From Shewanella psychromarinicola (GTDB lineage Bacteria > Pseudomonadota > Gammaproteobacteria > Enterobacterales > Shewanellaceae): a stretch of 64,000 nt of DNA. Positions 1 through 64,000 of the stretch are shown one piece after another. The DNA is taken from positions 3,224,001 through 3,288,000 of the forward strand of contig NZ_CP034073.1 of NCBI RefSeq assembly GCF_003855155.1, written 5' to 3'. Both the position numbers and the translations under genes were made by a program. Under the pieces are notes generated by a model, which was given only the letters and a program-made list of their open reading frames with translations, ran no database searches and was not told the origin of the DNA. Position 1 is the stretch's first letter, and the number at the start of each line of letters is the position of its first letter.

Positions 1-1698
1 ACCTATGGCGCAGTCGATGCGGCGTTTATTGCATTTATTAAGCCTTTTATTGATGAAGGTTTCAGCCAAACTCCAGCGATAGCTGCTGGTGTCGACTTAC
101 CGACACATGGTGGGTTTAACGCCAATAAAGACATTATGTTAATGGCTCCTATTGCGGTTATTGTCATGTTCAGCATACGTGGCGTGGCTAACTTTGTGTC
201 GACCTATTGTGTCTCATTCATGAGTGCACAGCTCATCATGGATATGCGCCAACAAGTTTTTGAACATTATCTGCGTTTACCCGTGAGTTATATCGACCGC
301 GAAAATAGTGGTAATTTGATTTCACGTGTCACGTACGATACTGAACAAATTGCTCGTGCATCCGGTAGTGCGTTGATTTCAATTGTCCGTGACAGCATGA
401 CCGCGATCGGTATGTTAGGCATTATGTTCTACTATTCGTGGAAATTATCATTATGCATATTGGTGATAGGCCCAATTATGGGCGTTGTGATCAGTATTGT
501 CAGTAAGCGTTTTCGTAAGGTTTCTAAGCAAATTCAATCTGCAATGGGCGGCGTTACCGCAACCACTGAACAGATGATTAAAGGCCATAAAAACGTGTTG
601 GTGTTTGGTGGCCAAAAAACAGAGGTTGCTCGTTTTTATAAAGTTAACGACCAAAACCGGTATCAAAATATGAAGCTAGCGGTGGCTCAATCAATTAGCC
701 AACCGCTCATTATGGTGATTGGATCTTTTGCTCTGGCTTTTGTACTGTATGCCGCCACTTGGGAGAGCATGAGAACGGATTTAACCGCTGGAACGTTTGC
801 GGCTATTTTAGGTGCCATGTTAGCCATGCTTCAACCGATTAAAAACTTAACCCGTGTTAATGCCGAATTTCAACGAGGCATTGCCGCCTGCACGACAGTG
901 TTTGAATTATTAGACACAGAACCAGAGCCAGATACGGGTGAGTTTAGTATTGATCGTGTTCAAGGTAAGCTGACATTTGAAAATGTCACGTTTACTTATC
1001 CAGGCCAAGAAAAGTCCGCCTTAAACAGTATTGATTTTGAAGTTAAACCGGGTAAAACCATTGCATTAGTCGGGCGTTCTGGCTCTGGTAAGTCGACCAT
1101 CGCCAGTTTGATTACCCGTTTTTATAGTGGCTTGTCAACCGGTGATATCCGCCTTGATGACACCAGCATTTACGATTACCAGTTAAAATCATTACGTAAT
1201 CAAGTGGCTTTAGTGTCACAGCAAGTGACCTTATTTAATGACACTATTGCTAATAATATTGCCTATGCTTACCCAGGCGAAGTGACTCGAGAGCAGATTG
1301 TCCATGCCGCTGAACTGGCTTATGCGATGGAATTTATTGATACCTTGCCACTGGGATTAGACACCCAAGTGGGTGAAAACGGGGTGTTACTTTCAGGCGG
1401 TCAACGTCAACGTCTTGCCATTGCTCGTGCTATGTTACGTGATGCGCCAGTGTTAATTTTAGATGAAGCCACATCGGCTTTGGATACCGAGTCTGAAAAA
1501 GCGATTCAAAAAGGCCTCGATAATCTTCGACATAACCGTACATCGATTGTGATTGCCCATCGTTTATCCACCATAGAAAGCGCCGATGAAATTTTGGTTA
1601 TTGATCAAGGTCGAGTTGTTGAACGTGGTAATCACAGTGAATTAATTGCCCAAGCAGGTATTTACGCCAACCTTTACCAGATGCAGTTTAGCCAATAA
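1..1698 (+). CDS. msbA: Lipid A export ATP-binding/permease MsbA (5' end missing)
   Basis: Homodimeric ABC flippase that moves lipid A-core across the inner membrane. The frame is open from base 1, so the true start lies upstream; about 565 residues are present against roughly 580-600 in the family, so only the extreme N-terminus is missing. A transmembrane domain fills the first half. The nucleotide-binding domain follows with Walker A GRSGSGKS (near base 1070), signature LSGGQRQR (near 1390) and Walker B LILDEATSALD (near 1455), then a His switch in VIAHRLST. lpxK begins 16 bases after the stop, which is the usual msbA-lpxK order and supports the assignment. Internal ATGs (for example 136) should not be taken as the start. 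Confidence 0.95.
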   Translation, partial: TYGAVDAAFIAFIKPFIDEGFSQTPAIAAGVDLPTHGGFNANKDIMLMAPIAVIVMFSIRGVANFVSTYCVSFMSAQLIMDMRQQVFEHYLRLPVSYIDRENSGNLISRVTYDTEQIARASGSALISIVRDSMTAIGMLGIMFYYSWKLSLCILVIGPIMGVVISIVSKRFRKVSKQIQSAMGGVTATTEQMIKGHKNVLVFGGQKTEVARFYKVNDQNRYQNMKLAVAQSISQPLIMVIGSFALAFVLYAATWESMRTDLTAGTFAAILGAMLAMLQPIKNLTRVNAEFQRGIAACTTVFELLDTEPEPDTGEFSIDRVQGKLTFENVTFTYPGQEKSALNSIDFEVKPGKTIALVGRSGSGKSTIASLITRFYSGLSTGDIRLDDTSIYDYQLKSLRNQVALVSQQVTLFNDTIANNIAYAYPGEVTREQIVHAAELAYAMEFIDTLPLGLDTQVGENGVLLSGGQRQRLAIARAMLRDAPVLILDEATSALDTESEKAIQKGLDNLRHNRTSIVIAHRLSTIESADEILVIDQGRVVERGNHSELIAQAGIYANLYQMQFSQ

Positions 1699-1714
1699 TG
1701 ATCGGGTGTTTGTG

Positions 1715-2722
1715 ATGCAACAGCTTATTCAGCGCATTTGGTATCAAGGGCACTCAGCCAAGTGGTTATTATTGCCGTTATCTGGGTTGTTTTGGTTAAT
1801 ATCCTCTATTCGGCGAGGACTGTTTAGGTGTGGGCTTAAACAGGTGCAAGTGTTGCCGGTGCCTGTGATTGTGGTGGGCAATATTACTGCTGGAGGCAGC
1901 GGTAAAACCCCAACAGTGATTTATTTAATCGAGTTATTACGCCAACATGGCTATAAACCAGGTGTGATAAGCCGAGGTTATGGGGTTAATATTGACGGTG
2001 TTGTTGCCGTTAACATCAATGCCAAAGCAAGTGATGTTGGTGATGAACCCGCTATGATAGTCGCTCGCACTTATGTGCCTATGGTTGTAGGCGCCAACAG
2101 AATTGCTGCGGCACAGACGTTATTAGTTGATTTTGATGTGGATGTTATTATCAGTGACGACGGCCTACAGCATTATGCGTTAGGGCGTGATATCGAAATT
2201 GCCTTAGTCGATGGTGAGCGACGTTATGGTAATCACTGTTTGTTGCCTGCAGGGCCTTTGCGAGAAGGTTTAGGGCGTTTAAGCTCGGTTGATTTTGTGA
2301 TCAATAATGGCGGGCCAGCTCAAGATGATGAAGTGTTGATGACACTTGCTCCTGCACCTCTTTGTCAGGTCGATACTAGCCTACATGATGAATTAACTCA
2401 GCAGCACAGTATTGTTGCTATGGCGGGTATTGGTAATCCGCAACGCTTCTTTAATAGTATTAGTCGGTTAGGCTATAAAGTAGTAAAAACCGTTGAGTTT
2501 TCAGACCATCAGGCTTTTGATGAAAAGCAATTAAGTGAGTTATCTGTGCAACATTCATTATTAATGACTGAAAAAGATGCGGTTAAATGTCGCGATTTTG
2601 CACAATCAAACTGGTGGTATTTACCTGTAAATGCGAAGCTTAACTCAGAATTTGATCACGCATTGTTGAGCCAATTACAGCAAGTGGCTCAAACTAAAAA
2701 AGGACTGTCTCATGGCATTTGA
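1715..2722 (+). CDS. lpxK: Tetraacyldisaccharide 4'-kinase LpxK
   Basis: Phosphorylates the 4' position of the lipid A disaccharide, the sixth step of lipid A synthesis, on the cytoplasmic face of the inner membrane. The 335 residues match the family length. A hydrophobic N-terminal anchor (about 17-31) is followed by the P-loop [10 protein letters not shown] (about 57-66) and the DDGLQH motif typical of LpxK. An in-frame ATG at 1646 would overlap msbA by 53 bases; the ATG at 1715 gives [10 protein letters not shown], the expected beginning, so it is preferred. The gene forms an operon with msbA and overlaps the next small gene by 11 bases. Confidence 0.95.
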
Positions 2723-2888
2723 TAAAAAATTACTCGAAATTGTGGCCTGCCCGGTATGTAAAGGTAAGCTAGAATATGACAAAGAGTCGCAACAACTGAT
2801 CTGCAAGTTTGATAAGTTAGCCTATCCTATTACCGAAGGTATTCCGGTATTATTGGAAAATCGTGCAACAGCTTTGGTGACAGAATAA
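2712..2888 (+). CDS. ycaR: Trm112-like UPF0434 small protein
   Basis: A 58-residue protein beginning [18 protein letters not shown]. The CPVC pair at residues 14-17 and the ending [15 protein letters not shown] are hallmarks of the Trm112/UPF0434 family, whose eukaryotic members are zinc-binding activators of methyltransferases. The second cysteine pair is reduced here (a single C near residue 35), as in many bacterial members. The start overlaps the lpxK stop by 11 bases, implying translational coupling. In enterobacteria the same gene sits between lpxK and kdsB; kdsB is not found here. The bacterial role is not established. Confidence 0.88.
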
Positions 2889-2924
2889 CGTACAAGCTGA
2901 GTCATTGAGTATTCAGTCATTAAT

Positions 2925-2947
2925 GCGCCCTCAGGGGCGCTTTTTTT
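2925..2947 (+). terminator. Rho-independent terminator of the msbA-lpxK operon
   Basis: Stem GCGCCC/GGGCGC with a four-base loop followed by seven T, 36 bases after the last stop codon of the operon. Confidence 0.85.
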
Positions 2948-3265
2948 GTCTAAAATGGGTGGCAAATATCGATAAACAACAATATTTGTTGGTCTTTATA
3001 CATAGCTTATATCTCGATATTGGACCCAATAAGAGGGGGTTAACTAAGCCATTCATTGTTATCGCTTAGTGGGTGGGGAAGCAATATGAAAAAAGTGCAG
3101 CAATTTTAGCATCCTGGCAATGGTTCAATTATTTCGCTAGACCTTTTCTAAATATTAGCAGCAAAAATGCAAAGCCAGTCTATTGGGGGTTGTAGCATTT
3201 CAGGCCAGCACCTTTAACGATTACAGAATGGATATCTCGTCGTAGAAGACCTTGATGCTGAAAAG

Positions 3266-3297
3266 AAAAAGCTTGCCTATAAGCGCAAGCTTTTTTT
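3266..3297. terminator. Bidirectional terminator hairpin
   Basis: AAAAAGCTTGC paired with GCAAGCTTTTTTT around an eight-base loop. The A-tract on one side and the T-tract on the other let it serve the minus-strand hydrolase gene ending at 3345 as well as plus-strand readthrough. Confidence 0.75.
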
Positions 3298-3344
3298 GTA
3301 AACAGAGGGGGATATTTGCTGATAAGCTGAGTTAAGATGCAAAT

Positions 3345-4229
3345 TTAAGGTTTTGTGGCTAAATCTTGGTATAAGGTCTCAATCCACTTATCGGCAGAGA
3401 TAAACTCCCAGCCCCAATTGGCGTACTTGGGCGGTACACCCTGTTTTTTGATGGTGGCTAAATCGTGACCCATTTCTATTTCACCCCGCATCCAATTAAT
3501 GCTGTCATCAAGCATATGCTTAAATGTTAACAATGCATTTTTATCGCCTAACGCACCATGACCAGGGATCACTTTGGTCTTGTTGTCCAAACGATTTAAT
3601 ATCATGCTGACGTTTTCCCGATAACCGGTCACTGAACCTCCAGCCGCTAAATCGATGTAGGGAAAACGATCTTTAAAGTATAAATCGCCCATGTGAATAA
3701 TATTGGCCTTTTCCCAAATAACCACACTATCACCATCAGTATGACCAGGACCTAGGTGGATGACCTCTAACGTATCTTGGTTAAAATGAATTGAGATGTT
3801 TTCTGCATAAGTGATAACAGGTAATGCTGACGCGGGTGAACGGCTATCAGCTTTGAGGCGTTTGAGGACATTGTGATGCGCTAAGATAGTGCCTTTTTCA
3901 CCAAAATGGGCATTGCCGCCAGTATGATCGCCATGATAATGAGTATTGACAATGTATTTGGGCACCCCGGGTTGAATTTGCTTGAGTGCTGCAGTAATTT
4001 TATCTGCTAAAGGCGCAAATTGGTCATCAATGATCAATATGCCGTCTTCCCCAGCTGAAACGCCAATATTGCCACCGGCGCCGATAAACATATAAGTATT
4101 ATTGTCTAGTTTTTGGGATTTAATCATCACATCACTGAATTTATTATCAGCAACAGCTAATGTTTGGGTTAACGCGAGCATAGTTAACGCACTGAGGCCG
4201 ATAATTTGACGTTGAAATCTTAGTTTCAT
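3345..4229 (-). CDS. Secreted metallo-beta-lactamase-fold hydrolase
   Basis: A 294-residue protein with a signal peptide (hydrophobic about 8-27, cleavage near AVADNK), so probably periplasmic. The complete MBL-fold metal site is visible: H97, H99, D101 and H102 in THYHGDH, H163 in GPGHT, D182 in MGDLYF and H224 in PGHG. The binuclear zinc pattern with the bridging Asp resembles the glyoxalase II/quinoprotein-relay type of MBL proteins more than true class B beta-lactamases. The substrate cannot be inferred. It is monocistronic, facing away from the SDR gene. Direct TTTATTGTG repeats lie just upstream (about 4255-4282). Confidence 0.85.
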   Translation of the reverse strand: MKLRFQRQIIGLSALTMLALTQTLAVADNKFSDVMIKSQKLDNNTYMFIGAGGNIGVSAGEDGILIIDDQFAPLADKITAALKQIQPGVPKYIVNTHYHGDHTGGNAHFGEKGTILAHHNVLKRLKADSRSPASALPVITYAENISIHFNQDTLEVIHLGPGHTDGDSVVIWEKANIIHMGDLYFKDRFPYIDLAAGGSVTGYRENVSMILNRLDNKTKVIPGHGALGDKNALLTFKHMLDDSINWMRGEIEMGHDLATIKKQGVPPKYANWGWEFISADKWIETLYQDLATKP

Positions 4230-4542
4230 GACTATCCCTTTATTGCTGTCATTGTGATTATTTATTGTGTTTATTTATTGTGATTAATACTGCTTAGCAA
4301 AGCAAATTGATCACTCATTGTGCCATGGCCCTAGGTTGCGTCAACGGTGTATTTCAATATCGCTTGTTATCATTTGACGAAGCGCCCCGTGAGTTGAACT
4401 GGAGATTATGTAGCATAACTAATCTCTGTTAGGGGTTAACCACAGTGACTATTTACCCTCCTGTAGTGCTTGGGGCTTGTATTTATGAACAAAATCACCA
4501 CACTGAGCGTGTTAACTTATTTTGCAGTAACAGGAACGTCAG
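4230..4542. other. Divergent intergenic region between MBL hydrolase and SDR genes
   Basis: It must carry both promoters. I see short TTTATTGTG direct repeats near 4255-4282 but no confident -10/-35 pair. A 32-codon open stretch from 4485 overlaps the SDR start and lacks a ribosome site. Confidence 0.5.
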
Positions 4543-5223
4543 ATGATAAAACAAAAAATAGTATTAATCACAGGTGCATCTAGTGGTATCGGTGAAGCCA
4601 CAGCCAAAACGTTAGTCAAAAGCGGTCACAAGGTGATACTGACTGCCCGCAGACAAGAGAAATTGGATAACTTGGTGGCCATGCTAGGGGAAGATAATGC
4701 CCTAGCCATTGCCGCCGATGCGACCCAATTTGATGCATTAGAAAAGGTCGTGACAGCTGGCATCAACAAGTTTGGCAGACTGGATGTGGCCTTCGCTAAC
4801 GCAGGCACCGGGGTAACCACTTCGGGTACCGAACAGGGGGATCCAGATGAGTGGTCAAAACTTATCGATATCAACATCAAAGCCTTGTTATGGACGGCCA
4901 AGTTAACCCTGGCCCACTTACGTGAAACCAAGGGGCATTTTATTTTAACCAGCTCAGTGGCTGGGCGTACGTCACATAAAGGGTCGATTTACGGTGCCAG
5001 TAAATGGTTTGCTTATGGCTTTGGCCAGAACTTGGCCGAAGAAATGGCCCAATGGGGCGGACGCTGCACTACCATTGCTCCTGGTATGGTCAACACCCCA
5101 TTTTTTGATGAGCCTAAACCCGATAAATTAGACCCGGTTGATGTAGCCGAAGCGGTACTTTTTGCTATTGAAGCAGAGCAGCGCTGCAGTGTACGTGAAA
5201 TATTTTTAATGCCAACACATTAA
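4543..5223 (+). CDS. Short-chain dehydrogenase/reductase (SDR)
   Basis: A 226-residue classical SDR with a Rossmann fold. The cofactor loop TGASSGIG is at 10-17, NAG at 86-88, active-site N111, S137/S138, and the Y150-x3-K154 pair in YGASK. ARR at 35-37 after beta-2 suggests preference for NADP(H), as is usual when basic residues follow that strand. It is close to the YdfG-like group of 3-hydroxy acid dehydrogenases, but the substrate is not determinable. An AGGAA ribosome site precedes the ATG. It stands alone, convergent with the efflux operon. Confidence 0.85.
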   Translation: MIKQKIVLITGASSGIGEATAKTLVKSGHKVILTARRQEKLDNLVAMLGEDNALAIAADATQFDALEKVVTAGINKFGRLDVAFANAGTGVTTSGTEQGDPDEWSKLIDINIKALLWTAKLTLAHLRETKGHFILTSSVAGRTSHKGSIYGASKWFAYGFGQNLAEEMAQWGGRCTTIAPGMVNTPFFDEPKPDKLDPVDVAEAVLFAIEAEQRCSVREIFLMPTH

Positions 5224-5381
5224 TATCGCGGCTATCACGCGCCCTGATCGAAGCGAACAGGTGTTCACTATCGGCTCAGCAAAAGACACGTTAGTGGCCA
5301 TATAACCAGACCACAATAAGATGTGGCTGCAGATACAGGGCTCAATACTGTGCCCTGTTGCCCAATCGATCAGCCTAGACG

Positions 5382-8300
5382 CTACTCATTATTAGCCCAA
5401 GGTAACAGTTTGTGAGCCAAGGTGTTGGCTACACCTAATCTGATCGCGGCTTTATGGCGCATTATATACAAGGCTTGGTAACACAATGGCACTAAATACA
5501 AGCTAGTGACCGTTGAAAAGGTGAGACCACCAATAATGGCAATGGCCATTGGAGAATAAGGAGGCCCACCACCCCCTATTTGGGTGTCTCCTAAGGCTAA
5601 TGGAACCAACCCCAGTACCGTGGTCGCGACGGTCATTAATACCGGACGTAATCGGGTTATGCACACACTTATAATCGTGTTGCTGAGCTTATCTAAATCG
5701 GGTGTCATTTGGTTGATTTGGTCTACCAGAACAATACCGTTATTGACCACTATGCCCATTAAGATGAGTATGCCAATCATTGACATCACCGACATGGGTG
5801 TACCGGTTAACCAAAGCGCCCAAAATACGCCAGTAATGGAGAACATGATTGAGGTAATAATAGCCGTCGGTAACACTAGCGACTCAAATAATGCCGCCAT
5901 GACGATATAGATCATCGCAATAGCCAAAATCATATTCACAGCCATGATTGACTGGTCTTCATCTTGACGTTCAAAGCCACCGCGTAATGAGTAGCCGTAG
6001 CCATTAGGAAAATTCACCAAGTCCATCACTTGGGTAATTTCTTTTTGTGCTTCTTCGGTGGTGAGATCTTCAAGATTTGCGCCAATAGATAAAGCCGTTT
6101 GGCGGTTAAAATGACGAATAGTATCAAATCGAGGCACCACGGTTGCTTTGGCTAAGCTGTCTAGGGTATAGACTCGGTCACCTTGACGAATAATCGGTAA
6201 CTGCTTAAGTTTTTCTAACGAATTTTGCCAGCTTTTATCATAGGCCAATTCGATGCGCAGTTCGCCGCTAGGATCATGACGAAATGACCGTAGCTGTGAG
6301 CCTCGCAATGCAATGGCAATATTTGTAGCGATATCGCTTAAGGTTAAATCAAGACGAGCGGCCATTTCTCGGTCAATGACCACTACTACTTCTTGTTGGG
6401 CACTATTCACTTCAGAACGCACATCCACTAAGCCTTCAATGTTGTCGAGTAATGGCACCACTTGTTCACTCAAAAGAATAAGTTCTGATGTTGAGCGTCC
6501 GGTTAAGGTTACGCGAATGCCGCTATTTTCATTACCCCAGCCAAATTGTGGCGTGGCAATCGAAAACTTAGGAAATCCTCCGCGGATCATTTTCTTTAAC
6601 TCGCCCATGTCAATGGGAATGTCTTTTTGCAATAAAATGGTCGATTGTGCATCTTGTGGGGCGTAGTAACTGTAAACAGTATCAATGTAAAATGCGTCTT
6701 TGTTGCTGTATAAATACGCTTCCATGCTGTTAATCATCGCCTCGGTGACCGCTAAATTATGCCGACCTTCTAACTGATAATTAATGTATAAACGGTCATT
6801 ACCTTCACCATCACCTTGATCTTGTTGCACCATACTTAACGGCAATGCAGTTGAAGCTAATATCACCAAAGCGATAACCCCAGAACGTTTTGGTCGGGTT
6901 AAAATCCACCTTAGGCTTCGCTCATAAAAACGCCCTAAGCGATTATTATCATTAGCGCTCTTCACTTCAAAATGAAAGTGATTGAGCATAAGTGGGATAA
7001 GAGTTTTGGCAACCAATAATGATGCCGCGAGCGAGATACAAATGGCCACAGCAACATGTTCTAAAAAGATGGTCAGCTGTACTTTAACGCCAAAAATATT
7101 CGGTAAAAACACAATCGCTGTGGTTAATGTACCGGCTAAAACCGCCAACGAGACTTTTTCCACGCCGGTTAACACGGCTCGTTGGTTAGCTTTTCTCTGA
7201 CAGGTGTCGTCAATGTGTGCGGCTTGTTTTTCTTGTAGCACGCTTTCGGTGACCACTACCGCATTGTCAATTAACATGCCGATCGCCAATAATAACCCCA
7301 TCATCGACAGAATATTCAAGCTGTAGCCTAAAAAGTACATACCCGCCAATGTCATACACAATGAAATTGGCACCGATGAAATAACCACTAAGGTCATTTT
7401 AAGGTTACGTAAAAACAGATACAGCACGCCAAATGACAATACCGCGCCCATTAATCCGGACAGCAGTAAGTCTTTCAGTGACGACTTAACGCCATAGGCT
7501 TGGTCTTCCATGATAAACAGCTTGATACCATTAAATTGCTGATCTTGCTTAACTTGCTCGATGACTTTGAGGACACGATCTGACACCTCAACTAAATTGG
7601 CGCCTGACTCTTTAAAGACATCAATACCCACGGCATATTTTTGATCTAAATGTCGGCCTTCTCTTTTTTCAGGTAGGGCATAGTTCACCTTCGCAATATC
7701 TTGCAAACGGATACCCGGCACAATAACCAGATTGTTAATATCATCAATACTGGTAAATTCGCCTTTGGGCGAGACTTGGTACACTCGAGCGTTTTCTCTG
7801 AGTGTACCAGCACTGATGACGAAGTTTTCCGCCAGTAAACGGGTGCGTAAATCGACACTGTTGAGGCTTGATGCCGCTAATTTATCGGCATCAAGTCGGA
7901 TTTCAATCTGCTTTTGTTCAACTCCGTAAAGGGTGACTTTGGATACACCGTCAACCCGCTCAAGTGGCTTACGAAGTTGTTTTTCAAGCAAATCAAATGC
8001 ATTAGAGAGCTCGCGATCACTTGAAATACGGATTGTCAGCACCGGCATGTCGGCGGTTGAGAATTGTTGGATCATGACGCGTTCAACATCTTTTGGTAAT
8101 AAATGTCTTACCGAGTCTATTTTTTCACGTGCCTCAAGGCTTTTCATGGCCACTTCTTCACCCCATTTCATATTGAGCTGAATAAAAGCGCCGTCTTGGG
8201 TTGAATCAGAGCGCACTTCTTCAATACCGCTCATGGTGGCAAGTGATTCTTCCAGTACCTTGGTGATATCGCGTTCAACTTCTGCTGGGCTGGAGCCTTT

Positions 8301-8453
8301 GTAAGGCACTTGCACCACGATTTGCGGAATATCAATGCCCGGAAACATTTCCAGTGGCAACATCCGACTGGCCGCCATACCAAACAGCATAATAGCTAAG
8401 AAAAACATACAGGTGGTCACAGGGCGCTTTATCGCCAGTTGAGTGATACTCAT
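5382..8453 (-). CDS. RND efflux transporter permease subunit (second pump)
   Basis: A 1023-residue inner-membrane RND pump of the hydrophobe/amphiphile efflux class, driven by proton uptake. N-terminal TM1 (about 11-30) is followed by a large periplasmic loop, TM2-6, a second periplasmic loop and TM8-12, the duplicated RND plan. The TM4 motif reads IGMLIDNAVVV with a single Asp where E. coli AcrB has two, and TM10 reads VVNNGIVLVDQ with Asn where AcrB carries the relay Lys. The gene overlaps the upstream pump by four bases (ATGA), so the two are translationally coupled. The pair resembles MdtBC-like heteromeric pumps in organisation. No outer-membrane channel gene is present, so a TolC encoded elsewhere is likely. 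Confidence 0.92.
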   Translation of the reverse strand: MSITQLAIKRPVTTCMFFLAIMLFGMAASRMLPLEMFPGIDIPQIVVQVPYKGSSPAEVERDITKVLEESLATMSGIEEVRSDSTQDGAFIQLNMKWGEEVAMKSLEAREKIDSVRHLLPKDVERVMIQQFSTADMPVLTIRISSDRELSNAFDLLEKQLRKPLERVDGVSKVTLYGVEQKQIEIRLDADKLAASSLNSVDLRTRLLAENFVISAGTLRENARVYQVSPKGEFTSIDDINNLVIVPGIRLQDIAKVNYALPEKREGRHLDQKYAVGIDVFKESGANLVEVSDRVLKVIEQVKQDQQFNGIKLFIMEDQAYGVKSSLKDLLLSGLMGAVLSFGVLYLFLRNLKMTLVVISSVPISLCMTLAGMYFLGYSLNILSMMGLLLAIGMLIDNAVVVTESVLQEKQAAHIDDTCQRKANQRAVLTGVEKVSLAVLAGTLTTAIVFLPNIFGVKVQLTIFLEHVAVAICISLAASLLVAKTLIPLMLNHFHFEVKSANDNNRLGRFYERSLRWILTRPKRSGVIALVILASTALPLSMVQQDQGDGEGNDRLYINYQLEGRHNLAVTEAMINSMEAYLYSNKDAFYIDTVYSYYAPQDAQSTILLQKDIPIDMGELKKMIRGGFPKFSIATPQFGWGNENSGIRVTLTGRSTSELILLSEQVVPLLDNIEGLVDVRSEVNSAQQEVVVVIDREMAARLDLTLSDIATNIAIALRGSQLRSFRHDPSGELRIELAYDKSWQNSLEKLKQLPIIRQGDRVYTLDSLAKATVVPRFDTIRHFNRQTALSIGANLEDLTTEEAQKEITQVMDLVNFPNGYGYSLRGGFERQDEDQSIMAVNMILAIAMIYIVMAALFESLVLPTAIITSIMFSITGVFWALWLTGTPMSVMSMIGILILMGIVVNNGIVLVDQINQMTPDLDKLSNTIISVCITRLRPVLMTVATTVLGLVPLALGDTQIGGGGPPYSPMAIAIIGGLTFSTVTSLYLVPLCYQALYIMRHKAAIRLGVANTLAHKLLPWANNE

Positions 8454-11400
8454 GCTAGCGTCTCCGCAGTATTAAGCTCAAGGTCATTTTGGGTATATTG
8501 TTTACGGTCAAACAACGCATATAAGGTAGGGATCACCAATAATGTGAGTAAAGTAGACATGCTTAAGCCGAAAATTACTGTAATGGCCATCGGTGCGCGA
8601 ACCTCACTGCCGTCGCCAATACCTATTGCCATCGGCAATAAACCTAAGGTGGTGGTGAGCGTGGTCATCATGATAGGGCGCAAGCGAGATTGCGCAGCTT
8701 CATTAATGGCGCTCAACTTATCCTTGCCTTCTCGGCGTAATTGATTGATACGGTCGACCAATACAATCGCATTATTGACCACAATACCTGCCAACATAAT
8801 TAGGCCAATGAACACCACCACACTTAAATGGGTGCCGGTAATAAATAAGCCAATAATGCTACCTGCAACGGCCATCGGCACTGCAATCAAAATTAATAGC
8901 GGGTGTAGCAAGGATTCAAACTGGCTTGCCATCACTAAGTACACTAAGAAAATGGCCAAAACGAGGGCTATTTTCAACGATTCAAAAGATTGTTCCATTT
9001 CTTCATTTTGGCCGCCGAACCTGGCTTGAATTGAGCTAGGGAATTGCTGTTTAGCCAGTATCTGCTGGGCTTGGAGCACGGCTTCGCTTAAATCACCGTA
9101 GGCCAAGTTAGATGACACGATGGCAACGCGTTGTTGACTGATACGATTAATTGCTGAAGGACCAATTTGTAAGTCAATGGTGGCGATGGCACTTAATGGA
9201 ATAGGCTGCGCGCTATTTGGGTTAATGATTAACGATTCAATGTCGCTGATTTGATCGCGTTCACTTAATTCACTACGGACTAATATATCAACTTTACGAT
9301 CGCGCACCGTGAACTGGCTGGCAATAGTGCCGCCTACTCGTTGAGCAATACGGTTAGCGACAGTCGGTGCATCCATGCCTAACGCGGCTAGGCGGGCATG
9401 ATCAAAGCGAATGCTGATCTCTGGCTGGCCATCACGAAGAGTGGTATTGATGTCACTAAAGCGGTCTGATTCTGACAAGGCATTAACCAGTCGGTCCGCG
9501 CTTTGTTTAAGTTGAACCAAATCATAGCCCGACAACTCAATTTCAAGTGGGGTTTTAAAGCTGAATAATTCAGGATGTTCAATCTGAGCCTCTAGCTCAG
9601 GGATATTTCTTGCGGTATTGCGCAGTACCTGACTAACCGTATTAAAGGCTAAAGGATCCGCTAACACCACTTGTAATCGGCCCCAGTTTTCACCGCCTCT
9701 GGCGGTGTCCGATGTCATTAAGCCACCGCTACCCGCTTGACTATAGGCGTGTTTAACATCGTCACGGTCTTTAATCGCTAGGGCTAACTGTTGTAATACG
9801 GCATCGGTTTCACTGACTTCAGTACCAGGAGGCAGTAAAATTTCAACATAAAATTCGCCTTGATTCATCGGTGGAATTAATTCTACACCTAACTTAGGCA
9901 GCAAACTGCTTGAAGCCAAGGTCATCACTAAAGCGATCACTAGGGTTAACACTTGGTGCCGCAGGGCATGGCGAAGTACGCGGTAATAGAACGATTCCAC
10001 TATACGATATAGGACGTTAAATCCAGCACAAATGGGTTTTAGCAGCAAGCCAAACACGCTACTAACGAAACGGCTTATAACAATAGTTGCGGTTAACAAA
10101 CCAGCGGGTAAATAGCTAAACAGTAACTTAAAAGGAAACAGCAACACTGCCAATAAGTAATAGGCTATTAATCCTTTACGGGTGGTCGGTTTAGGCATCG
10201 CGGTCACTTCAACCGGTTGTGGCAAGCTGGTAAAACCTTGACGTGAAGCCAACATAGGAATGGCGGTTAAGGCAACAAATAATGAGGCGAGTAGGGCAAA
10301 GGTGACGGTGAGCGCTTGATCGGCAAATAAGGCGCCTGCTATCCCGTCGACAAACACTAATGGCACAAATACCGCAAGTGTTGTCAGGGTTGAAGCAAAA
10401 ATGGCGCCAGAGACTTCTTTACAGCCGGTGACGGCAGCCTCAGTTTTACTCATGCCTTGAGATTTATAACGGTCAATGTTCTCTAATACCACGATGGCAT
10501 TGTCCACCAATAAACCAATGGCTAACGCAATACCGCCTAGGGACATGATGTTTAAGCTGATATCGGCAAAATACATCATATTAAAAGTGGCGATAACCGA
10601 AAAGGGGATCGAAATAGAAATTATGAGGGTGGCAATAATATCACGTAAAAACAGGTAAATAACCAGCATGGCCAGCAAGCTGCCAAATAATGCGGCTGAG
10701 GTAACTTCATTTACTGCACTTTCAATAAATTCAGATTGGTCATAAATAATTTCTAATTGATTACTTTCATCCGTTTGGTTCATTTTGTCGAGTTCGGTTC
10801 GAAGCTTGTTCGCCACTGCAACGGTATTGGCATCACCTTCTTTATAAATAGCGAGTTCAATCGATTCAACTTCGCCAATACGGGTAATATCACTGCGTTC
10901 TTTATAGGCATCGCTGATCACCGCAATATCAGACAATCTAACTAAGGTTTGGCCATTTCGATAGACAATGACTTGACCTAATTCCTCTAATGAATTGAAT
11001 TGATTTAAGGTTCTGACCAAATATTCTTTATCGCCCTGGATCACTTTACCCGCAGAAAGGTTAATGTTTTCTTCGTTAATTCGGCGTTTAATGTGGTCAG
11101 CATTAAGATTGAGCTGGCTTAATCTTTGTTGATTTAATTCAATGTGAACTTCTTGCTCTAACCCTCCAGAGAGCCTCACTGCGGCAACACCAGACAAGGC
11201 TTCTAAGCGGCGTTTTAACTCTTCATCTGCAAAGGTACGCATTTGCTTTAACTGCTCCGCATCTGCATTGGGCACTGAAAATGCTAAGCGCATGATGGGA
11301 TCAAGATTGGGGTTAAAACGCAATAGTAATGGTTTGTTTATGTCTAATGGCAGCTCAATGGTGTCGATTTTTTCGCGTACTTCAAGGCTTGCCATGTCCA

Positions 11401-11701
11401 TATTGGTGCCCCACTCAAACTCGAGCACCACATCAGACATGCCTGAACGAGAAATTGAGCTAATTTTGCGTAAGCCTTTAACCACACCAACGGCTTCTTC
11501 AATCGGTTTTGACACCAGCTGTTCAATTTCAACGGGGGCGGCACCGTCATAGGCAGTGCGTATGGTCACGCTGGGATAGCTTAAATCGGGTAATAGTTTT
11601 ACCGCGAGGCGAGAAAACCCCACCATACCAAACAGCATCACAGCTAACATGAACATCCACACCGTGACGGGACGGTTAACAGAAGTATTGATTATCGACA
11701 T
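8450..11701 (-). CDS. RND efflux transporter permease subunit (first pump)
   Basis: A 1083-residue RND pump and paralogue of its downstream neighbour, longer than the usual 1020-1050. The TM4 motif is IGLLVDNAIVVLEN and TM10 is IVVNNAIVLVDR, again with one Asp and with Asn in place of the AcrB Lys. The extra length lies between the two halves (about residues 500-580), where a strongly hydrophobic stretch (LIAYYLLAVLLFPF ... GLLTATIVISRFVSSVFGLL) is inserted. It starts 12 bases after the adaptor stop. Adaptor-pump-pump order in one operon implies a shared periplasmic adaptor, possibly a heterotrimeric pump. Substrate unknown. Confidence 0.92.
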   Translation of the reverse strand: MSIINTSVNRPVTVWMFMLAVMLFGMVGFSRLAVKLLPDLSYPSVTIRTAYDGAAPVEIEQLVSKPIEEAVGVVKGLRKISSISRSGMSDVVLEFEWGTNMDMASLEVREKIDTIELPLDINKPLLLRFNPNLDPIMRLAFSVPNADAEQLKQMRTFADEELKRRLEALSGVAAVRLSGGLEQEVHIELNQQRLSQLNLNADHIKRRINEENINLSAGKVIQGDKEYLVRTLNQFNSLEELGQVIVYRNGQTLVRLSDIAVISDAYKERSDITRIGEVESIELAIYKEGDANTVAVANKLRTELDKMNQTDESNQLEIIYDQSEFIESAVNEVTSAALFGSLLAMLVIYLFLRDIIATLIISISIPFSVIATFNMMYFADISLNIMSLGGIALAIGLLVDNAIVVLENIDRYKSQGMSKTEAAVTGCKEVSGAIFASTLTTLAVFVPLVFVDGIAGALFADQALTVTFALLASLFVALTAIPMLASRQGFTSLPQPVEVTAMPKPTTRKGLIAYYLLAVLLFPFKLLFSYLPAGLLTATIVISRFVSSVFGLLLKPICAGFNVLYRIVESFYYRVLRHALRHQVLTLVIALVMTLASSSLLPKLGVELIPPMNQGEFYVEILLPPGTEVSETDAVLQQLALAIKDRDDVKHAYSQAGSGGLMTSDTARGGENWGRLQVVLADPLAFNTVSQVLRNTARNIPELEAQIEHPELFSFKTPLEIELSGYDLVQLKQSADRLVNALSESDRFSDINTTLRDGQPEISIRFDHARLAALGMDAPTVANRIAQRVGGTIASQFTVRDRKVDILVRSELSERDQISDIESLIINPNSAQPIPLSAIATIDLQIGPSAINRISQQRVAIVSSNLAYGDLSEAVLQAQQILAKQQFPSSIQARFGGQNEEMEQSFESLKIALVLAIFLVYLVMASQFESLLHPLLILIAVPMAVAGSIIGLFITGTHLSVVVFIGLIMLAGIVVNNAIVLVDRINQLRREGKDKLSAINEAAQSRLRPIMMTTLTTTLGLLPMAIGIGDGSEVRAPMAITVIFGLSMSTLLTLLVIPTLYALFDRKQYTQNDLELNTAETLA

Positions 11702-11713
11702 TATCCAGCTCCG

Positions 11714-12769
11714 TTATCGAATAGCAGCGAAGCTAAGTGGGGTAATAATCTCTACCAACGATTGATCTTTAAGATTTTGCTGGCCGCGGATGACTATTTG
11801 TTCGCCAGCTTCAACACCAAATAAAATTTCAACAGTGTTATTTTCACGAAAGCCCAAACTGACTTCGCGTCGCTGTGCTTTAGTGTCTTTTATCACATAT
11901 AACGCTTGAGTATTGTCTTGGTTGATTAATGCGTTATAAGGCACTGTAAGCACATCTAGGTGAGTGTCGTATTTCAGTTCAACACGAGTAAACATACCTG
12001 CTTTTAATTTTGCATCTTGATTTGGCACGGCTAATGTCACTTTAAAGGTGCCGCTTTGAGCATCTACAATGGGACTAATACGCAGTACTTTTGCGTCGAT
12101 AATATCGGATTTAGTACCCTGATGTTGTTGAATAATACTGGCTTGTTGACCCACTCGTAAACTGGCAAGTTGTTGTTCTGGTAAGTGCAATATGCCGTGA
12201 AGTTGGTCTTGATTGACAACATAAAATAGCTCTTGGAACTCTTTCGCCATATTGCCCGTTTTAACATAACGCTCGGCAATAACGCCATTAATGGGCGAGG
12301 TGATTTGGCTTTCTTTGACTTGCAGCTCGGCTAAGTCGCGCTGTGCTTTCGCCGCTTGTAGATTGAACTCGAGCTTGGCCATTTGATCTTGGCTAATAAA
12401 CTCTTTGTTGTTCATTTTGTTTAAACGATTTAATTCTTGCTGAATAATTTGCACTTCGGCTTCAGAGCGATTGAAATCATAACGTTGACGCTTGGCATCA
12501 ATGACCGCAAGTATTTGTCCTTTGGTAACCCGATCGCCTTCTTCAACGTTAATCTTTTCGATGATCCCAGCAATGCGGCTCATCACATGGGACTCTTCAG
12601 GTGCTTCAAGTGTAGCGGTCGTGCTGTAGAAAGAGGATACATTGCCTGTGGTGACTAAAGCGGTTTCAACCGGAATCGCAAATTTTTCATCTTCTTTTGC
12701 TTGTTCTGCTTCGCCGCTGCAACCACTCAATACTGCAATACAAAGTAAAGGAATTGCCATTTTCTTCAT
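11714..12769 (-). CDS. RND efflux periplasmic adaptor lipoprotein
   Basis: Membrane fusion protein bridging the RND pumps to an outer-membrane channel. The start at 12769 gives MKKMAIPLLCIAVLSGC, a clean lipoprotein signal with its lipobox Cys at 17; an in-frame ATG at 12787 adds six residues and is also possible. A biotinyl-lipoyl half-motif (about 45-80), an alpha-hairpin (QEL..LNKM..EFISQDQMAKLEF), the second lipoyl half (ITSPINGVIAERYVKTG) and beta-barrel domains follow in the expected order. First gene of the operon with both pumps. Confidence 0.92.
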   Translation of the reverse strand: MKKMAIPLLCIAVLSGCSGEAEQAKEDEKFAIPVETALVTTGNVSSFYSTTATLEAPEESHVMSRIAGIIEKINVEEGDRVTKGQILAVIDAKRQRYDFNRSEAEVQIIQQELNRLNKMNNKEFISQDQMAKLEFNLQAAKAQRDLAELQVKESQITSPINGVIAERYVKTGNMAKEFQELFYVVNQDQLHGILHLPEQQLASLRVGQQASIIQQHQGTKSDIIDAKVLRISPIVDAQSGTFKVTLAVPNQDAKLKAGMFTRVELKYDTHLDVLTVPYNALINQDNTQALYVIKDTKAQRREVSLGFRENNTVEILFGVEAGEQIVIRGQQNLKDQSLVEIITPLSFAAIR

Positions 12770-13141
12770 GCTGATGAACCTATCCATGGGGTACCTGCTA
12801 GTGTTAAAATTTGTGAATAAAGCTAAATTATAAAAATTAACTTAAGACGTAATTGTTAGAGTCTTACCTGTGTTTGTGTTCACGTCACGTTAACTTTTGT
12901 AACTAATGTTAATTTCTGGTTATAAAGCATGAAGTGTGCCATTATTTAAAGTTGTTATATAACAGAGCCTTACTTAACCACTGAGTCAGAGGTGGACTTT
13001 TTAACCATCATTTGTAGTCAAAATCTGTATAAAGTAGTGTGATTGGCTAAATTGAACATCAGAGGCTAATACAGAGAGTCCTTATGGGTTGTGTTCAACT
13101 TTTTGTGACACTTCTTTAAAATAAACAATAAGAAATGACTT

Positions 13142-13201
13142 ATGACGACGTCTACATTTGATATCAATGCAGCCATTCAAGTATTACAGAGGAATTGCTG
13201 A
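13142..13201 (+). mobile_element. Possible transposase 5' remnant (IS256-like)
   Basis: Nineteen codons from ATG encode MTTSTFDINAAIQVLQRNC and then stop. This resembles the N-terminus of IS256-family transposases as I remember them (a TFD-x-AAI-x-L-pattern). The 60 bases upstream, with GTTCAACTTTTTGTGACACTT, could be an element end. No catalytic part survives. The assignment is tentative. Confidence 0.3.
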
Positions 13202-13246
13202 GTTTTTAGTAATATCGATAGGGATATGCACTTGTATTGGTGGTGA

Positions 13247-13306
13247 GCCCTTTGTTTAGCCCTTTGTTTAGCCCTTTGTTTAGCCCTTTGTTTAGCCATT
13301 TGTTTA
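13247..13306. repeat. 12-bp tandem repeat, five copies
   Basis: Unit GCCCTTTGTTTA, four identical copies and a fifth with one C-to-A change. It adjoins the duplicated GCTAGCTAGGTA-containing segment (13295-13320) that recurs after the slipin gene at 13414-13438, so it probably grew by slippage from the 3' untranslated sequence of a lost slipin copy. Confidence 0.9.
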
Positions 13307-13327
13307 GTGCTAGCTAGGTAAGACAGA

Positions 13328-13375
13328 CTATTCTGCCTTACCGTCCCCGAACACACCTTTTAATCGTTTCACAAG
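13328..13375 (-). pseudogene. Relic of a second slipin 3' end
   Basis: The minus strand encodes KRLKGVFGDGKAE then stop, which lines up in frame with ELLKGVMGDGKTE in the intact slipin gene (13504-13543). The two 40-base DNA segments match at 32 positions. The flanking 25-base segments 13295-13320 and 13414-13438 are also near copies of each other, so coding end and 3' untranslated region were duplicated together and the rest of the copy was lost. Confidence 0.65.
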
Positions 13376-13446
13376 CAGGGTGCGCTGGTATTGGTGTCGA
13401 GTTGTTTATTTAGGCCATTGTTTAGTCCTAGCTAGGTAGAGAAAAG

Positions 13447-14274
13447 TTATTCTTTCTGCTTTGGCTGCTTTGGCTGCTTTGGCTGCTTTGGCTTGATGGC
13501 TTTTTCTGTTTTACCGTCACCCATCACCCCTTTTAATAGTTCCATAGGCAAAGGAAATAGTATGGTCGAATTCTTTTCTCCGGCAATGTCTGTCAGAGTT
13601 TGTAGGTAACGCAGTAAGATCGCATTAGGTTCAATCGCTAAAGTCTTAGCGGCTTCGACCAATTTGGCAGACGCCTCCATCTCGCCAGACGCATGAATGA
13701 CCTTGGCACGTCTGGTGCGCTCAGCTTCGGCCTGGCGCGCTATGGCTCGCACCATAGTTTCATTGAGATCTACGTGCTTTATTTCAACATTGGAGACTTT
13801 TATACCCCAGCCATCGGTGCGAGTATCTAAAATACTCTGAATGTCAGTGTTGAGCATGTCTCGGTTGGCGAGCATTTCATCGAGTTCATGTTGTCCAAGG
13901 ACTGAACGCAGCGTCGTCTGAGCCAGTTGTGAGGTGGCTTGCAGGAAATCTTCCACATTAATAATGGCTTTTTGGGCATCAATAACCCGGAAATAGATCA
14001 CCGCATTGACCTTAACCGAGACGTTGTCGCGACTGATCACATCCTGAGTGGGAACATCCATCACCACGGTGCGTAAATCGACCCGTACCATCTGTTGGAT
14101 AAAGGGTATTACTATGATAAGTCCTGGGCCTTTGACCTTATAAAAGCGTCCTAGCATGAAAATCACGCCACGCTGATATTCTAGCAAAATTTTGAAAGTA
14201 CTAAATAACACTACCAAGATGAGAAACATCAAGGCAACAAAAAAAAGGTTGCTATTATAGGCTAGATTTTCCAT
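13447..14274 (-). CDS. Slipin family SPFH/band 7 membrane protein
   Basis: A 275-residue stomatin-like protein. One N-terminal membrane segment (about 9-29, FFVALMFLILVVLF) anchors an SPFH domain (YQRGVIFMLGRFYKVKGPG... onward) and a coiled-coil region (ARQAEAERTRRAKVIHASGEMEAS). The ATG at 14274 has AGAGGA eight bases upstream and is preferred over the in-frame ATG at 14301. It overlaps the NfeD gene by 20 bases, the classic NfeD-slipin operon in which the protease is thought to cleave the slipin C-terminus. Oddity: the C-terminus is a low-complexity run of PKQ units from a 9-bp DNA repeat (about 13456-13492), probably recently expanded. Confidence 0.9.
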   Translation of the reverse strand: MENLAYNSNLFFVALMFLILVVLFSTFKILLEYQRGVIFMLGRFYKVKGPGLIIVIPFIQQMVRVDLRTVVMDVPTQDVISRDNVSVKVNAVIYFRVIDAQKAIINVEDFLQATSQLAQTTLRSVLGQHELDEMLANRDMLNTDIQSILDTRTDGWGIKVSNVEIKHVDLNETMVRAIARQAEAERTRRAKVIHASGEMEASAKLVEAAKTLAIEPNAILLRYLQTLTDIAGEKNSTILFPLPMELLKGVMGDGKTEKAIKPKQPKQPKQPKQKE

Positions 14275-15682
14275 CTGTGTTTTCCTCTGTTTTAGGTTCA
14301 ATGCTAGGCTCTGTGTCGCTTAGGGCTTTGATTATTAAGGTGAGATCATCTCTTGCTATTACCTGTACTTTCTGTGAGTCCTTTGTGGGGGTATCGCAGA
14401 TTGCCGCCCAAGTTTCCCCTTCTAGTAGGACAAACCCTGTACGCTCGAAACCCGCAATAACGTGAGCTTGTGCTCCTAACATGGCGTCATCGCCGCTTAC
14501 CGGTTTTTGATGTCGACTCTTCCACAGGGTCGACAGCACCCAGAGGCTAAATAGCGTAATAGTGACAGTGACCGCAGCGATAAGAGGTAAGGAAATAGTG
14601 AATTCACTCTCCGTATCCAGTAAGAATATGGAGCCAAGAGCGAACGCCAAAGCGCCGCCTAGGCCGAAGACCCCAAAGCTTGGCACCATGGACTCAGCAA
14701 TTAATAATACTATCCCCAAAATCATCAGCCCCAGTCCTGCATAGTTGATAGGCAGGAGCTGAAATGCGTACAGAGCAACCAGTAAGGCAATCCCACCCGC
14801 CACTCCCGCGATGCCTATGCCTGGGTTAAAAAATTCCAGTATCAGGCCATAAATACCTATTAACATCAAAATATAGGCAATGTTAGGGTTAGTAATAGTG
14901 GCAATAAACTTGTTACGCCAATCTCTTTGATGTTCAACCAGAGTGGCTTGGTCTAGGTTCAGTGTTAAGGTCTGCCCTTCTTGCTTTAAAGGCCAGCCAT
15001 TGAGTTTTGCCAGCAGACTTGGCGCATCTTTGGCTATAAGGTCTATCACCTGACTGTCTAGTGCCTCTTCTGAGGTTAGGGTGGCAGCGTCCTTGACCGC
15101 GAGTTCAGCCCAGGCTTGATTTCGCCCCCTTAACTGAGCTAATGAGCGTATATAGGCGATGGCATCGTTTAGTATTTTTCGCTCCATCGCGCTGCCATCA
15201 TTTGGCTGAACTTCTGAGTTATCATCTGGTTTAGCTGGGGCCTGAGGCATGCCCATTTGCACTGGGGTTGCTGCCCCTAAGGTGGTAGCCGGCGCCATAG
15301 CCGCAATATGGCAGGCATAGAGTAAATAGGTGCCTGCACTCATGGCTCTGGCACCCGTTGGCGCAACGAGGCAAGCGATGGGAATGGTTGAAGCCAATAT
15401 TGCCTGATTGATATCCCTAAGACTTGAAACCAAACCGCCAGGGGTGTCCAAAATTATCATTATCAGGGGAGGGCGCTGACGTTCAGGCAGTTGATTAGCA
15501 GCAGTGATTTCTTTGACCAAATATTCACTCACAGCAGGACCCATAGCGCCTTCAAACCTTAGAATCGGCACGTTTTGATTGCTGGCATCGGGAGATGAGT
15601 CCGTCTCATTTTGACCATGACAGAAGGTTGAAATAGTAAACAAACCGCAACAAATGATTAAGCGCACGTAGAGTGAGATCAT
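14255..15682 (-). CDS. NfeD family ClpP-class serine protease
   Basis: Long-form NfeD of 475 residues. Signal peptide (about 5-22), then a periplasmic ClpP-like protease domain with DTPGG at 79-83, the likely nucleophile S115 in ARAMSAGTY and general base K169 in ERKILND. Four or five membrane segments follow (about 265-385) and a C-terminal OB-fold domain (MLGAQAHVIAGF onward). The Ser-Lys dyad follows the archaeal homologue 1510-N. It is the first gene of a two-gene operon with the slipin, consistent with a membrane quality-control pair. Confidence 0.9.
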   Translation of the reverse strand: MISLYVRLIICCGLFTISTFCHGQNETDSSPDASNQNVPILRFEGAMGPAVSEYLVKEITAANQLPERQRPPLIMIILDTPGGLVSSLRDINQAILASTIPIACLVAPTGARAMSAGTYLLYACHIAAMAPATTLGAATPVQMGMPQAPAKPDDNSEVQPNDGSAMERKILNDAIAYIRSLAQLRGRNQAWAELAVKDAATLTSEEALDSQVIDLIAKDAPSLLAKLNGWPLKQEGQTLTLNLDQATLVEHQRDWRNKFIATITNPNIAYILMLIGIYGLILEFFNPGIGIAGVAGGIALLVALYAFQLLPINYAGLGLMILGIVLLIAESMVPSFGVFGLGGALAFALGSIFLLDTESEFTISLPLIAAVTVTITLFSLWVLSTLWKSRHQKPVSGDDAMLGAQAHVIAGFERTGFVLLEGETWAAICDTPTKDSQKVQVIARDDLTLIIKALSDTEPSIEPKTEENTDGKSSL

Positions 15683-16170
15683 TCTAGCTCCTTAATTTGA
15701 GTATTGGTTATATTTTAGCCTAATTATATGATCTGGAAAGGAAGGGCCAATATGTTCTTTGAAATAGTGCCATTACACTCGCTCTGACAACAAACTTATT
15801 CTGCAATTAAATTATTTTTTAACGGTATTAACTTATTGTTATTATTGTTTTTATTGGTATTTTTAGTGATATTTCAGAGTTTATATCATGGACCAAAGTG
15901 GGTTTGGTTTTTATTATAGAGGGCTTTAAACTAGTGCTACAGATATTAACGCCAAATAAAACTGGGTCAGCATAGCGCTGCAGTCGATTAGCTTGGAACT
16001 CATATTGGGTTAAGCTGAGTAAAAAAGTGCAAGACAGGCTACTTGCAGAGTATATGACTCAAGAAGGCATAAACATAGGTACCGGCGGTTAGCGCCCAGT
16101 GGGTACTGAAAAAAAACCAATAAAAAAGGCGCCGAGGCGCCTTTTTGATCTGACAACTAAAGTCAGCTAA
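15683..16170. other. Gene-free region between gltA and the NfeD operon
   Basis: It carries the gltA terminator at its right end and, by position, the promoter of the minus-strand NfeD operon at its left end. AT-rich with T-tracts (15800-15870). A 38-codon stretch without stops at 15976-16089 (…KLSKKVQDRLLAEYMTQEG…) has no start or ribosome site; it may be a gene relic but I do not recognise it. Confidence 0.5.
16123..16146. terminator. gltA terminator (bidirectional)
   Basis: AAAAAGGCGCC and GGCGCCTTTTT form an 11-bp perfect inverted repeat around GA, 24 bases beyond the gltA stop. Confidence 0.85.
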
Positions 16171-17457
16171 TTAACGCTTATCAACACTCACAAATTCTCG
16201 CGCAGACTCACCAGTGTATAACTGACGTGGACGGCTGATTTTGTGTCCTGGTTGATCTAACATTTCTTTCCAATGTGAAATCCAACCAACAGTACGTGAC
16301 AATGCGAACAGCACTGTAAACATACTATTAGGAATACCAATGGCTTTCATGATGATACCAGAGTAGAAATCGACGTTCGGGTATAGCTTCTTAGAGATGA
16401 AGTATTCATCTTCAAGGGCAATACGCTCAAGTTCCATGGCTACGTCTAATAATGGGTCAACCACTTTCAGTTCTTTAAGGACGTCATGACAGGTATCTCG
16501 CATCACTTTAGCACGTGGGTCAAAGTTCTTATAAACACGATGACCAAAGCCCATTAGACGGAATGGATCGTTCTTGTCTTTTGCTCTCTCGATAAATTCA
16601 GGAATGCGATCAACAGAACCGATTTCTTCTAACATGTCTAAACAAGCTTCGTTAGCACCACCATGAGCGGGGCCCCACAACGAAGCAATACCCGCCGCAA
16701 TACATGCAAATGGGTTAGCACCTGAAGAACCGGCTAAACGAACGGTCGATGTAGATGCATTTTGCTCATGATCAGCATGCAGTACAAAAATACGGTCCAT
16801 TGCTTGTTCAACCACAGGGTTGACTTTGTATGCTTCACAAGGCGTAGCAAACATCATCGACAGGAAGTTACCTGCATAACTTAAATCGTTTCGTGGATAA
16901 ACAAAAGGTTGCCCCATTGAGTACTTGTAGCACATTGCTGCAATTGTCGGCATTTTCGACACTAAGCGGTAAGCAGCAATTTCACGATGCTTTGGATTGT
17001 TCACATCAAGAGAATCTTGATAAAAAGCAGATAATGCACCAGTTACACCACAAAGCATTGCCATTGGGTGTGCGTCACGGCGGAAGCCTCTGAAAAAGAA
17101 TGCAATTTGCTCATGCACCATGGTGTGATTTTTCACAGTGGAGACAAATTGTTCATAATCAGCTTTAGACGGTAATTCACCATATAAAAGCAAGTAGCAT
17201 AAATCTAAGTAGTTCGATTCTGTAGCAAGCTGCTCAATTGGATACCCACGGTGTAACAAGATACCTTGCTCACCATCGATGTATGTAATTGCTGACTCAC
17301 AAGACGCAGTCGCTAAAAAGCCTGGATCGAAGGTGAAATACCCCTTTGTCCCAAGTGTACTGATGTCGATAACGTCAAAACCTTCAGTACCTTTCTTGAT
17401 AGGTAGGTCGATTGAATCGTTTCCTGGTAACTCTAATTTGGCTATATTATCAGCCAT
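16171..17457 (-). CDS. gltA: Citrate synthase, type II
   Basis: Condenses acetyl-CoA and oxaloacetate to citrate in the cytoplasm, entering the TCA cycle. The 428 residues match the hexameric, NADH-regulated type II enzymes. Catalytic residues are visible: H265 in [10 protein letters not shown]306 in GFGHRVYKN and D363 in NVDFYSG. An AAGGAG site sits nine bases before the ATG. It is divergent from sdhCDAB, the arrangement also found in E. coli, and the shared upstream region probably integrates respiratory and carbon control. Confidence 0.97.
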
Positions 17458-17888
17458 ACCCCGTTCTCCTTACTTCATTTTTCTATATGAGTGCGGCATG
17501 TTAAGCGGTCATTACTCTACAGCGGATCGGGATCACAGATCAATTTAAATAAGCGTTTAAATTTGTTAGACCATAGTATATATGCGCTGAAAACCGCTCT
17601 GTGCTTGGATTAGATTAAAAAAACATTAAAAAAACTTATTTTGCATAATGTGATGTTTGTATTTGACAATCCCCACGAGTATACTTGCCTGCGTCCCTAA
17701 GGGCGACGGACATCACAGTTTAGGAATGATTAATTTACTAACTTAATAGTGGTTTCTCAATTGATTAGATGTTTGAGAGTAGTCTGTTTTTTGTTTAAAA
17801 AATGTTCCATCTTTTGCGAACATTAATGGTTAAGCAAAAAATAGAGACATAACAAAAATAATGCTCAATGGAGCGGAGTGAGCAGAAC
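17458..17888. other. Divergent gltA/sdhC promoter region
   Basis: 431 bases serving two central-metabolism transcripts. On the minus strand a TATACT hexamer near 17577 is a possible gltA -10. On the plus strand TTGACA near 17664 and TATACT near 17682 are only 11 bases apart, so they are not a paired promoter. No CRP or ArcA site could be called with confidence. Confidence 0.5.
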
Positions 17889-18263
17889 GTGAAAAAGCAA
17901 AGACCTGTCCATCTAGACCTGCAGACGATTCGCTTTCCTGCAACTGCGATCGCGTCAATCCTACACCGTATTTCCGGTGTCATCATGCTATTTGCTATTG
18001 GTATCCTTCTTTGGTTGTTAAATTCGACTTTAACATCAGCAGATGGTTTCGCTAGCGTACAATCCTTGTTCGATAGTTTCGTGATGAAGTTCATCATTTG
18101 GGGCATTCTAACCGCGTTGAGTTATCACTTATTAGGTGGCATTCGTCACTTGGTCATGGATACCGGCCGCTGGGAAGAATTAACTTCGGGTGTCGCATCA
18201 GCTAAGGCTACTTTTGGGTTAGCCGTAGTCTTTTCTATCATAGCGGGGATTTGGGTATGGTAA
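17889..18263 (+). CDS. sdhC: Succinate dehydrogenase cytochrome b556 subunit SdhC
   Basis: Inner-membrane heme b anchor of complex II. The GTG start at 17889 (seven bases after GGAGTGA) gives the expected KKQRPVHLDLQTIRFPATA beginning; an ATG at 17868 would add seven residues. About 124 residues with three membrane helices. The conserved S-x-x-HR-x-SG motif (SILHRISG, about 24-31) and the heme-ligand region YHLLGGIRH are present. First gene of sdhCDAB; its stop overlaps the sdhD start by seven bases. Confidence 0.95.
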   Translation: MKKQRPVHLDLQTIRFPATAIASILHRISGVIMLFAIGILLWLLNSTLTSADGFASVQSLFDSFVMKFIIWGILTALSYHLLGGIRHLVMDTGRWEELTSGVASAKATFGLAVVFSIIAGIWVW

Positions 18264-18604
18264 CAAATGCAGCAAGTTTTGGACGCAGTGGTGTTCATGA
18301 CTATATTCTATTACGCGCAAGTGCAGTGATCCTCGCTTGTTATACTATTTTTTTAGTTGGTTTTATCGCGTGTAGTGCCCCGTTAACTTTCGAAATTTGG
18401 AGTGGTTTATTTAGTTCACTTCCAATGAAAGTCTTTACCCTTATAACGCTGATTGCTTTACTTATCCATGCATGGATTGGTGTATGGCAAGTGTTGACGG
18501 ATTACGTCAAACAGACTGCGTTACGTGGTGTATTACAGTTTACCTTTGTTATGATCGCATTGAGTTATTTAGCGTCAGGCATTGTAATAGTGTGGGGTGT
18601 TTAA
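18257..18604 (+). CDS. sdhD: Succinate dehydrogenase membrane anchor SdhD
   Basis: 115-residue hydrophobic anchor of complex II with three membrane helices. ATG at 18257 overlaps the sdhC stop (ATGGTAA). DYILLRASAV near the N-terminus and the quinone-site Asp-Tyr pair in WQVLTDY (about 80-86) are typical. The stop abuts the sdhA GTG start, so all subunits are translationally coupled. Confidence 0.94.
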   Translation: MVTNAASFGRSGVHDYILLRASAVILACYTIFLVGFIACSAPLTFEIWSGLFSSLPMKVFTLITLIALLIHAWIGVWQVLTDYVKQTALRGVLQFTFVMIALSYLASGIVIVWGV

Positions 18605-20371
18605 GTGAGTATTCCAGTTCGCGAATTTGATGTGATCGTAATCGGCGCCGGTGGCGCAGGTATGCGAGCAGCATTACAGATTTCTAAAGAAGGTAAGAGC
18701 TGTGCGCTGTTATCTAAAGTATTCCCAACTCGTTCACATACCGTTTCTGCTCAAGGTGGAATCACAGTAGCATTAGGTAATGCTCATGAGGACCATTGGG
18801 AACAGCACATGTACGATACGGTTAAGGGTTCTGATTTTATCGGCGACCAAGAAGCCATTGAGTTTATGTGTCAAACGGGTCCTGAAGCGATTATCGAACT
18901 TGAGCAAATGGGTTTACCCTTCTCTCGTTTCGAAGACGGCACAATCTATCAGCGTCCTTTTGGTGGCCAATCAAGAAACTTTGGTGGCGAGCAAGCCGCT
19001 CGGACTGCAGCAGCCGCTGACCGAACGGGTCATGCACTGCTTCATTGTTTATACCAACAAAATGTTAAGCATAAAACTGACGTTTATTCTGAGTGGTATG
19101 CCTTAGATTTGGTTAAAAATAATGATGGTGTTGTGGTCGGTTGTACCGCGATTGAAATTGAAACCGGCAACATTGTTTATTTCAAAGCTAAAGCAACAAT
19201 TTTAGCAACCGGTGGTGCAGGGCGTATTTATGCCTCAACCACTAATGCTCATATTAATACTGGTGACGGTGTGGGTATGGCTGCGCGTGCTGGCGTTCAA
19301 TTACAAGACATGGAAATGTGGCAGTTCCACCCAACGGGTATCGCTGGCGCGGGTGTTTTGGTGACTGAAGGTTGTCGCGGTGAAGGCGGATACTTATTAA
19401 ATAAAGATGGCGAACGTTTCATGGAACGTTATGCGCCAAACGCGAAAGATTTAGCCTCACGCGACGTGGTTGCACGTTCAATGATGACTGAAATTCGTGA
19501 AGGTCGTGGTTTAGACGGTCCTTTAGGCCCGCATTTGTTACTTAAGCTTGATCATTTAGGCAAAGAAACCCTTGAAGCGCGTCTTCCTGGAGTGTGTGAA
19601 TTATCACGTACCTTTGCTCATATCGATCCTGCTGATGGTCCTATTCCTGTGTTACCAACGTGTCATTACATGATGGGCGGTTTACCGACTAAAGTGAGTG
19701 GTCAAGTTATTCGTCAGAATGACGATGGCACAGAGCAAGATGTATTAGGTTTATTTGCCGTAGGTGAGATTGCCTGTGTATCTGTTCACGGTGCAAACCG
19801 CTTAGGGGGTAACTCACTGCTTGATTTAGTGGTCTTCGGTCGTGCGGCAGGACAACATTTAGGCAAAGCATTAGACGACACTCCTGATCCAAAAGCGGCG
19901 ACAGACGTAGAAATTGATGCATCACTTGCTCGTCTTAATCGTTGGGAAAGCAACAAAGACGGTGAAGACCCTGCGGTTATACGTAAAGATCTTCAATTGT
20001 GTATGCAGTTAAATTTCTCTGTTTTCCGCAGTGGTGAAGCCATGGCTGAAGGTTTAGAACAGCTGCAAGCAATTCAAAAGCGTCTTGAAAATGCCAAGTT
20101 ATCTGACAATTCAACAGAATTTAATACTCAACGTATTGAGTGCTTAGAATTAGATAACTTAATGGCAACAGCGCTGTCAACTGCTTATGCGGCTAACTTC
20201 CGTACTGAAAGTCGTGGTGCGCATTCTCGTGAAGATTATTTAGATCGTGATGATGACAACTGGTTATGTCATAGCTTGTATGACCCAATGACTCAAGCTA
20301 TGAGTAAACGTGATGTCAACATGACACCTCAATTACGTGAAGCGTTTCCACCGGTAAAACGTACCTATTAG
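18605..20371 (+). CDS. sdhA: Succinate dehydrogenase flavoprotein subunit SdhA
   Basis: Oxidises succinate to fumarate using covalently bound FAD. 588 residues, the family length. The dinucleotide motif [10 protein letters not shown] is near 14-23 and H45 in [10 protein letters not shown] is the FAD attachment site, as in E. coli. The substrate-site motifs HPTGIAGAG and the HxxMGG-type sequence ([10 protein letters not shown]) and [13 protein letters not shown] are intact. It starts with GTG directly after the sdhD stop. Confidence 0.97.
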
Positions 20372-20386
20372 GCAGGAGTTGCAAAG

Positions 20387-21094
20387 ATGAAATTAACATT
20401 TGCATTGTATCGTTATAATCCTGATGTAGATAACAAGCCTTACATGAAGGATTACACCTTAGACGTGCCTGAGGGCACTGATATGATGGTGTTAGATGCG
20501 TTAATTAAACTGAAAGAACAAGACTCAACGCTTGCGTTCCGTCGTTCATGCCGTGAAGGTGTGTGTGGTTCTGACGGTGTTAACATGAATGGTAAAAATG
20601 GATTAGCGTGTATCACGCCATTATCGACCTTTAAAGGGAAGAAAATTGAAATCCGTCCTTTACCAGGCATGCCAGTAGTGCGAGATTTGGTCGTTGACCT
20701 GACTCAGTTCTACAAGCAATACGAAAAAATTAAGCCTTATCTGATCAATGATGAAAAGGCGCCGGCTCGTGAACATTTACAATCACCTGAAGAGCGTGCT
20801 CATTTAGATGGTTTATATGAATGTATTTTGTGTGCATGTTGTTCAACCTCGTGTCCATCTTTCTGGTGGAACCCGGATAAATTTATCGGCCCAGCCGGTT
20901 TATTGCATGCCTATCGTTTCTTGATTGACAGCCGCGACACTGCCACTGAGGAGCGTTTATCTGAACTAGATGATGCTTACAGTGTGTTCCGTTGCCATGG
21001 CATTATGAACTGTGTTGATGTTTGTCCTAAAGGATTAAACCCAACTAAAGCGATTGGTCATATCAAGTCAATGTTACTTAAGCGAGCTGTTTAA
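20387..21094 (+). CDS. sdhB: Succinate dehydrogenase iron-sulfur subunit SdhB
   Basis: 235-residue electron-transfer subunit of complex II. The 2Fe-2S ferredoxin motif CREGVCGSDGVNMNG with a later Cys is in the N-terminal half. CILCACCSTSCPS and CHGIMNCVDVCPKGLNP supply the 4Fe-4S and 3Fe-4S clusters. A GGCAGGAG ribosome site precedes it, 15 bases after sdhA. A strong terminator follows, separating sdh from suc transcription at least partly. Confidence 0.97.
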   Translation: MKLTFALYRYNPDVDNKPYMKDYTLDVPEGTDMMVLDALIKLKEQDSTLAFRRSCREGVCGSDGVNMNGKNGLACITPLSTFKGKKIEIRPLPGMPVVRDLVVDLTQFYKQYEKIKPYLINDEKAPAREHLQSPEERAHLDGLYECILCACCSTSCPSFWWNPDKFIGPAGLLHAYRFLIDSRDTATEERLSELDDAYSVFRCHGIMNCVDVCPKGLNPTKAIGHIKSMLLKRAV

Positions 21095-21137
21095 TGCATG
21101 AAGAAGAGCAAAATAGTCTGACTTATTAGCTCTGTTA

Positions 21138-21170
21138 AGAGCCATCTTCAAAATTGAGGATGGCTCTTTT
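21138..21170 (+). terminator. Terminator after sdhB
   Basis: AGAGCCATC paired with GATGGCTCT, inner TCA/TGA pairing, then a short T-run. It lies between sdhB and sucA, so suc genes probably also have their own promoter. Confidence 0.75.
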
Positions 21171-21296
21171 GTGTATTTATGCAATACCTCCTGTCATTAT
21201 CTTGCTAAGATAATTTCAGTCTACGTGTGATGTAACTTACGTTACTCACTGTTATGTTTATGGCTAGTACGTGTATCAAGTTTGAAAGGAATAACA

Positions 21297-24119
21297 ATGC
21301 ACCAAGGCATCATGAAAGCCTGGCTCGAGTCGTCATATTTAAGTGGTTCGAACTCGACCTACGTAGAAGAGATGTATGAAACCTATCAAGAAGATCCGCA
21401 ATCAGTGTCTGCTGATTGGCAGCTTGTTTTTGATAATCTCCCTCCGGTTAACGGTGCCTCAATAGAAGTACCCGAAACAGCCCATTCTAAAGTTCGTGAC
21501 TATTTTCGGAGTTTAGCTCTACAAGGTCGTCTAAAAAACGCTACCAGCGTCAGCGATCCTGAGTTAGATGCGAAGCAAGTTAAAGTGCTGCAACTGATCA
21601 ATGCCCATCGTTTCCGTGGCCATCAAAATGCCAATTTAGATCCATTAGGATTGTGGAAACGCGAGCAAGTACAAGAGTTAGATCCTGCTTACCACGGCTT
21701 AACCGTTGAAGACATGCAGCGTCAGTTTAATACGGGGTCATTCGCCTTGGGCGGTGAGACCATGAAGCTTGCTGATATTATTCATGCATTAAAGAGCACT
21801 TATTGTGGCTCGATTGGTGCTGAATACATGCATATCACTGATACCGATGAAAAGCGTTGGATCCAGCAACGTCTTGAACCCACATTAGGTAAAGCCCAGT
21901 ACGATAACGATATTAAAAAACGTATTCTTGAAGGGTTAAATGCGGCAGAAGGTATCGAAAAATACCTTGGGGCTAAATTCCCTGGCGCTAAGCGTTTCTC
22001 TTTAGAAGGCGGTGATGCACTGGTTCCGATGATGCGTGAAATCATTTACCGTGCGGGTGAAGCGGGTACCAAAGAAATCGTTGTCGGTATGGCTCACCGT
22101 GGTCGCCTAAACGTGCTCGTTAATGTGTTAGGTAAGCGTCCTGCTGAACTGTTTGACGAGTTTGCAGGTAAGCATGGCGACACTCACGGTTCCGGTGACG
22201 TAAAATATCACCAAGGTTTTTCATCAGATTTTGAAACACCCGGCGGCAATGTCCATTTAGCCTTAGCTTTTAACCCATCTCATTTAGAAATTGTTAACCC
22301 AGTGGTGATTGGTTCTGTGCGCGCGCGCCAAGATCGCCGTGGCTGTAAAGACGGTTTACAGGTGATGCCCATCACCATTCATGGTGATGCTGCTATTACC
22401 GGGCAAGGGATTGTTCAAGAGACATTTAATATGTCTCAAACACGTGGTTTCAGAGTCGGTGGCTGCATTCGTATTGTCATCAATAACCAAGTTGGTTTTA
22501 CGACATCTAACCACGCTGATACACGTTCAACCGAATACTGTACTGACATCGCTAAGATGGTTCAGGCGCCCATTTTTCACGTCAACTCTGATGATCCTGA
22601 AGCCGTTGCGTTTATCTCTCAACTTGCAGTGGATTATCGTAATGAGTTTAAACGTGATGTGGTTATTGATTTAGTGTGTTATCGCCGTCATGGCCATAAC
22701 GAAGCGGATGAGCCTAGTGCTACACAGCCGCTCATGTACGCTAAAATCAAAAAGCACCCAACGCCACGTAAAATCTATGCAGATAAGTTAATCGCTGAAA
22801 ACAGTATTCCAGCCGATGAAGTGACGGGGTTAATTAATCATTACCGTGATGCATTAGATGCCGGTGATTGTGTAGTGAAAGAATGGCGTCCAATGACGTT
22901 GAACACAGTTGACTGGACGCCTTATCTTAATCGTGAATGGGATGAAGATTACGCGGCTGCTATGTCGATGGAACGTCTACAAAACTTAGCTAATAAGTTA
23001 GTCGATATTCCTGAAAACCATACCCTTCAATCTCGTGTTGCCAAAATTTACGCCGATCGTACCGCGATGGCCAAAGGTGATAAATTACTCGATTGGGGGT
23101 TTGCTGAAACCTTAGCGTATGCCTCGATTCTTGAAGATAACAAGCGTGTGCGCATTACCGGTCAAGACACTGGTCGCGGCACATTCTTCCATCGTCATGC
23201 TATTTTACATAGCCAGAAAGACGGCACCACCTATTTACCTTTGCGTAATGTGGCTGATGAACAAGCGCCAATCGACATTATTGACTCGGTATTATCTGAA
23301 GCATCAGTGGTGGCATTTGAATACGGCTACGCGACTACTGAACCGGGTGGATTAAACATCTGGGAAGCGCAGTTTGGCGATTTCGTCAACTGTGCCCAAG
23401 TGGTGATCGATCAATTCTTATCATCTGGAGAGCAAAAGTGGGGCCGTTTATGCGGTCTGACGTTGCTGTTACCTCATGGATATGAAGGTCAAGGTCCAGA
23501 GCACTCGAGTGCCCGTTTAGAGCGTTTCTTGCAATTATGTGCTAACCACAACATGCAAGTGTGTGTGCCATCAACACCGGCGCAGGTTTATCACATGTTG
23601 CGTCGTCAGGTTGTGCGCCCAATGCGTCGTCCGTTAGTGGTTATGTCGCCTAAATCTTTACTGCGTCATCCATTAGCTGTCTCTAGCTTAGAAGAGCTTG
23701 CACAAGGCACTTTCCAAAATATTATTGGTGAGATTGATACCTTAGACGCCAGCCAAGTGGACCGCGTTGTATTTTGCAGCGGCAAAGTCTATTTCGAGTT
23801 ACTTGAAAAACGTCGCAAAGAGAATGTGAACAATGTTGCCCTCATTCGTGTTGAGCAGTTGTATCCGTTTCCTGATGTGGAATTACGTGCGGCATTAGCT
23901 ACATACCAACATGTTACTGATTTTGTTTGGTGTCAGGAAGAGCCACAAAACCAAGGTGCATGGTACTGTAGTCAGCATCATTTCTGGGCTAATATTCCTG
24001 CAGGCGCTCAATTAACTTATGCCGGTCGTGAAGCTTCTGCTGCGCCAGCATGTGGTTATCCAGGGTTGCACATACATCAGCAAGAATCATTAGTAAATAG
24101 CGCATTAAAACTGTCGTAA
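21297..24119 (+). CDS. sucA: 2-oxoglutarate dehydrogenase E1 component
   Basis: Thiamine-diphosphate-dependent decarboxylase that passes succinyl groups to the lipoamide of SucB. About 940 residues, the full family length. An N-terminal E2-interaction segment (MHQGIMKAWLESSYLSGSN, with YEDPQSV-like helix) is followed by the ThDP domain with GMAHRGRLNVL, HGDAAITGQG and the Mg-binding IVINNQVGFTT, then the C-terminal transketolase-like domain with QDTGRGTFFHRH. ATG at 21297 has AAAGGA seven bases upstream; an upstream TTG is disregarded. Confidence 0.97.
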   Translation: MHQGIMKAWLESSYLSGSNSTYVEEMYETYQEDPQSVSADWQLVFDNLPPVNGASIEVPETAHSKVRDYFRSLALQGRLKNATSVSDPELDAKQVKVLQLINAHRFRGHQNANLDPLGLWKREQVQELDPAYHGLTVEDMQRQFNTGSFALGGETMKLADIIHALKSTYCGSIGAEYMHITDTDEKRWIQQRLEPTLGKAQYDNDIKKRILEGLNAAEGIEKYLGAKFPGAKRFSLEGGDALVPMMREIIYRAGEAGTKEIVVGMAHRGRLNVLVNVLGKRPAELFDEFAGKHGDTHGSGDVKYHQGFSSDFETPGGNVHLALAFNPSHLEIVNPVVIGSVRARQDRRGCKDGLQVMPITIHGDAAITGQGIVQETFNMSQTRGFRVGGCIRIVINNQVGFTTSNHADTRSTEYCTDIAKMVQAPIFHVNSDDPEAVAFISQLAVDYRNEFKRDVVIDLVCYRRHGHNEADEPSATQPLMYAKIKKHPTPRKIYADKLIAENSIPADEVTGLINHYRDALDAGDCVVKEWRPMTLNTVDWTPYLNREWDEDYAAAMSMERLQNLANKLVDIPENHTLQSRVAKIYADRTAMAKGDKLLDWGFAETLAYASILEDNKRVRITGQDTGRGTFFHRHAILHSQKDGTTYLPLRNVADEQAPIDIIDSVLSEASVVAFEYGYATTEPGGLNIWEAQFGDFVNCAQVVIDQFLSSGEQKWGRLCGLTLLLPHGYEGQGPEHSSARLERFLQLCANHNMQVCVPSTPAQVYHMLRRQVVRPMRRPLVVMSPKSLLRHPLAVSSLEELAQGTFQNIIGEIDTLDASQVDRVVFCSGKVYFELLEKRRKENVNNVALIRVEQLYPFPDVELRAALATYQHVTDFVWCQEEPQNQGAWYCSQHHFWANIPAGAQLTYAGREASAAPACGYPGLHIHQQESLVNSALKLS

Positions 24120-24147
24120 TAGATAATTTATATAAGGGAAGTTTTCC

Positions 24148-25341
24148 ATGAGTATCGAAATTAAGGTACCCGTATTACCAGAATCTGTTGCTGATGCAAC
24201 TATTGCTACTTGGCATGTTAAACCTGGTGAGCAGGTGACTCGCGATCAAAACTTAGTCGATATCGAGACTGACAAAGTTGTGTTAGAAGTGGTTGCGCCA
24301 GAAGATGGTTCAATCTCTGAATTGTTATTTCAAGAAGGTGACACTGTTTTAGGTGAACAAGTGATTGCTAACTTTGTCGCTGGTGTGGTGTCAGGTCAAG
24401 AAGTGACTAAAGCTGAAGCATCAGCGCCTGTTGCCGCCGCAACTACCGCAACTGCTGCTGAGGAGTCTAATGATGCATTAAGCCCATCGGTTCGTCGTGT
24501 TATTGCTGAGCATAATCTTGATGCCAGTAAAATTAAAGGTTCTGGTGTGGGTGGACGTGTGACTAAGGACGATGTTGATGCATTCCTTAAGTCAGCACCG
24601 GCTAAAGCTGCGCCTGTTGCCCCGGTAGCACCACTAGAAGGTCGTAGTGAGAAGCGTGTTCCTATGTCACGTCTTCGCAAAACCATCGCGAAACGTCTTT
24701 TAGAAGCAAAAAATTCAACGGCAATGTTAACCACGTTTAACGAAGTTAACATGAAGCCAATCATGGATATTCGTAAACAGTACCAAGAAATCTTCGAAAA
24801 GCGCCATGGTATTCGTTTAGGCTTTATGTCTTTCTATATCAAAGCCGTAACTGAAGCATTAAAACGTTTCCCTGAAGTTAACGCGTCTATGGACGGTGAT
24901 GACATTGTGTATCACAACTATTTTGATATCAGCATTGCAGTATCGACACCTCGTGGTCTGGTGACACCAGTATTACGTGATACCGATACCATGAACCTAG
25001 CTGAAATTGAGAAATCGGTACGTGAGTTAGCGATTAAAGGCCGTGACGGTAAGTTGTCTGTTGCCGACATGACGGGCGGTAACTTCACAGTGACTAACGG
25101 TGGCGTTTTTGGTTCATTAATGTCGACGCCTATTTTGAACCTGCCACAAAGCGCAATCTTGGGCATGCATGCCATTAAAGATCGCCCAATGGCAGTCAAT
25201 GGTCAGGTTGAAATCCTGCCTATGATGTACCTAGCACTCTCTTACGATCATCGTATTGTTGATGGCCGTGAGTCAGTTGGCTTCTTAGTCGCGATTAAAG
25301 ACTTCTTAGAAGATCCAACTCGTCTGCTACTTGATCTATAA
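24148..25341 (+). CDS. sucB: 2-oxoglutarate dehydrogenase E2, dihydrolipoyl succinyltransferase
   Basis: Transfers succinyl from lipoamide to CoA. One lipoyl domain carries the modified K43 in [11 protein letters not shown] peripheral subunit-binding domain ([14 protein letters not shown] ... [11 protein letters not shown], about 112-146) follows an Ala/Thr-rich linker. The catalytic domain ends with H368 and D372 in [15 protein letters not shown]. 397 residues. The E3 partner lpdA is absent here, as expected where it lies with the pyruvate dehydrogenase genes. Confidence 0.97.
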
Positions 25342-25416
25342 GTCAGTAGATAAACCCTCGTCGCTGGCTCATATTGAGCCAGTTGGATTTGATTTGAAGT
25401 ATATGGATAGATCATC

Positions 25417-26583
25417 ATGAATTTGCATGAGTATCAGGCAAAATCTTTATTTGCCGAATATGGTTTACCAGTCTCTGAAGGCTTTGCTTGTGATACTGCT
25501 CAAGAAGCAGTAGAAGCAGCAGGCCACATTGGCGGAAATTTATGGGTTGTTAAGTGTCAAGTACACGCTGGCGGCCGTGGTAAAGCAGGTGGCGTTAAAG
25601 TTACCAGCAGTAAAGACGAAATCAGAGCATTCGCAGAAAACTGGTTAGGCAAGAACTTAGTTACTTACCAGACTGACGCTAAAGGTCAGCCAGTGGCTAA
25701 AATTCTCGTTGAAAGCTGCACTGACATTGCCAATGAATTGTACTTAGGTGCAGTTGTTGACCGAAGCAGCCGTCGCGTTGTGTTTATGGCGTCGACTGAA
25801 GGTGGTGTTGAAATTGAAAAAGTGGCTGAAGAAACGCCAGAACTTATTCATAAAGCTATCATTGATCCGCTAACCGGTCCTCAAGCTTATCAAGCTCGTG
25901 ATCTTGGTTTCAAGTTAGGGTTAAACCCAACGCAAATGAAGCAGTTTACTAAGATCTTCATGGGTCTAGCAAACATGTTTAACGACTATGATTTCGCGTT
26001 ATTAGAAATCAATCCACTTGTGATCACCTCTGAAGGTAACCTTCATTGTTTAGATGGCAAAATTGGTATCGACGGTAATGCATTATTCCGTCAACCAAAA
26101 GTCAAAGCAATGCACGATCCATCACAAGATGATGCACGTGAAGCGCACGCGGCTAAATTTGAATTAAACTATGTTGCTTTAGACGGTAACGTAGGTTGTA
26201 TGGTTAACGGTGCCGGCCTAGCGATGGGTACAATGGACATCGTAAACTTACATGGCGGCAAGCCAGCTAACTTCTTAGACGTTGGCGGTGGAGCAACCAA
26301 AGAACGTGTTGCTGAAGCCTTTAAGATCATTCTTTCTGACAGCAATGTTAAAGCGGTATTAGTTAACATTTTCGGTGGTATCGTGCGTTGCGATATGATC
26401 GCTGAAGGTATTATCGGTGCGGTCAAAGAAGTTGGCGTTAAAGTGCCAGTGGTTGTTCGTCTTGAAGGTACTAACGCCCAATTAGGTCGTGAAGTATTAG
26501 CTAAGTCTGGTCTTGATATCATCGCGGCAACAAGTCTAACTGACGCGGCTGAGCAAGTTGTTAAAGCTGCGGAGGGCAAATAA
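25417..26583 (+). CDS. sucC: Succinyl-CoA synthetase subunit beta
   Basis: Nucleotide- and substrate-binding subunit of the enzyme that converts succinyl-CoA to succinate with ATP/GTP formation. 388 residues with an ATP-grasp fold: [16 protein letters not shown], the [14 protein letters not shown] loop and the [13 protein letters not shown] power-helix region are canonical. The stop overlaps the sucD start by one base (TAATG), giving strict coupling of the two subunits. Confidence 0.97.
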
Positions 26584-27455
26584 TGTCTGTTTTAATTAAC
26601 AAAGATACCAAGGTGATCTGTCAAGGTTTCACTGGTGGTCAGGGTACTTTCCACTCTGAGCAAGCAATTGACTATGGCACACAAATGGTTGGCGGTGTTT
26701 CTCCTGGGAAAGGTGGTCAAACTCACCTAGGTCTTCCAGTATTTAATACTGTTAAAGATGCAGTCGCTCAAACAGGTGCAACGGCAACGGTTATCTATGT
26801 GCCGGCACCATTTTGTAAAGACGCTATCCTTGAAGCCATCGATGCTGGTATTGAGCTAATCGTTTGTATCACTGAAGGCATCCCTACACTTGATATGCTG
26901 CAAGTGAAAGTGAAGCTAGAAGAAACTGGCGTTCGCATGATCGGTCCTAACTGCCCAGGTGTTATCACTCCGGGTGAATGTAAGATTGGTATTATGCCTG
27001 GTCACATTCACAAGCCTGGTAAAGTCGGTATTGTTTCTCGCTCTGGTACATTAACGTACGAAGCGGTTAAGCAGACAACTGATGAAGGTTTCGGCCAATC
27101 GACTTGTGTCGGTATTGGTGGTGACCCTATTCCTGGTACTAACTTCATCGACGTATTGGAAATGTTCCAAAACGATCCACAGACAGAAGCGATTGTGATG
27201 ATCGGTGAAATCGGTGGCACGGCTGAAGAAGAAGCGGCTGAATACATCAAAGCACACGTCACTAAGCCTGTTGTGTCTTACATTGCTGGTGTCACTGCAC
27301 CAGAAGGTAAGCGTATGGGCCATGCTGGCGCAATAATCGCTGGCGGTAAAGGTACTGCTGCTGATAAGTTTGCGGCTTTAGAGGCTGCTGGTGTAACGAC
27401 TGTTCGCTCTTTAGCTGACATCGGTAAAGCACTACGAACTAAAACAGGCTGGTAA
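26583..27455 (+). CDS. sucD: Succinyl-CoA synthetase subunit alpha
   Basis: CoA-binding subunit carrying the phosphohistidine. 290 residues: CoA-binding [10 protein letters not shown] near 16-24, [10 protein letters not shown] near 121-130, and the active-site H247 in [14 protein letters not shown]. Last gene of sucABCD, closed by a strong terminator 16 bases downstream. Confidence 0.97.
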
Positions 27456-27470
27456 TATTTTATCTTCCTG

Positions 27471-27496
27471 AAAAAAGGCGCTTAGGCGCCTTTTTT
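27471..27496 (+). terminator. Terminator of the suc operon
   Basis: A6-GGCGC / GCGCC-T6 hairpin with a four-base loop directly after sucD. Confidence 0.9.
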
Positions 27497-27626
27497 GTTG
27501 CTTTTTTAACCTTGAATGATCGGTTATCTTGTTAATTCTATCTGGTTGTTAGCTGAATTTATAAGCATGCTTAATCTTAATTCTGGTTAAGAGATGGGAT
27601 GAATGGCTAAAAGGCAGAATACCTCC

Positions 27627-27780
27627 ACATATTCCAACTCAAACTTGCCATTTGTTTGCTAACAAGATGAATTTACCTGTTAATGGCTGCGTCAATAGCG
27701 AGTCTATTGCAACTCAATACAAGGAAGTTAGCTGCACAAAGAACTGTTTGATAACCGTTTATTATCCCGGGCTGAGGTTA
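27627..27780 (+). repeat. Intergenic repeat element, copy 1
   Basis: About 154 bases that align along their whole length with 54751-54891. Shared blocks are ACAT..CCAA.TCAA.CTTGC, GCTAACAAG, GTCAATAGCGAGTCTATTGCA, TCAATACAAGG and a terminal TGAGGTTA. The core CAATAG-CGAGT-CTATTG (27693-27709) is a perfect hairpin. The element ends four bases before the AEC transporter start, and its terminal GAGG acts as that gene's ribosome site. Confidence 0.8.
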
Positions 27781-27783
27781 TTT

Positions 27784-28710
27784 ATGACCATTGTTAGTAT
27801 TATTTTTCCATTGATTTTTATGGTGGCTCTAGGTTATGTGTTAACGCGTGCGGGTTTTTTTAATAGAGAACACATTGCGGGGATTAGCAAATTCACTTTT
27901 TATGTCAGTATTCCGGCGTTTTTATTCATCAATATGCTGGCAGCACCGTTAGCACAAAGTATTGATCCATTTGCGTTGTTGGCTTTTTATTTACCCGTAC
28001 TGTTGGTGTTTGCCATAGGCTATCGCATTAATCGCCACTTTAGCCCTGTAGCACTGCAAGGACGTGACGCCAGTGCGGTATTTGCATTAGGTGCCAGTTA
28101 TTCCAATACTGTGTTGGTCGGCTTGCCGATTATTACCGCAGCATTAGGTGAAGCTATGATAGGGCAGGTATTTATGATCATTACTTTTCATAGCGCCACC
28201 TTGTTCGCGCTGACTTTTATCTTAGCTGCACGAGCACAATGCCAAGGGTTTTCATGGCGACGATTCGCTCGTTCCATGGCACTGAATCCGGTGGTGATGA
28301 GTATTGGGCTAGGCATTCTAGCGAATGCCTTAAATCTTAACTTGGGGGAGCAGCTTAATGATGGCTTGGCATTATTAGCCAAACCTGCATTAGCATGTGC
28401 ATTATTTGTTTTAGGCGCTAATTTAAGTTTCTATCGAATAGGTGAGCATTGGCGTTTAGCATTAATGGCAAGCAGCTTAAAAATTATTTTATTGCCAGCG
28501 TTAGTGTATATGATGGCGCATTTTGTGTTTCAGCTAGCGGTTCAGAACACTGCGATGTTGGTGTTATTGAGTGCTTCTCCGCTTGGCGTGAACGCTTATC
28601 TGATAGCTACAGAACTTAAGCAGCATGAATCAACCTTAGGTAGCACGGTGGTATTATCGACCTTGTTATCAGTGCTTAGTTTTAGTTTATGGCTGACATT
28701 ATTGCTTTAA
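27784..28710 (+). CDS. AEC family transporter
   Basis: 308-residue auxin-efflux-carrier family membrane protein with about ten predicted membrane helices in two halves (MTIVSIIFPLIFMVALGYVL... and ...LLPALVYMMAHFVF...). Bacterial members export or import small carboxylates; the substrate cannot be read from the sequence. The ATG at 27784 is preferred because it opens directly on the first helix and has GAGG seven bases upstream; the open frame extending upstream runs through a repeat element and is not coding. Confidence 0.88.
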   Translation: MTIVSIIFPLIFMVALGYVLTRAGFFNREHIAGISKFTFYVSIPAFLFINMLAAPLAQSIDPFALLAFYLPVLLVFAIGYRINRHFSPVALQGRDASAVFALGASYSNTVLVGLPIITAALGEAMIGQVFMIITFHSATLFALTFILAARAQCQGFSWRRFARSMALNPVVMSIGLGILANALNLNLGEQLNDGLALLAKPALACALFVLGANLSFYRIGEHWRLALMASSLKIILLPALVYMMAHFVFQLAVQNTAMLVLLSASPLGVNAYLIATELKQHESTLGSTVVLSTLLSVLSFSLWLTLLL

Positions 28711-28744
28711 CTTAATTTTGGAAGCTTATGATAAATGTTAACCA

Positions 28745-28775
28745 ATAAAAAACCAGCAAATTTGCTGGTTTCTTT
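28745..28775. terminator. Bidirectional terminator between AEC gene and fur
   Basis: AACCAGCAAA/TTTGCTGGTT is a 20-bp perfect palindrome. Reading on the minus strand it is followed by TTTTTTATT, a good terminator for fur. Confidence 0.85.
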
Positions 28776-28791
28776 GCTGCCCATATATTGA

Positions 28792-29223
28792 CTATTCGTC
28801 AGCGTGATCACATGTATCATTGGTGCAATGACCATAAAGGTACAAGCTATGGTGAGTCAGCTTGATATTATGACGCATGGCGATTTCGTCTTGACGACGT
28901 TCAATTACGTCGTCAGAAAACTCAATAACTTTATCACATGTTAAACATACCAAATGGTCATGGTGTTGTTGAGTTGACATTTCAAACACCGCTTTACCAC
29001 TTTCAAAATGATGACGATTTAGAATGCCTGCATCATCGAACTGGTTTAATACTCTGTATACAGTAGCAAGGCCAATTTCCTCACCTATTTCGAGTAACTT
29101 TTTATATAAGTCTTCTGCACTGATGTGCTGATTTTCTGGTTCTTGCATCAGTTCTAGAATTTTAACTCGCGGCAGAGTTATTTTTAATCCGGCTTTTTTG
29201 AGCGCTTGATTTCCATCTGTCAT
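28792..29223 (-). CDS. fur: Ferric uptake regulator Fur
   Basis: Iron-responsive repressor, 143 residues. The winged-helix DNA-binding domain (GLKITLPRVKILELM..., recognition helix LATVYRVLNQFDDAG) is followed by the metal and dimerisation domain with HHDH at 87-90, C93-x2-C96 and a second cysteine pair C133/C138. The start at 29223 gives the canonical MTDGNQALKKAG; upstream in-frame ATGs would add an unrelated extension. Divergent from the sirtuin gene. Confidence 0.96.
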   Translation of the reverse strand: MTDGNQALKKAGLKITLPRVKILELMQEPENQHISAEDLYKKLLEIGEEIGLATVYRVLNQFDDAGILNRHHFESGKAVFEMSTQQHHDHLVCLTCDKVIEFSDDVIERRQDEIAMRHNIKLTHHSLYLYGHCTNDTCDHADE

Positions 29224-29583
29224 TGCTAATCTCTTGATTGCAGAACCAATCGGTTCATCGGTGGATAATCTAATCATTATATGTCTTGAGTTTAAAAACA
29301 TAAACCTCTTAAGGTGCTTTATCAACCTATATGGAGATTATTTAGTAAAACACCCACTTAAGTTGATATTATTTGTTAAGGATCTCTCAATAAGCTTACT
29401 TATACTAAGGGATTATTGTGTCTATTTTGCTATCCGCTATTATTATGGCATCAACAAAATGAATTTTATGTGAATTTTTTGACCGTCGAATGACAACATT
29501 TTGTAACGTGAGAGCGTATTTTTGATATGGTTATTAAACGTTAATGACATTCTATGTTACACCATCACAATAAAGGACAAACA
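29224..29583. other. Divergent fur/cobB promoter region
   Basis: 360 bases with no gene. AT-rich, as expected for two promoters. I did not find a Fur-box-like GATAAT triplet array strong enough to annotate, so autoregulation is not shown. Confidence 0.45.
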
Positions 29584-30306
29584 ATGTACCGGCAAATTGT
29601 CGTGCTGACCGGCGCAGGTATTTCAGCTGAGTCGGGTATGAGCACATTTAGAGATCAACATGGCTTGTGGGAACAGCATCATATTGAAGATGTTGCCACC
29701 CCAGAAGGCTATGCCAGAGATATAGAGTTAGTCGAGCGGTTTTATAATACCCGTAGGCAGCAATTAAACAGTGGCGAGGTTGCGCCTAATGCTGCACATT
29801 TGGCATTAGTAAAACTTGAAGCAGAATTTACGGGTGAATTGCTAGTGATCACCCAAAATGTTGATGATTTACATGAGCGAGCTGGGTCCAAACGTTTACT
29901 GCATATGCACGGTGAATTAGCAAAAGGCCGTTGTCCACAATCATTACAAACATTTGTATTACGTGAGCCTTTTGGTGTGGACAACTGTTGCACTTGTTGT
30001 ATTCCTGCGAAACGTTTACGGCCACATATTGTGTGGTTTGGGGAAATGCCTTTTGGTATGGATAGAATTCACGATGCGTTAGACCACTGTGATTTATTTA
30101 TTGCTATTGGCACCTCTGGTACGGTTTATCCGGCGGCAGGCTTTGTCGACAGTGCCAACCATCATGGTGCTCAAACCGCGGAAGTTAATCTAGATCCAGC
30201 AGATCGTCATAGCCAGTTTCAATATCACTTTACCGGTAAAGCGGGTGAGATTTTACCTCAGCTAGTTGAAGATATTTTAGCGGGTAAAGTGATTGGCAGT
30301 GAGTGA
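29584..30306 (+). CDS. cobB: NAD-dependent protein deacylase (CobB-type sirtuin)
   Basis: Removes acetyl and succinyl groups from protein lysines using NAD. 240 residues. GAGISAESG (10-18) and QNVDDLHERAG (91-101) bind NAD, and H109 in HMHGE is catalytic. Y54-x2-R57 in RFYNTRRQQ is the pair that recognises succinyl-lysine in class III sirtuins and E. coli CobB. Zinc cysteines are reduced to C117 plus the C135-C139 cluster, as in CobB. ATG at 29584 has AAAGGA upstream. The next gene overlaps its 3' end by eight bases. Confidence 0.93.
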   Translation: MYRQIVVLTGAGISAESGMSTFRDQHGLWEQHHIEDVATPEGYARDIELVERFYNTRRQQLNSGEVAPNAAHLALVKLEAEFTGELLVITQNVDDLHERAGSKRLLHMHGELAKGRCPQSLQTFVLREPFGVDNCCTCCIPAKRLRPHIVWFGEMPFGMDRIHDALDHCDLFIAIGTSGTVYPAAGFVDSANHHGAQTAEVNLDPADRHSQFQYHFTGKAGEILPQLVEDILAGKVIGSE

Positions 30307-30784
30307 CGTGTTGGTTAATTCGATTGCTGGAGATGCCATCCAAACCAAGTTAGTGATTATTATGCGGGGCCTACCAGGCAGTGGTAAGTCTTATTGGGTT
30401 GAACAATTTATTGTTTCTCAAGGCGTTGAACAGGCGATTCATATCCGTCAGTATGGCCTGTTCTCAACAGATAGCTATTTTTATCAGCAAGGGAAATATC
30501 GCTTTATTCCGCAAAAATTAGCGCAATATCATCAGGCTAATTTAACGGCATTTATTCAGGCATTAGCGCGTAATGAGCCTATGGTTATTTGTGATAATAC
30601 CAATATCGCGAAGTGGGAGTTTATAGCTTACGAGGCGGCTGCGAAAGCGTTAGGGTATAAGGTTAACCTAGTGCTGGTGGGACATCCAAATGACGATAAG
30701 CATCAACAACTTTGTGCGCAACGAAACCAACATCAAGTGTCATTAGTGCATATTAAAAAAATGGCCAAATTGTTTGAACAATAG
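30299..30784 (+). CDS. P-loop AAA-type kinase, polynucleotide-kinase-like
   Basis: 161 residues with Walker A GLPGSGKS (about 24-31), the ICDNTN motif after beta-3 (about 98-103) and a late Arg-rich lid (LCAQRNQHQ). This is the layout of small kinases related to the T4 polynucleotide kinase domain. The substrate is unknown. The GTG at 30299 overlaps cobB by eight bases; other GTG/TTG codons nearby are possible starts. Co-transcribed with cobB, which may link it to NAD-dependent physiology, though this is only positional. Confidence 0.75.
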   Translation: MSDVLVNSIAGDAIQTKLVIIMRGLPGSGKSYWVEQFIVSQGVEQAIHIRQYGLFSTDSYFYQQGKYRFIPQKLAQYHQANLTAFIQALARNEPMVICDNTNIAKWEFIAYEAAAKALGYKVNLVLVGHPNDDKHQQLCAQRNQHQVSLVHIKKMAKLFEQ

Positions 30785-30830
30785 TTGTTTGAACGAGAAT
30801 TGTTGGGCTAGGTTGTGAGGTCACAAAAAT

Positions 30831-30856
30831 AAAAAGGCGCATAACGCGCTTTTTTA
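30831..30856 (+). terminator. Terminator after the cobB-kinase pair
   Basis: A5-G-GCGC, five-base loop, GCGC-T6, 47 bases after the stop. Confidence 0.75.
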
Positions 30857-30921
30857 TAGGTTTAAACAGACCGTTTTGCTACCGAGGCAGTGGTTAAATC
30901 AATCCTATAGAGTGCAAAGCC

Positions 30922-30962
30922 GGCTAAATGTCAGCGGGTTTCGGCCACTCCGCCATTTAGCC
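30922..30962. repeat. Inverted repeat at the end of the decayed gene
   Basis: GGCTAAATG at 30922-30930 and CATTTAGCC at 30954-30962 are perfect complements, with an inner GCGG/CCGC pairing on the minus strand. It overlaps the terminal stop of the pseudogene and may be its old terminator, though no T-run follows. Confidence 0.6.
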
Positions 30963-31668
30963 TTGTTGATTATTACTAACAAACTTGTCGGCAACATCGC
31001 TGTATTGAGTTTCAAAACGAATGTCTAATGTAATAGTTGCATTGTCGATAGGGTTAAAATCCCAGTTATAATCAGCTGACGGGTCAACGATCCGATCATA
31101 TCCGCCAATCGCATTTAGTTGTGATTGCTTAGTCATATCATGTGATCATGCATCATGGTTGGTATCTGGTCGTTCAAGCACTATGTGGTCAGAACGGGTA
31201 CCAGAAAATCCCCCCTAAACGCACAGTGTTATTTGATGCCACGACAAATAATATTGTCGCTAAGTCACGTTCTTGTAAGACAGGTCACCTTCCTCTTTTT
31301 GTACCTATTAGCTTGTATCGCCTTCAACATAACGTCCTCCGGCCTTGAACTGCGCTCGTGTTATTTGAGCATTAGAGATAACTTTAGCTCTTGGGTCATC
31401 ATGCACCAAGGTTAAAAACCATTACATGCTTGCCACAACAACGCCAATAGGTTGGTTTAAGGACTCGATAGTGCTCTTGTGTTCGATTTCAACCGCGTCA
31501 CGTAAGTTATCTTCAGCTTCAACGAAGGCTTATTTATTCGCATTGTCGCAGGTAGGATGTGCTTTAGCACTTGATTTTTCATGAATCATGGTCAATTTTT
31601 CTTCAATTTGGCGTTTGACTAAGTCAATGCCTAATTCAAAATATTTACTGCTTTGTTTTTATCCGATA
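30957..31668 (-). pseudogene. Heavily decayed gene of unrecognised family
   Basis: Read on the minus strand, long protein-like pieces appear in one frame broken by stops: YFELGIDLVKRQIEEKL ... AHPTCDNANK (stop) AFVEAEDNLRDAVEIEH ... GVVVASM (stop), then HDDPRAKVISNAQITRAQ ... GGRYVEGDTS (stops), and finally GGYDRIVDPSADYNWDF ... DKFVSNNQQG with a terminal stop at 30957. An intervening piece, LATILFVVASNNTVRLGG, lies in another frame, so compensating frameshifts accompany about seven premature stops. I do not recognise the family. The intact ancestor was at least 230 residues. Confidence 0.7.
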
Positions 31669-31876
31669 TTCCAAAATGGATTGCAGAATTGTGATCCAGC
31701 CACTCCTATTAACTAGAGTATTTGCACTATATCACGTTATTTAAGCGTGGCGTTCTTATACTCGAACACTAGTCAGCTATGGCGAACAATACGTCAAACG
31801 GATAATTACAATAGGCTGACAAAGGGCAGAAGGGATTGTCTTCTGGGGTTAAATGACAAATTTAAGAGTAATGTAT

Positions 31877-34057
31877 ATGTTAAATAAGAAAGTATTAGCG
31901 GTAGTGATTTCTGCTGCACTTGGACTAACCGCTTGTAATGGTGATGACGAGATTGTTTACGTTGATAAACCGATAGATAGTGCTATTTCGTCTACGGTTG
32001 CTGAAGGTAAGACGTTATCAAATACACCCGATATCATCGTAAAAAGTGCAATTCAAGATGTTAGTGAAGTGACGATTACCATCGCTGCGACATCCGATTT
32101 ACACGGGCGTCTCTTTGGTTATGACTATGCTATCGATGGTGAAGACAAAGATGCAGGCCTAACACGTATAGCCACTCTACTTAAAGAAGAAAAAGCCAAA
32201 ACCAACAACATGATCTTGATTGATATCGGTGATACCGTTCAAGGTAACTCTGCACAGCTATTCAATGATCATCCAACCCATCCAGTTGTTTCAACACTTA
32301 ACGCCTTAGATTATGATTTATGGGTTCCTGGCAACCACGAATTCAACTTTGAAAGAGAGTTTATTGATCGTAACCTTGCTCACTTCAACGGTGCCGTGGT
32401 ATCAAGCAACATCAAGTGGGAAGAGAGTAGCACTAATTACATCCGCTCTTTTCAAGTATTTGAAGTCGACGGCGCTAAAGTGGCTATTGTAGGTCTAACA
32501 CCTTCAAATATACCCAACTGGGAAGCTTCAGCTCCGGATCACTTCAAAGGTCTAAAGTTTGATGAAGAATTAGCATCAACCCAAGCGGCTGTTGATACAT
32601 TGATAGCAAAGCATCACCCTGATGTTATTGTTGGTGCTTTCCACCTAGGCAGAACTTCTGGTGGCGGCACTGGTGTTTACAAAATTGCTGCTGCTATGGC
32701 AGATCAATTCGATGTTATTATCGCAGGCCACGAGCACGCAACCTATATTGAAAGCATCACTAAAAGTGAGGTTGGGGCCGATATTGTTACTCAAGATATT
32801 TCGGCAGAAGGAAAACACTCAGCGGAAGATAAAACCCTTGCGGGTGTTTATGATGAATCTAATCGCACAAACAGCGTTAAGATTATCGAACCCGGTAAAT
32901 GGGGCTCTGCGTTAGCCAAAGCTGATATCAAACTTAAAAAGAACGCTGCTGGCAAATGGGAGATGGTGGATACCACACTCGCGAATATTTCTACATATAA
33001 TATTGAGCAAGATACCGATATAAGTGCTCAGTATCAATATGTCGATGATATGGCTAAAACTGACGCGCAGGAAGTGATTGGTAAAGTCGTCGGTGTGTTT
33101 ACCCCTGGTGGCGGCGCTGATGAAGCGGTTCATGAAGATATCAACAACGAGGTAGGCAGACTCTATACCACTATCCATACAGCCAAAGTACAAGATACCC
33201 CGCTAATGGATTTCATCAACGCGATTCAGTTACAACAATCAGGCGCTGATATTTCGGCAGCATCGCTATTCTCTGATGGTTCAAACCTTATTGACGGTCA
33301 AGATTACGCTAAGAAAGATTCTACCCGTTTGTACAAGTACGATAACACCTTAATAGGTGTCAATATTACTGGTGAAAATCTAAAACGCTATATGGAATGG
33401 TCATACAGCTATTTCAACCCATACAAGGATGGTGACATTACGGTCTCATTCCGTAAGGGCGCGAAGTCATATAACTATGATCAGTTCGATGGCAAGATTA
33501 ACTTCGTGGTCGATCTCACTGGCGATGTACTCACCATGGACGAGAATTATAAGGTCACCAATGAAGGTAGCCGCATTGATATTTCTGAAATCAATGGTGA
33601 GCCATTTGATCCTAATGCAACTTATAAATTAGCACTTAACAGTTACCGATACGGTTCTCAAGTGAAGAAATATGGTTGGGTGTCTGACACTGGAGAAGAT
33701 AAATTCTACGACTCTGTCAACGAAACTACTTACGCCATTCGTGACATGCTAACTGGATTCGTGCTAACCAATAAGGCGGTTAATGCTGGAGATTACATCA
33801 ACAACAACTGGGAGTTTAAGCAGTACCAAGCCAATGGTGCCATTACACTCGCTCGTACTGATAAAGGCGCTGGTCAAGCACTTTGGACTCAGCTTGTGAA
33901 TAAGGAGATCTGTGTCAAGATTGATCCTGAAAACCCTAAATACCCAGGGATTCTTCACTCAGTAAACTTCAACGATGCTTCTAGCTACTTTGCTAATCCT
34001 AACAAGGATAATGCAGATCAAGATAAAGTATATGAAGGTTGCGTAGAAGCTCCATAA
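31877..34057 (+). CDS. Lipoprotein cyclic-nucleotide phosphodiesterase/5'-nucleotidase
   Basis: About 726 residues, CpdB/UshA superfamily, hydrolysing extracellular nucleotides in the periplasm or at the cell surface. MLNKKVLAVVISAALGLTAC is a lipoprotein signal. The metallophosphoesterase domain shows SDLHG, IGDTVQGN, PGNHEF, FHLGR and GHEHAT, all five metal-site blocks. The C-terminal 5'-nucleotidase domain follows. DLHGRLFGYDY resembles the 2',3'-cyclic phosphodiesterase branch rather than classical UshA. Starts at 31853 and 31871 are also in frame; 31877 fits the signal peptide best. The gene lies just beyond a decayed gene. A second, different member is at 57402. Confidence 0.85.
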   Translation: MLNKKVLAVVISAALGLTACNGDDEIVYVDKPIDSAISSTVAEGKTLSNTPDIIVKSAIQDVSEVTITIAATSDLHGRLFGYDYAIDGEDKDAGLTRIATLLKEEKAKTNNMILIDIGDTVQGNSAQLFNDHPTHPVVSTLNALDYDLWVPGNHEFNFEREFIDRNLAHFNGAVVSSNIKWEESSTNYIRSFQVFEVDGAKVAIVGLTPSNIPNWEASAPDHFKGLKFDEELASTQAAVDTLIAKHHPDVIVGAFHLGRTSGGGTGVYKIAAAMADQFDVIIAGHEHATYIESITKSEVGADIVTQDISAEGKHSAEDKTLAGVYDESNRTNSVKIIEPGKWGSALAKADIKLKKNAAGKWEMVDTTLANISTYNIEQDTDISAQYQYVDDMAKTDAQEVIGKVVGVFTPGGGADEAVHEDINNEVGRLYTTIHTAKVQDTPLMDFINAIQLQQSGADISAASLFSDGSNLIDGQDYAKKDSTRLYKYDNTLIGVNITGENLKRYMEWSYSYFNPYKDGDITVSFRKGAKSYNYDQFDGKINFVVDLTGDVLTMDENYKVTNEGSRIDISEINGEPFDPNATYKLALNSYRYGSQVKKYGWVSDTGEDKFYDSVNETTYAIRDMLTGFVLTNKAVNAGDYINNNWEFKQYQANGAITLARTDKGAGQALWTQLVNKEICVKIDPENPKYPGILHSVNFNDASSYFANPNKDNADQDKVYEGCVEAP

Positions 34058-34072
34058 TCTAAAAATGTCATT

Positions 34073-34100
34073 GATAAAGGCCCTGCAACGGGTCTTTATC
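34073..34100 (+). terminator. Hairpin after the phosphodiesterase gene
   Basis: GATAAAGGCCC and GGGTCTTTATC pair with one mismatch around TGCAAC. There is no T-run beyond the stem, so a weak terminator at best. Confidence 0.45.
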
Positions 34101-34270
34101 CGCTCTAGCTCCAAATAACACTCGCTTCAAAATTTGCAGAAATATATTAACGTTTAGCAATAAGCTTTAAAGAACGCCCTTGTTAACAAAGCCTATTGCT
34201 AAATTTGAATGTAATTGAATTGATATTAACCATACTCACTTTATTGAGGCTTTTTAATGAAAGACTGCCT

Positions 34271-35500
34271 ATGTTAAAAGACTACCGCTTTGCCATCCTA
34301 ATCACCTTCATCTCAACTATGATATTTTATTTTTCCCCCAGCTTGAGTGAAAACTTTAAAGCAAAATCATCATTGCAACAGAGTTTTGTTGAAGCCATAG
34401 TGACCGATGTTGTGAGCAACGAACTAGCACCCGATCTTAGGGTGCCTTCGATATTAACGGGTAAACAAGTCTTTAATGCGGAAATATTAGAAGGTCCAGA
34501 AACCGGTAAGATAGTCGAAATTCAAAATCCTCTTAGCCGCCAACACAACGTGCTGGTTGAGCAAGGTGATGTCTTTATCATGATGATCCGTATTACCGGA
34601 CGAGAGAAAGTCTATTGGGCTTACAACCACAAGCGCTCAACGGCCATCTATTGGATGGGATTTTCCTTTGTACTGCTATTACTCTCCTTTGGTAAGAAAG
34701 AGGGATTTCACTCAATCGTGTCACTTTACTTCACCGCGGCGCTTATTATAGGGGTGCTTATACCCAGCATCTTCGCAGGATTTAATCCGGTGCCTATCAC
34801 CATTATTTTGATGGGTATCAAAATCGTGGTTAATTTTATCTTAGTTTCAGGTTATAACCGCAAAAGTTTTTGCGCTATGGGTGGCACCTTGTTGGGGGTT
34901 ATTGCAGCAGGCATCATGGCGCAAGTCTTCGGGGAATTTGCCCACCTGTCGGGTATATACCTAGATAAAGGTGAGGATGTTATCTATATATCCAATCAAG
35001 TACTGCAGGTGCGCTGGTTAATGTTCGTCGCCATTATGATATCGGCATTAGGTGCGGTTATGGACGTAGCCATCTCCATTGCCTCTGCTTACAACGAGCT
35101 TAGGATTACCGACCCAAAACTCTCACCAACTCAGTTGATGCGGGCTAGTATGAATATTGGTAGAGATATCATGGGCACCATGACGAATACGTTAATCTTG
35201 GCTTTTGCAGGCAGCTCTCTCACCACGATTATGATGGTTTGGGGTTTAGACATGCCTCTGACTCAGTTTATCAATACCCCAGTTATCGCATTGGCAATTA
35301 TCCATGCGCTCGCGGGCAGCGTCGGTATTGTACTGACTATTCCACTTACCGCATGGTTAGCTAGGTATATGCTAAGCCCATCAAGTGTTATGCCAAAAGA
35401 GGCAGTCGCAACAGCCACTGATTCAACTGCAGCCGACGTCATCACTAACGCCATTAATATTGAGCCAACCACGGCACTTAACCCTGCGAATGAAAACTAA
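34271..35500 (+). CDS. YibE/F-like multi-pass membrane protein
   Basis: 409 residues. One N-terminal membrane segment, a roughly 100-residue soluble domain (VSNELAPDLRVPSILTGKQV ... GDVFIMMIRITG), then about seven membrane helices, the plan of the YibE/F family (PF07907). Its function is uncertain; some members have been discussed as transporters. The start at 34271 opens on MLKDYRFAILITF; the frame is open further upstream but without a ribosome site. It follows the phosphodiesterase gene by about 210 bases on the same strand. Confidence 0.8.
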   Translation: MLKDYRFAILITFISTMIFYFSPSLSENFKAKSSLQQSFVEAIVTDVVSNELAPDLRVPSILTGKQVFNAEILEGPETGKIVEIQNPLSRQHNVLVEQGDVFIMMIRITGREKVYWAYNHKRSTAIYWMGFSFVLLLLSFGKKEGFHSIVSLYFTAALIIGVLIPSIFAGFNPVPITIILMGIKIVVNFILVSGYNRKSFCAMGGTLLGVIAAGIMAQVFGEFAHLSGIYLDKGEDVIYISNQVLQVRWLMFVAIMISALGAVMDVAISIASAYNELRITDPKLSPTQLMRASMNIGRDIMGTMTNTLILAFAGSSLTTIMMVWGLDMPLTQFINTPVIALAIIHALAGSVGIVLTIPLTAWLARYMLSPSSVMPKEAVATATDSTAADVITNAINIEPTTALNPANEN

Positions 35501-35723
35501 TGCTTACTGCATTAAAATGCTCATGACTCATACCCGCAGATCTTTGGAGATTTTTTATTGTCGAACTCGTTGTCATTATTCAATATATTTGTGTTTTAGT
35601 GATGGTTGATCATGGCGAGTGTATATATGGTCAGAATTAATAGGATTGTTAGAGTCATAAAATTATTATTAAGCTATTTATCTTGAGTCAAATTAATCCA
35701 ATAAAGGCCGAGTTGAGCTATAA

Positions 35724-35775
35724 CTTATTTGTTCTGTTTATTTGTTCTGTTTATTTGTTCTGGTTATTTGTTCTG
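35724..35775. repeat. 13-bp tandem repeat, four copies
   Basis: Unit TTTATTTGTTCTG with single-base variants at its first position, followed by a decaying fifth partial copy to 35784. It sits between convergent genes. Probably replication slippage. Confidence 0.85.
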
Positions 35776-35790
35776 GATATTTGTCATTAA

Positions 35791-35831
35791 TGATAGCGGT
35801 TTTAGATTAATAAAAACCGCTATCATTTTTA
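35791..35831. terminator. Bidirectional terminator, ggt side
   Basis: TGATAGCGGTTTT and AAAACCGCTATCA form a 13-bp stem. The T-tract of the left arm on the minus strand fits termination of ggt, and the ATTTTT run fits the plus strand. Confidence 0.75.
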
Positions 35832-35850
35832 TAGGTAAATACTGAGCATT

Positions 35851-37602
35851 TTAGTAACCGATGGCGGCAGAACCTGAACGTCTTGGATCTGACGCCCCAA
35901 AAAGACCTTGTTCTGTCATCATTATTGATTGGGTACTGCCCATCGCATTTCCTACTTTGACTTTGTGACCTTTTGCTTCAAGTAATGAAATGGTATCGCG
36001 ATTTAATGTATGTTCTACCCAAATAAAATCGGGTAACCATTGATGATGCATACGCGCAGCGGCTGTCGCTTCAGCAATATTCAACTTATGGTCGATGACG
36101 TTCATGATCATTTGTAGGGTAATATTAATAATGCGCGAACCACCTGGGCTGCCGGTGACAATATATGGCTTACCATCTTTCATCACAATCGTTGGGCTCA
36201 TTGAACTAAGAGGACGTTTATTGCCTTCTACTGCATTAGCTTCACCACCAATTAACCCATAACCATTAGGTGTACCAGGTTTAGCCGAAAAGTCATCCAT
36301 TTCATTGTTTAATAACATACCCGTACCTTTAGCGACTAGGCCTGAGCCATAACTAAAGTTAAGGGTATAAGTATTAGCAACCGCATTGCCCCATTTATCG
36401 ATAATCGAAAAGTGAGTGGTTTGATCGCTCTCATATGGAGCCAGTTTTCCGGGTTTAATTTCGCTGCTGGGTGTGGTTTTATTAATGGATATTTTACTGG
36501 CTATATTTTTAGCGTATTCAGGGCTTATCAATTGTTTCATGGGGACTGAGACAAAATCTGGGTCGCCTAAATACTCACTACGATCAGCATAGGCATATTT
36601 CATGGTTTCGGCCATAAGATGCAAAGTATCTGCGCTATTGTGGCCTAATTTATCAATGGGGAATTGCTCGAGTACTTTGAGCATTTCGATAATATGAATG
36701 CCGCCTGAAGAGGGTGGTGGCATAGAGACCACTTCATAACCACGGTAATGACCTCGTACAGGCTCACGTTCAACGACTTTATAGTTTGCAAGATCCGTAA
36801 GACTCATCATGCCGCCGGCATTGGTAACAGCAGTAACAATTTTTTCCGCGGTTTCGCCTTGATAAAATCCTTTACTGCCTTTTTCTGCGATTAACGATAA
36901 TGAATGGGCTAATTCTGGCTGTTTAAAGATCTCATTGACTTGGTAATTACTGCCGTCACCATGGTAGAAAATTTCTGCTGAACTTGGCCATTGGGTGATC
37001 CGTGACTTAAGGCCACTAAGAGAGTTTGATAAATCAGAGGTTACCGAAATACCGTCTATGGCTAACTTCATGGCAGGGGCAATAACCTGTTTCATGCTCA
37101 TGGTGCCATATTGCGTTAACGCAAGTTCCATCCCCATCACGGTGCCAGGAACACCAACGGCTAAACCATGTTCACGACTGAGTTTATCGACGGCATTGCC
37201 TTGCTCATCAAGGAAGATATCTTTATAGGCTTTTGCCGGTGCGGTTTCACGGTAATCGATGGCAATGGTTTTATTTTGCTCCGCTATATGCACCAGCATA
37301 AAACCGCCACCACCGATATTACCCGCACGAGGTAATGTCACTGCAAGCGCGTATGCCACTGCCACAGCAGCATCAACGGCATTACCTCCTTGTTTCAAAA
37401 TATCAACGCCAATTTGACTTGCTAATGCTTCTTGGCTTGAAACCATGCCATGCTTAGCATAGATTGGCTGAGCCGTTGCCATTTCACTAAAAATGGATGT
37501 TTCGTTTGCTTGGCTGTCAGCAATATGAAGCGCAGGATAACAAAGTGTCAGTGTTAATGCGGTGCTCAAAAAAAGCGGTGTTAATTTAGGGAGTCGAGTC
37601 AC
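35851..37602 (-). CDS. ggt: Gamma-glutamyltransferase
   Basis: Periplasmic N-terminal-nucleophile hydrolase that cleaves glutathione and transfers gamma-glutamyl groups. 583 residues from the GTG at 37602, which has AAGGA seven bases upstream and opens on a signal peptide (MTRLPKLTPLFLSTALTLTL). An ATG at 37653 adds 17 residues without a good ribosome site. Autocatalytic cleavage should expose T395 in DQTTHFSIID as the small-subunit nucleophile. GGGG (97-100), LSSMSPTIV and GSPGGSRI line the gamma-glutamyl pocket, and the C-terminal DPRRSGSAAIGY is typical. Monocistronic. Confidence 0.95.
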   Translation of the reverse strand: MTRLPKLTPLFLSTALTLTLCYPALHIADSQANETSIFSEMATAQPIYAKHGMVSSQEALASQIGVDILKQGGNAVDAAVAVAYALAVTLPRAGNIGGGGFMLVHIAEQNKTIAIDYRETAPAKAYKDIFLDEQGNAVDKLSREHGLAVGVPGTVMGMELALTQYGTMSMKQVIAPAMKLAIDGISVTSDLSNSLSGLKSRITQWPSSAEIFYHGDGSNYQVNEIFKQPELAHSLSLIAEKGSKGFYQGETAEKIVTAVTNAGGMMSLTDLANYKVVEREPVRGHYRGYEVVSMPPPSSGGIHIIEMLKVLEQFPIDKLGHNSADTLHLMAETMKYAYADRSEYLGDPDFVSVPMKQLISPEYAKNIASKISINKTTPSSEIKPGKLAPYESDQTTHFSIIDKWGNAVANTYTLNFSYGSGLVAKGTGMLLNNEMDDFSAKPGTPNGYGLIGGEANAVEGNKRPLSSMSPTIVMKDGKPYIVTGSPGGSRIINITLQMIMNVIDHKLNIAEATAAARMHHQWLPDFIWVEHTLNRDTISLLEAKGHKVKVGNAMGSTQSIMMTEQGLFGASDPRRSGSAAIGY

Positions 37603-37715
37603 GATCAATCCTTGGTGTGTATTGAGAAGATACTGTGATAGAACATGCCACATGAGAGCAATAATTGGTATGAGTTTTTAGGCCTAGAGCATTATTGATA
37701 ATAGGGACAGTGTGG

Positions 37716-38891
37716 GTGAAAAAAACACAAGCACGAGTTTATAAATATAAGTTTATTAACAATATTAGTGATATAGACAGTAAAGTATGGCATGACTTTT
37801 TTGGCGTGGAACATCCTTTTACACGTTATGAATATTTATCTGCACTCGAAATGAGCCGATGTGTTAGCGCCGAAACGGGCTGGACACCTATGCACCTTAT
37901 GGTGATGGATGCGGATAATGTTGTGGCATTGATGCCGCTCTATCTTAAAACTCATTCTTGGGGCGAGTATGTGTTTGATTGGGCTTGGGCTGAAGCGTAT
38001 GAGCGCCATAATATAGACTATTATCCCAAACTGGTGAGCAGCATTCCATTTACACCCACAACGGGTCAGCGTATAGGCTTCAATTCCGAGCTTTCAACCC
38101 TCGAGCAGCAACAGCTTATTGGCCATATTCAAACTTACTTGTCGCAAGCGGTAATTAAACACAATTGGTCATCTTGGCATTGTTTATTCACCACGCCCGA
38201 TCAACAGCAACAGTTGACACAAGCCGGGGTAATGGAACGGGTTGGTTGCCAGTTTCATTGGCACAACCAAGGTTACGTTGATTTTACGGACTTTCTTGGT
38301 ACATTAACCTCTCGTAAACGTAAAAACATCCTCAAAGAGCGAACCTTAGCAAGACAACAGCTAGCGTTTCGCTTTGTTGATGGCGACAAGGCCACTAGTG
38401 AACAGTGGCAGGGTTTTGTTCGCTGTTATCAAAATACTTATTTAAAGCGTTCTGGTCACACAGGTTATTTATCGCCAGCTTTCTTTGAACAGATAGCGGC
38501 AACGATGGGAGCGTCAATACGGTTATTAATGATTGAAAATATTGAAGGACAATTAGTCGCATCGGCACTGTACTTTGTTTCAGGTACGCATTTATTTGGC
38601 CGCTATTGGGGAGCATTAACCGAATGTGATGGGGTGCATTTTGAAGCCTGTTACTACCAAGGAATAGAGTACGCCATCGCCAACAAATTAGCGGTATTTG
38701 ATGCAGGTGCCCAAGGTGAACATAAGGTGGCTCGAGGATTTTCCCCGGTCAAAACCACCTCAAGCCATTTTATTGCCCATGAAGGCTTTAATGAGGCAAT
38801 TGGCCATTTTTGTGAGCAAGAGCAATCACACATTGATATTTATATGCAGCAAATGTGCGAACAACTGCCGTATAAGACTAATGATAAATGA
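37716..38891 (+). CDS. GNAT-like N-acetyltransferase (PF04339/DUF482 type)
   Basis: About 391 residues resembling the 'peptidogalycan biosynthesis' FemAB-like GNAT proteins: HPFTRYEYLSALE near the N-terminus, FDWAWAEAYERHNIDYYPKL in the middle, and ERTLARQQ ... FDAGAQGEHKVARGFSPV near the end are characteristic. The substrate is unknown. The GTG at 37716 with AGGGA upstream is my preferred start. Its stop codon lies in a perfect triple repeat of ATGATAA (38881-38901), a possible slippage spot. Confidence 0.85.
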   Translation: MKKTQARVYKYKFINNISDIDSKVWHDFFGVEHPFTRYEYLSALEMSRCVSAETGWTPMHLMVMDADNVVALMPLYLKTHSWGEYVFDWAWAEAYERHNIDYYPKLVSSIPFTPTTGQRIGFNSELSTLEQQQLIGHIQTYLSQAVIKHNWSSWHCLFTTPDQQQQLTQAGVMERVGCQFHWHNQGYVDFTDFLGTLTSRKRKNILKERTLARQQLAFRFVDGDKATSEQWQGFVRCYQNTYLKRSGHTGYLSPAFFEQIAATMGASIRLLMIENIEGQLVASALYFVSGTHLFGRYWGALTECDGVHFEACYYQGIEYAIANKLAVFDAGAQGEHKVARGFSPVKTTSSHFIAHEGFNEAIGHFCEQEQSHIDIYMQQMCEQLPYKTNDK

Positions 38892-38921
38892 TAAATGATA
38901 AATAGAGTCGTTCAGTATGGG

Positions 38922-39539
38922 TTAGCCTAGTGCTAACCAGATCCCAACAAGTACCATTAAGCTTCCCGCGATACGGTTCATTAAGCGAATGTTATCTCCC
39001 CGGCTTAGAAATAGTCGTAAGCTTTTACCGCCACTAGCATAAGCTAGCATAGAGACGCTTTCGGTTATCATAATAATACCGAGTAATACCGCCAGTTGTG
39101 GTCCTACGGCATTATCGACATTGATAAATGGCGGTAATAACGAAATCATAAACGCCCAACCTTTGGGGTTGGCAATCGCGGTAATAAATCCTTGGCTGAT
39201 TAAACTGATGCGACTGGCTTTCACTTCAAGGCCAGTGATGATGGCCATTTTGCCTTTAGCGCGCCACATATTAATGCCAATGTAGCCAAGGTACGCACCA
39301 CCAACCCACTTAAGAATGTCGAACAATTGCGGGTAATTTAGCATGATGCTGGCAACCCCAAGTACTGCTGCAATGGCGACCAAGGCCACGCCCACTAATT
39401 CACCCAACATCATCCACAAGGTTTTTCGCACGCCAATACTCATGCCTAGGGTCATGGCTAACGTCATGCACATACCCGGAGTGATAGAGACAAAAAAGAA
39501 CGTCGGAATAAAAACGGCGAGTACAGCGTAATCTGGCAT
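38922..39539 (-). CDS. LysE/RhtB family amino-acid exporter
   Basis: 205 residues, six predicted membrane helices. ITPGMCMTLAMTLGMSIGVRKTLWMMLGE near the N-terminus is the LysE/RhtB signature, and NPKGWAFMISLLPPF is the second conserved block. Exports an amino acid or derivative; specificity not predictable. Lies downstream of hppD on the same strand but separated by a strong terminator, so probably transcribed alone. Confidence 0.9.
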   Translation of the reverse strand: MPDYAVLAVFIPTFFFVSITPGMCMTLAMTLGMSIGVRKTLWMMLGELVGVALVAIAAVLGVASIMLNYPQLFDILKWVGGAYLGYIGINMWRAKGKMAIITGLEVKASRISLISQGFITAIANPKGWAFMISLLPPFINVDNAVGPQLAVLLGIIMITESVSMLAYASGGKSLRLFLSRGDNIRLMNRIAGSLMVLVGIWLALG

Positions 39540-39593
39540 TGAAAAATTCTTTGGTTAACGAAATTGATGGCAGAGTGTAATAGGCTAAAATGA

Positions 39594-39621
39594 TAAAAAC
39601 CAGCATTTTGCTGGTTTTTAT
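39594..39621 (-). terminator. hppD terminator
   Basis: AAAAACCAGCA and TGCTGGTTTTT pair around TTT, 22 bases beyond the hppD stop. Nearly perfect inverted repeat, usable in both directions. Confidence 0.85.
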
Positions 39622-39642
39622 GTATCACTGAGTGTCTAAAAA

Positions 39643-40683
39643 CTAGAGCACGCCGCGCTTGATTTGATCGCGTTCAATGGATTCAAATAACGCTTTAAAA
39701 TTACCTTCACCAAAGCCGAGGTTATTTTTACGCTGAATGATTTCAATGAAGATTGGCCCAAATAAGTTTTTGGTGAAAATTTGTAATAAATACCCATCTT
39801 CATCACCATCAACCAAAATCTGATGGTGCTTGATACGATCGTGATCTTCTGTCACCTGTGGCAACTTCTCAAAAATGGTGTCGTAATATTCAGGAATAAT
39901 ATCCAGTGTTTGGATTGAGGTATCTTCCATTGCATCTAATGAGGCGACAATATCACGACTTCTGAACGCCAGATGTTGAACGCCAGGGCCATTGTATTCA
40001 CCCAAATATTCATCAATTTGATTTTTGTTATTGCCTTTACCTTCGTTAATTGGAATGCAGAAGCTGCCATCTGGAGAACGAAGTGCATAAGACACAAGCG
40101 ATGTTTGCGCACCACTAATATCAAAATAACGTACCTCGGTAAAACCAAAAATATCTTTATAAAAGTTAGCCCACTTTTCCATGGTGCCTTTGTAGACATT
40201 GTTGGTCAAATGGTCGACCTCCATAAAGCCTTTCTCAGGCGTGATGACAGGTTGCTCTAAATCGACAAAGTCAGTTTGATAAATATTGTTTTGTTCACCA
40301 AAGGTGTCGATAAAGTAAATTAAGCTGTCACCAATACCGTAAATGGCCGGGTATGGCATGTCTTTATTGGCATCATCTGCGGGTTTTGCACCACGAGCTA
40401 CCGCTTCTGTAAAGGCAAAGTTAGCATCTTCAACGCGCCAACCCATGGAACAAATTGCCGGACCATGAGATTTTGCAAATTGAGCAGAAAAGCCTGCACG
40501 GCCTTTATTCAATAAAAAGTTAATGTCGTTTTGTTTATAGTAAACAATGTCATTATCTTTGGCTTTTTTTAGCATTGAAAAACCAAAATCAATAAATACT
40601 TGGTGCATATATTCAGTATCTGGACTGGCAAATTCGGTGAATTCAATGCCTAACAGGCCCAGTGGGTTTAGTTCGCTTGCCAT
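39643..40683 (-). CDS. hppD: 4-hydroxyphenylpyruvate dioxygenase
   Basis: Converts 4-hydroxyphenylpyruvate to homogentisate, the second step of tyrosine breakdown and the route to pyomelanin. 346 residues with two vicinal-oxygen-chelate domains. The non-heme iron triad is complete: H158 in VDHLTNNV, H237 in GVQHLAF and E314 in IFIEIIQRK, and the C-terminal NNLGFGEGNFKALFESIE closes the active site. 70 bases separate it from hmgA upstream, consistent with one operon. A GAGGAAGAC ribosome site precedes the start. Confidence 0.96.
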   Translation of the reverse strand: MASELNPLGLLGIEFTEFASPDTEYMHQVFIDFGFSMLKKAKDNDIVYYKQNDINFLLNKGRAGFSAQFAKSHGPAICSMGWRVEDANFAFTEAVARGAKPADDANKDMPYPAIYGIGDSLIYFIDTFGEQNNIYQTDFVDLEQPVITPEKGFMEVDHLTNNVYKGTMEKWANFYKDIFGFTEVRYFDISGAQTSLVSYALRSPDGSFCIPINEGKGNNKNQIDEYLGEYNGPGVQHLAFRSRDIVASLDAMEDTSIQTLDIIPEYYDTIFEKLPQVTEDHDRIKHHQILVDGDEDGYLLQIFTKNLFGPIFIEIIQRKNNLGFGEGNFKALFESIERDQIKRGVL

Positions 40684-40753
40684 TTTGTCTTCCTCTATTT
40701 TATGTCAACACGTCATCACTCTTAGGTGACTTGGGGTAGAGATAAATGTGATC

Positions 40754-41914
40754 TTAGTTTTCTAACCAAGAGCGGTTGTAATCATCACTCATGCAATTTT
40801 TAACATGAGAGGTTAAATTTAGTGGGGCGAAGGTATCGACCATCACCGCATATTCGTAGGTGTCTTTTTTGCCGATAGAGGCTTCTGTGCGACCAGGTTG
40901 AGGCCCATGTGGCACCCCTTTTTGGTGTAAGGTCATGTAACCCGCTTCAATACCGGTGCGGCTCATAAAATCGCCGTCGACGTAATACAAGACTTCATCG
41001 CTGTCGATGTTGTTATGGTAATAAGGTGCAGGAATCGATTTAGGGTGAAAGTCATAAGGACGTGGAACAAAATTACAAATAACAAAGTTATGGGCGCTGA
41101 AGACTAAATGCTCTGACGGCGGCAAATGAATTTTACCTACTTTAGGGGCATATTCGCTAATGTTGAATGCCCATGGATACACACACCCATCCCAGCCGAC
41201 TAAGTCAAATGGATGCCATTGAAGTGTCATTTCTTGGTAGCGCTCACCGAATTTACACATTAACGGAAACTCACCTTTTTCAACCACTGCATCAGTCAAG
41301 GTTGGCGTACGAATGTCTCGTTCACAGTAAGGAGCAGACTCCAACATTTGGCCATATTCGTTTCTAAAATGCTTTGGCACTTCCACCATGGACGATGATT
41401 CGATAACAAATAAACGCACATTTTGATAATCGTTAAATTTCAGCTGGTAAGTTGTCCCGCGAGGAATAATTAGGTAATCCCATTTTTGGGTGTTAATCAC
41501 CCCATATTCACTGAGTAGTTGTCCTTCACCCTCGTGAATAAACACCACTTCGTCAGCATAGGCATTGCGATAAAACGCATTGGTGTCTTCAGTGACTTTA
41601 GCGGTATACATCGCCACGTCATTATTGAAAAAGATTTTATTACGGGCGCTGAAAAAGTTGCCTTGGCAGTCGGCTTGGCGCGAGTCTATTTTGTAATTTT
41701 GGATCAGTGGGTCTTGCCATTGTTCACCATGAGATAACGAGTAAGGTTGAACGTCTATCGCTTTGGTTGGCATATTGTGATGGTATTTATTCGAATAAAT
41801 ATTCGAAAAGCCATGAGTTGAAAATAATTCTTCACGATACAGCTCACCATTGTCTTTTTCGAAGGCAATATGCCGTTTGGTCGGGATCTGACCTTGCTTA
41901 ACATAGAATGGCAT
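40754..41914 (-). CDS. hmgA: Homogentisate 1,2-dioxygenase
   Basis: Opens the homogentisate ring to maleylacetoacetate. 386 residues, shorter than the roughly 430-residue mammalian enzyme but typical for this bacterial subgroup. The iron ligands are visible as H300 and E307 in YHNNIDSDEV and H336 in GVPHGPQPG. The maleylacetoacetate isomerase and fumarylacetoacetase genes needed to finish the pathway are not in the window. First gene of the hmgA-hppD operon, divergent from a LysR regulator. Confidence 0.94.
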   Translation of the reverse strand: MPFYVKQGQIPTKRHIAFEKDNGELYREELFSTHGFSNIYSNKYHHNMPTKAIDVQPYSLSHGEQWQDPLIQNYKIDSRQADCQGNFFSARNKIFFNNDVAMYTAKVTEDTNAFYRNAYADEVVFIHEGEGQLLSEYGVINTQKWDYLIIPRGTTYQLKFNDYQNVRLFVIESSSMVEVPKHFRNEYGQMLESAPYCERDIRTPTLTDAVVEKGEFPLMCKFGERYQEMTLQWHPFDLVGWDGCVYPWAFNISEYAPKVGKIHLPPSEHLVFSAHNFVICNFVPRPYDFHPKSIPAPYYHNNIDSDEVLYYVDGDFMSRTGIEAGYMTLHQKGVPHGPQPGRTEASIGKKDTYEYAVMVDTFAPLNLTSHVKNCMSDDYNRSWLEN

Positions 41915-42075
41915 GTGGTTGTCCTATGGTGGAGCGACTGTGAGTGTCGTGATGTTTGTAATACGATTGGTATTGATTGTTATGGCCTAATCGCATTGGG
42001 TAAATCAATTTGTGATCTAACTAACAATTTAGTGGTAAAGATCAACAAAAAAAAAGAATAATAAAAAGCTTAACT

Positions 42076-42094
42076 CAATCTATTTATTAGATTG
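42076..42094. promoter_or_regulatory. Candidate LysR operator
   Basis: CAATCTA-TTTAT-TAGATTG is a perfect 7-5-7 inverted repeat containing the T-N11-A pattern of LysR sites, placed 50 bases before the LysR gene and about 160 before hmgA. Confidence 0.45.
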
Positions 42095-42143
42095 TTATGT
42101 TAACTTTACATTAGTGTACGAATAACGAGACAGTGGAAATCTT

Positions 42144-43073
42144 ATGCGAATAGATATTGATGCCTTTAATGTACTGCAAGTGCTTGTTGAAGAAGGAAGT
42201 TTTTCGAAAGCTTCTGAGCGCTTACATAAAGCGCAATCGGCGGTTAGCTATCAAGTTAAAAAATTAGAGCAACATCTTGGGGTCACATTATTTAACCGCG
42301 ATAATTATCGCGCCGAATTAACCCCTGAAGGCAAGGTTATTCTGGCTGAAGGGCAACGATTACTGCAGCATTTAGCCAATATTGAACATCTGGCCAGTCG
42401 TTTTAGTCAGGGGTGGGAGCCTAAGCTTGAGTTAGTGATAGACGGTGCTTTACCGATGGAACCGATCATGACCGCGCTTAAGCGCATGTCAGAACACAAT
42501 ATACCCACTAAAGTGCAGCTTAATATGGAGTTTTTAGGCGGCGTACAGCATCGCTTTGAGCGCGACCAAGCAGACTTAATGTTGGTCAAGGATTATCGTA
42601 CTGGCCCCTCGTATCATCCTAAACCGTTACCTACGATTACCAGCGTGCTAGTGGCGTCATCACAACATCCATTAAGTCAGTTAAAAGGCATTAGTTTGCC
42701 CGAGTTACAACAACATGTTGAGTTAACCATTGAAGATTCATCTCCTGGTAAACGTGACCGCGATGAAATGCAGTTTGGCGGCGATAAAGTATTTTATTTG
42801 TCAGGTTTTATTATGAAAAAAAATGCCTTACTAAAAGGTCTAGGTTTTGGTTGGATGCCGGATTTTTTAATTGCTGAAGAATTACATCAAGGGCAACTGA
42901 TCGAGATTGATTTTATTGGTGGTAACCGCTTTAGTTTTACACCGCAATTAGTGTCCACACTTGAACGTCCGCTGGGGCGAGCAGGGCAACTATTTACCGA
43001 GCTTATTCTGCAAGAATTTGCTCGATATCAACAGCAACAACAATCAGGGTTAAGTGGAGCCGGATTAGGGTAA
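42144..43073 (+). CDS. LysR family transcriptional regulator
   Basis: 309 residues. The N-terminal winged helix-turn-helix (DAFNVLQVLVEEGSFSKASE, then LHKAQSAVSYQVKKLEQHLG) is typical, followed by a periplasmic-binding-like effector domain. Its divergence from hmgA-hppD and the inverted repeat between them make it the likely regulator of tyrosine or homogentisate catabolism, but that is inferred only from position. Confidence 0.9.
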   Translation: MRIDIDAFNVLQVLVEEGSFSKASERLHKAQSAVSYQVKKLEQHLGVTLFNRDNYRAELTPEGKVILAEGQRLLQHLANIEHLASRFSQGWEPKLELVIDGALPMEPIMTALKRMSEHNIPTKVQLNMEFLGGVQHRFERDQADLMLVKDYRTGPSYHPKPLPTITSVLVASSQHPLSQLKGISLPELQQHVELTIEDSSPGKRDRDEMQFGGDKVFYLSGFIMKKNALLKGLGFGWMPDFLIAEELHQGQLIEIDFIGGNRFSFTPQLVSTLERPLGRAGQLFTELILQEFARYQQQQQSGLSGAGLG

Positions 43074-43253
43074 ACATTGGCATAATTCTATTAACTAACA
43101 TAGAGATAATACAACGTGGATCCAGTATGTTGATATATTGTTATGTTAAATCGCCGATCATTTTGTTACCTTAAATCATACGTATCGAGCAATGCCTTAT
43201 CGATGTTGGGCGATTGCAAACATTAAATAAATTTTTAGGGAATGAAAATAAGC

Positions 43254-44036
43254 ATGAAAAGTCATGAAGTAGATTATGAAATTATTGGTTCTAGCATGCA
43301 GCTGGTTGAAGTTGAATTAGACCCAAATGAGTCTGTGATTGCTGAAGCGGGTGCCATGACCTATGTCGAAGAAGATATTGGTTTTGAAGCCAAGATGGGT
43401 GATGGCTCTGAGCTAGAATCTGGTTTTTTTGGTAAGTTACTTGGTGCGGGGAAACGGGCCATTTCCGGTGAGGGTATTTTTATGACCCACTTTACCAATG
43501 AAGGCCAGCAGAAACGTAAAGTGGCTTTTGCGGCGCCGTTTCCGGGGACCATTTTGGCGATAGACTTAGCTCAACATCAAGGCGAGCTTATCTGTCAAAA
43601 GGACAGTTTTTTAGCGGCAGCCTTAGGCACGCAAGTGAGCATGAAATTTAATAAGCGCTTAGGAACCGGGTTTTTTGGTGGTGAAGGATTTATCCTACAA
43701 AGCCTTAAAGGTGATGGCATGGCGTTTGTGCATGCGGGTGGGACACTGATAAAAAAAGAATTGCATGGTGAGACCTTGCGGGTCGATACGGGTTGTTTAG
43801 TTGGATTTACTCCCGGGATTGATTATGACATTCAGCGTGCGGGCTCGTTAAAGTCGATGGTATTTGGCGGAGAAGGCCTGTTTCTTGCCACTTTAAAAGG
43901 TCATGGGACTGTGTGGTTACAAAGCTTACCGTTTTCTCGTATGGCTGACAGAATTATTGCTCATGCGCCTTCAAATGGCGGTAAAGATCAAGGTGAAGGT
44001 TCAGTACTCGGTGGAATAGGGCGGATGATTAACTAA
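43254..44036 (+). CDS. AIM24/TIGR00266 family protein
   Basis: About 260 residues. [21 protein letters not shown] at the beginning, the repeated glycine-rich beta strands ([43 protein letters not shown]) and [14 protein letters not shown] at the end identify the AIM24/TIGR00266 family, a beta-solenoid-like fold of uncertain role. ATG at 43242 lies too close to the AGGGA site, so 43254 is preferred. Single gene. Confidence 0.85.
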
Positions 44037-44175
44037 TCGGGATATTAGCATTGAGTGCTCAGACGATTATAAGTCATCGCGCCGATTTAGTCTGAGCTGT
44101 CCTTAAAGGGATTGAATAATTTTTGTGTGCCCAAAATGCGTCAATGGCAATTAAAGGTTGTCGATGCTATTAGGC

Positions 44176-44205
44176 AAATAAAAACCGATAGCATTAGGCT
44201 ATCGG
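44176..44205 (-). terminator. Terminator of the yccF-like gene
   Basis: On the minus strand CCGATAGC pairs with GCTATCGG around five bases, followed by TTTTTATTT. Confidence 0.8.
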
Positions 44206-44235
44206 TAATTAAGAATAGCGGCAGTTCACATGTCA

Positions 44236-44649
44236 TTAATAAGTGGGTTTAGCGATAATAGTTTGCCCGATAGGGGTTAAACTTAACAAGGCCAACTTAA
44301 TGTGTTGTATCGCAAAGGGGATCCCAATAATGGTGATGAAACAGGCTAATGCATGCACTAAATGACCAATAGCGAGCCAAATCCCAAAACATAAAAACCA
44401 TAGCACATTACCCACTAAGCCTAGTGTGCCAGTACCAATATCTTCTTGGCCAGAAATGTGTTTGCGGTTAACGGTTTCTTGTCCAAATGGCCAAAAAGCT
44501 AATTCGCCAATAACAAAACAGGCTCTGCCAAAAGGGATGCCAATGATACTGATAAAGCACAGTACCCCCACAAGCCACCAAGCAAGGCCCATAACAAATC
44601 CACCCATTAAAAACCAAGCAATATTAAAGATTAAGCGTAAAAGTGACAT
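44236..44649 (-). CDS. yccF: YccF domain inner-membrane protein
   Basis: 137 residues with two internal repeats of the YccF domain (PF03733): WWLVGVLCFISIIGIPFGRACF and HALACFITIIGIPFAIQHIKLA. Four membrane helices. The role is unknown. Start at 44649 (MSLLRLIFNIAWF) has AGGA seven bases upstream; an in-frame start at 44664 is less likely. Slightly shorter than the 148-residue E. coli protein. Confidence 0.88.
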   Translation of the reverse strand: MSLLRLIFNIAWFLMGGFVMGLAWWLVGVLCFISIIGIPFGRACFVIGELAFWPFGQETVNRKHISGQEDIGTGTLGLVGNVLWFLCFGIWLAIGHLVHALACFITIIGIPFAIQHIKLALLSLTPIGQTIIAKPTY

Positions 44650-44798
44650 TTTCATTCCTATCAAGAGTCAATATTAATTACTATATAGCGATAACTAGCG
44701 ATAATCATGCCATTATTATAAGCTTATGATTCTAATTGTTTAAATGTTATTTTCGACATTGAGTGTCTGTTAGGTCTGACAATTAATACAAATGAATC

Positions 44799-44817
44799 GA
44801 TGAGAATTATCATTTTT
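44799..44817 (+). promoter_or_regulatory. Possible Fur box
   Basis: GATGAGAATTATCATTTTT matches 13 of 19 positions of the canonical Fur box as remembered (three GATAAT-type hexamers). It lies 40 bases before the ACC-deaminase-like gene. Weak on its own. Confidence 0.3.
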
Positions 44818-44856
44818 TAGTTAAAATACCCATATTACAGTTGATTGAGAGAAGAC

Positions 44857-45837
44857 ATGTTTTCGATAAGCCCAGTAGAGTCGATGAACTTTGACGGCCA
44901 CACCCTCTACATTAAGCGGGATGATTTATTGCATGCTGATTTCAGTGGCAATAAAGCACGTAAGTTTTATCATTTTTTGCATCATGATTATTCATATGTG
45001 ACCCGCCTAGTAGGGGCCGGTTCTGCACAAGCTAACTCTTTGTATTCATTATCTGTGCTGGCTAAGCAGCAGGGCTGGCAATTTGACTATTACGTTAGCC
45101 ATATTAGCAAATTTTTACTACAACACCCCCAAGGCAATTACGCTGCCGCGATACAAAATGGGGCTAATATTATTAATGTTGCTGAGTTGCCATATGCCGA
45201 TAACATAGCCGGCATGCATTTAGATGATGTTGTGCAATACATTATGTTATCAACTCCGACTTACGCCGATAAACAACATCTACTGTGTATTCCTGAAGGT
45301 GGGCGCTGTGAATACGCAGAAACGGGTATTGCGCAGCTTGCGAGTGAAATTATTGAGTGGGCTCAGATTAGACAACAAATTAAGCTCATGGTTTTTTTAC
45401 CTTCTGGTACCGGCACCACAGCAGCTTATTTAAATAAGCAACTAATACAACAGCTCGCTCAATTGCAATTAACACCAGTACTTACCATTGAGGTATTAAC
45501 CTGCAGCACGGTTGGCGGTGATGATTACTTACGCCAGCAATTTTCACAATTAATTGATGAAGTTTATTATCCTCACATTGTTAGTGATGGGCATAAATAT
45601 CATTTTGGAAAATTATCGCAACGTTGTTTTGATATGTGGCAAACCGTATGTCAGTCTGGAATTGAATTTGAGTTGTTGTATGACCCTGTCGGATTTTTAG
45701 TCTTACAACATTATTTGAAGACTAATACGTTGACTAATACTGATATTTTATATGTACATCAAGGTGGGATATTAGGAAATAAAACGATGTTGCCAAGGTA
45801 TCTACGAAAGTTTTCAAATTCGATTAACGCTTCATGA
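44857..45837 (+). CDS. PLP-dependent ACC deaminase/D-cysteine desulfhydrase-like protein
   Basis: 326-residue fold-type II PLP enzyme. IKRDDLLHADFSGNKARKF contains the PLP lysine K33 in the GNKxRK signature of the 1-aminocyclopropane-1-carboxylate deaminase/D-cysteine desulfhydrase family. AGSAQANSL is a variant of the substrate-binding loop, and LPSGTGTTA binds the PLP phosphate. The sequence is diverged, so the substrate is open. ATG at 44857 follows GAGAGAAG. Single gene. Confidence 0.8.
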   Translation: MFSISPVESMNFDGHTLYIKRDDLLHADFSGNKARKFYHFLHHDYSYVTRLVGAGSAQANSLYSLSVLAKQQGWQFDYYVSHISKFLLQHPQGNYAAAIQNGANIINVAELPYADNIAGMHLDDVVQYIMLSTPTYADKQHLLCIPEGGRCEYAETGIAQLASEIIEWAQIRQQIKLMVFLPSGTGTTAAYLNKQLIQQLAQLQLTPVLTIEVLTCSTVGGDDYLRQQFSQLIDEVYYPHIVSDGHKYHFGKLSQRCFDMWQTVCQSGIEFELLYDPVGFLVLQHYLKTNTLTNTDILYVHQGGILGNKTMLPRYLRKFSNSINAS

Positions 45838-46092
45838 CAACGAAAACGTAGTCACGCTCTAATTTTCGTCAGATTTACGACGATTAAGAAAATTAACTCA
45901 TTGATAAAATGGGTTTTGTGTGAGTTTCGTTAGGTTTTTTGTTCTTATTCGACTGAGGTTTGAACTGGAGTAGTCGTAAAGTAGTAATTCATTTTGCTCT
46001 GTTTTAATAAACATCGGTAATTGAGAGGAGAATACCGAGAAATGAGTTTATTAAATACCAGAGCAAATGATTAACGCTTAGCGTTAGGGATA
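45838..46092. other. Gene-free interval with inverted repeats
   Basis: Lies between the convergent ACC-deaminase-like gene and the 57-residue gene. It contains the large inverted repeat at 45989-46070 and a second pair, TTTACGAC near 45880 and GTCGTAAA near 45973. Confidence 0.55.
45989..46070. repeat. 82-base long inverted repeat downstream of the 57-residue gene
   Basis: Three nested arm pairs: TCATTTTGCTCTG with CAGAGCAAATGA (one extra T), TTTAATAAAC (46003-46012) with GTTTATTAAA (46046-46055), and CGGTA with TACCG. The transcript of either strand would fold into one long stem. AACGC-TTA-GCGTT follows at 46074-46086. Confidence 0.75.
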
Positions 46093-46266
46093 TTACTTAT
46101 TTGCAGAGATTAACCATTTCATGAAGTTCATTGCTTCAATGCGCTTTGAAAAGGTCTTTTTGTTTTTACCTAAGCTGTCGGTAAAAGCAATTGAGTTTTT
46201 GTTTGACGAAATAGAATTAACCGGGAAGCTAACTGAGATTTCGTGTCCATTCATGTTGTATGACAT
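46093..46266 (-). CDS. Small hypothetical protein, 57 residues
   Basis: Begins MSYNMNGHEISVSFPVNSIS and ends MNFMKWLISANK. An excellent ribosome site, AAGGAG with eight to nine bases to the ATG, decides the strand; the open frame on the opposite strand has none. Rich in Ser, Asn and Lys, with a beta-like front half and a helical KTFSKRIEAMNFMKWL tail, no signal peptide and no cysteines. I do not recognise the family. A small hairpin, TCACC/GGTGA, sits at 46290-46303 in the leader, a larger one at 46396-46479, and a long inverted repeat follows the stop. It appears to be a separate transcription unit. Confidence 0.75.
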   Translation of the reverse strand: MSYNMNGHEISVSFPVNSISSNKNSIAFTDSLGKNKKTFSKRIEAMNFMKWLISANK

Positions 46267-47158
46267 TGGTCACACTCCTTTTTATATATTCACCATTAGG
46301 TGAGACAATTGTTCAATAAAATATCCTTGGCATTTTTTAGTGTTGCGAAAGATTAATGTTTCGAGATTTAACTTACCCTATCTTTTACTCACTAATCAAG
46401 TGTTGTTATGTCAATAGTTGATTAAGGTCTACTTTGTGTCAGCAACATTGATGTTGTGACATAACCTTAAGGCACTTGATACAAATGGCACTTAATTTTG
46501 TAAGTTGAACATAGTTTTATGACAGCAAGATTACGTGGATAGAAATTATCGTATCAACATAGATCAATTGAAAATCAAAAACGATGAACATAAGCTTGTC
46601 TTGGGTTTATTTACGAAGTGAAGTTGAGCAGACTTACAGGTAGGTAACCAAAATTAACAAGAAAACTAAATCTACATGGATAATATACTGAGTGTTTGCA
46701 TATGGCAATAGTCTTTTTCAAATTTTAATCAAATTAAAGCTCATTTCGATTAAAAAATAAGCAATGGGGCCAGCTGTGCGGTTGTTTATACTTAAAATAG
46801 CCTGTGATGCGGACATTTTGTAAAAATAGATGATGAGCATGCTCATCACTTATGCTCTACCTAACGGTGTTAACAACGTAAGCCCAGCTATGCACTAATC
46901 ATGTCTAAACCACCCTAGCTTAACTTTGTTTACTGAAACAAATTAAGCTAAGGAACTTCAAAACGGAATAATAAACGTTTATTAAACCGCACCTATAACT
47001 CTAGATGCGTAGCATTGGCCCAGAACTTCAGCAATTGATGATTCAATATACCTTGCTAGCAAAACAAAGGCTAAGTTCACTGTTAATAACCTGAAGATAG
47101 ACTGAATTTATCCGTTTATCACATTTGATATTACGATTTTAAATTAATAAACCAATGA
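46267..47158. other. Gene-poor, structure-rich region
   Basis: Nearly 900 bases without a convincing gene. Perfect or near-perfect symmetries: 46290-46303 hairpin; 46396-46479 nested stem; 46831-46848 18-bp palindrome TGATGAGCATGCTCATCA; 46916-46950 15-bp stem TAGCTTAA/TTAAGCTA plus TTTGTTT/AAACAAA; 46969-46984 palindrome TAATAAACGTTTATTA. These could be operators, the leader of the small gene, or an unannotated RNA. Confidence 0.6.
46396..46479. repeat. Nested inverted repeat upstream of the 57-residue gene
   Basis: TCAAGTG (46396-46402) pairs with CACTTGA (46473-46479), and GTTATGTCA (46405-46413) pairs perfectly with TGACATAAC (46457-46465). An inner CAACATTGATGTTG forms a further hairpin. 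It is 130 bases upstream of the minus-strand small gene. Confidence 0.7.
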
Positions 47159-47845
47159 TTAATAAAGTAAATCGCCAATTGGATTTAATAACTTACTTAT
47201 GCCTTTAGTAAAATATAAAGGGGCATCAACAATGGTATAACACAAACAGCCTTCAAGTGTTTTAGGAGAATGTTGATGTTCTTTGTCGAGCAACATAAAA
47301 TCACCAGGTTTATAAGTGTTGTAACAGTCGCTGAACTCTCCTGCGAGTAGTAAGGTCAGTTCTGCACCTTTATGAGTATGCTCAGGGATCTCACCATTAG
47401 CAGCTATGTGTAACAAGCTTGCTCTTGCTTGCGGCTCACCGGTATCGAGTCGTAAACGACTGACTTTGCCAATACCTTGCCAAGAAGCGTTAATTTTTTT
47501 ACGAAAAACTCTTGGCAGTGGGTAATGATGACCTTTAATGCTGACACTGTTATCTTCAATGCTATTGTCGGTATTAGGTTGCGCAGCTTCTAAGGTATCT
47601 AAGGTTGAATTCAAGAACTGGGCAAGCAATGCATCTAGCTGATTATTATCAGTGCTATCAACCGATTGAGGTGCCGCAGTTGTATTAAATTGCTGGTCAG
47701 ACAAGGTAATCGTCATTTGATCGAGTTGCTGTTGGCAATGTTGGCAAAATTCGGCGTGAGCAGAGATTGCCATCGACATAGACAGTGGAAGTTCGCCTTT
47801 AGCATGGAGAGACAGTAAATGCGGGTCTGGGTGGTAATTAATCAT
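47159..47845 (-). CDS. chrR: ChrR family anti-sigma factor
   Basis: 228 residues, two domains. The N-terminal zinc anti-sigma domain carries H30-x3-C34-x2-C37 (HAEFCQHC). The C-terminal cupin domain has H156, H158, E162 and H192, spaced exactly as the metal ligands I recall for Rhodobacter ChrR (141, 143, 147, 177). It holds the ECF sigma factor inactive until a signal, singlet oxygen in Rhodobacter, acts on the cupin domain. Start overlaps the sigma gene stop by eight bases. Confidence 0.92.
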   Translation of the reverse strand: MINYHPDPHLLSLHAKGELPLSMSMAISAHAEFCQHCQQQLDQMTITLSDQQFNTTAAPQSVDSTDNNQLDALLAQFLNSTLDTLEAAQPNTDNSIEDNSVSIKGHHYPLPRVFRKKINASWQGIGKVSRLRLDTGEPQARASLLHIAANGEIPEHTHKGAELTLLLAGEFSDCYNTYKPGDFMLLDKEHQHSPKTLEGCLCYTIVDAPLYFTKGISKLLNPIGDLLY

Positions 47846-48500
47846 AGTGTTTCTCCATAAAACTTTTTAATTTTTCCAATCCTAGTCGAAGCCGAGATTT
47901 AACGGTGCCGATTGGAATATTAAGTTTATCTGCTAACTCTTGCTGAGTAAGCTCTTGCATATAGATGCCTTGGACTACTTGACGCTGCAGAGGAGGTAAC
48001 TCTTTCACGTGCTGTAATAATGTTGCCGATAACAAAAAATCTTCATCATTATGTTCAGCGTCATCGGACTCAAATAAAGGCCAAATATCATCACCGAATG
48101 AATCTTCACGGTTATGTTGTACTTTACGAAGCATATCAAAACATTGATTGCGCATAATGGTAAACACCCAAGTACTTACCGCTGCTTTATCAACGTTGTA
48201 TAGATGAGCTTTGGTCCACACTCGAGTCATGGTTTCTTGTACTAAGTCCATGGCTAAGCCTTGTGTGCTTAAACGTTGAACCCCAAAAGAATTAATTTTT
48301 GGGGAAAAATGTGAAAAAAGCTTAGCAAAAGAGGTTTTGCATCGATTGTTAGCTACTTTCATCATTAATGCAGCGAGTTCATCTGCTATTGGATTGGGTT
48401 CGTCTGTTTTCATAGCACCATTTCGATTAATTAAGGGTCTTTGTACAAGAGACCTCTTATCATAACCAATTTGTACGCTTTGTGATTGAACATTTTCCAT
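47838..48500 (-). CDS. rpoE: ECF sigma factor (RpoE-like, ChrR-controlled)
   Basis: About 220 residues. Region 2 (LVQETMTRVWTKAHLYN ... STWVFTIMRNQCFDMLRK) and region 4 (LPPLQRQVVQGIYMQELTQQELADKLN, then GTVKSRLRLGLEKL) are intact, with no region 1.1 or 3, the ECF plan. ATG at 48500 has GAGTGA upstream; 48515 and 48413 are alternatives. Overlap with chrR implies stoichiometric production. A promoter-like site at 48600-48627 shared with two neighbouring genes suggests autoregulation. The 5' untranslated region would be about 95 bases. Confidence 0.92.
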   Translation of the reverse strand: MENVQSQSVQIGYDKRSLVQRPLINRNGAMKTDEPNPIADELAALMMKVANNRCKTSFAKLFSHFSPKINSFGVQRLSTQGLAMDLVQETMTRVWTKAHLYNVDKAAVSTWVFTIMRNQCFDMLRKVQHNREDSFGDDIWPLFESDDAEHNDEDFLLSATLLQHVKELPPLQRQVVQGIYMQELTQQELADKLNIPIGTVKSRLRLGLEKLKSFMEKHYD

Positions 48501-48599
48501 TATTTTCACTCGCATCCAATAAATAAGTCATTAAGCTTAAGCATTTACTTTATCTATGCCTTAGCTCGTTCAAACTGAACAAAACATAATTCACAAATT

Positions 48600-48627
48600 T
48601 ATACGCTGCGTAGTAGAGTTCAGATCA
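48600..48627 (-). promoter_or_regulatory. Predicted ECF sigma promoter of the sigma/chrR operon
   Basis: Minus strand TGATCT, 16-base spacer, CGTATA. The GATC -35 core and CGTA -10 core are what I recall for ChrR-controlled (ECF11-type) sigma factors. The same arrangement recurs at 49269-49296 and 49904-49931. Confidence 0.65.
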
Positions 48628-48637
48628 CTCGTTGAGA

Positions 48638-49228
48638 TTATTTTATAATATCGAGTAAGAATGATTTAGCTAATCTATGGTCATGACTATTAATACACTG
48701 ATATTTTTCTTTTGAACTCAGAGGGATAATTTCAAGCCAACGTTGACATACCCAAGCGATATCATTAAATTTTTCTTCCGAATAATGAGCAAGATGCTGA
48801 GGATATTCCTGCAAAATCTGCTTCAAAGTACTGCTGAGCAGCTTATCTTTTTTACGATCTATCTGATGAATGTGTGGTTGTGCATTTTGTTGTTCAATAA
48901 TATCGCTCGGCCAAGAATCAATTAAGCTCACATCTGCTCGCTTTAAACCGTCATCATCAACGCTGATTTGGTTAATTGTAAATGTTTTTTGCCCTTGAAT
49001 ACTGATACCCAGTAAGCCGTCTTCAAGCATTTCGAAGTCGATTATCTTGGTCAATGTACCGATAGGTAAGATGGATTTGTTATCATCAGCCAACATGCAT
49101 AAGCCAAAACCTAAACCACTTTTAAGGGATTCGGAGACTAAGCGTTTATATCTCGGTTCAAAAATGCGCAATTGGGTATACCCCTGCGGTAATAAGCAAA
49201 TAGTTAATGGGAAAATAGGGATTATCAT
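48638..49228 (-). CDS. LON substrate-binding domain protein
   Basis: 196 residues made only of the N-terminal domain of Lon protease (IIPIFPLTICLLPQGYTQLRIFEPRYKRLV...), with no AAA or protease part. Such stand-alone proteins are common but of unknown role, perhaps substrate adaptors. Start at 49228 follows a strong GGAGG five bases upstream; the in-frame ATG at 49240 contains that ribosome site and is unlikely. A predicted ECF promoter lies about 40 bases upstream. It ends ten bases before the sigma promoter. Confidence 0.88.
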   Translation of the reverse strand: MIIPIFPLTICLLPQGYTQLRIFEPRYKRLVSESLKSGLGFGLCMLADDNKSILPIGTLTKIIDFEMLEDGLLGISIQGQKTFTINQISVDDDGLKRADVSLIDSWPSDIIEQQNAQPHIHQIDRKKDKLLSSTLKQILQEYPQHLAHYSEEKFNDIAWVCQRWLEIIPLSSKEKYQCINSHDHRLAKSFLLDIIK

Positions 49229-49268
49229 AGCTGCCTCCATATGAAACTTAGTCGGTAATTTGATCTGT

Positions 49269-49296
49269 CATACGCTTCTATATGGGTTAACGATCA
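49269..49296 (-). promoter_or_regulatory. Predicted ECF sigma promoter of the LON-domain gene
   Basis: Minus strand TGATCG, 16-base spacer, CGTATG, about 40 bases before the ATG at 49228. It overlaps the last codons of the former lipocalin frame. Confidence 0.6.
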
Positions 49297-49847
49297 TCTT
49301 TCTCTGGGGTATGATCAACCCAAATCAAATTATTGGGATCAATCGTTAAAGCGGATAACTTCATCATAAAGCGTTGTTTAATAATGGCATCAATGCTGGG
49401 TGTTCTTGATAAAATCCACGCATACTTGTCATTAGGGCCAATGACGAGGGCATCTGTGTAACGACCATTTTGGGCTTAAACGATGTCGTGGATTTGGTAT
49501 GCACCATAGAATGGTCCGAAAAAAGAGACTTTTAGCAATCCTTGATTAGCGCCATTAATGAAATATGCTTTGCCTGTTGCCTGATCCCAGCGTTGCTTAT
49601 CTTGTTTATATCCTCGATTAATAACCACAAGCTTGTCACCTTGCGGGTTATACTGCGCGGTCACATTTGACATGTTGCGCTCAAATGAGTGATCAAGGCG
49701 GGCAATTTCATACCAAGTTCCTATGTATTGCTCAATTTCAAAAGGTTTGACGACATCAACTGGTTTGTCAATCAGTGTACATGCTGATAAACCCAGTAAA
49801 GAAATACTGATGCTAAAAGTGCTTATTATTTTGGAAAATAATGTCAT
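49287..49847 (-). pseudogene. blc: Lipocalin Blc gene interrupted by one nonsense codon
   Basis: Outer-membrane lipoprotein of the bacterial lipocalin family, thought to bind lipids under envelope stress. Lipoprotein signal MTLFSKIISTFSISISLLGLSAC, then lipocalin motif IGTWYEIARLDHSFE and VSFFGPFYGAYQI. At 49476-49478 a TAA interrupts the frame after HDIV. Beyond it the same frame continues AQNGRYTDALVIGPNDKYAW, ILSRTPSI and LIWVDHTPEKDDR, exactly the expected C-terminus, to a stop at 49287. The 187-codon frame has no indel, so a single base change is enough. The 123-residue product would lack the last beta strands. A recent mutation, a sequencing error or readthrough are all possible. Confidence 0.85.
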
Positions 49848-49903
49848 GTTGAAGCCTTAACTGAATGGTTAATACAATGGGAATTTATTGACCCAGAAAA
49901 TAG

Positions 49904-49931
49904 AGTACGTATTGAGGTTGGTTATTGATCT
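49904..49931 (-). promoter_or_regulatory. Predicted ECF sigma promoter of the lipocalin gene
   Basis: Minus strand AGATCA, 16-base spacer, CGTACT, about 57 bases before the lipocalin ATG. The outer -35 bases differ from the other two sites, so it is the weakest of the three. Confidence 0.5.
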
Positions 49932-50050
49932 TGTTTAATAAATTTTTTTCATTTTCGGTCACATAAATCTAGGTCTAACAACGATTATTGGTATTTTTTA
50001 AGTATAATTATTATTAATATTTGAAGTTGTATATTAGGTGGAAGTCGTTC

Positions 50051-50992
50051 ATGAAAAAAGTGCTTGATACGGTTGATCAACGAACTAAGTTAGTGGGCGA
50101 AAATCGTTTAGAATTATTGTTATTTCGCATTAGTTCAAGTCAATTATTTGCTATTAATGTATTTAAAGTCAAAGAGGTAGTTAACTTACCTCCGTTAAAT
50201 ACCGTACCTGGTAGCAATCCTAATATTTATGGTGTGGCTAACATCAGAGGGATCTCGATCCCGGTGATTAATTTACGTGAAGCGATTGGTTTTTCACCCA
50301 TGCCGGTAACCGAAGATAGCAAATTGATTATTACTGAATATAACCGCAGTGTGCAGGGCTTTTTAGTGGGTAATGTCGAGAACATTATTAATATGACGTG
50401 GAGTGATATTATGCCGCCACCCAAAACCGCTGGCGGAGATAACTACTTAACGGCGATAACAAGAATTGAAGATCAAGGGCAAGTGCGTTTGGTGTCTATT
50501 ATTGATGTTGAAAAAGTGTTGGCTGAGATCATCGATTACGATGTGAAATTAACCGATGGGGTGCTCGACGAAGCGTTAGCGACGCAAATGCTTGGCCGTA
50601 AGGTATTAATCGTTGATGACTCATCTACTGCACGTAAGCAAGTAAGAGATACATTAAGTCAGCTAGGCCTTGAGATTGTTGAGGCGTCAGATGGACTTCA
50701 AGCGTTGCAATTACTGCAATCGTGGGCGGATGAAGGTCGTGATGTTGCAAATGAATTATTAATGATGATTACCGATGCAGAAATGCCTGAAATGGATGGT
50801 TATAAGTTGACCTTCGAAGTTCGTAATGATCCCAGAATGACATCGTTATTTATTACACTCAATACTTCTCTTAGTGGTAGTTTTAATCAAGCTATGGTGG
50901 AAAAAGTCGGCTGTAATGAATTTATCTCTAAATTTCAACCCGATTTATTAGTGCGCGTGGTCCAAGATCGTTTGCGCACTCTTATTGGCTAA
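50051..50992 (+). CDS. cheV: Chemotaxis coupling/receiver protein CheV
   Basis: 313 residues: a CheW-like domain (about 15-165, with FKVKEVVNLPPLN and GVANIRGISIPVINL) fused to a receiver domain (about 183-313). Acidic pocket D189/D190, phospho-acceptor D242 in MITDAEMPEMDG, T272 and K294 are all present. CheV links receptors to CheA and tunes adaptation. No other chemotaxis gene is nearby, so it is an orphan. ATG at 50051 is preferred over an upstream TTG at 50021. Confidence 0.93.
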   Translation: MKKVLDTVDQRTKLVGENRLELLLFRISSSQLFAINVFKVKEVVNLPPLNTVPGSNPNIYGVANIRGISIPVINLREAIGFSPMPVTEDSKLIITEYNRSVQGFLVGNVENIINMTWSDIMPPPKTAGGDNYLTAITRIEDQGQVRLVSIIDVEKVLAEIIDYDVKLTDGVLDEALATQMLGRKVLIVDDSSTARKQVRDTLSQLGLEIVEASDGLQALQLLQSWADEGRDVANELLMMITDAEMPEMDGYKLTFEVRNDPRMTSLFITLNTSLSGSFNQAMVEKVGCNEFISKFQPDLLVRVVQDRLRTLIG

Positions 50993-51015
50993 ATATTGGC
51001 TAGTCGCTAGGTCGT

Positions 51016-51669
51016 TTATTGGTCCATATCTTCGATTAACTCATCAAGAATAAGACGTTGATGTCCGGGGGTAACACCAATATTAAGCCGAGCGATTTTA
51101 ACCGCATGACCAAATTGGGCTTTACCAAGCAGGGTAATGAGCTGCTGCAAAAAGCCACTGTCTAAAGACAAGGTTTGGCTATAGTGGCTAATGGCTTTGG
51201 TTAATGAGGTAAATACAATATCGTCAAACTCAAAACCGGTTTGATATTGACTACTATTACCGGCGATTTCCCCCTCGAGTAATACACCGTCAAGACTTAA
51301 TGGCCAACCCCGAGCATTAATACGACCTTGGGCGATTTGATACATCATCCAAGCACTTTTCTTAAAGCCACCAAAAATCATACAATCAAATTCAGATTCT
51401 TTGAGTTCTTGCTCCGTCCAGTTAATGCCAATGGCTAAGTCTTTGCGATATAGGTGCATTAAATTATCTTTCACCGCATCACGACAATCCCAAATAGAGG
51501 TCAGCAGATTTTTCTTGGCTAACATATGGCATTCTTGGCAAGCGGGAATGGCTAGAGAGGGATGGGGAGTATGAGTCATTCTATAGTAATCAAAGGTATG
51601 GTTACTTGGCTCGTAGCAAAACCAACAAGTGTGGCGTTTGTCAAAAGGAACATCAATCAGAGTAGGCAT
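51016..51669 (-). CDS. Hypothetical protein with two CxxC pairs
   Basis: 217 residues. C15-x2-C18 (TCWFCYEP) and C44-x2-C47 (CQECH) form a likely zinc knuckle like that of HNH endonuclease-type modules, but no H-N-H catalytic residues are evident. The rest is mixed helical with a Trp-rich middle (WPLSLDG). I do not recognise a named family. ATG at 51669 is chosen over GTG at 51675. It converges with cheV and precedes the DUF2750 gene on the same strand. Confidence 0.7.
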   Translation of the reverse strand: MPTLIDVPFDKRHTCWFCYEPSNHTFDYYRMTHTPHPSLAIPACQECHMLAKKNLLTSIWDCRDAVKDNLMHLYRKDLAIGINWTEQELKESEFDCMIFGGFKKSAWMMYQIAQGRINARGWPLSLDGVLLEGEIAGNSSQYQTGFEFDDIVFTSLTKAISHYSQTLSLDSGFLQQLITLLGKAQFGHAVKIARLNIGVTPGHQRLILDELIEDMDQ

Positions 51670-51737
51670 GGGCACAGTATTATCAATAGGCTGTTCAATG
51701 ACTCACAGCCTAGGTAGTAAGATTAAATTAACGTCGA

Positions 51738-52097
51738 CTATTCTTGTTCAAAATCAACTAATTCTTTAGCCAGTACGATGGGGTCGATTTCTAGGCATTC
51801 TTGCTCTGCTTCCCAGTCAACACCAATTAATACGCCATCATCATTTAAGTCACTTACCCAGTATTCTAAAAATTCAGCCAGAGTGATGGTCACGGCATTG
51901 TAGTCAGCCCATTCATCAGTGCAGTGACTTTTTGCCGCAGTTTCACTTGACCAAAGTGGCATAACATCAGTTTCTTCAAATTCTGATGAGTCACATACAA
52001 CCCAACCCTCACCGGTTTCATCTTGTAAGCCCCATAAGACTTGATGTTGTTTTACGCTTTCGATAAAGCCTGTTAATGCTGCTGTCTGTTCGGTCAT
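51738..52097 (-). CDS. DUF2750-like small acidic protein
   Basis: 119 residues, strongly acidic. VLWGLQDETGEGWVVCDSSEF, MPLWSSETAAKSHCTDEWADY and the late FLEYWVSDLNDDGVLIGVDW resemble DUF2750 proteins, which have no known role. The start at 52097 (MTEQTAALTGF) is preferred; the frame upstream is open but AT-rich and non-protein-like. Confidence 0.72.
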   Translation of the reverse strand: MTEQTAALTGFIESVKQHQVLWGLQDETGEGWVVCDSSEFEETDVMPLWSSETAAKSHCTDEWADYNAVTITLAEFLEYWVSDLNDDGVLIGVDWEAEQECLEIDPIVLAKELVDFEQE

Positions 52098-52610
52098 GAT
52101 AAATCGCTTAAATGAGTGAGAATTAAAATCATTATACGGACTCAATGAATAAGGAAAAGGCTTAATTAATGAAAATTTTATTATGTGAATTCTCGGTTGA
52201 TATTTAGAGAGTAAATTCACTTCTTATCTGTTCACTTAACTGGGATGTTGCGCAACACTGGCCAATAGCATGACTGAAGGTATCGTTGCTGTAATTCTTA
52301 TCTTCAGGCAACGTTATGTCACATCATACTCGTCTAAATAGCATACTGAAGCCTGTCTTTGGGGCGAGACTCAGGTATTTAAGTTGTTTAATATCTTAAT
52401 TTATAATTGTGTCAACATGATACCGCGAACTGAAAAGCTTGAGTGGCACTGAGTGAACATATAATGATTGCTATTGTTATAACCTGTTTTTTTGTTTGTT
52501 AATTAAATTTTGTATAAATAAACAGGCTTTAATGATGACAGCTCTTGTTTCCTGATGGGCAATCAGTCACGATATTCATTATTCATTTTGTGCTAATTAA
52601 GTGTTGTTTC
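52098..52610. other. Divergent intergenic region before the transglycosylase gene
   Basis: 513 bases with no supported gene, repeat or clear hairpin terminator. It presumably holds promoters for the DUF2750-like and transglycosylase genes. Confidence 0.5.
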
Positions 52611-53849
52611 ATGACGAAAAAAAGTCGGGTTCCTGTGTTTGTTGCTTCAATCATTTTATCTTGTACTGTGCTCAGTGCCTGTACGGCTTCGGCAACACCA
52701 AAGGTCAGTAATACGGTTGAGCCTGCCGATGACTTTGCCCAATGTGTGGTCAGATTACAGCAAAAAGCCAAGGATGCTGGAATTTCACAAGATATAATTG
52801 ATACCACTGTGGCTCAGTTAACGTATGTGCCACGAGTGATTGAATTAGACAATCAACAACCAGAATTTACCACGACATTTGGTGATTATTTTGATAAGCG
52901 TGTGACCCCTTGGCGAGTTGAGCAAGGTCGAAAATTAATGGCTAAACATCAACCTTTATTAAACACGCTAACAAAAAAGTATGGGGTTCCAGGCCAGTAT
53001 ATTATGGCCTTTTGGGGGCTTGAAACCAATTTTGGCAGTTACAAAGGCAGCATGTCAGTGCTCGACTCACTGGCAACCTTGGCGTGCGACCCTCGTAGAA
53101 GTGATTATTTTACCGGTGAGTTACTACAAGCGCTTAAGCTAAAACAGCAATATCATTTTGATGATAAGAAAATGGTCGGTTCATGGGCTGGTGCGATGGG
53201 GCACACTCAGTTTATGCCGACCAACTACCGAAAATATGCGGTAGATGGCGATGGCGATGGGATTGCTGATCTGTGGAATAGTACCGATGATGCACTGACG
53301 TCAGCGGCAAACTTTTTACAACATCTAGGTTGGAAAGCCGATGAACGATGGGGGCGCGAAGTGTTGTTGCCTGATGATTATCCGTTTTCTTATTTAGGCG
53401 GCAAACATGTCTTACCACTCGTTAAATGGCATGAGCTTAATATTACCCAAGCGAATGGTCAGCCGTTATCTACACCAGACATGCAAGCGGCATTATATTT
53501 ACCGGCAGGACATACAGGGCCAGCCTTCTTAGGTTATGACAACTTTAACGTGATTATGCGTTGGAATCGTTCTGAGTTTTATGCCATTGCGGTGGGCCAT
53601 TTAGCCGACCGCATCAATGGCGCGTTACCATTAACACGCGCTGTGCCTAAACAAGCAAGGTTAAGCCGAGACACGGTAAAAAAATTACAGCAAAAGCTGA
53701 ATGATGCTGGATTTGATGTCGGTGAGCCAGATGGTATTTTAGGTCGAAATTCAGTGTTAGGTTTGCAAGCCTTTCAACAGAAAAAAGGGCTTGTTGCTGA
53801 TGGTTTCCCTGACGTACAAACATTTACCGCCTTGGGTATTAAACGATAG
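52611..53849 (+). CDS. Lytic murein transglycosylase (MltB family) with peptidoglycan-binding domain
   Basis: 412-residue outer-membrane lipoprotein (lipobox LSAC, Cys24) that cleaves the MurNAc-GlcNAc bond. The catalytic E138 is in MAFWGLETNFGSYKG. GAMGHTQFMPTNY and DGDGIADLWNSTDDAL are conserved blocks of the MltB family. A C-terminal PG_binding_1 domain (LSRDTVKKLQQKLNDAGF ... GLQAFQQKKGL) is the variant common in Shewanella and Vibrio. ATG at 52611 starts the lipoprotein signal; the longer frame from 52545 is not favoured. Confidence 0.93.
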   Translation: MTKKSRVPVFVASIILSCTVLSACTASATPKVSNTVEPADDFAQCVVRLQQKAKDAGISQDIIDTTVAQLTYVPRVIELDNQQPEFTTTFGDYFDKRVTPWRVEQGRKLMAKHQPLLNTLTKKYGVPGQYIMAFWGLETNFGSYKGSMSVLDSLATLACDPRRSDYFTGELLQALKLKQQYHFDDKKMVGSWAGAMGHTQFMPTNYRKYAVDGDGDGIADLWNSTDDALTSAANFLQHLGWKADERWGREVLLPDDYPFSYLGGKHVLPLVKWHELNITQANGQPLSTPDMQAALYLPAGHTGPAFLGYDNFNVIMRWNRSEFYAIAVGHLADRINGALPLTRAVPKQARLSRDTVKKLQQKLNDAGFDVGEPDGILGRNSVLGLQAFQQKKGLVADGFPDVQTFTALGIKR

Positions 53850-53933
53850 TGACGAGGTTATTGGCCACTTTTTTGTGGATGCATTAGCACGCTTTTGCTA
53901 AGCTTCGGCAAATTTTAGATTTAAGGAACGATA

Positions 53934-54416
53934 ATGAGCATTAAAGACGATATGGTCGTGCAGTTTAATTACTCGCTACGTGATGAAAAAGGCGATGTGA
54001 TTGAATCAAACGAAGGTCTTGAACCGATATCATATTTGCATGGTCATGACAACATGATGCCAGGTATCGAAGATGCTATTAATGGTAAACAAATTGGCGA
54101 GAAGTTCACCATTACGCCTCCTGCTGCCGATACCTATGGTGAACGCCAAGCTGATGCTGAACAACGCGTATCGGTGAAACATCTTGTTGGTGCAAAAGTA
54201 TGGAAACCTGGCATGGCTGCTGTTGTTAATACTGACGAGGGCAAACGTCAAGTTACCATCATTAAAGTGGGTAAATTTATGGCAACGGTAGATGTGAATC
54301 ATCCTCTATCAGGACGAGAATTAACCTTCGACATTGAAATTGTCGGTGCTCGTGACGCGTCAGATGAAGAAATTGCTCATGGCCATGCCCATGGTGCAGG
54401 TGGTCATCACCACTAA
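53934..54416 (+). CDS. slyD: FKBP-type peptidyl-prolyl isomerase SlyD
   Basis: 160-residue cytoplasmic folding helper. N-terminal FKBP half (VVQFNYSLRDEKGDVIESN), an insert-in-flap chaperone domain (YGERQADAEQRVSVKHL), FKBP end (HPLSGRELTFDIEIVGARDAS) and a short His-rich tail (HGHAHGAGGHHH) that can bind nickel. The tail is shorter than in E. coli SlyD and lacks cysteines. An AAGGA site precedes the start. Terminated by a good hairpin. Confidence 0.93.
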   Translation: MSIKDDMVVQFNYSLRDEKGDVIESNEGLEPISYLHGHDNMMPGIEDAINGKQIGEKFTITPPAADTYGERQADAEQRVSVKHLVGAKVWKPGMAAVVNTDEGKRQVTIIKVGKFMATVDVNHPLSGRELTFDIEIVGARDASDEEIAHGHAHGAGGHHH

Positions 54417-54469
54417 TGAGTTTAATTTACTGTTAATGCTAAATTTAGGCGTAAATTAATTGGTGTATA

Positions 54470-54497
54470 AATCCCAAGTGAACACTTGGGATTTTTG
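54470..54497 (+). terminator. slyD terminator
   Basis: AATCCCAAGTG/CACTTGGGATT 11-bp stem with AA loop and T-run. Confidence 0.9.
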
Positions 54498-54515
54498 TTT
54501 TTACAGTGAGTTATT

Positions 54516-54743
54516 ATGGTTATTGATTTTTCTTTGGGTAGAATTATTGTTACTGTGCATGAAATTCAGTGCCGGTTTCATGATAGTCAATTGGTGCTCG
54601 CTGCATCAGTAGATGATATTAGTTGTTTTCATCAAGGGTTAGTGATTGTAGCCGATGCAGGGACGGTAAGGTGGAGTCTCAAACTCGATAATCCGTCGCA
54701 ATTAGAGGCGTTACTTAACCACACCGGGATCCACGCGCAATAA
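54516..54743 (+). CDS. DUF3389-like small protein
   Basis: 75 residues (MVIDFSLGRIIVTVHEIQ ... VIVADAGTVRWSLKLDNPSQ). All beta-like with a helical end. The pattern matches my memory of DUF3389 in Vibrio and Shewanella; function unknown. GTGAG lies before the ATG. Confidence 0.68.
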   Translation: MVIDFSLGRIIVTVHEIQCRFHDSQLVLAASVDDISCFHQGLVIVADAGTVRWSLKLDNPSQLEALLNHTGIHAQ

Positions 54744-54750
54744 CTCATCA

Positions 54751-54891
54751 ACATACGCCAAATCAAGCTTGCTGTTTGTATAGCTAACAAGGCGTATTGA
54801 CGAGTCAATAGCGAGTCTATTGCACGTCAATACAAGGTAGAAAAGGCACAAACCACTTTTTTATAAGCATTTATTAGCCTATATGAGGTTA
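54751..54891 (+). repeat. Intergenic repeat element, copy 2
   Basis: Aligns with 27627-27780. The hairpin is better preserved here: GTATTGACG (54794-54802) pairs with CGTCAATAC (54825-54833), and inside it CAATAG pairs with CTATTG. It sits between the DUF3389-like gene and yqjG. Confidence 0.8.
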
Positions 54892-54901
54892 ATTAGATTA
54901 G

Positions 54902-55912
54902 TTAAGTTGTCAGATCCGCACGGTTATGTGGTCGTAAATAGTCAATATCTGGACCAATAGGGACGATTTGAGTTGGATTGATATGTTGATGGCTGAAGTA
55001 ATAATGCTGTTTTATATGGGTCATATTGACCGTTGCGGCAATGCCGGGTTGTTGATATAAATCACGTAAGTAAGCAGAAATATTTGGCATGCTTTCAATG
55101 GTATTGCGGTTGGTTTTGAAATGACCGACATAAACGCTGTCAAACCGGATTAATGTGGTGAACAGGCGCCAATCAGCTTCGGTTATGTGCTCACCCAACA
55201 AATAGCGTGTTCCTGTTAAGCGTGATTCAATGGTATCCAATGCCGAAAATAATGCACTGAACGCTTCTTCATAAGCCGCTTGTGAAGTCGCAAAACCGCT
55301 ACGATACACCCCATTATTTATCTTATCGTAAATGAAGTTATTGAGTTCATCTATCTGCTGTTGCAATGCTTGGGGATAATAATCGAGGTCATTCCCCGTG
55401 AGATGATTGAAGGCACTGTTAAACATTCTGATGATTTCAGATGATTCATTACTGACAATGGTGTTGGTTTTTTTGTCCCACAGCAACGGCACCGTGACTC
55501 GACCATTATATTGAGGTTTGGCAAACTGATACAGCTGGTACAAAAAATCCTTTTGATACAAAGGATCCGCTTGTGCCCCGGTAATATGTCGGCCAATGCG
55601 GGATCCATTTGCATTGGCAAATTCCCAGCCATTTTCTCGCATATGGGGTTCAACGACAGTGACATCAATAAGCGCTTGTAATTGCTTTAACTGCCTAAAA
55701 ATTAGGGTTCGATGTGCCCAAGGGCAGGCAAGTGATACGTACAGATGGTAGCGATTTGCTTCTGCCTTAAAGCCAGCATCTCCTGATGGGCCGGCTTGGC
55801 CATTAGCCGTCACCCAATGACGTAATTGAGCATTTTTTCGAACAAAATCACCGTTATTTTCTTCGGTAGCGTACCATTGGTCTACCCAATGGCCATTTTG
55901 TAATAAGCCCAT
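54902..55912 (-). CDS. yqjG: Glutathionyl-hydroquinone reductase (YqjG/ECM4 family)
   Basis: 336-residue omega-like glutathione transferase that reduces glutathionyl-hydroquinones. The catalytic C63 is in SLACPWAHRT. NESSEIIRMFNSAF is the glutathione gamma-glutamyl site, and RLFTTLIRFDSVYVGHFKTN and the INPTQIVPIGP end are family hallmarks. Monocistronic, convergent with the small gene upstream on the other strand. Confidence 0.93.
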   Translation of the reverse strand: MGLLQNGHWVDQWYATEENNGDFVRKNAQLRHWVTANGQAGPSGDAGFKAEANRYHLYVSLACPWAHRTLIFRQLKQLQALIDVTVVEPHMRENGWEFANANGSRIGRHITGAQADPLYQKDFLYQLYQFAKPQYNGRVTVPLLWDKKTNTIVSNESSEIIRMFNSAFNHLTGNDLDYYPQALQQQIDELNNFIYDKINNGVYRSGFATSQAAYEEAFSALFSALDTIESRLTGTRYLLGEHITEADWRLFTTLIRFDSVYVGHFKTNRNTIESMPNISAYLRDLYQQPGIAATVNMTHIKQHYYFSHQHINPTQIVPIGPDIDYLRPHNRADLTT

Positions 55913-56125
55913 TTTAGCTCACCTATTCAAGATATTTTCACTTATGATATAACAACTAAAATCGAATAAAAGATTAAAAAATTGGACTTTTTGTTCGATT
56001 AAATGCTGTGGATAGCATTGTAGCGGTATTATTTGTGATGATTAAGCGTGAATAATTCGATGTTAAAAATCAATTAACGTAAGATAGCCAGCAATATTGT
56101 TACTGTATTGAAAGGATTAATAAAT

Positions 56126-56794
56126 ATGCCTGCTCAGTTAGATAAAATCGTAGTTGAACCGCAATTACCCGCGACGTCTTGTGTTATTTGGTTACATGGA
56201 TTAGGTGATTCTGGTGCCGGTTTTGCCCCCGTGGTGCCAGTGTTAGGTCTAAATAGTCAGCATAGTATTCGGTTTATTTTCCCCCATGCACCAGAACAAG
56301 CGGTGACGATTAATGGCGGTTTTGTGATGCGCTCATGGTACGACATTAAAAGCATGGACTTGCATGAACGCGCCGATATACAAGGCGTTATGGCGTCAGA
56401 GCAAGCTATCCGGCAGTTAATAGTTGATCAAATTAACAATGGTATATCTGCCGATAAAATCGTCTTAGCCGGTTTTAGCCAAGGTGGGGTAATGAGTTTG
56501 TTTACCGGTCTGCGTTTTGAGCAAAAACTAGCGGGCATTATGGCGTTATCTTGCTACTTACCTGGCGGAGAGAAACTACCTGAGCAATTATCAGCGGCTA
56601 ACCAAAACACGCCTATTTGGCATAACCACGGTGAGCAAGATGATGTAGTACCCTTATTTGCAGGCAAAATGGCTAATGATGCCTTAAATGCTGCGGGTTA
56701 CAGCACTTCGTGGAAAACTTACCCAATGCCGCACAGCGTGCTGCCTAATCAACTGGCAGATATAGGTCAATGGTTGCAGCAAGTTTTACGTTAA
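56126..56794 (+). CDS. Carboxylesterase/phospholipase-type alpha/beta hydrolase (PF02230)
   Basis: 222 residues. IWLHGLGDSGAGF (22-33) provides the oxyanion region; the triad is S118 in GFSQGG, D172 or D173 in GEQDDVVP, and H203 in PMPHSV. Size and motifs match the small acyl-protein-thioesterase-like esterases. The natural substrate is unknown. ATG at 56126 has AAAGGA upstream. A terminator follows. Confidence 0.92.
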   Translation: MPAQLDKIVVEPQLPATSCVIWLHGLGDSGAGFAPVVPVLGLNSQHSIRFIFPHAPEQAVTINGGFVMRSWYDIKSMDLHERADIQGVMASEQAIRQLIVDQINNGISADKIVLAGFSQGGVMSLFTGLRFEQKLAGIMALSCYLPGGEKLPEQLSAANQNTPIWHNHGEQDDVVPLFAGKMANDALNAAGYSTSWKTYPMPHSVLPNQLADIGQWLQQVLR

Positions 56795-57401
56795 TGTGAT
56801 CTTAAGCATTTATTTTAAGGTGTTTGTTGTTTTACTTAAAAGACAATCAACCGTTTCTTCTTTTTGAGTAATTATCTACACTAATTTAAAGGCTTAGTTG
56901 TTTAAATGCAGCTAAGTCTTTTTTTTTAACGGTTAAAATATCAGTCTGAACATGACACTGTTCTATTTTTGGGACGAAATATGTTGTAACTAATTGTTAA
57001 TATTGTATAAATTGTCACACTTCGTCATGAAAATGTCACATAACCTTGGCAATGTTTGCTACTATCATGTTGATGAAATTTAGAGTCTGTTGATCTTTCG
57101 AGATAAATTTAACGGTTGCTTGTGGTTAATTAAGATAAGCCCATGTTGATGCAGTGTCTTTACTCTGTCTTAACACGGTCTATTGCTGTCGCAGTAAACC
57201 ACAAATACTGCCCGTTGGGTTCGGCTAAAAATGTTTTACTCTTTGTTGCAAGGTACTGGCTTAGAATGATTAAGCGTTACATCTTGAATCGCAATTAAAA
57301 TTATTTTATCACGAGCCAATATTTGACCTCGAAAGAAAAACACACTCTCATCAGGTATAAAATAATAAATTATTCAAATTATTCAAATTATGGGGTCTTA
57401 A
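56795..57401. other. Long leader region before the second nucleotidase
   Basis: Apart from the terminator, about 470 bases upstream of the nucleotidase hold no gene. Promoters for it are expected here, but none could be fixed; no Pho-box-like repeat was recognised. Confidence 0.5.
56891..56927 (+). terminator. Terminator after the esterase gene
   Basis: GGCTTAGTTG pairs with CAGCTAAGTC (G-U pairs allowed), followed by nine T. Confidence 0.8.
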
Positions 57402-59312
57402 ATGAACAAAACAATGTTTAAAGGTTTGCTGGCAACCGCGGTTATTGTTGCATTAACAGGTTGTAACGATAGCAACGATGATGTCAGTACGTTTAATTTA
57501 CGCATTGCGCATATCAACGATACTCACTCGAGCTTTGATCCATCATCATTAGATTTTACCGCTCAAGTTAATTCTGAGGATATGAGTATTCGCACTTCTG
57601 CTGGTGGCTATCCTCGTGTTGCAACGGCATTAAAAAATGCCAGAACTATGGCTGCCGATGCTAATAAGCCTTTTCTCGCTTTACACGGTGGTGACGCTTT
57701 CCAAGGTTCGCTCTATTTCAATGTGTTAAAAGGTGCCGGTAATGCCACTTTATTGCGTGAAATGGGTCTTGATGCGATGGCGATCGGTAACCACGAGTTT
57801 GATCTTGGTGATGGTCCCTTTATTGAGTTTGCTAATAAGGTAAACTTTCCAATCCTTGCCGCTAACTTAGATGCTAGCGCTGACTCTCAAATGTCTGGCG
57901 TGACTAATATTAAACCTTATATCATTAAAGAATACGGTGACGTCAAAGTAGGTGTGTTTGGCCTAGTGTTAGAAGACATGAAGTCCATTTCTTCTCCTGG
58001 TGATGATTTAGCTTTTAATGGTGAAGTCGAAACTGCTCAAGCGACTGTTGATGCACTACAAGAGATGGGTGTTGATAAGATTGTGATGGTAAGCCACATT
58101 GGCTTAGATAGAGACATTCGCATTGCTGAAAGCGTCAACGGTGTCGACGTTATTGTTGGTGGTCATTCTCATACTCTACTAGGTGACTTCACTAATATAG
58201 GAAATGGTCAGGGGTCTAGCATCGCAGGTTATGCTGAGATGGTTACTAATCCAAATGGTACCACTAAAACGTGTATCGTGCAGGCGGGGGCTATTGCTCA
58301 AGCCATTGGTCAAGCAGATGTTACCTTTGAAGAAGGTGATGTTAAAACCTGTCAAGGTAATAACACTCTGTTAATCGATAATGACTTTATGCACAAGTAT
58401 GATGGCGAGAACCGTGAGCCATTGATTGAAGCTGACCAAAGTGCAGCCGAAGCCTTTGTTGGTGAGCAAAATAATATTGCTATCACCGAAGAAGATGCCT
58501 TACTGCGTCGCATTATTGATATCGACTACAAGCCGCTAATTGAAGAATTTGAAGGTAAAGTGATTGGTCAGGTATTTGATGCTAACGATCCTGTTGATAC
58601 CGGTATGTTAGACCATGTCCGTCAGCCAGGTGTTAAGCGCAATGGCGCTTCATTACCGGTAACGGGTTCTGAAGCGGGTGCTCATGTTGCTGAATCTATG
58701 GTTTGGAAGTTAAATCAACAGGGTTATGGTGTTGATATGGCAATTACAAACACAGGGGGGGTGCGTAATGACATTAAAAGTGACGCTGATGGTAACTTAA
58801 CGGCGGGTTATGTTATTGGTTCACTCCTCTATTTCAGTAATGAGTTGGCTATTGTTGAGTTGAAGGGCAGTGATGTGACTCAATTACTTGAAGATACCAT
58901 TAATTATTCACTAACCACGTCTTCAGGTTCGTTTCCAACATTTGCAAATATTCAATTCACTTTCAATGGCAAAGCCGTTGTTGGGGAGCAAATTGAAGAT
59001 TTAAAAGTGTGTCCTAACGGCGTAGCTGCAGGCAATTGTGCTGATATTGTCCCTGAGACGGCTTACAAGATTTCTACCAATGCTTACATTGCTGGCGGCA
59101 AAGACGGTTATGACATTTTTGACACCAAGAAGCTTTCACCTGTTATTAAGTCAGGCTTTATTGATAACGAATCTATGATTGAATATGTAGAAGCGTTAAC
59201 GATGGCGGGTAAGAAGTTAGAAGAAATTCCAACGGGATTAACTTTCATCGCGCCAACCAGTTTTGAAGCTAAGCTTGATAACCCAGTTGTTAAGCCAGCA
59301 GATAATCAATAA
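57402..59312 (+). CDS. Lipoprotein 5'-nucleotidase/metallophosphatase (UshA family)
   Basis: 636-residue periplasmic or surface lipoprotein (MNKTMFKGLLATAVIVALTGC). Metallophosphoesterase blocks are complete: HINDTHSSF, HGGDAFQGS, IGNHEFDLG, VSHIGLD and GGHSHT. The C-terminal nucleotide-binding domain has NTGGVRND and AGGKDGYD-type sequences. Likely releases phosphate and nucleosides from nucleotides, and could act on NAD or NMN like NadN. It differs clearly from the CpdB-like protein at 31877. Confidence 0.88.
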   Translation: MNKTMFKGLLATAVIVALTGCNDSNDDVSTFNLRIAHINDTHSSFDPSSLDFTAQVNSEDMSIRTSAGGYPRVATALKNARTMAADANKPFLALHGGDAFQGSLYFNVLKGAGNATLLREMGLDAMAIGNHEFDLGDGPFIEFANKVNFPILAANLDASADSQMSGVTNIKPYIIKEYGDVKVGVFGLVLEDMKSISSPGDDLAFNGEVETAQATVDALQEMGVDKIVMVSHIGLDRDIRIAESVNGVDVIVGGHSHTLLGDFTNIGNGQGSSIAGYAEMVTNPNGTTKTCIVQAGAIAQAIGQADVTFEEGDVKTCQGNNTLLIDNDFMHKYDGENREPLIEADQSAAEAFVGEQNNIAITEEDALLRRIIDIDYKPLIEEFEGKVIGQVFDANDPVDTGMLDHVRQPGVKRNGASLPVTGSEAGAHVAESMVWKLNQQGYGVDMAITNTGGVRNDIKSDADGNLTAGYVIGSLLYFSNELAIVELKGSDVTQLLEDTINYSLTTSSGSFPTFANIQFTFNGKAVVGEQIEDLKVCPNGVAAGNCADIVPETAYKISTNAYIAGGKDGYDIFDTKKLSPVIKSGFIDNESMIEYVEALTMAGKKLEEIPTGLTFIAPTSFEAKLDNPVVKPADNQ

Positions 59313-59377
59313 TATAAATTATGTACAATATGTACAAATTGGTATGTATTAAATAAAAATTAATATTTATATTACAT

Positions 59378-59402
59378 AAAAGGCAGCCTCGGCTGCTTTT
59401 TT
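59378..59402 (+). terminator. Terminator of the second nucleotidase gene
   Basis: A-run, GCAGC-CTCG-GCTGC stem, six T. Confidence 0.85.
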
Positions 59403-59449
59403 ATTGGCGTATGTTTAGTAGACTTACAATTTGATTAAATGCTATCGTT

Positions 59450-59604
59450 TCAGGGCAACCGCATGAACGTTTTTTTACTCATAAATTGTCCGATAAATAT
59501 TCAATAATTGTACGGCCGTTAGTCTGAAAATAAGAGCGGATTAATGCAATCGAGTGCACCTTCATCAAATAGGTGAATTATTAAGCACTCATGCGGTCGC
59601 CCTG
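59450..59604. mobile_element. MITE-like element with terminal inverted repeats
   Basis: CAGGGCAACCGCATGAACG (59451-59469) and the complement of 59586-59604 (CAGGGCGACCGCATGAGTG) match at 16 of 19 bases. The sequence GCTATCGTT occurs immediately outside both ends (59441-59449 and 59605-59613), as a 9-bp target duplication would. No coding capacity. A non-autonomous transposable element is the best reading. GCTATCG occurs once more at 59615, so the flanking repeat could be partly coincidental. Confidence 0.6.
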
Positions 59605-59931
59605 GCTATCGTTGGCTATCGAAGCGATACCCATTACATCAAGTAGCTGTTCAATCAACGGGTGTCAACGTTTTTAGATAAGTTAAATTGTTGTTGCCAT
59701 CGTTATTTTATAGCTTCACCATTTTTGCGGAATATAGAGGGCGTTAGAACCCGTCCTAGGGCGTTACTCAGAATTTTAGCTCTGTGTTACATTGTTTTAC
59801 AAGGGAATCACCATTATCACACCAATGCGCCTTAATCTGAAAAACCCAAGAGGTTCTGAATGATTAAAGAGTTAATGTCATTGGCATTGCTAAGGTTGAG
59901 CGGCTCATTTATATGATTAAGAGAAATTAAT

Positions 59932-60105
59932 ATGACAGGGATCTACAGATTGTTGATGTTAATCACATTGATCGCGTTTGCATTGATGAGTTATTTCGTC
60001 GGCAGCCAAACGGGAGCGGTGACTTTTATTGTGGCTGGCGGATTGCTTGAAACCGCTTTTTGGTTTGGTCTTTTTCGAAAACCTAGAAACAGAAATCTTG
60101 GATAG
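59932..60105 (+). CDS. Small two-helix membrane protein, 57 residues
   Basis: MTGIYRLLMLITLIAFALMS opens a first membrane helix, a short GSQTG turn follows, then a second helix (FIVAGGLLETAFWFGLF) and a basic tail (RKPRNRNLG). AAGAGA lies eight bases before the ATG. The positive-inside charges suggest both ends cytoplasmic. Unrecognised family; the 3' terminator at 60205 supports a real transcript. Confidence 0.65.
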   Translation: MTGIYRLLMLITLIAFALMSYFVGSQTGAVTFIVAGGLLETAFWFGLFRKPRNRNLG

Positions 60106-60204
60106 ATTGAGCAAAAATAGTAAGCTGAATCGCTATTGAATTATCCTGCGACAGGTGTTGTTTTTCTCTTATGTTATCAATAATAAAATTTGATACGTGA
60201 TATT

Positions 60205-60230
60205 AAAAAAGCAGCCTTAGCTGCTTTTTT
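60205..60230. terminator. Bidirectional terminator
   Basis: A6-GCAGC-CTTA-GCTGC-T6. Serves the small membrane-protein gene and, in reverse, yeaD. Confidence 0.88.
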
Positions 60231-60326
60231 GTCGGTATTATTGATCCTGTGAGCCGGTAAATAATTTTGTGGCATGCTCGTAATATCGACTTATCTATCT
60301 TACTTGTCACAAACTTTTACGTGATG

Positions 60327-61172
60327 TTATTTCCAACCAATATGTGTCGTCATTGTGTGACTCTGTCCTGGGGCTAATAACACGTAATCTTCTAGCACAT
60401 TAGCCGCTTCTAAACACACCATGGTTAAGTAATCATCGGGATTAAAACGAGATAAACGCACCGACTTATCAATCCAGGGATTCCATAACACCGCCGATTG
60501 GCTGTTTTCACGGCTGACAACAATAGTACCATTTTGCGTGTGTAACTCCTGAGTATGAGCTAGTTTGGTATACACTCTGTCGGTTTCTTGGTCAAATTGA
60601 ACCACATCGTCATCTTGTTTAAACGGTCCTTCACCAAATTCAATGTATTGTGAGCCTTCAAAGCCACTTGCGGTAAGTTGGTGAATATTTTCAATGGGAA
60701 AATAGCTGTGCAATGCTTGAGTAAGCGTAACGTCATAATGTGCATTATTAGTATTGACCAAACTGACCGATAAGGTTTCGCCTAAGGTGAACAATACCTT
60801 TATTTGGCTATCGTGGGGCCAATACTGCTTATCTATTTCACCTGCTGGTAGGGTAAAAATCAAATCAACTAATTGATCGCGCATCTTAACGGATTCGAGC
60901 GACCAAATTTTATTACGTGCAAATCCATGTTGCGGAAATCCTAGGGTGTTGCTCATGCCAAACCATGGCCAGCAAATCGGGATCCCCCCCCTTATACCAT
61001 TACCTGGTTGGTAATCGTCGGCGTTTGATACCCATAATAATGGCTCTTTACCCGCGGGAGTAAATTGATCGATTTGAGCCCCTTGCATAAAAATACGTGC
61101 TTGGCAAAGTGTAGTATCGACGGCGACGTAATCTAGACCATTGGGATGTCTTTTAGTGGTAACCAAACCCAT
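60327..61172 (-). CDS. yeaD: D-hexose-6-phosphate mutarotase YeaD
   Basis: 281-residue aldose-1-epimerase-fold protein interconverting anomers of hexose 6-phosphates. GIRGGIPICWPWFG and the catalytic-His block LTQALHSYFPIENI are typical, and the late LWNPWIDKSVRLSRFNPDDY with CLEAANV is the family end. Single gene. A run of eight C at 60983-60990 inside the IRGGIP codons is a possible slippage site. Confidence 0.9.
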   Translation of the reverse strand: MGLVTTKRHPNGLDYVAVDTTLCQARIFMQGAQIDQFTPAGKEPLLWVSNADDYQPGNGIRGGIPICWPWFGMSNTLGFPQHGFARNKIWSLESVKMRDQLVDLIFTLPAGEIDKQYWPHDSQIKVLFTLGETLSVSLVNTNNAHYDVTLTQALHSYFPIENIHQLTASGFEGSQYIEFGEGPFKQDDDVVQFDQETDRVYTKLAHTQELHTQNGTIVVSRENSQSAVLWNPWIDKSVRLSRFNPDDYLTMVCLEAANVLEDYVLLAPGQSHTMTTHIGWK

Positions 61173-61286
61173 AATGCGTGTCCTTGTGTATTGTTGCTCA
61201 GAGTCGATAGCTTACAAGGTTTTTTGTCAGTAAGTCACCAATCGTTTTGGATAATTGTGTTGATTACTTGACTAAGATGAAGCTGG

Positions 61287-61901
61287 TTACTTTATAAAAT
61301 GTAACATGCGGTTATTAGCGGGCATAGCGATGTCTTCTTGAAGTGTTAACCCTTGTTGAAGCGCTAGTTGGCCGATCCATTCGATGTCGCGGATGCCACT
61401 GTGAGGATTATTTTGTTGCAGCAATAAATTAAATTGTCGATTACTGTCACTGGTAAATTGGCCTTGGTAATTAAACGGACCATATATGACCAGTGAGCCT
61501 GAATGAGTCAATACACTGCCGATACCGCCAAAAAACGCTTCAACCATCGTTTGACTCATAATATGCAAGGTATTAGCACTGAATATCGCATCAAGGTGTG
61601 GTGTGAATTGTGGCCATGGTTGTGTTACATCTAAAGTGATGGCGGGTTGTAAGTTTGGGGAGGCTTGCAAATTGAGCCGCGTTTGCAGAGTTGGAAGATA
61701 ATGTTGTTGATCGCTTGGTTGCCAGCGAAGATGCGCAAGGTTTTTTGCAAAATAGACGCTGTGCTGGCCCGTGCCGCTGCCAATTTCGAGTATATGGAGC
61801 CTATTGGCAAACCATTTTGCCAATAGGGTTAAGATAGGCTGCTTATTATTGTCACAAGCTTGTGAAAAGGGCAGTTGTTGTAGCGATAATGATTGAGGCA
61901 T
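61287..61901 (-). CDS. DUF938 SAM-dependent methyltransferase-like protein
   Basis: 204 residues. LPFSQACDNNKQPILTLL at the front, the SAM-binding ILEIGSGTGQHSVYFA (about 37-52), IFSANTLHIM after beta-4 and VIYGPFNYQGQFTSDSNRQFN identify DUF938. The substrate is unknown. Start overlaps the response-regulator stop by one base (TAATG), so the two are coupled. Confidence 0.88.
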   Translation of the reverse strand: MPQSLSLQQLPFSQACDNNKQPILTLLAKWFANRLHILEIGSGTGQHSVYFAKNLAHLRWQPSDQQHYLPTLQTRLNLQASPNLQPAITLDVTQPWPQFTPHLDAIFSANTLHIMSQTMVEAFFGGIGSVLTHSGSLVIYGPFNYQGQFTSDSNRQFNLLLQQNNPHSGIRDIEWIGQLALQQGLTLQEDIAMPANNRMLHFIK

Positions 61902-62563
61902 TACAAGATATCAATTCTATCCATGGCTAATTGTTGCAATGCTATCACCGCTTGAGTGCGATTGCGAACACCCAGTTTACGAAATATAGCAGTCGCATGT
62001 GCTTTGATTGTGGCCTCTGACACCCCAAAATCATAGGCAATTTGTTTGTTGAGTAATCCTTCAGCAAACATCTGTAACACCCGATATTGTTGTGGAGTTA
62101 AATCAGACAATCGGTTGGCCATTTTGTCAGTCGGATCATCAGAAACGGGGATAATTTGAGTGCCTTTGGGTAACCAGATATCACCATATAACACTGCATT
62201 TAACGCTTCAGTCAATGACTCCATCGAAGCCGACTTAGGGATAAATCCACTACTGCCATAATGTACTGATCGGCTTATGGTATTGATGTCTTCATGGGCA
62301 GAGATCACCACCACGGGGATATCAGGATAATGCGTTCTAAGGTGGATAAGTGTTGAGTAACCGTGTGAACCCGGCATTTGTAGGTCAAGTAAGATTAAGT
62401 CAAATGGCTTCTCTTTTTCATCAAGAACCCTTTGTAATGCTTCGGCACTATCAGCCTCAAACCATTGCGTTTGTTCAAATGTATTACTCAATGCTAGCCT
62501 TAAGGCATTACGGAATAATGGATGGTCATCTGCAATGATGATGTTTAAATTTTCGAGCTTCAT
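61901..62563 (-). CDS. LuxR/NarL family response regulator
   Basis: 220 residues. Receiver domain with D12/D13, phospho-acceptor D60 in LILLDLQMPG and the conserved Lys in GFIPKSAS, followed by a LuxR helix-turn-helix (LTPQQYRVLQMFAEGLLNKQIAYDFGVSEATIKAHA). Start at 62563 (MKLENLNIII) is preferred to 62602. The cognate histidine kinase is not in the window. The TnpB element lies about 120-180 bases upstream and may have altered its promoter region. Confidence 0.9.
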   Translation of the reverse strand: MKLENLNIIIADDHPLFRNALRLALSNTFEQTQWFEADSAEALQRVLDEKEKPFDLILLDLQMPGSHGYSTLIHLRTHYPDIPVVVISAHEDINTISRSVHYGSSGFIPKSASMESLTEALNAVLYGDIWLPKGTQIIPVSDDPTDKMANRLSDLTPQQYRVLQMFAEGLLNKQIAYDFGVSEATIKAHATAIFRKLGVRNRTQAVIALQQLAMDRIDIL

Positions 62564-62687
62564 GGCATTTTTTATTCTATGTTGCACGCGAAGATAACTC
62601 AATGTAACAGAAAAGTAATCGAGTATTCTATTGCTTTATGTCACATTGTGGTTTTTTTTTGAATAAAAACAGTACAAAGGTGAATTA

Positions 62688-62719
62688 CCCCGCGACTTCG
62701 CTTCGCTCTGATCACGGGG
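62688..62719 (-). repeat. Right-end hairpin of the IS200/IS605-type element
   Basis: CCCCGCGA (62688-62695) and TCACGGGG (62712-62719) pair with one mismatch around a loop containing CTTCGCTTCGCTC, 25 bases beyond the tnpB stop. This is the expected place for the subterminal right-end hairpin and the 3' part of an omega RNA. Confidence 0.6.
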
Positions 62720-62743
62720 CTTCTGCAATCTAGCTTTTAACGA

Positions 62744-63970
62744 CTAAGCTGCTTCTTTTTTCTCAGTTTCCACACCAAACTTTGATAGCTCAAAGACTTT
62801 CGTTTTAATCGATGTTTTCTGCTGAAATTTGGGGGTTACCCTGGCGACTATCCCAGTCGCCATTAAATCATTTTCGCCTGTGTTCTCGATAGACTTAGCT
62901 GCCGCTAAATCTCTGCACTGGACTAAACCGCAGCTTTCGCAGGCAAATTCTCGCACGATAAGGCCAAACTTGTGCGGGTGTTTGCATTGATAACAAATGC
63001 CTGTCGATTTCACAAACCGACCAATTTCATGGTAAATACCGCCATTCAATTCAACTTTGTATTTAGTCAGCGAAGTGATCATACCCATCACGTTATCGTT
63101 CACCATATGGCCGTTAAATTGCTGCATACCTTTCACGTTTAAATCCTCAAACACTATGATATCACTGGTCTTGGCTATCGAACATGATACTTCGTGAGCG
63201 AACGCTAGGCGTTGGCGTGAGATTTTTCCGTGAAGTGTATTTAAGCGGGATTTGGTTTTATGCCAGCGACTAGAGCCCTTTTCCCTTCGGCTCAACTGGA
63301 CTTGAATTTGCTTTAGCTTTGTTGATGAACGTTTAAGAGCTTTTGGGTTTTTAACGTACCAACCGTTCGAACCTACAACCGTATGCTGACTGTTAATGTC
63401 GTAGCCTACAATTGAATGCAAGACCCGCTTCGCGGTCTTGCATTCAACCTCTTGGGTGATCGATACATTCCATTTACCATGTGATAGTTGGACAGTAACA
63501 GTCTTGATTTCACTGACTAATTTACGGTGTAAAACAATCGGTACTTTGCCAATTTTCGGAATGCTGACCGCACCATTTTCGATGCGGATACAGTTCGAGT
63601 TATTTACACACCTAAAACTGTCATTGTGCAGTTTTTTCTGTTTGAAGCTGACTTTAAACGTCGGGAATTTTTGCAACCGACTCTTAGAAAAAGAGTTTTT
63701 CAAAGCCGTATCCAGATCCCTTGCCACTTGCTGTGCAGCCGCAGAATCAAAGGATTTTAACCAAGAGAACTCTTCGAATACCTTTAACTCTTTAATTAAT
63801 TTTGCCATTTCTGGATAGAACAAAAACGTTTTGTCGTACCTATAACGACGCAGATTTTCTGACAACAACAAATTCCACAACCCACGAGCATATGAGCCAA
63901 ACTCAATGAGTTTGGCTTCCTGTTCTGCTGTCGGTTTGAGCCGAAAGTTGTATCTGAGCGTTTTTTTCAT
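62744..63970 (-). CDS. tnpB: RNA-guided endonuclease TnpB (IS200/IS605 OrfB)
   Basis: 408 residues, apparently intact. N-terminal helix-turn-helix-like region (MKKTLRYNFRLKPTAEQEAKL), then a RuvC-like nuclease with D191 in VGYDINSQ, E275 in VFEDLNVKGM and D354 in CRDLAAAKS. Between the last two catalytic residues is a zinc finger, C326-x2-C329 and C344-x2-C347. The usual RuvC-I GID appears here as GYD, keeping the Asp. Known TnpB proteins cut DNA guided by an RNA made from the element's right end. No tnpA is seen before the window edge; it could lie beyond or be absent. Confidence 0.92.
   Translation of the reverse strand: MKKTLRYNFRLKPTAEQEAKLIEFGSYARGLWNLLLSENLRRYRYDKTFLFYPEMAKLIKELKVFEEFSWLKSFDSAAAQQVARDLDTALKNSFSKSRLQKFPTFKVSFKQKKLHNDSFRCVNNSNCIRIENGAVSIPKIGKVPIVLHRKLVSEIKTVTVQLSHGKWNVSITQEVECKTAKRVLHSIVGYDINSQHTVVGSNGWYVKNPKALKRSSTKLKQIQVQLSRREKGSSRWHKTKSRLNTLHGKISRQRLAFAHEVSCSIAKTSDIIVFEDLNVKGMQQFNGHMVNDNVMGMITSLTKYKVELNGGIYHEIGRFVKSTGICYQCKHPHKFGLIVREFACESCGLVQCRDLAAAKSIENTGENDLMATGIVARVTPKFQQKTSIKTKVFELSKFGVETEKKEAA
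63412..63447. repeat. 36-base palindrome inside tnpB
   Basis: TTGAATGCAAGACC and GGTCTTGCATTCAA are perfect 14-base complements flanking CGCTTCGC, with further GC pairing inside. It encodes residues VECKTAKRVLHSIV just before the first catalytic Asp. Confidence 0.85.
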
Positions 63971-63981
63971 ATACTGTATAG

Positions 63982-63994
63982 ACTACTGTGTAGT
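63982..63994 (-). repeat. Possible left-end hairpin of the element
   Basis: ACTAC-TGT-GTAGT, 12 bases upstream of the tnpB start and six from the window edge. Short, so only suggestive. Confidence 0.35.
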
Positions 63995-64000
63995 TTGAGA

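Follow-up and report, generated by a model that had tools for sequence, protein, structure and literature searches.

Conserved TGATC/CGTA promoter-like sites at a predicted RpoE2-ChrR locus of Shewanella psychromarinicola

Background

The closest described system is the RpoE2-ChrR pair of Shewanella oneidensis (SO_1986-SO_1985), for which Dai et al. 2015 gave the boxes TGATCC-N16-CGTATT before rpoE2 and TGATCA-N16-CGTAAT before SO_1987, with the rpoE2 start placed by primer extension downstream of the box equivalent to the one described below (PMC4336711). Upon induction of rpoE2, chrR and SO_1987 rose in semi-quantitative RT-PCR, and in the passages of that paper used here the SO_1987 promoter is documented by this induction, with no mapped start given (PMC4336711). 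The ybgA-photolyase operon is another published target, the S. oneidensis cfa operon starting at ybgA, and rpoE2-chrR and its targets were found to be jointly missing in several deep-sea or cold-adapted strains (PMC4336711).

The founder of the ECF11 group is the sigma-E-ChrR pair of Rhodobacter sphaeroides, whose ChrR, likewise the founder of its family, is a cytoplasmic zinc anti-sigma factor tied to singlet oxygen (PMC6852236). The proteases that degrade ChrR are listed among the open questions in a review of that system (PMC6852236), and homologues of DegS and RseP are involved (PMC3818230, PMC7074977). Promoters of the same RpoE/ChrR kind have been published for Pseudomonas syringae, where the phrB box aGATCC starts with A and is active, 14-fold by qRT-PCR (PMC5507510), and for Vibrio cholerae (PMC5241685). 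In Stenotrophomonas maltophilia a lipocalin-family gene was 165-fold up in a chrR mutant and not in a chrR rpoEc mutant (PMC11832516). The latter was the one paper in the openly licensed literature that combined a lipocalin, ChrR and a sigma factor, and among the matches listed in that literature only Dai et al. 2015 tied a LON domain to ChrR or rpoE2.

Results and Discussion

Gene content of the locus

The window, that is the whole stretch of 64,000 nucleotides analysed here, covers positions 3,224,001-3,288,000 of the single-contig 5.13-Mb genome of S. psychromarinicola and contains a minus-strand cluster transcribed in the order lipocalin frame, LON N-domain gene, ECF sigma gene and chrR (Table 1). 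A preliminary description of this DNA had named the sigma/ChrR pair from the letters of the sequence, and our searches with Pfam, TIGR02451 and solved relatives agreed that the two genes encode an ECF sigma factor and an anti-sigma factor of the ChrR family. The best match of the sigma protein among solved structures was R. sphaeroides RpoE (2q1z_A; E 5.4e-32, residues 46-220), the next-best being SigW (E 5.5e-12), and its nearest named relatives among the best 80 of 125 named loci came from Shewanella species; the true start of the gene may lie further in than listed. Overlapping the end of the sigma gene by 8 nt, chrR encodes a protein that matched the solved ChrR chains 2z2s_B (E 1.6e-16) and 2q1z_B (E 4.2e-14) as well as PF12973 (Cupin_7), and that carries the sequence His30-x3-Cys34-x2-Cys37. 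Its alignment to 2z2s_B extends over both domains, the N-terminal part being weak on its own. By homology, then, the locus is predicted to encode an ECF sigma factor that most resembles R. sphaeroides RpoE, together with a ChrR made up of a putative zinc anti-sigma domain (H...HxxxCxxC) and a cupin-like domain, as is characteristic of ECF11 sigma-ChrR pairs.

Table 1. Genes and promoter-like boxes of the cluster, with positions counted from the first letter of the window
Feature	Position	Strand	Details
chrR, zinc-type anti-sigma gene	47159..47845	-	TIGR02451 193.6 bits (cut-off 124.5)
ECF sigma gene (predicted RpoE2/ECF11 type)	47838..48515	-	225 codons as listed; Pfam PF04542 and PF04545
ECF11-type promoter-like box, sigma gene	48600..48627	-	TGATCT-N16-CGTATA; GATC-N17-CGTA match 48602-48626
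Stand-alone LON N-domain gene	48638..49240	-	200 aa; PF02190 E 2.3e-17
ECF11-type promoter-like box, LON gene	49269..49296	-	TGATCG-N16-CGTATG; GATC-N17-CGTA match 49271-49295
Blc-type lipocalin, broken frame	49476..49847	-	123 codons; PF08212 profile positions 2-91 of 146
ECF11-type promoter-like box, lipocalin gene	49904..49931	-	AGATCA-N16-CGTACT; GATC-N17-CGTA match 49906-49930
cheV	50021-50992		divergent from the minus-strand cluster, on the other side of the lipocalin

The S. oneidensis locus shares with this one the sigma/ChrR overlap, a LON gene behind its own box and autoregulation (PMC4336711). The R. sphaeroides founder resembles it in the pairing of a sigma factor with a zinc anti-sigma factor that has a cupin-like C-terminus and in its cfa-type core targets, within what is there a singlet-oxygen response, but a LON-domain gene, unlike here, is unnamed in the passages of the source drawn on (PMC6852236). 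RSP_1090/91 stand directly upstream of rpoE-chrR in that organism, whereas the cfa cluster lies about 1 Mb away from rpoE2-chrR in the present genome (PMC7074977).

The LON-domain protein has PF02190 as its sole Pfam match, with no AAA+ or protease domain, and its solved relatives are 7cay and 1zbo; translation may actually begin a few codons further in. We rejected its identity as a Lon protease, since this 200-aa protein has neither of these domains behind the N-domain and would be misnamed as a 'Lon domain protease'. Many genomes of the genus, including ones that lack the sigma gene, encode another stand-alone LON-domain protein, a paralogue that aligns mostly over residues 14-200 at about 30-37% identity. 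On the other side of the cluster, downstream of chrR, about 1.3 kb (45838-47158) contain no open reading frame of at least 80 aa, and an Rfam scan of 44500-50300 returned no family at threshold.

Promoter-like boxes and their conservation

The preliminary description had reported three minus-strand sites with GATC and CGTA cores and an identical 16-base spacer, each within about 100 bases of a start codon, and a pattern scan of the window recovered them as described, with CGTA ending 86, 30, and 58 bases ahead of the listed start codons of the sigma, LON, and lipocalin genes, respectively. Its statement that ChrR-controlled sigma factors use promoters of this type was borne out by the literature, the boxes matching the published RpoE/ChrR promoter of S. 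oneidensis (PMC4336711), P. syringae (PMC5507510), and V. cholerae (PMC5241685). The box before the lipocalin gene departs from the consensus at the first base of its -35 element (A, not T). At the sixth position of the -35 element the sigma, LON, and lipocalin boxes have T, G, and A, respectively, while C stands there in four and A in one of the five boxes listed for S. oneidensis (PMC4336711).

Judged by number, the sites are unimpressive. The 64-kb window holds exactly three matches to GATC-N17-CGTA, all on the minus strand, with 0.89 expected, and at least three such sites were also obtained in 6 of 100 shuffles of the window. A scan of the whole genome, which the preliminary description had proposed as a check, gave no enrichment of the bare motif (78 sites vs 86 for a reversed-pattern control); the longer form TGATC-N17-CGTA did exceed its control, with 27 sites vs 16. 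The bare motif is thus weak evidence, its count alone not being beyond chance, and because such counts failed to part signal from chance we relied on conservation instead.

For this purpose we compared the best 80 of 125 named loci, comprising 43 from Shewanella (L088-L130) and 37 from Motilimonas, Aeromonadaceae (Aeromonas, Tolumonas), Aliivibrio, Psychromonas, and Idiomarinaceae, and counted as a box only an exact GATC-N16/17/18-CGTA; in the other genera, distances were measured from the start of the match, and boxes reaching up to that start were included. Within these best 80 of 125 loci, the box was present before the sigma gene in 41 of the 43 Shewanella loci, before the LON gene in 38 of the 39 that have it, and before a local lipocalin in 17 of the 18 that have one, 14 of these 17 lipocalin boxes starting with A. 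Outside Shewanella, again among the best 80 of 125, 33/37 loci had the box before the sigma gene and 24/30 before the LON gene, all six misses for the latter being Tolumonas loci. The Shewanella misses for the sigma gene (L099, L100) and the LON gene (L097) have the close variant TGAACC-N16-CGTA upstream, and the best upstream candidate at the one lipocalin miss (L128) differs by at least two mismatches. The published box TGATCA-N16-CGTAAT of SO_1987 recurs letter for letter before the LON gene in L108 and L112.

The boxes are also concentrated where promoters would be expected. Across the 43 Shewanella loci, 92 sites of the N17 form fell within 30,450 nt of promoter windows, as against a single one on the same strand in the remaining 505,503 nt (3.0/kb vs 0.002/kb) and three on the opposite strand. 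The motif is therefore conserved before orthologues and not equally frequent outside promoters, two points on which the preliminary description had staked its reading. Placement and conservation of the boxes are far beyond chance, and the TGATC-N16/17-CGTA element before the sigma gene is a predicted promoter of the kind that belongs to ECF11 sigma-ChrR systems. A box with the same -35 GATC also occurs in organisms that are not known to have Dam, and for this reason a role of Dam methylation at that GATC was set aside.

Boxes elsewhere in the genome

The regulon had been proposed to be a local one, which it does not appear to be, as the same box, with a start codon a short way downstream, stands before conserved genes elsewhere in the genome, namely an operon of SnoaL, SDR, flavin oxidoreductase, DUF1365, and cfa genes (box at 2,222,297), a glutathione peroxidase gene followed by a ferrochelatase gene (2,434,350), folX-folE (197,665; folX 197274-197672; L033, L269), and an ADH-like oxidoreductase gene (34,594; gene 33431-34507; L031, L329). 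The first two match the cfa and pgpD-hemH2 targets of S. oneidensis, whereas the five boxes listed for that species include neither folX-folE nor the oxidoreductase (PMC4336711). A Rhodobacter RpoE target is FolE2, another type of GTP cyclohydrolase (PMC7074977).

Orthologues of folX, the oxidoreductase, and a peroxiredoxin gene with a box (L035) were collected from 60 of 129 genomes, up to 30 loci for each; from these we dropped four of 30 for folX, which at 58-59% identity were treated as paralogues, and 18 of 30 for the oxidoreductase, which were below 46% identity. Among the matches listed, the folX box was found in 17 of 24 orthologues from genomes with the sigma gene, the other seven lacking an exact box, and in 0/2 without it; for the oxidoreductase the figures were 8/10 (in two of the eight the spacer is shortened by one base) and 0/2. 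Based on these sequence comparisons, folX-folE is a likely RpoE2 target that would link pterin synthesis to the response, and folX-folE and the oxidoreductase can be added as supported targets. The peroxiredoxin gene was rejected, the box being present at that place in 0/29 other orthologue loci among the matches listed. This failure indicates that some of the 27 TGATC sites of the genome are due to chance, and it also demonstrates that the conservation test is able to give a negative answer. Further sites include a MerR-type one (L034) and one inside the cfa operon (L042). No exact box was found upstream of the ybgA-photolyase genes (2216738-2219156) or of the two other photolyase-type genes of this genome.

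Co-occurrence with the sigma gene

The sigma gene is present in 96 of 129 genomes of the genus, and a LON gene of the local type (E <=1e-44) occurs in 69 of these 96 vs one of the 33 without it; the 69 are a lower bound, with a weaker LON match adjoining the sigma gene in, for example, G044 and G009. In the exceptional genome (G002), the 500 bp preceding the LON gene are free of the box, and the 10 kb around that gene contain neither a sigma nor a chrR match. Likewise, three genomes with a lipocalin beside cheV and no sigma gene (G127, G030, G025) have the box in 0/3 cases, and in G119, where the sigma gene is on another contig, the lipocalin box is kept. When the LON (38/39), lipocalin (17/18), folX (17/24), and oxidoreductase (8/10) orthologues were pooled, the box was found in 80 of 91 with the sigma gene in the genome vs 0/8 without it (LON 0/1, lipocalin 0/3, folX 0/2, oxidoreductase 0/2), a difference with a Fisher p of 4e-7 that must be read with the reservation that related genomes are not independent and eight is few.

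On this evidence we consider it very likely that the three conserved TGATC/CGTA promoter-like sites are read by RpoE2, which ChrR would hold until stress sets in. By analogy with the described systems, ChrR would keep RpoE2 inactive until singlet-oxygen or peroxide stress removes it, and the freed RpoE2 would transcribe its own gene together with chrR, giving positive autoregulation and then re-capture, as well as the stand-alone LON gene and the truncated lipocalin gene. Its distant targets would be the cfa operon, the glutathione peroxidase/ferrochelatase genes, folX-folE, and the oxidoreductase gene. As to the type of stress, the preliminary description had left a choice between singlet oxygen and the cell envelope; what is published for the cytoplasmic R. 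sphaeroides ChrR (PMC6852236) upholds the former and not the latter, and control by a ChrR-type protein points to singlet-oxygen or peroxide stress rather than envelope stress. We infer box use in this strain, the inducing signal, transcriptional read-through, and any role of the LON-domain protein.

The lipocalin gene and its box

The third box leads into a lipocalin frame that is truncated here and not intact as had been assumed. The listed frame stops at 49476 because codon 123 is followed by an in-frame TAA, past which the frame is open again to about 49285, and the lipocalins of relatives read on where the TAA stands; the stop could conceivably be a sequencing error at one position. A full Blc lipocalin barrel from an intact frame was rejected, given the stop after residue 123 and the partial Pfam match, and with the truncated protein as query no second lipocalin was found in the genome at E 1e-8. 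Among near relatives, the lipocalin of G051 is broken by several stops and lacks the box, and remnants of 26 residues, next to a retained box (L196), and of 28 residues are left in G089 and G013, respectively, while the lipocalin match is absent in G070 and G031 and the frame is shifted in L091. Open lipocalin frames of 185-201 codons were found in G121, G122, G006, G079, G060, and G045, and the frame is also open in S. ulleungensis (L088). Since the gene is broken here and decayed or unseen in several near relatives, the lipocalin seems, by sequence, to be dispensable in this clade. No lipocalin was found at the locus in L104, L108, L111, L112, and L114, which we take to be of the S. oneidensis kind. 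The S. oneidensis paper has no occurrence of the word lipocalin in its main text (PMC4336711).

The lipocalin promoter may accordingly be a relic, as the first -35 base deviates and the gene is broken here. That this site is non-functional, or belongs to another ECF sigma factor, so that only the sigma and LON promoters are those of RpoE2, is a reading that we regard as unlikely but worth weighing. The retention of the box in G089 is in keeping with it, in that a box can outlast its gene, and so are boxes of TGAAC type found before distant lipocalins in two of six genomes without the sigma gene, which may be left over from a recent loss or may serve another sigma factor. On the other hand, the box is kept at nearly all Shewanella loci with a local lipocalin and is missing from the three sigma-less genomes with a lipocalin beside cheV, the active phrB promoter of P. 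syringae tolerates an A at the corresponding position (PMC5507510), and the S. maltophilia lipocalin-family gene depends on RpoEc (PMC11832516). That gene is likewise under RpoE/ChrR control, although it lies beside cfaS1 in the smlt2375-2367 cluster, whereas the lipocalin here has its own box and stands beside the LON gene (PMC11832516). We regard the lipocalin as a former or partial RpoE2 target. In genomes with the sigma gene, distant lipocalins were preceded by TGA[AT]C-N17-CGTA in 19 of 43 cases (17 TGAAC, 2 TGATC), and the TGAAC boxes may be read by RpoE2 as a variant of its own box or by another ECF sigma factor.

Very improbably, the boxes serve housekeeping sigma-70 or a sigma-E of the E. 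coli type. Sigma-70-like sites are present in the region, but at the level of shuffled sequence (12 vs 11.3), the sigma-E elements given for S. oneidensis, GAACTT with TCCAAA or TCTACA, are unlike TGATC/CGTA (PMC4336711), and the box is absent from the eight target orthologues examined in sigma-less genomes. Least credible of all, to the point of being negligible, is that pairs of GATC and CGTA with a fixed spacing are simply common and the three matches coincidental, as the shuffles and the reversed-pattern control would permit, but which runs against the boxes being kept before each orthologue in dozens of species and nearly nowhere else in the loci, and against the published start site at the equivalent S. 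oneidensis rpoE2 box (PMC4336711).

Gene arrangement and read-through

If RpoE2 reads the boxes, their arrangement would bear on its own expression. The LON gene lies upstream of the sigma gene on the same strand in 40/40 Shewanella loci, the window included, and in 30/30 others having both. Of the 38 Shewanella loci measured, 25 have a sigma -35 element that overlaps the LON stop or is at most 16 nt from it, and in the other 13 the distance is 58-378 nt; the LON -35 element overlaps the lipocalin stop or is no more than 13 nt away in 13 of 17 loci. In the window, the sigma -35 begins 10 nt past the LON stop codon and the LON -35 sits at the 3' end of the lipocalin frame; all three boxes are co-directional, and the two downstream ones abut the end of the preceding gene. 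A search of the window for terminator-like sites gave none between the genes and only a single one otherwise, at 49646-49625 inside the lipocalin frame, no more than in shuffled sequence (1 vs 1.9). From the shared direction, the boxes at gene ends, and the lack of a terminator-like site between genes, it is probable that transcripts from all three promoters run into rpoE2-chrR, which would strengthen feedback. A class I methyltransferase-like gene (MKLN...EIGCGFG, by eye) adjoins the lipocalin or LON gene in L126, L128, L130, and L263-L266, loci that belong to species outside the clade of the window.

The LON link is not new, SO_1987 being a published RpoE2 target already (PMC4336711). The central claim, RpoE2 promoters before rpoE2 and the LON gene, is thus known and mostly published, and the new detail is that the boxes are co-directional and often packed at gene ends, so that all three could feed rpoE2-chrR.

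Conclusions

By sequence, the published RpoE2-ChrR promoter logic extends to most of the compared loci of the genus and to neighbouring families. The oddity of the system is the stand-alone LON N-domain gene, which co-occurs with the sigma gene, head-to-tail and behind its own box. In Lon itself the LON N-domain binds substrates, and the coupling of the gene to rpoE2 makes an adaptor role worth suggesting. We therefore offer as a speculation, and an improbable one, that this protein, expressed from an RpoE2 promoter of its own immediately upstream of rpoE2-chrR and transcribed into it, is a substrate adaptor which helps to deliver ChrR, or spent RpoE2, to a protease as a feedback part of the ECF11 switch; if true, it would supply a missing step in how ChrR is turned over in Shewanella, Aeromonas, and related bacteria. 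For the regulon as a whole, a box that is kept together with the sigma gene and missing in the few sigma-less orthologues examined provides a footprint by which the true targets of RpoE2 can be listed.
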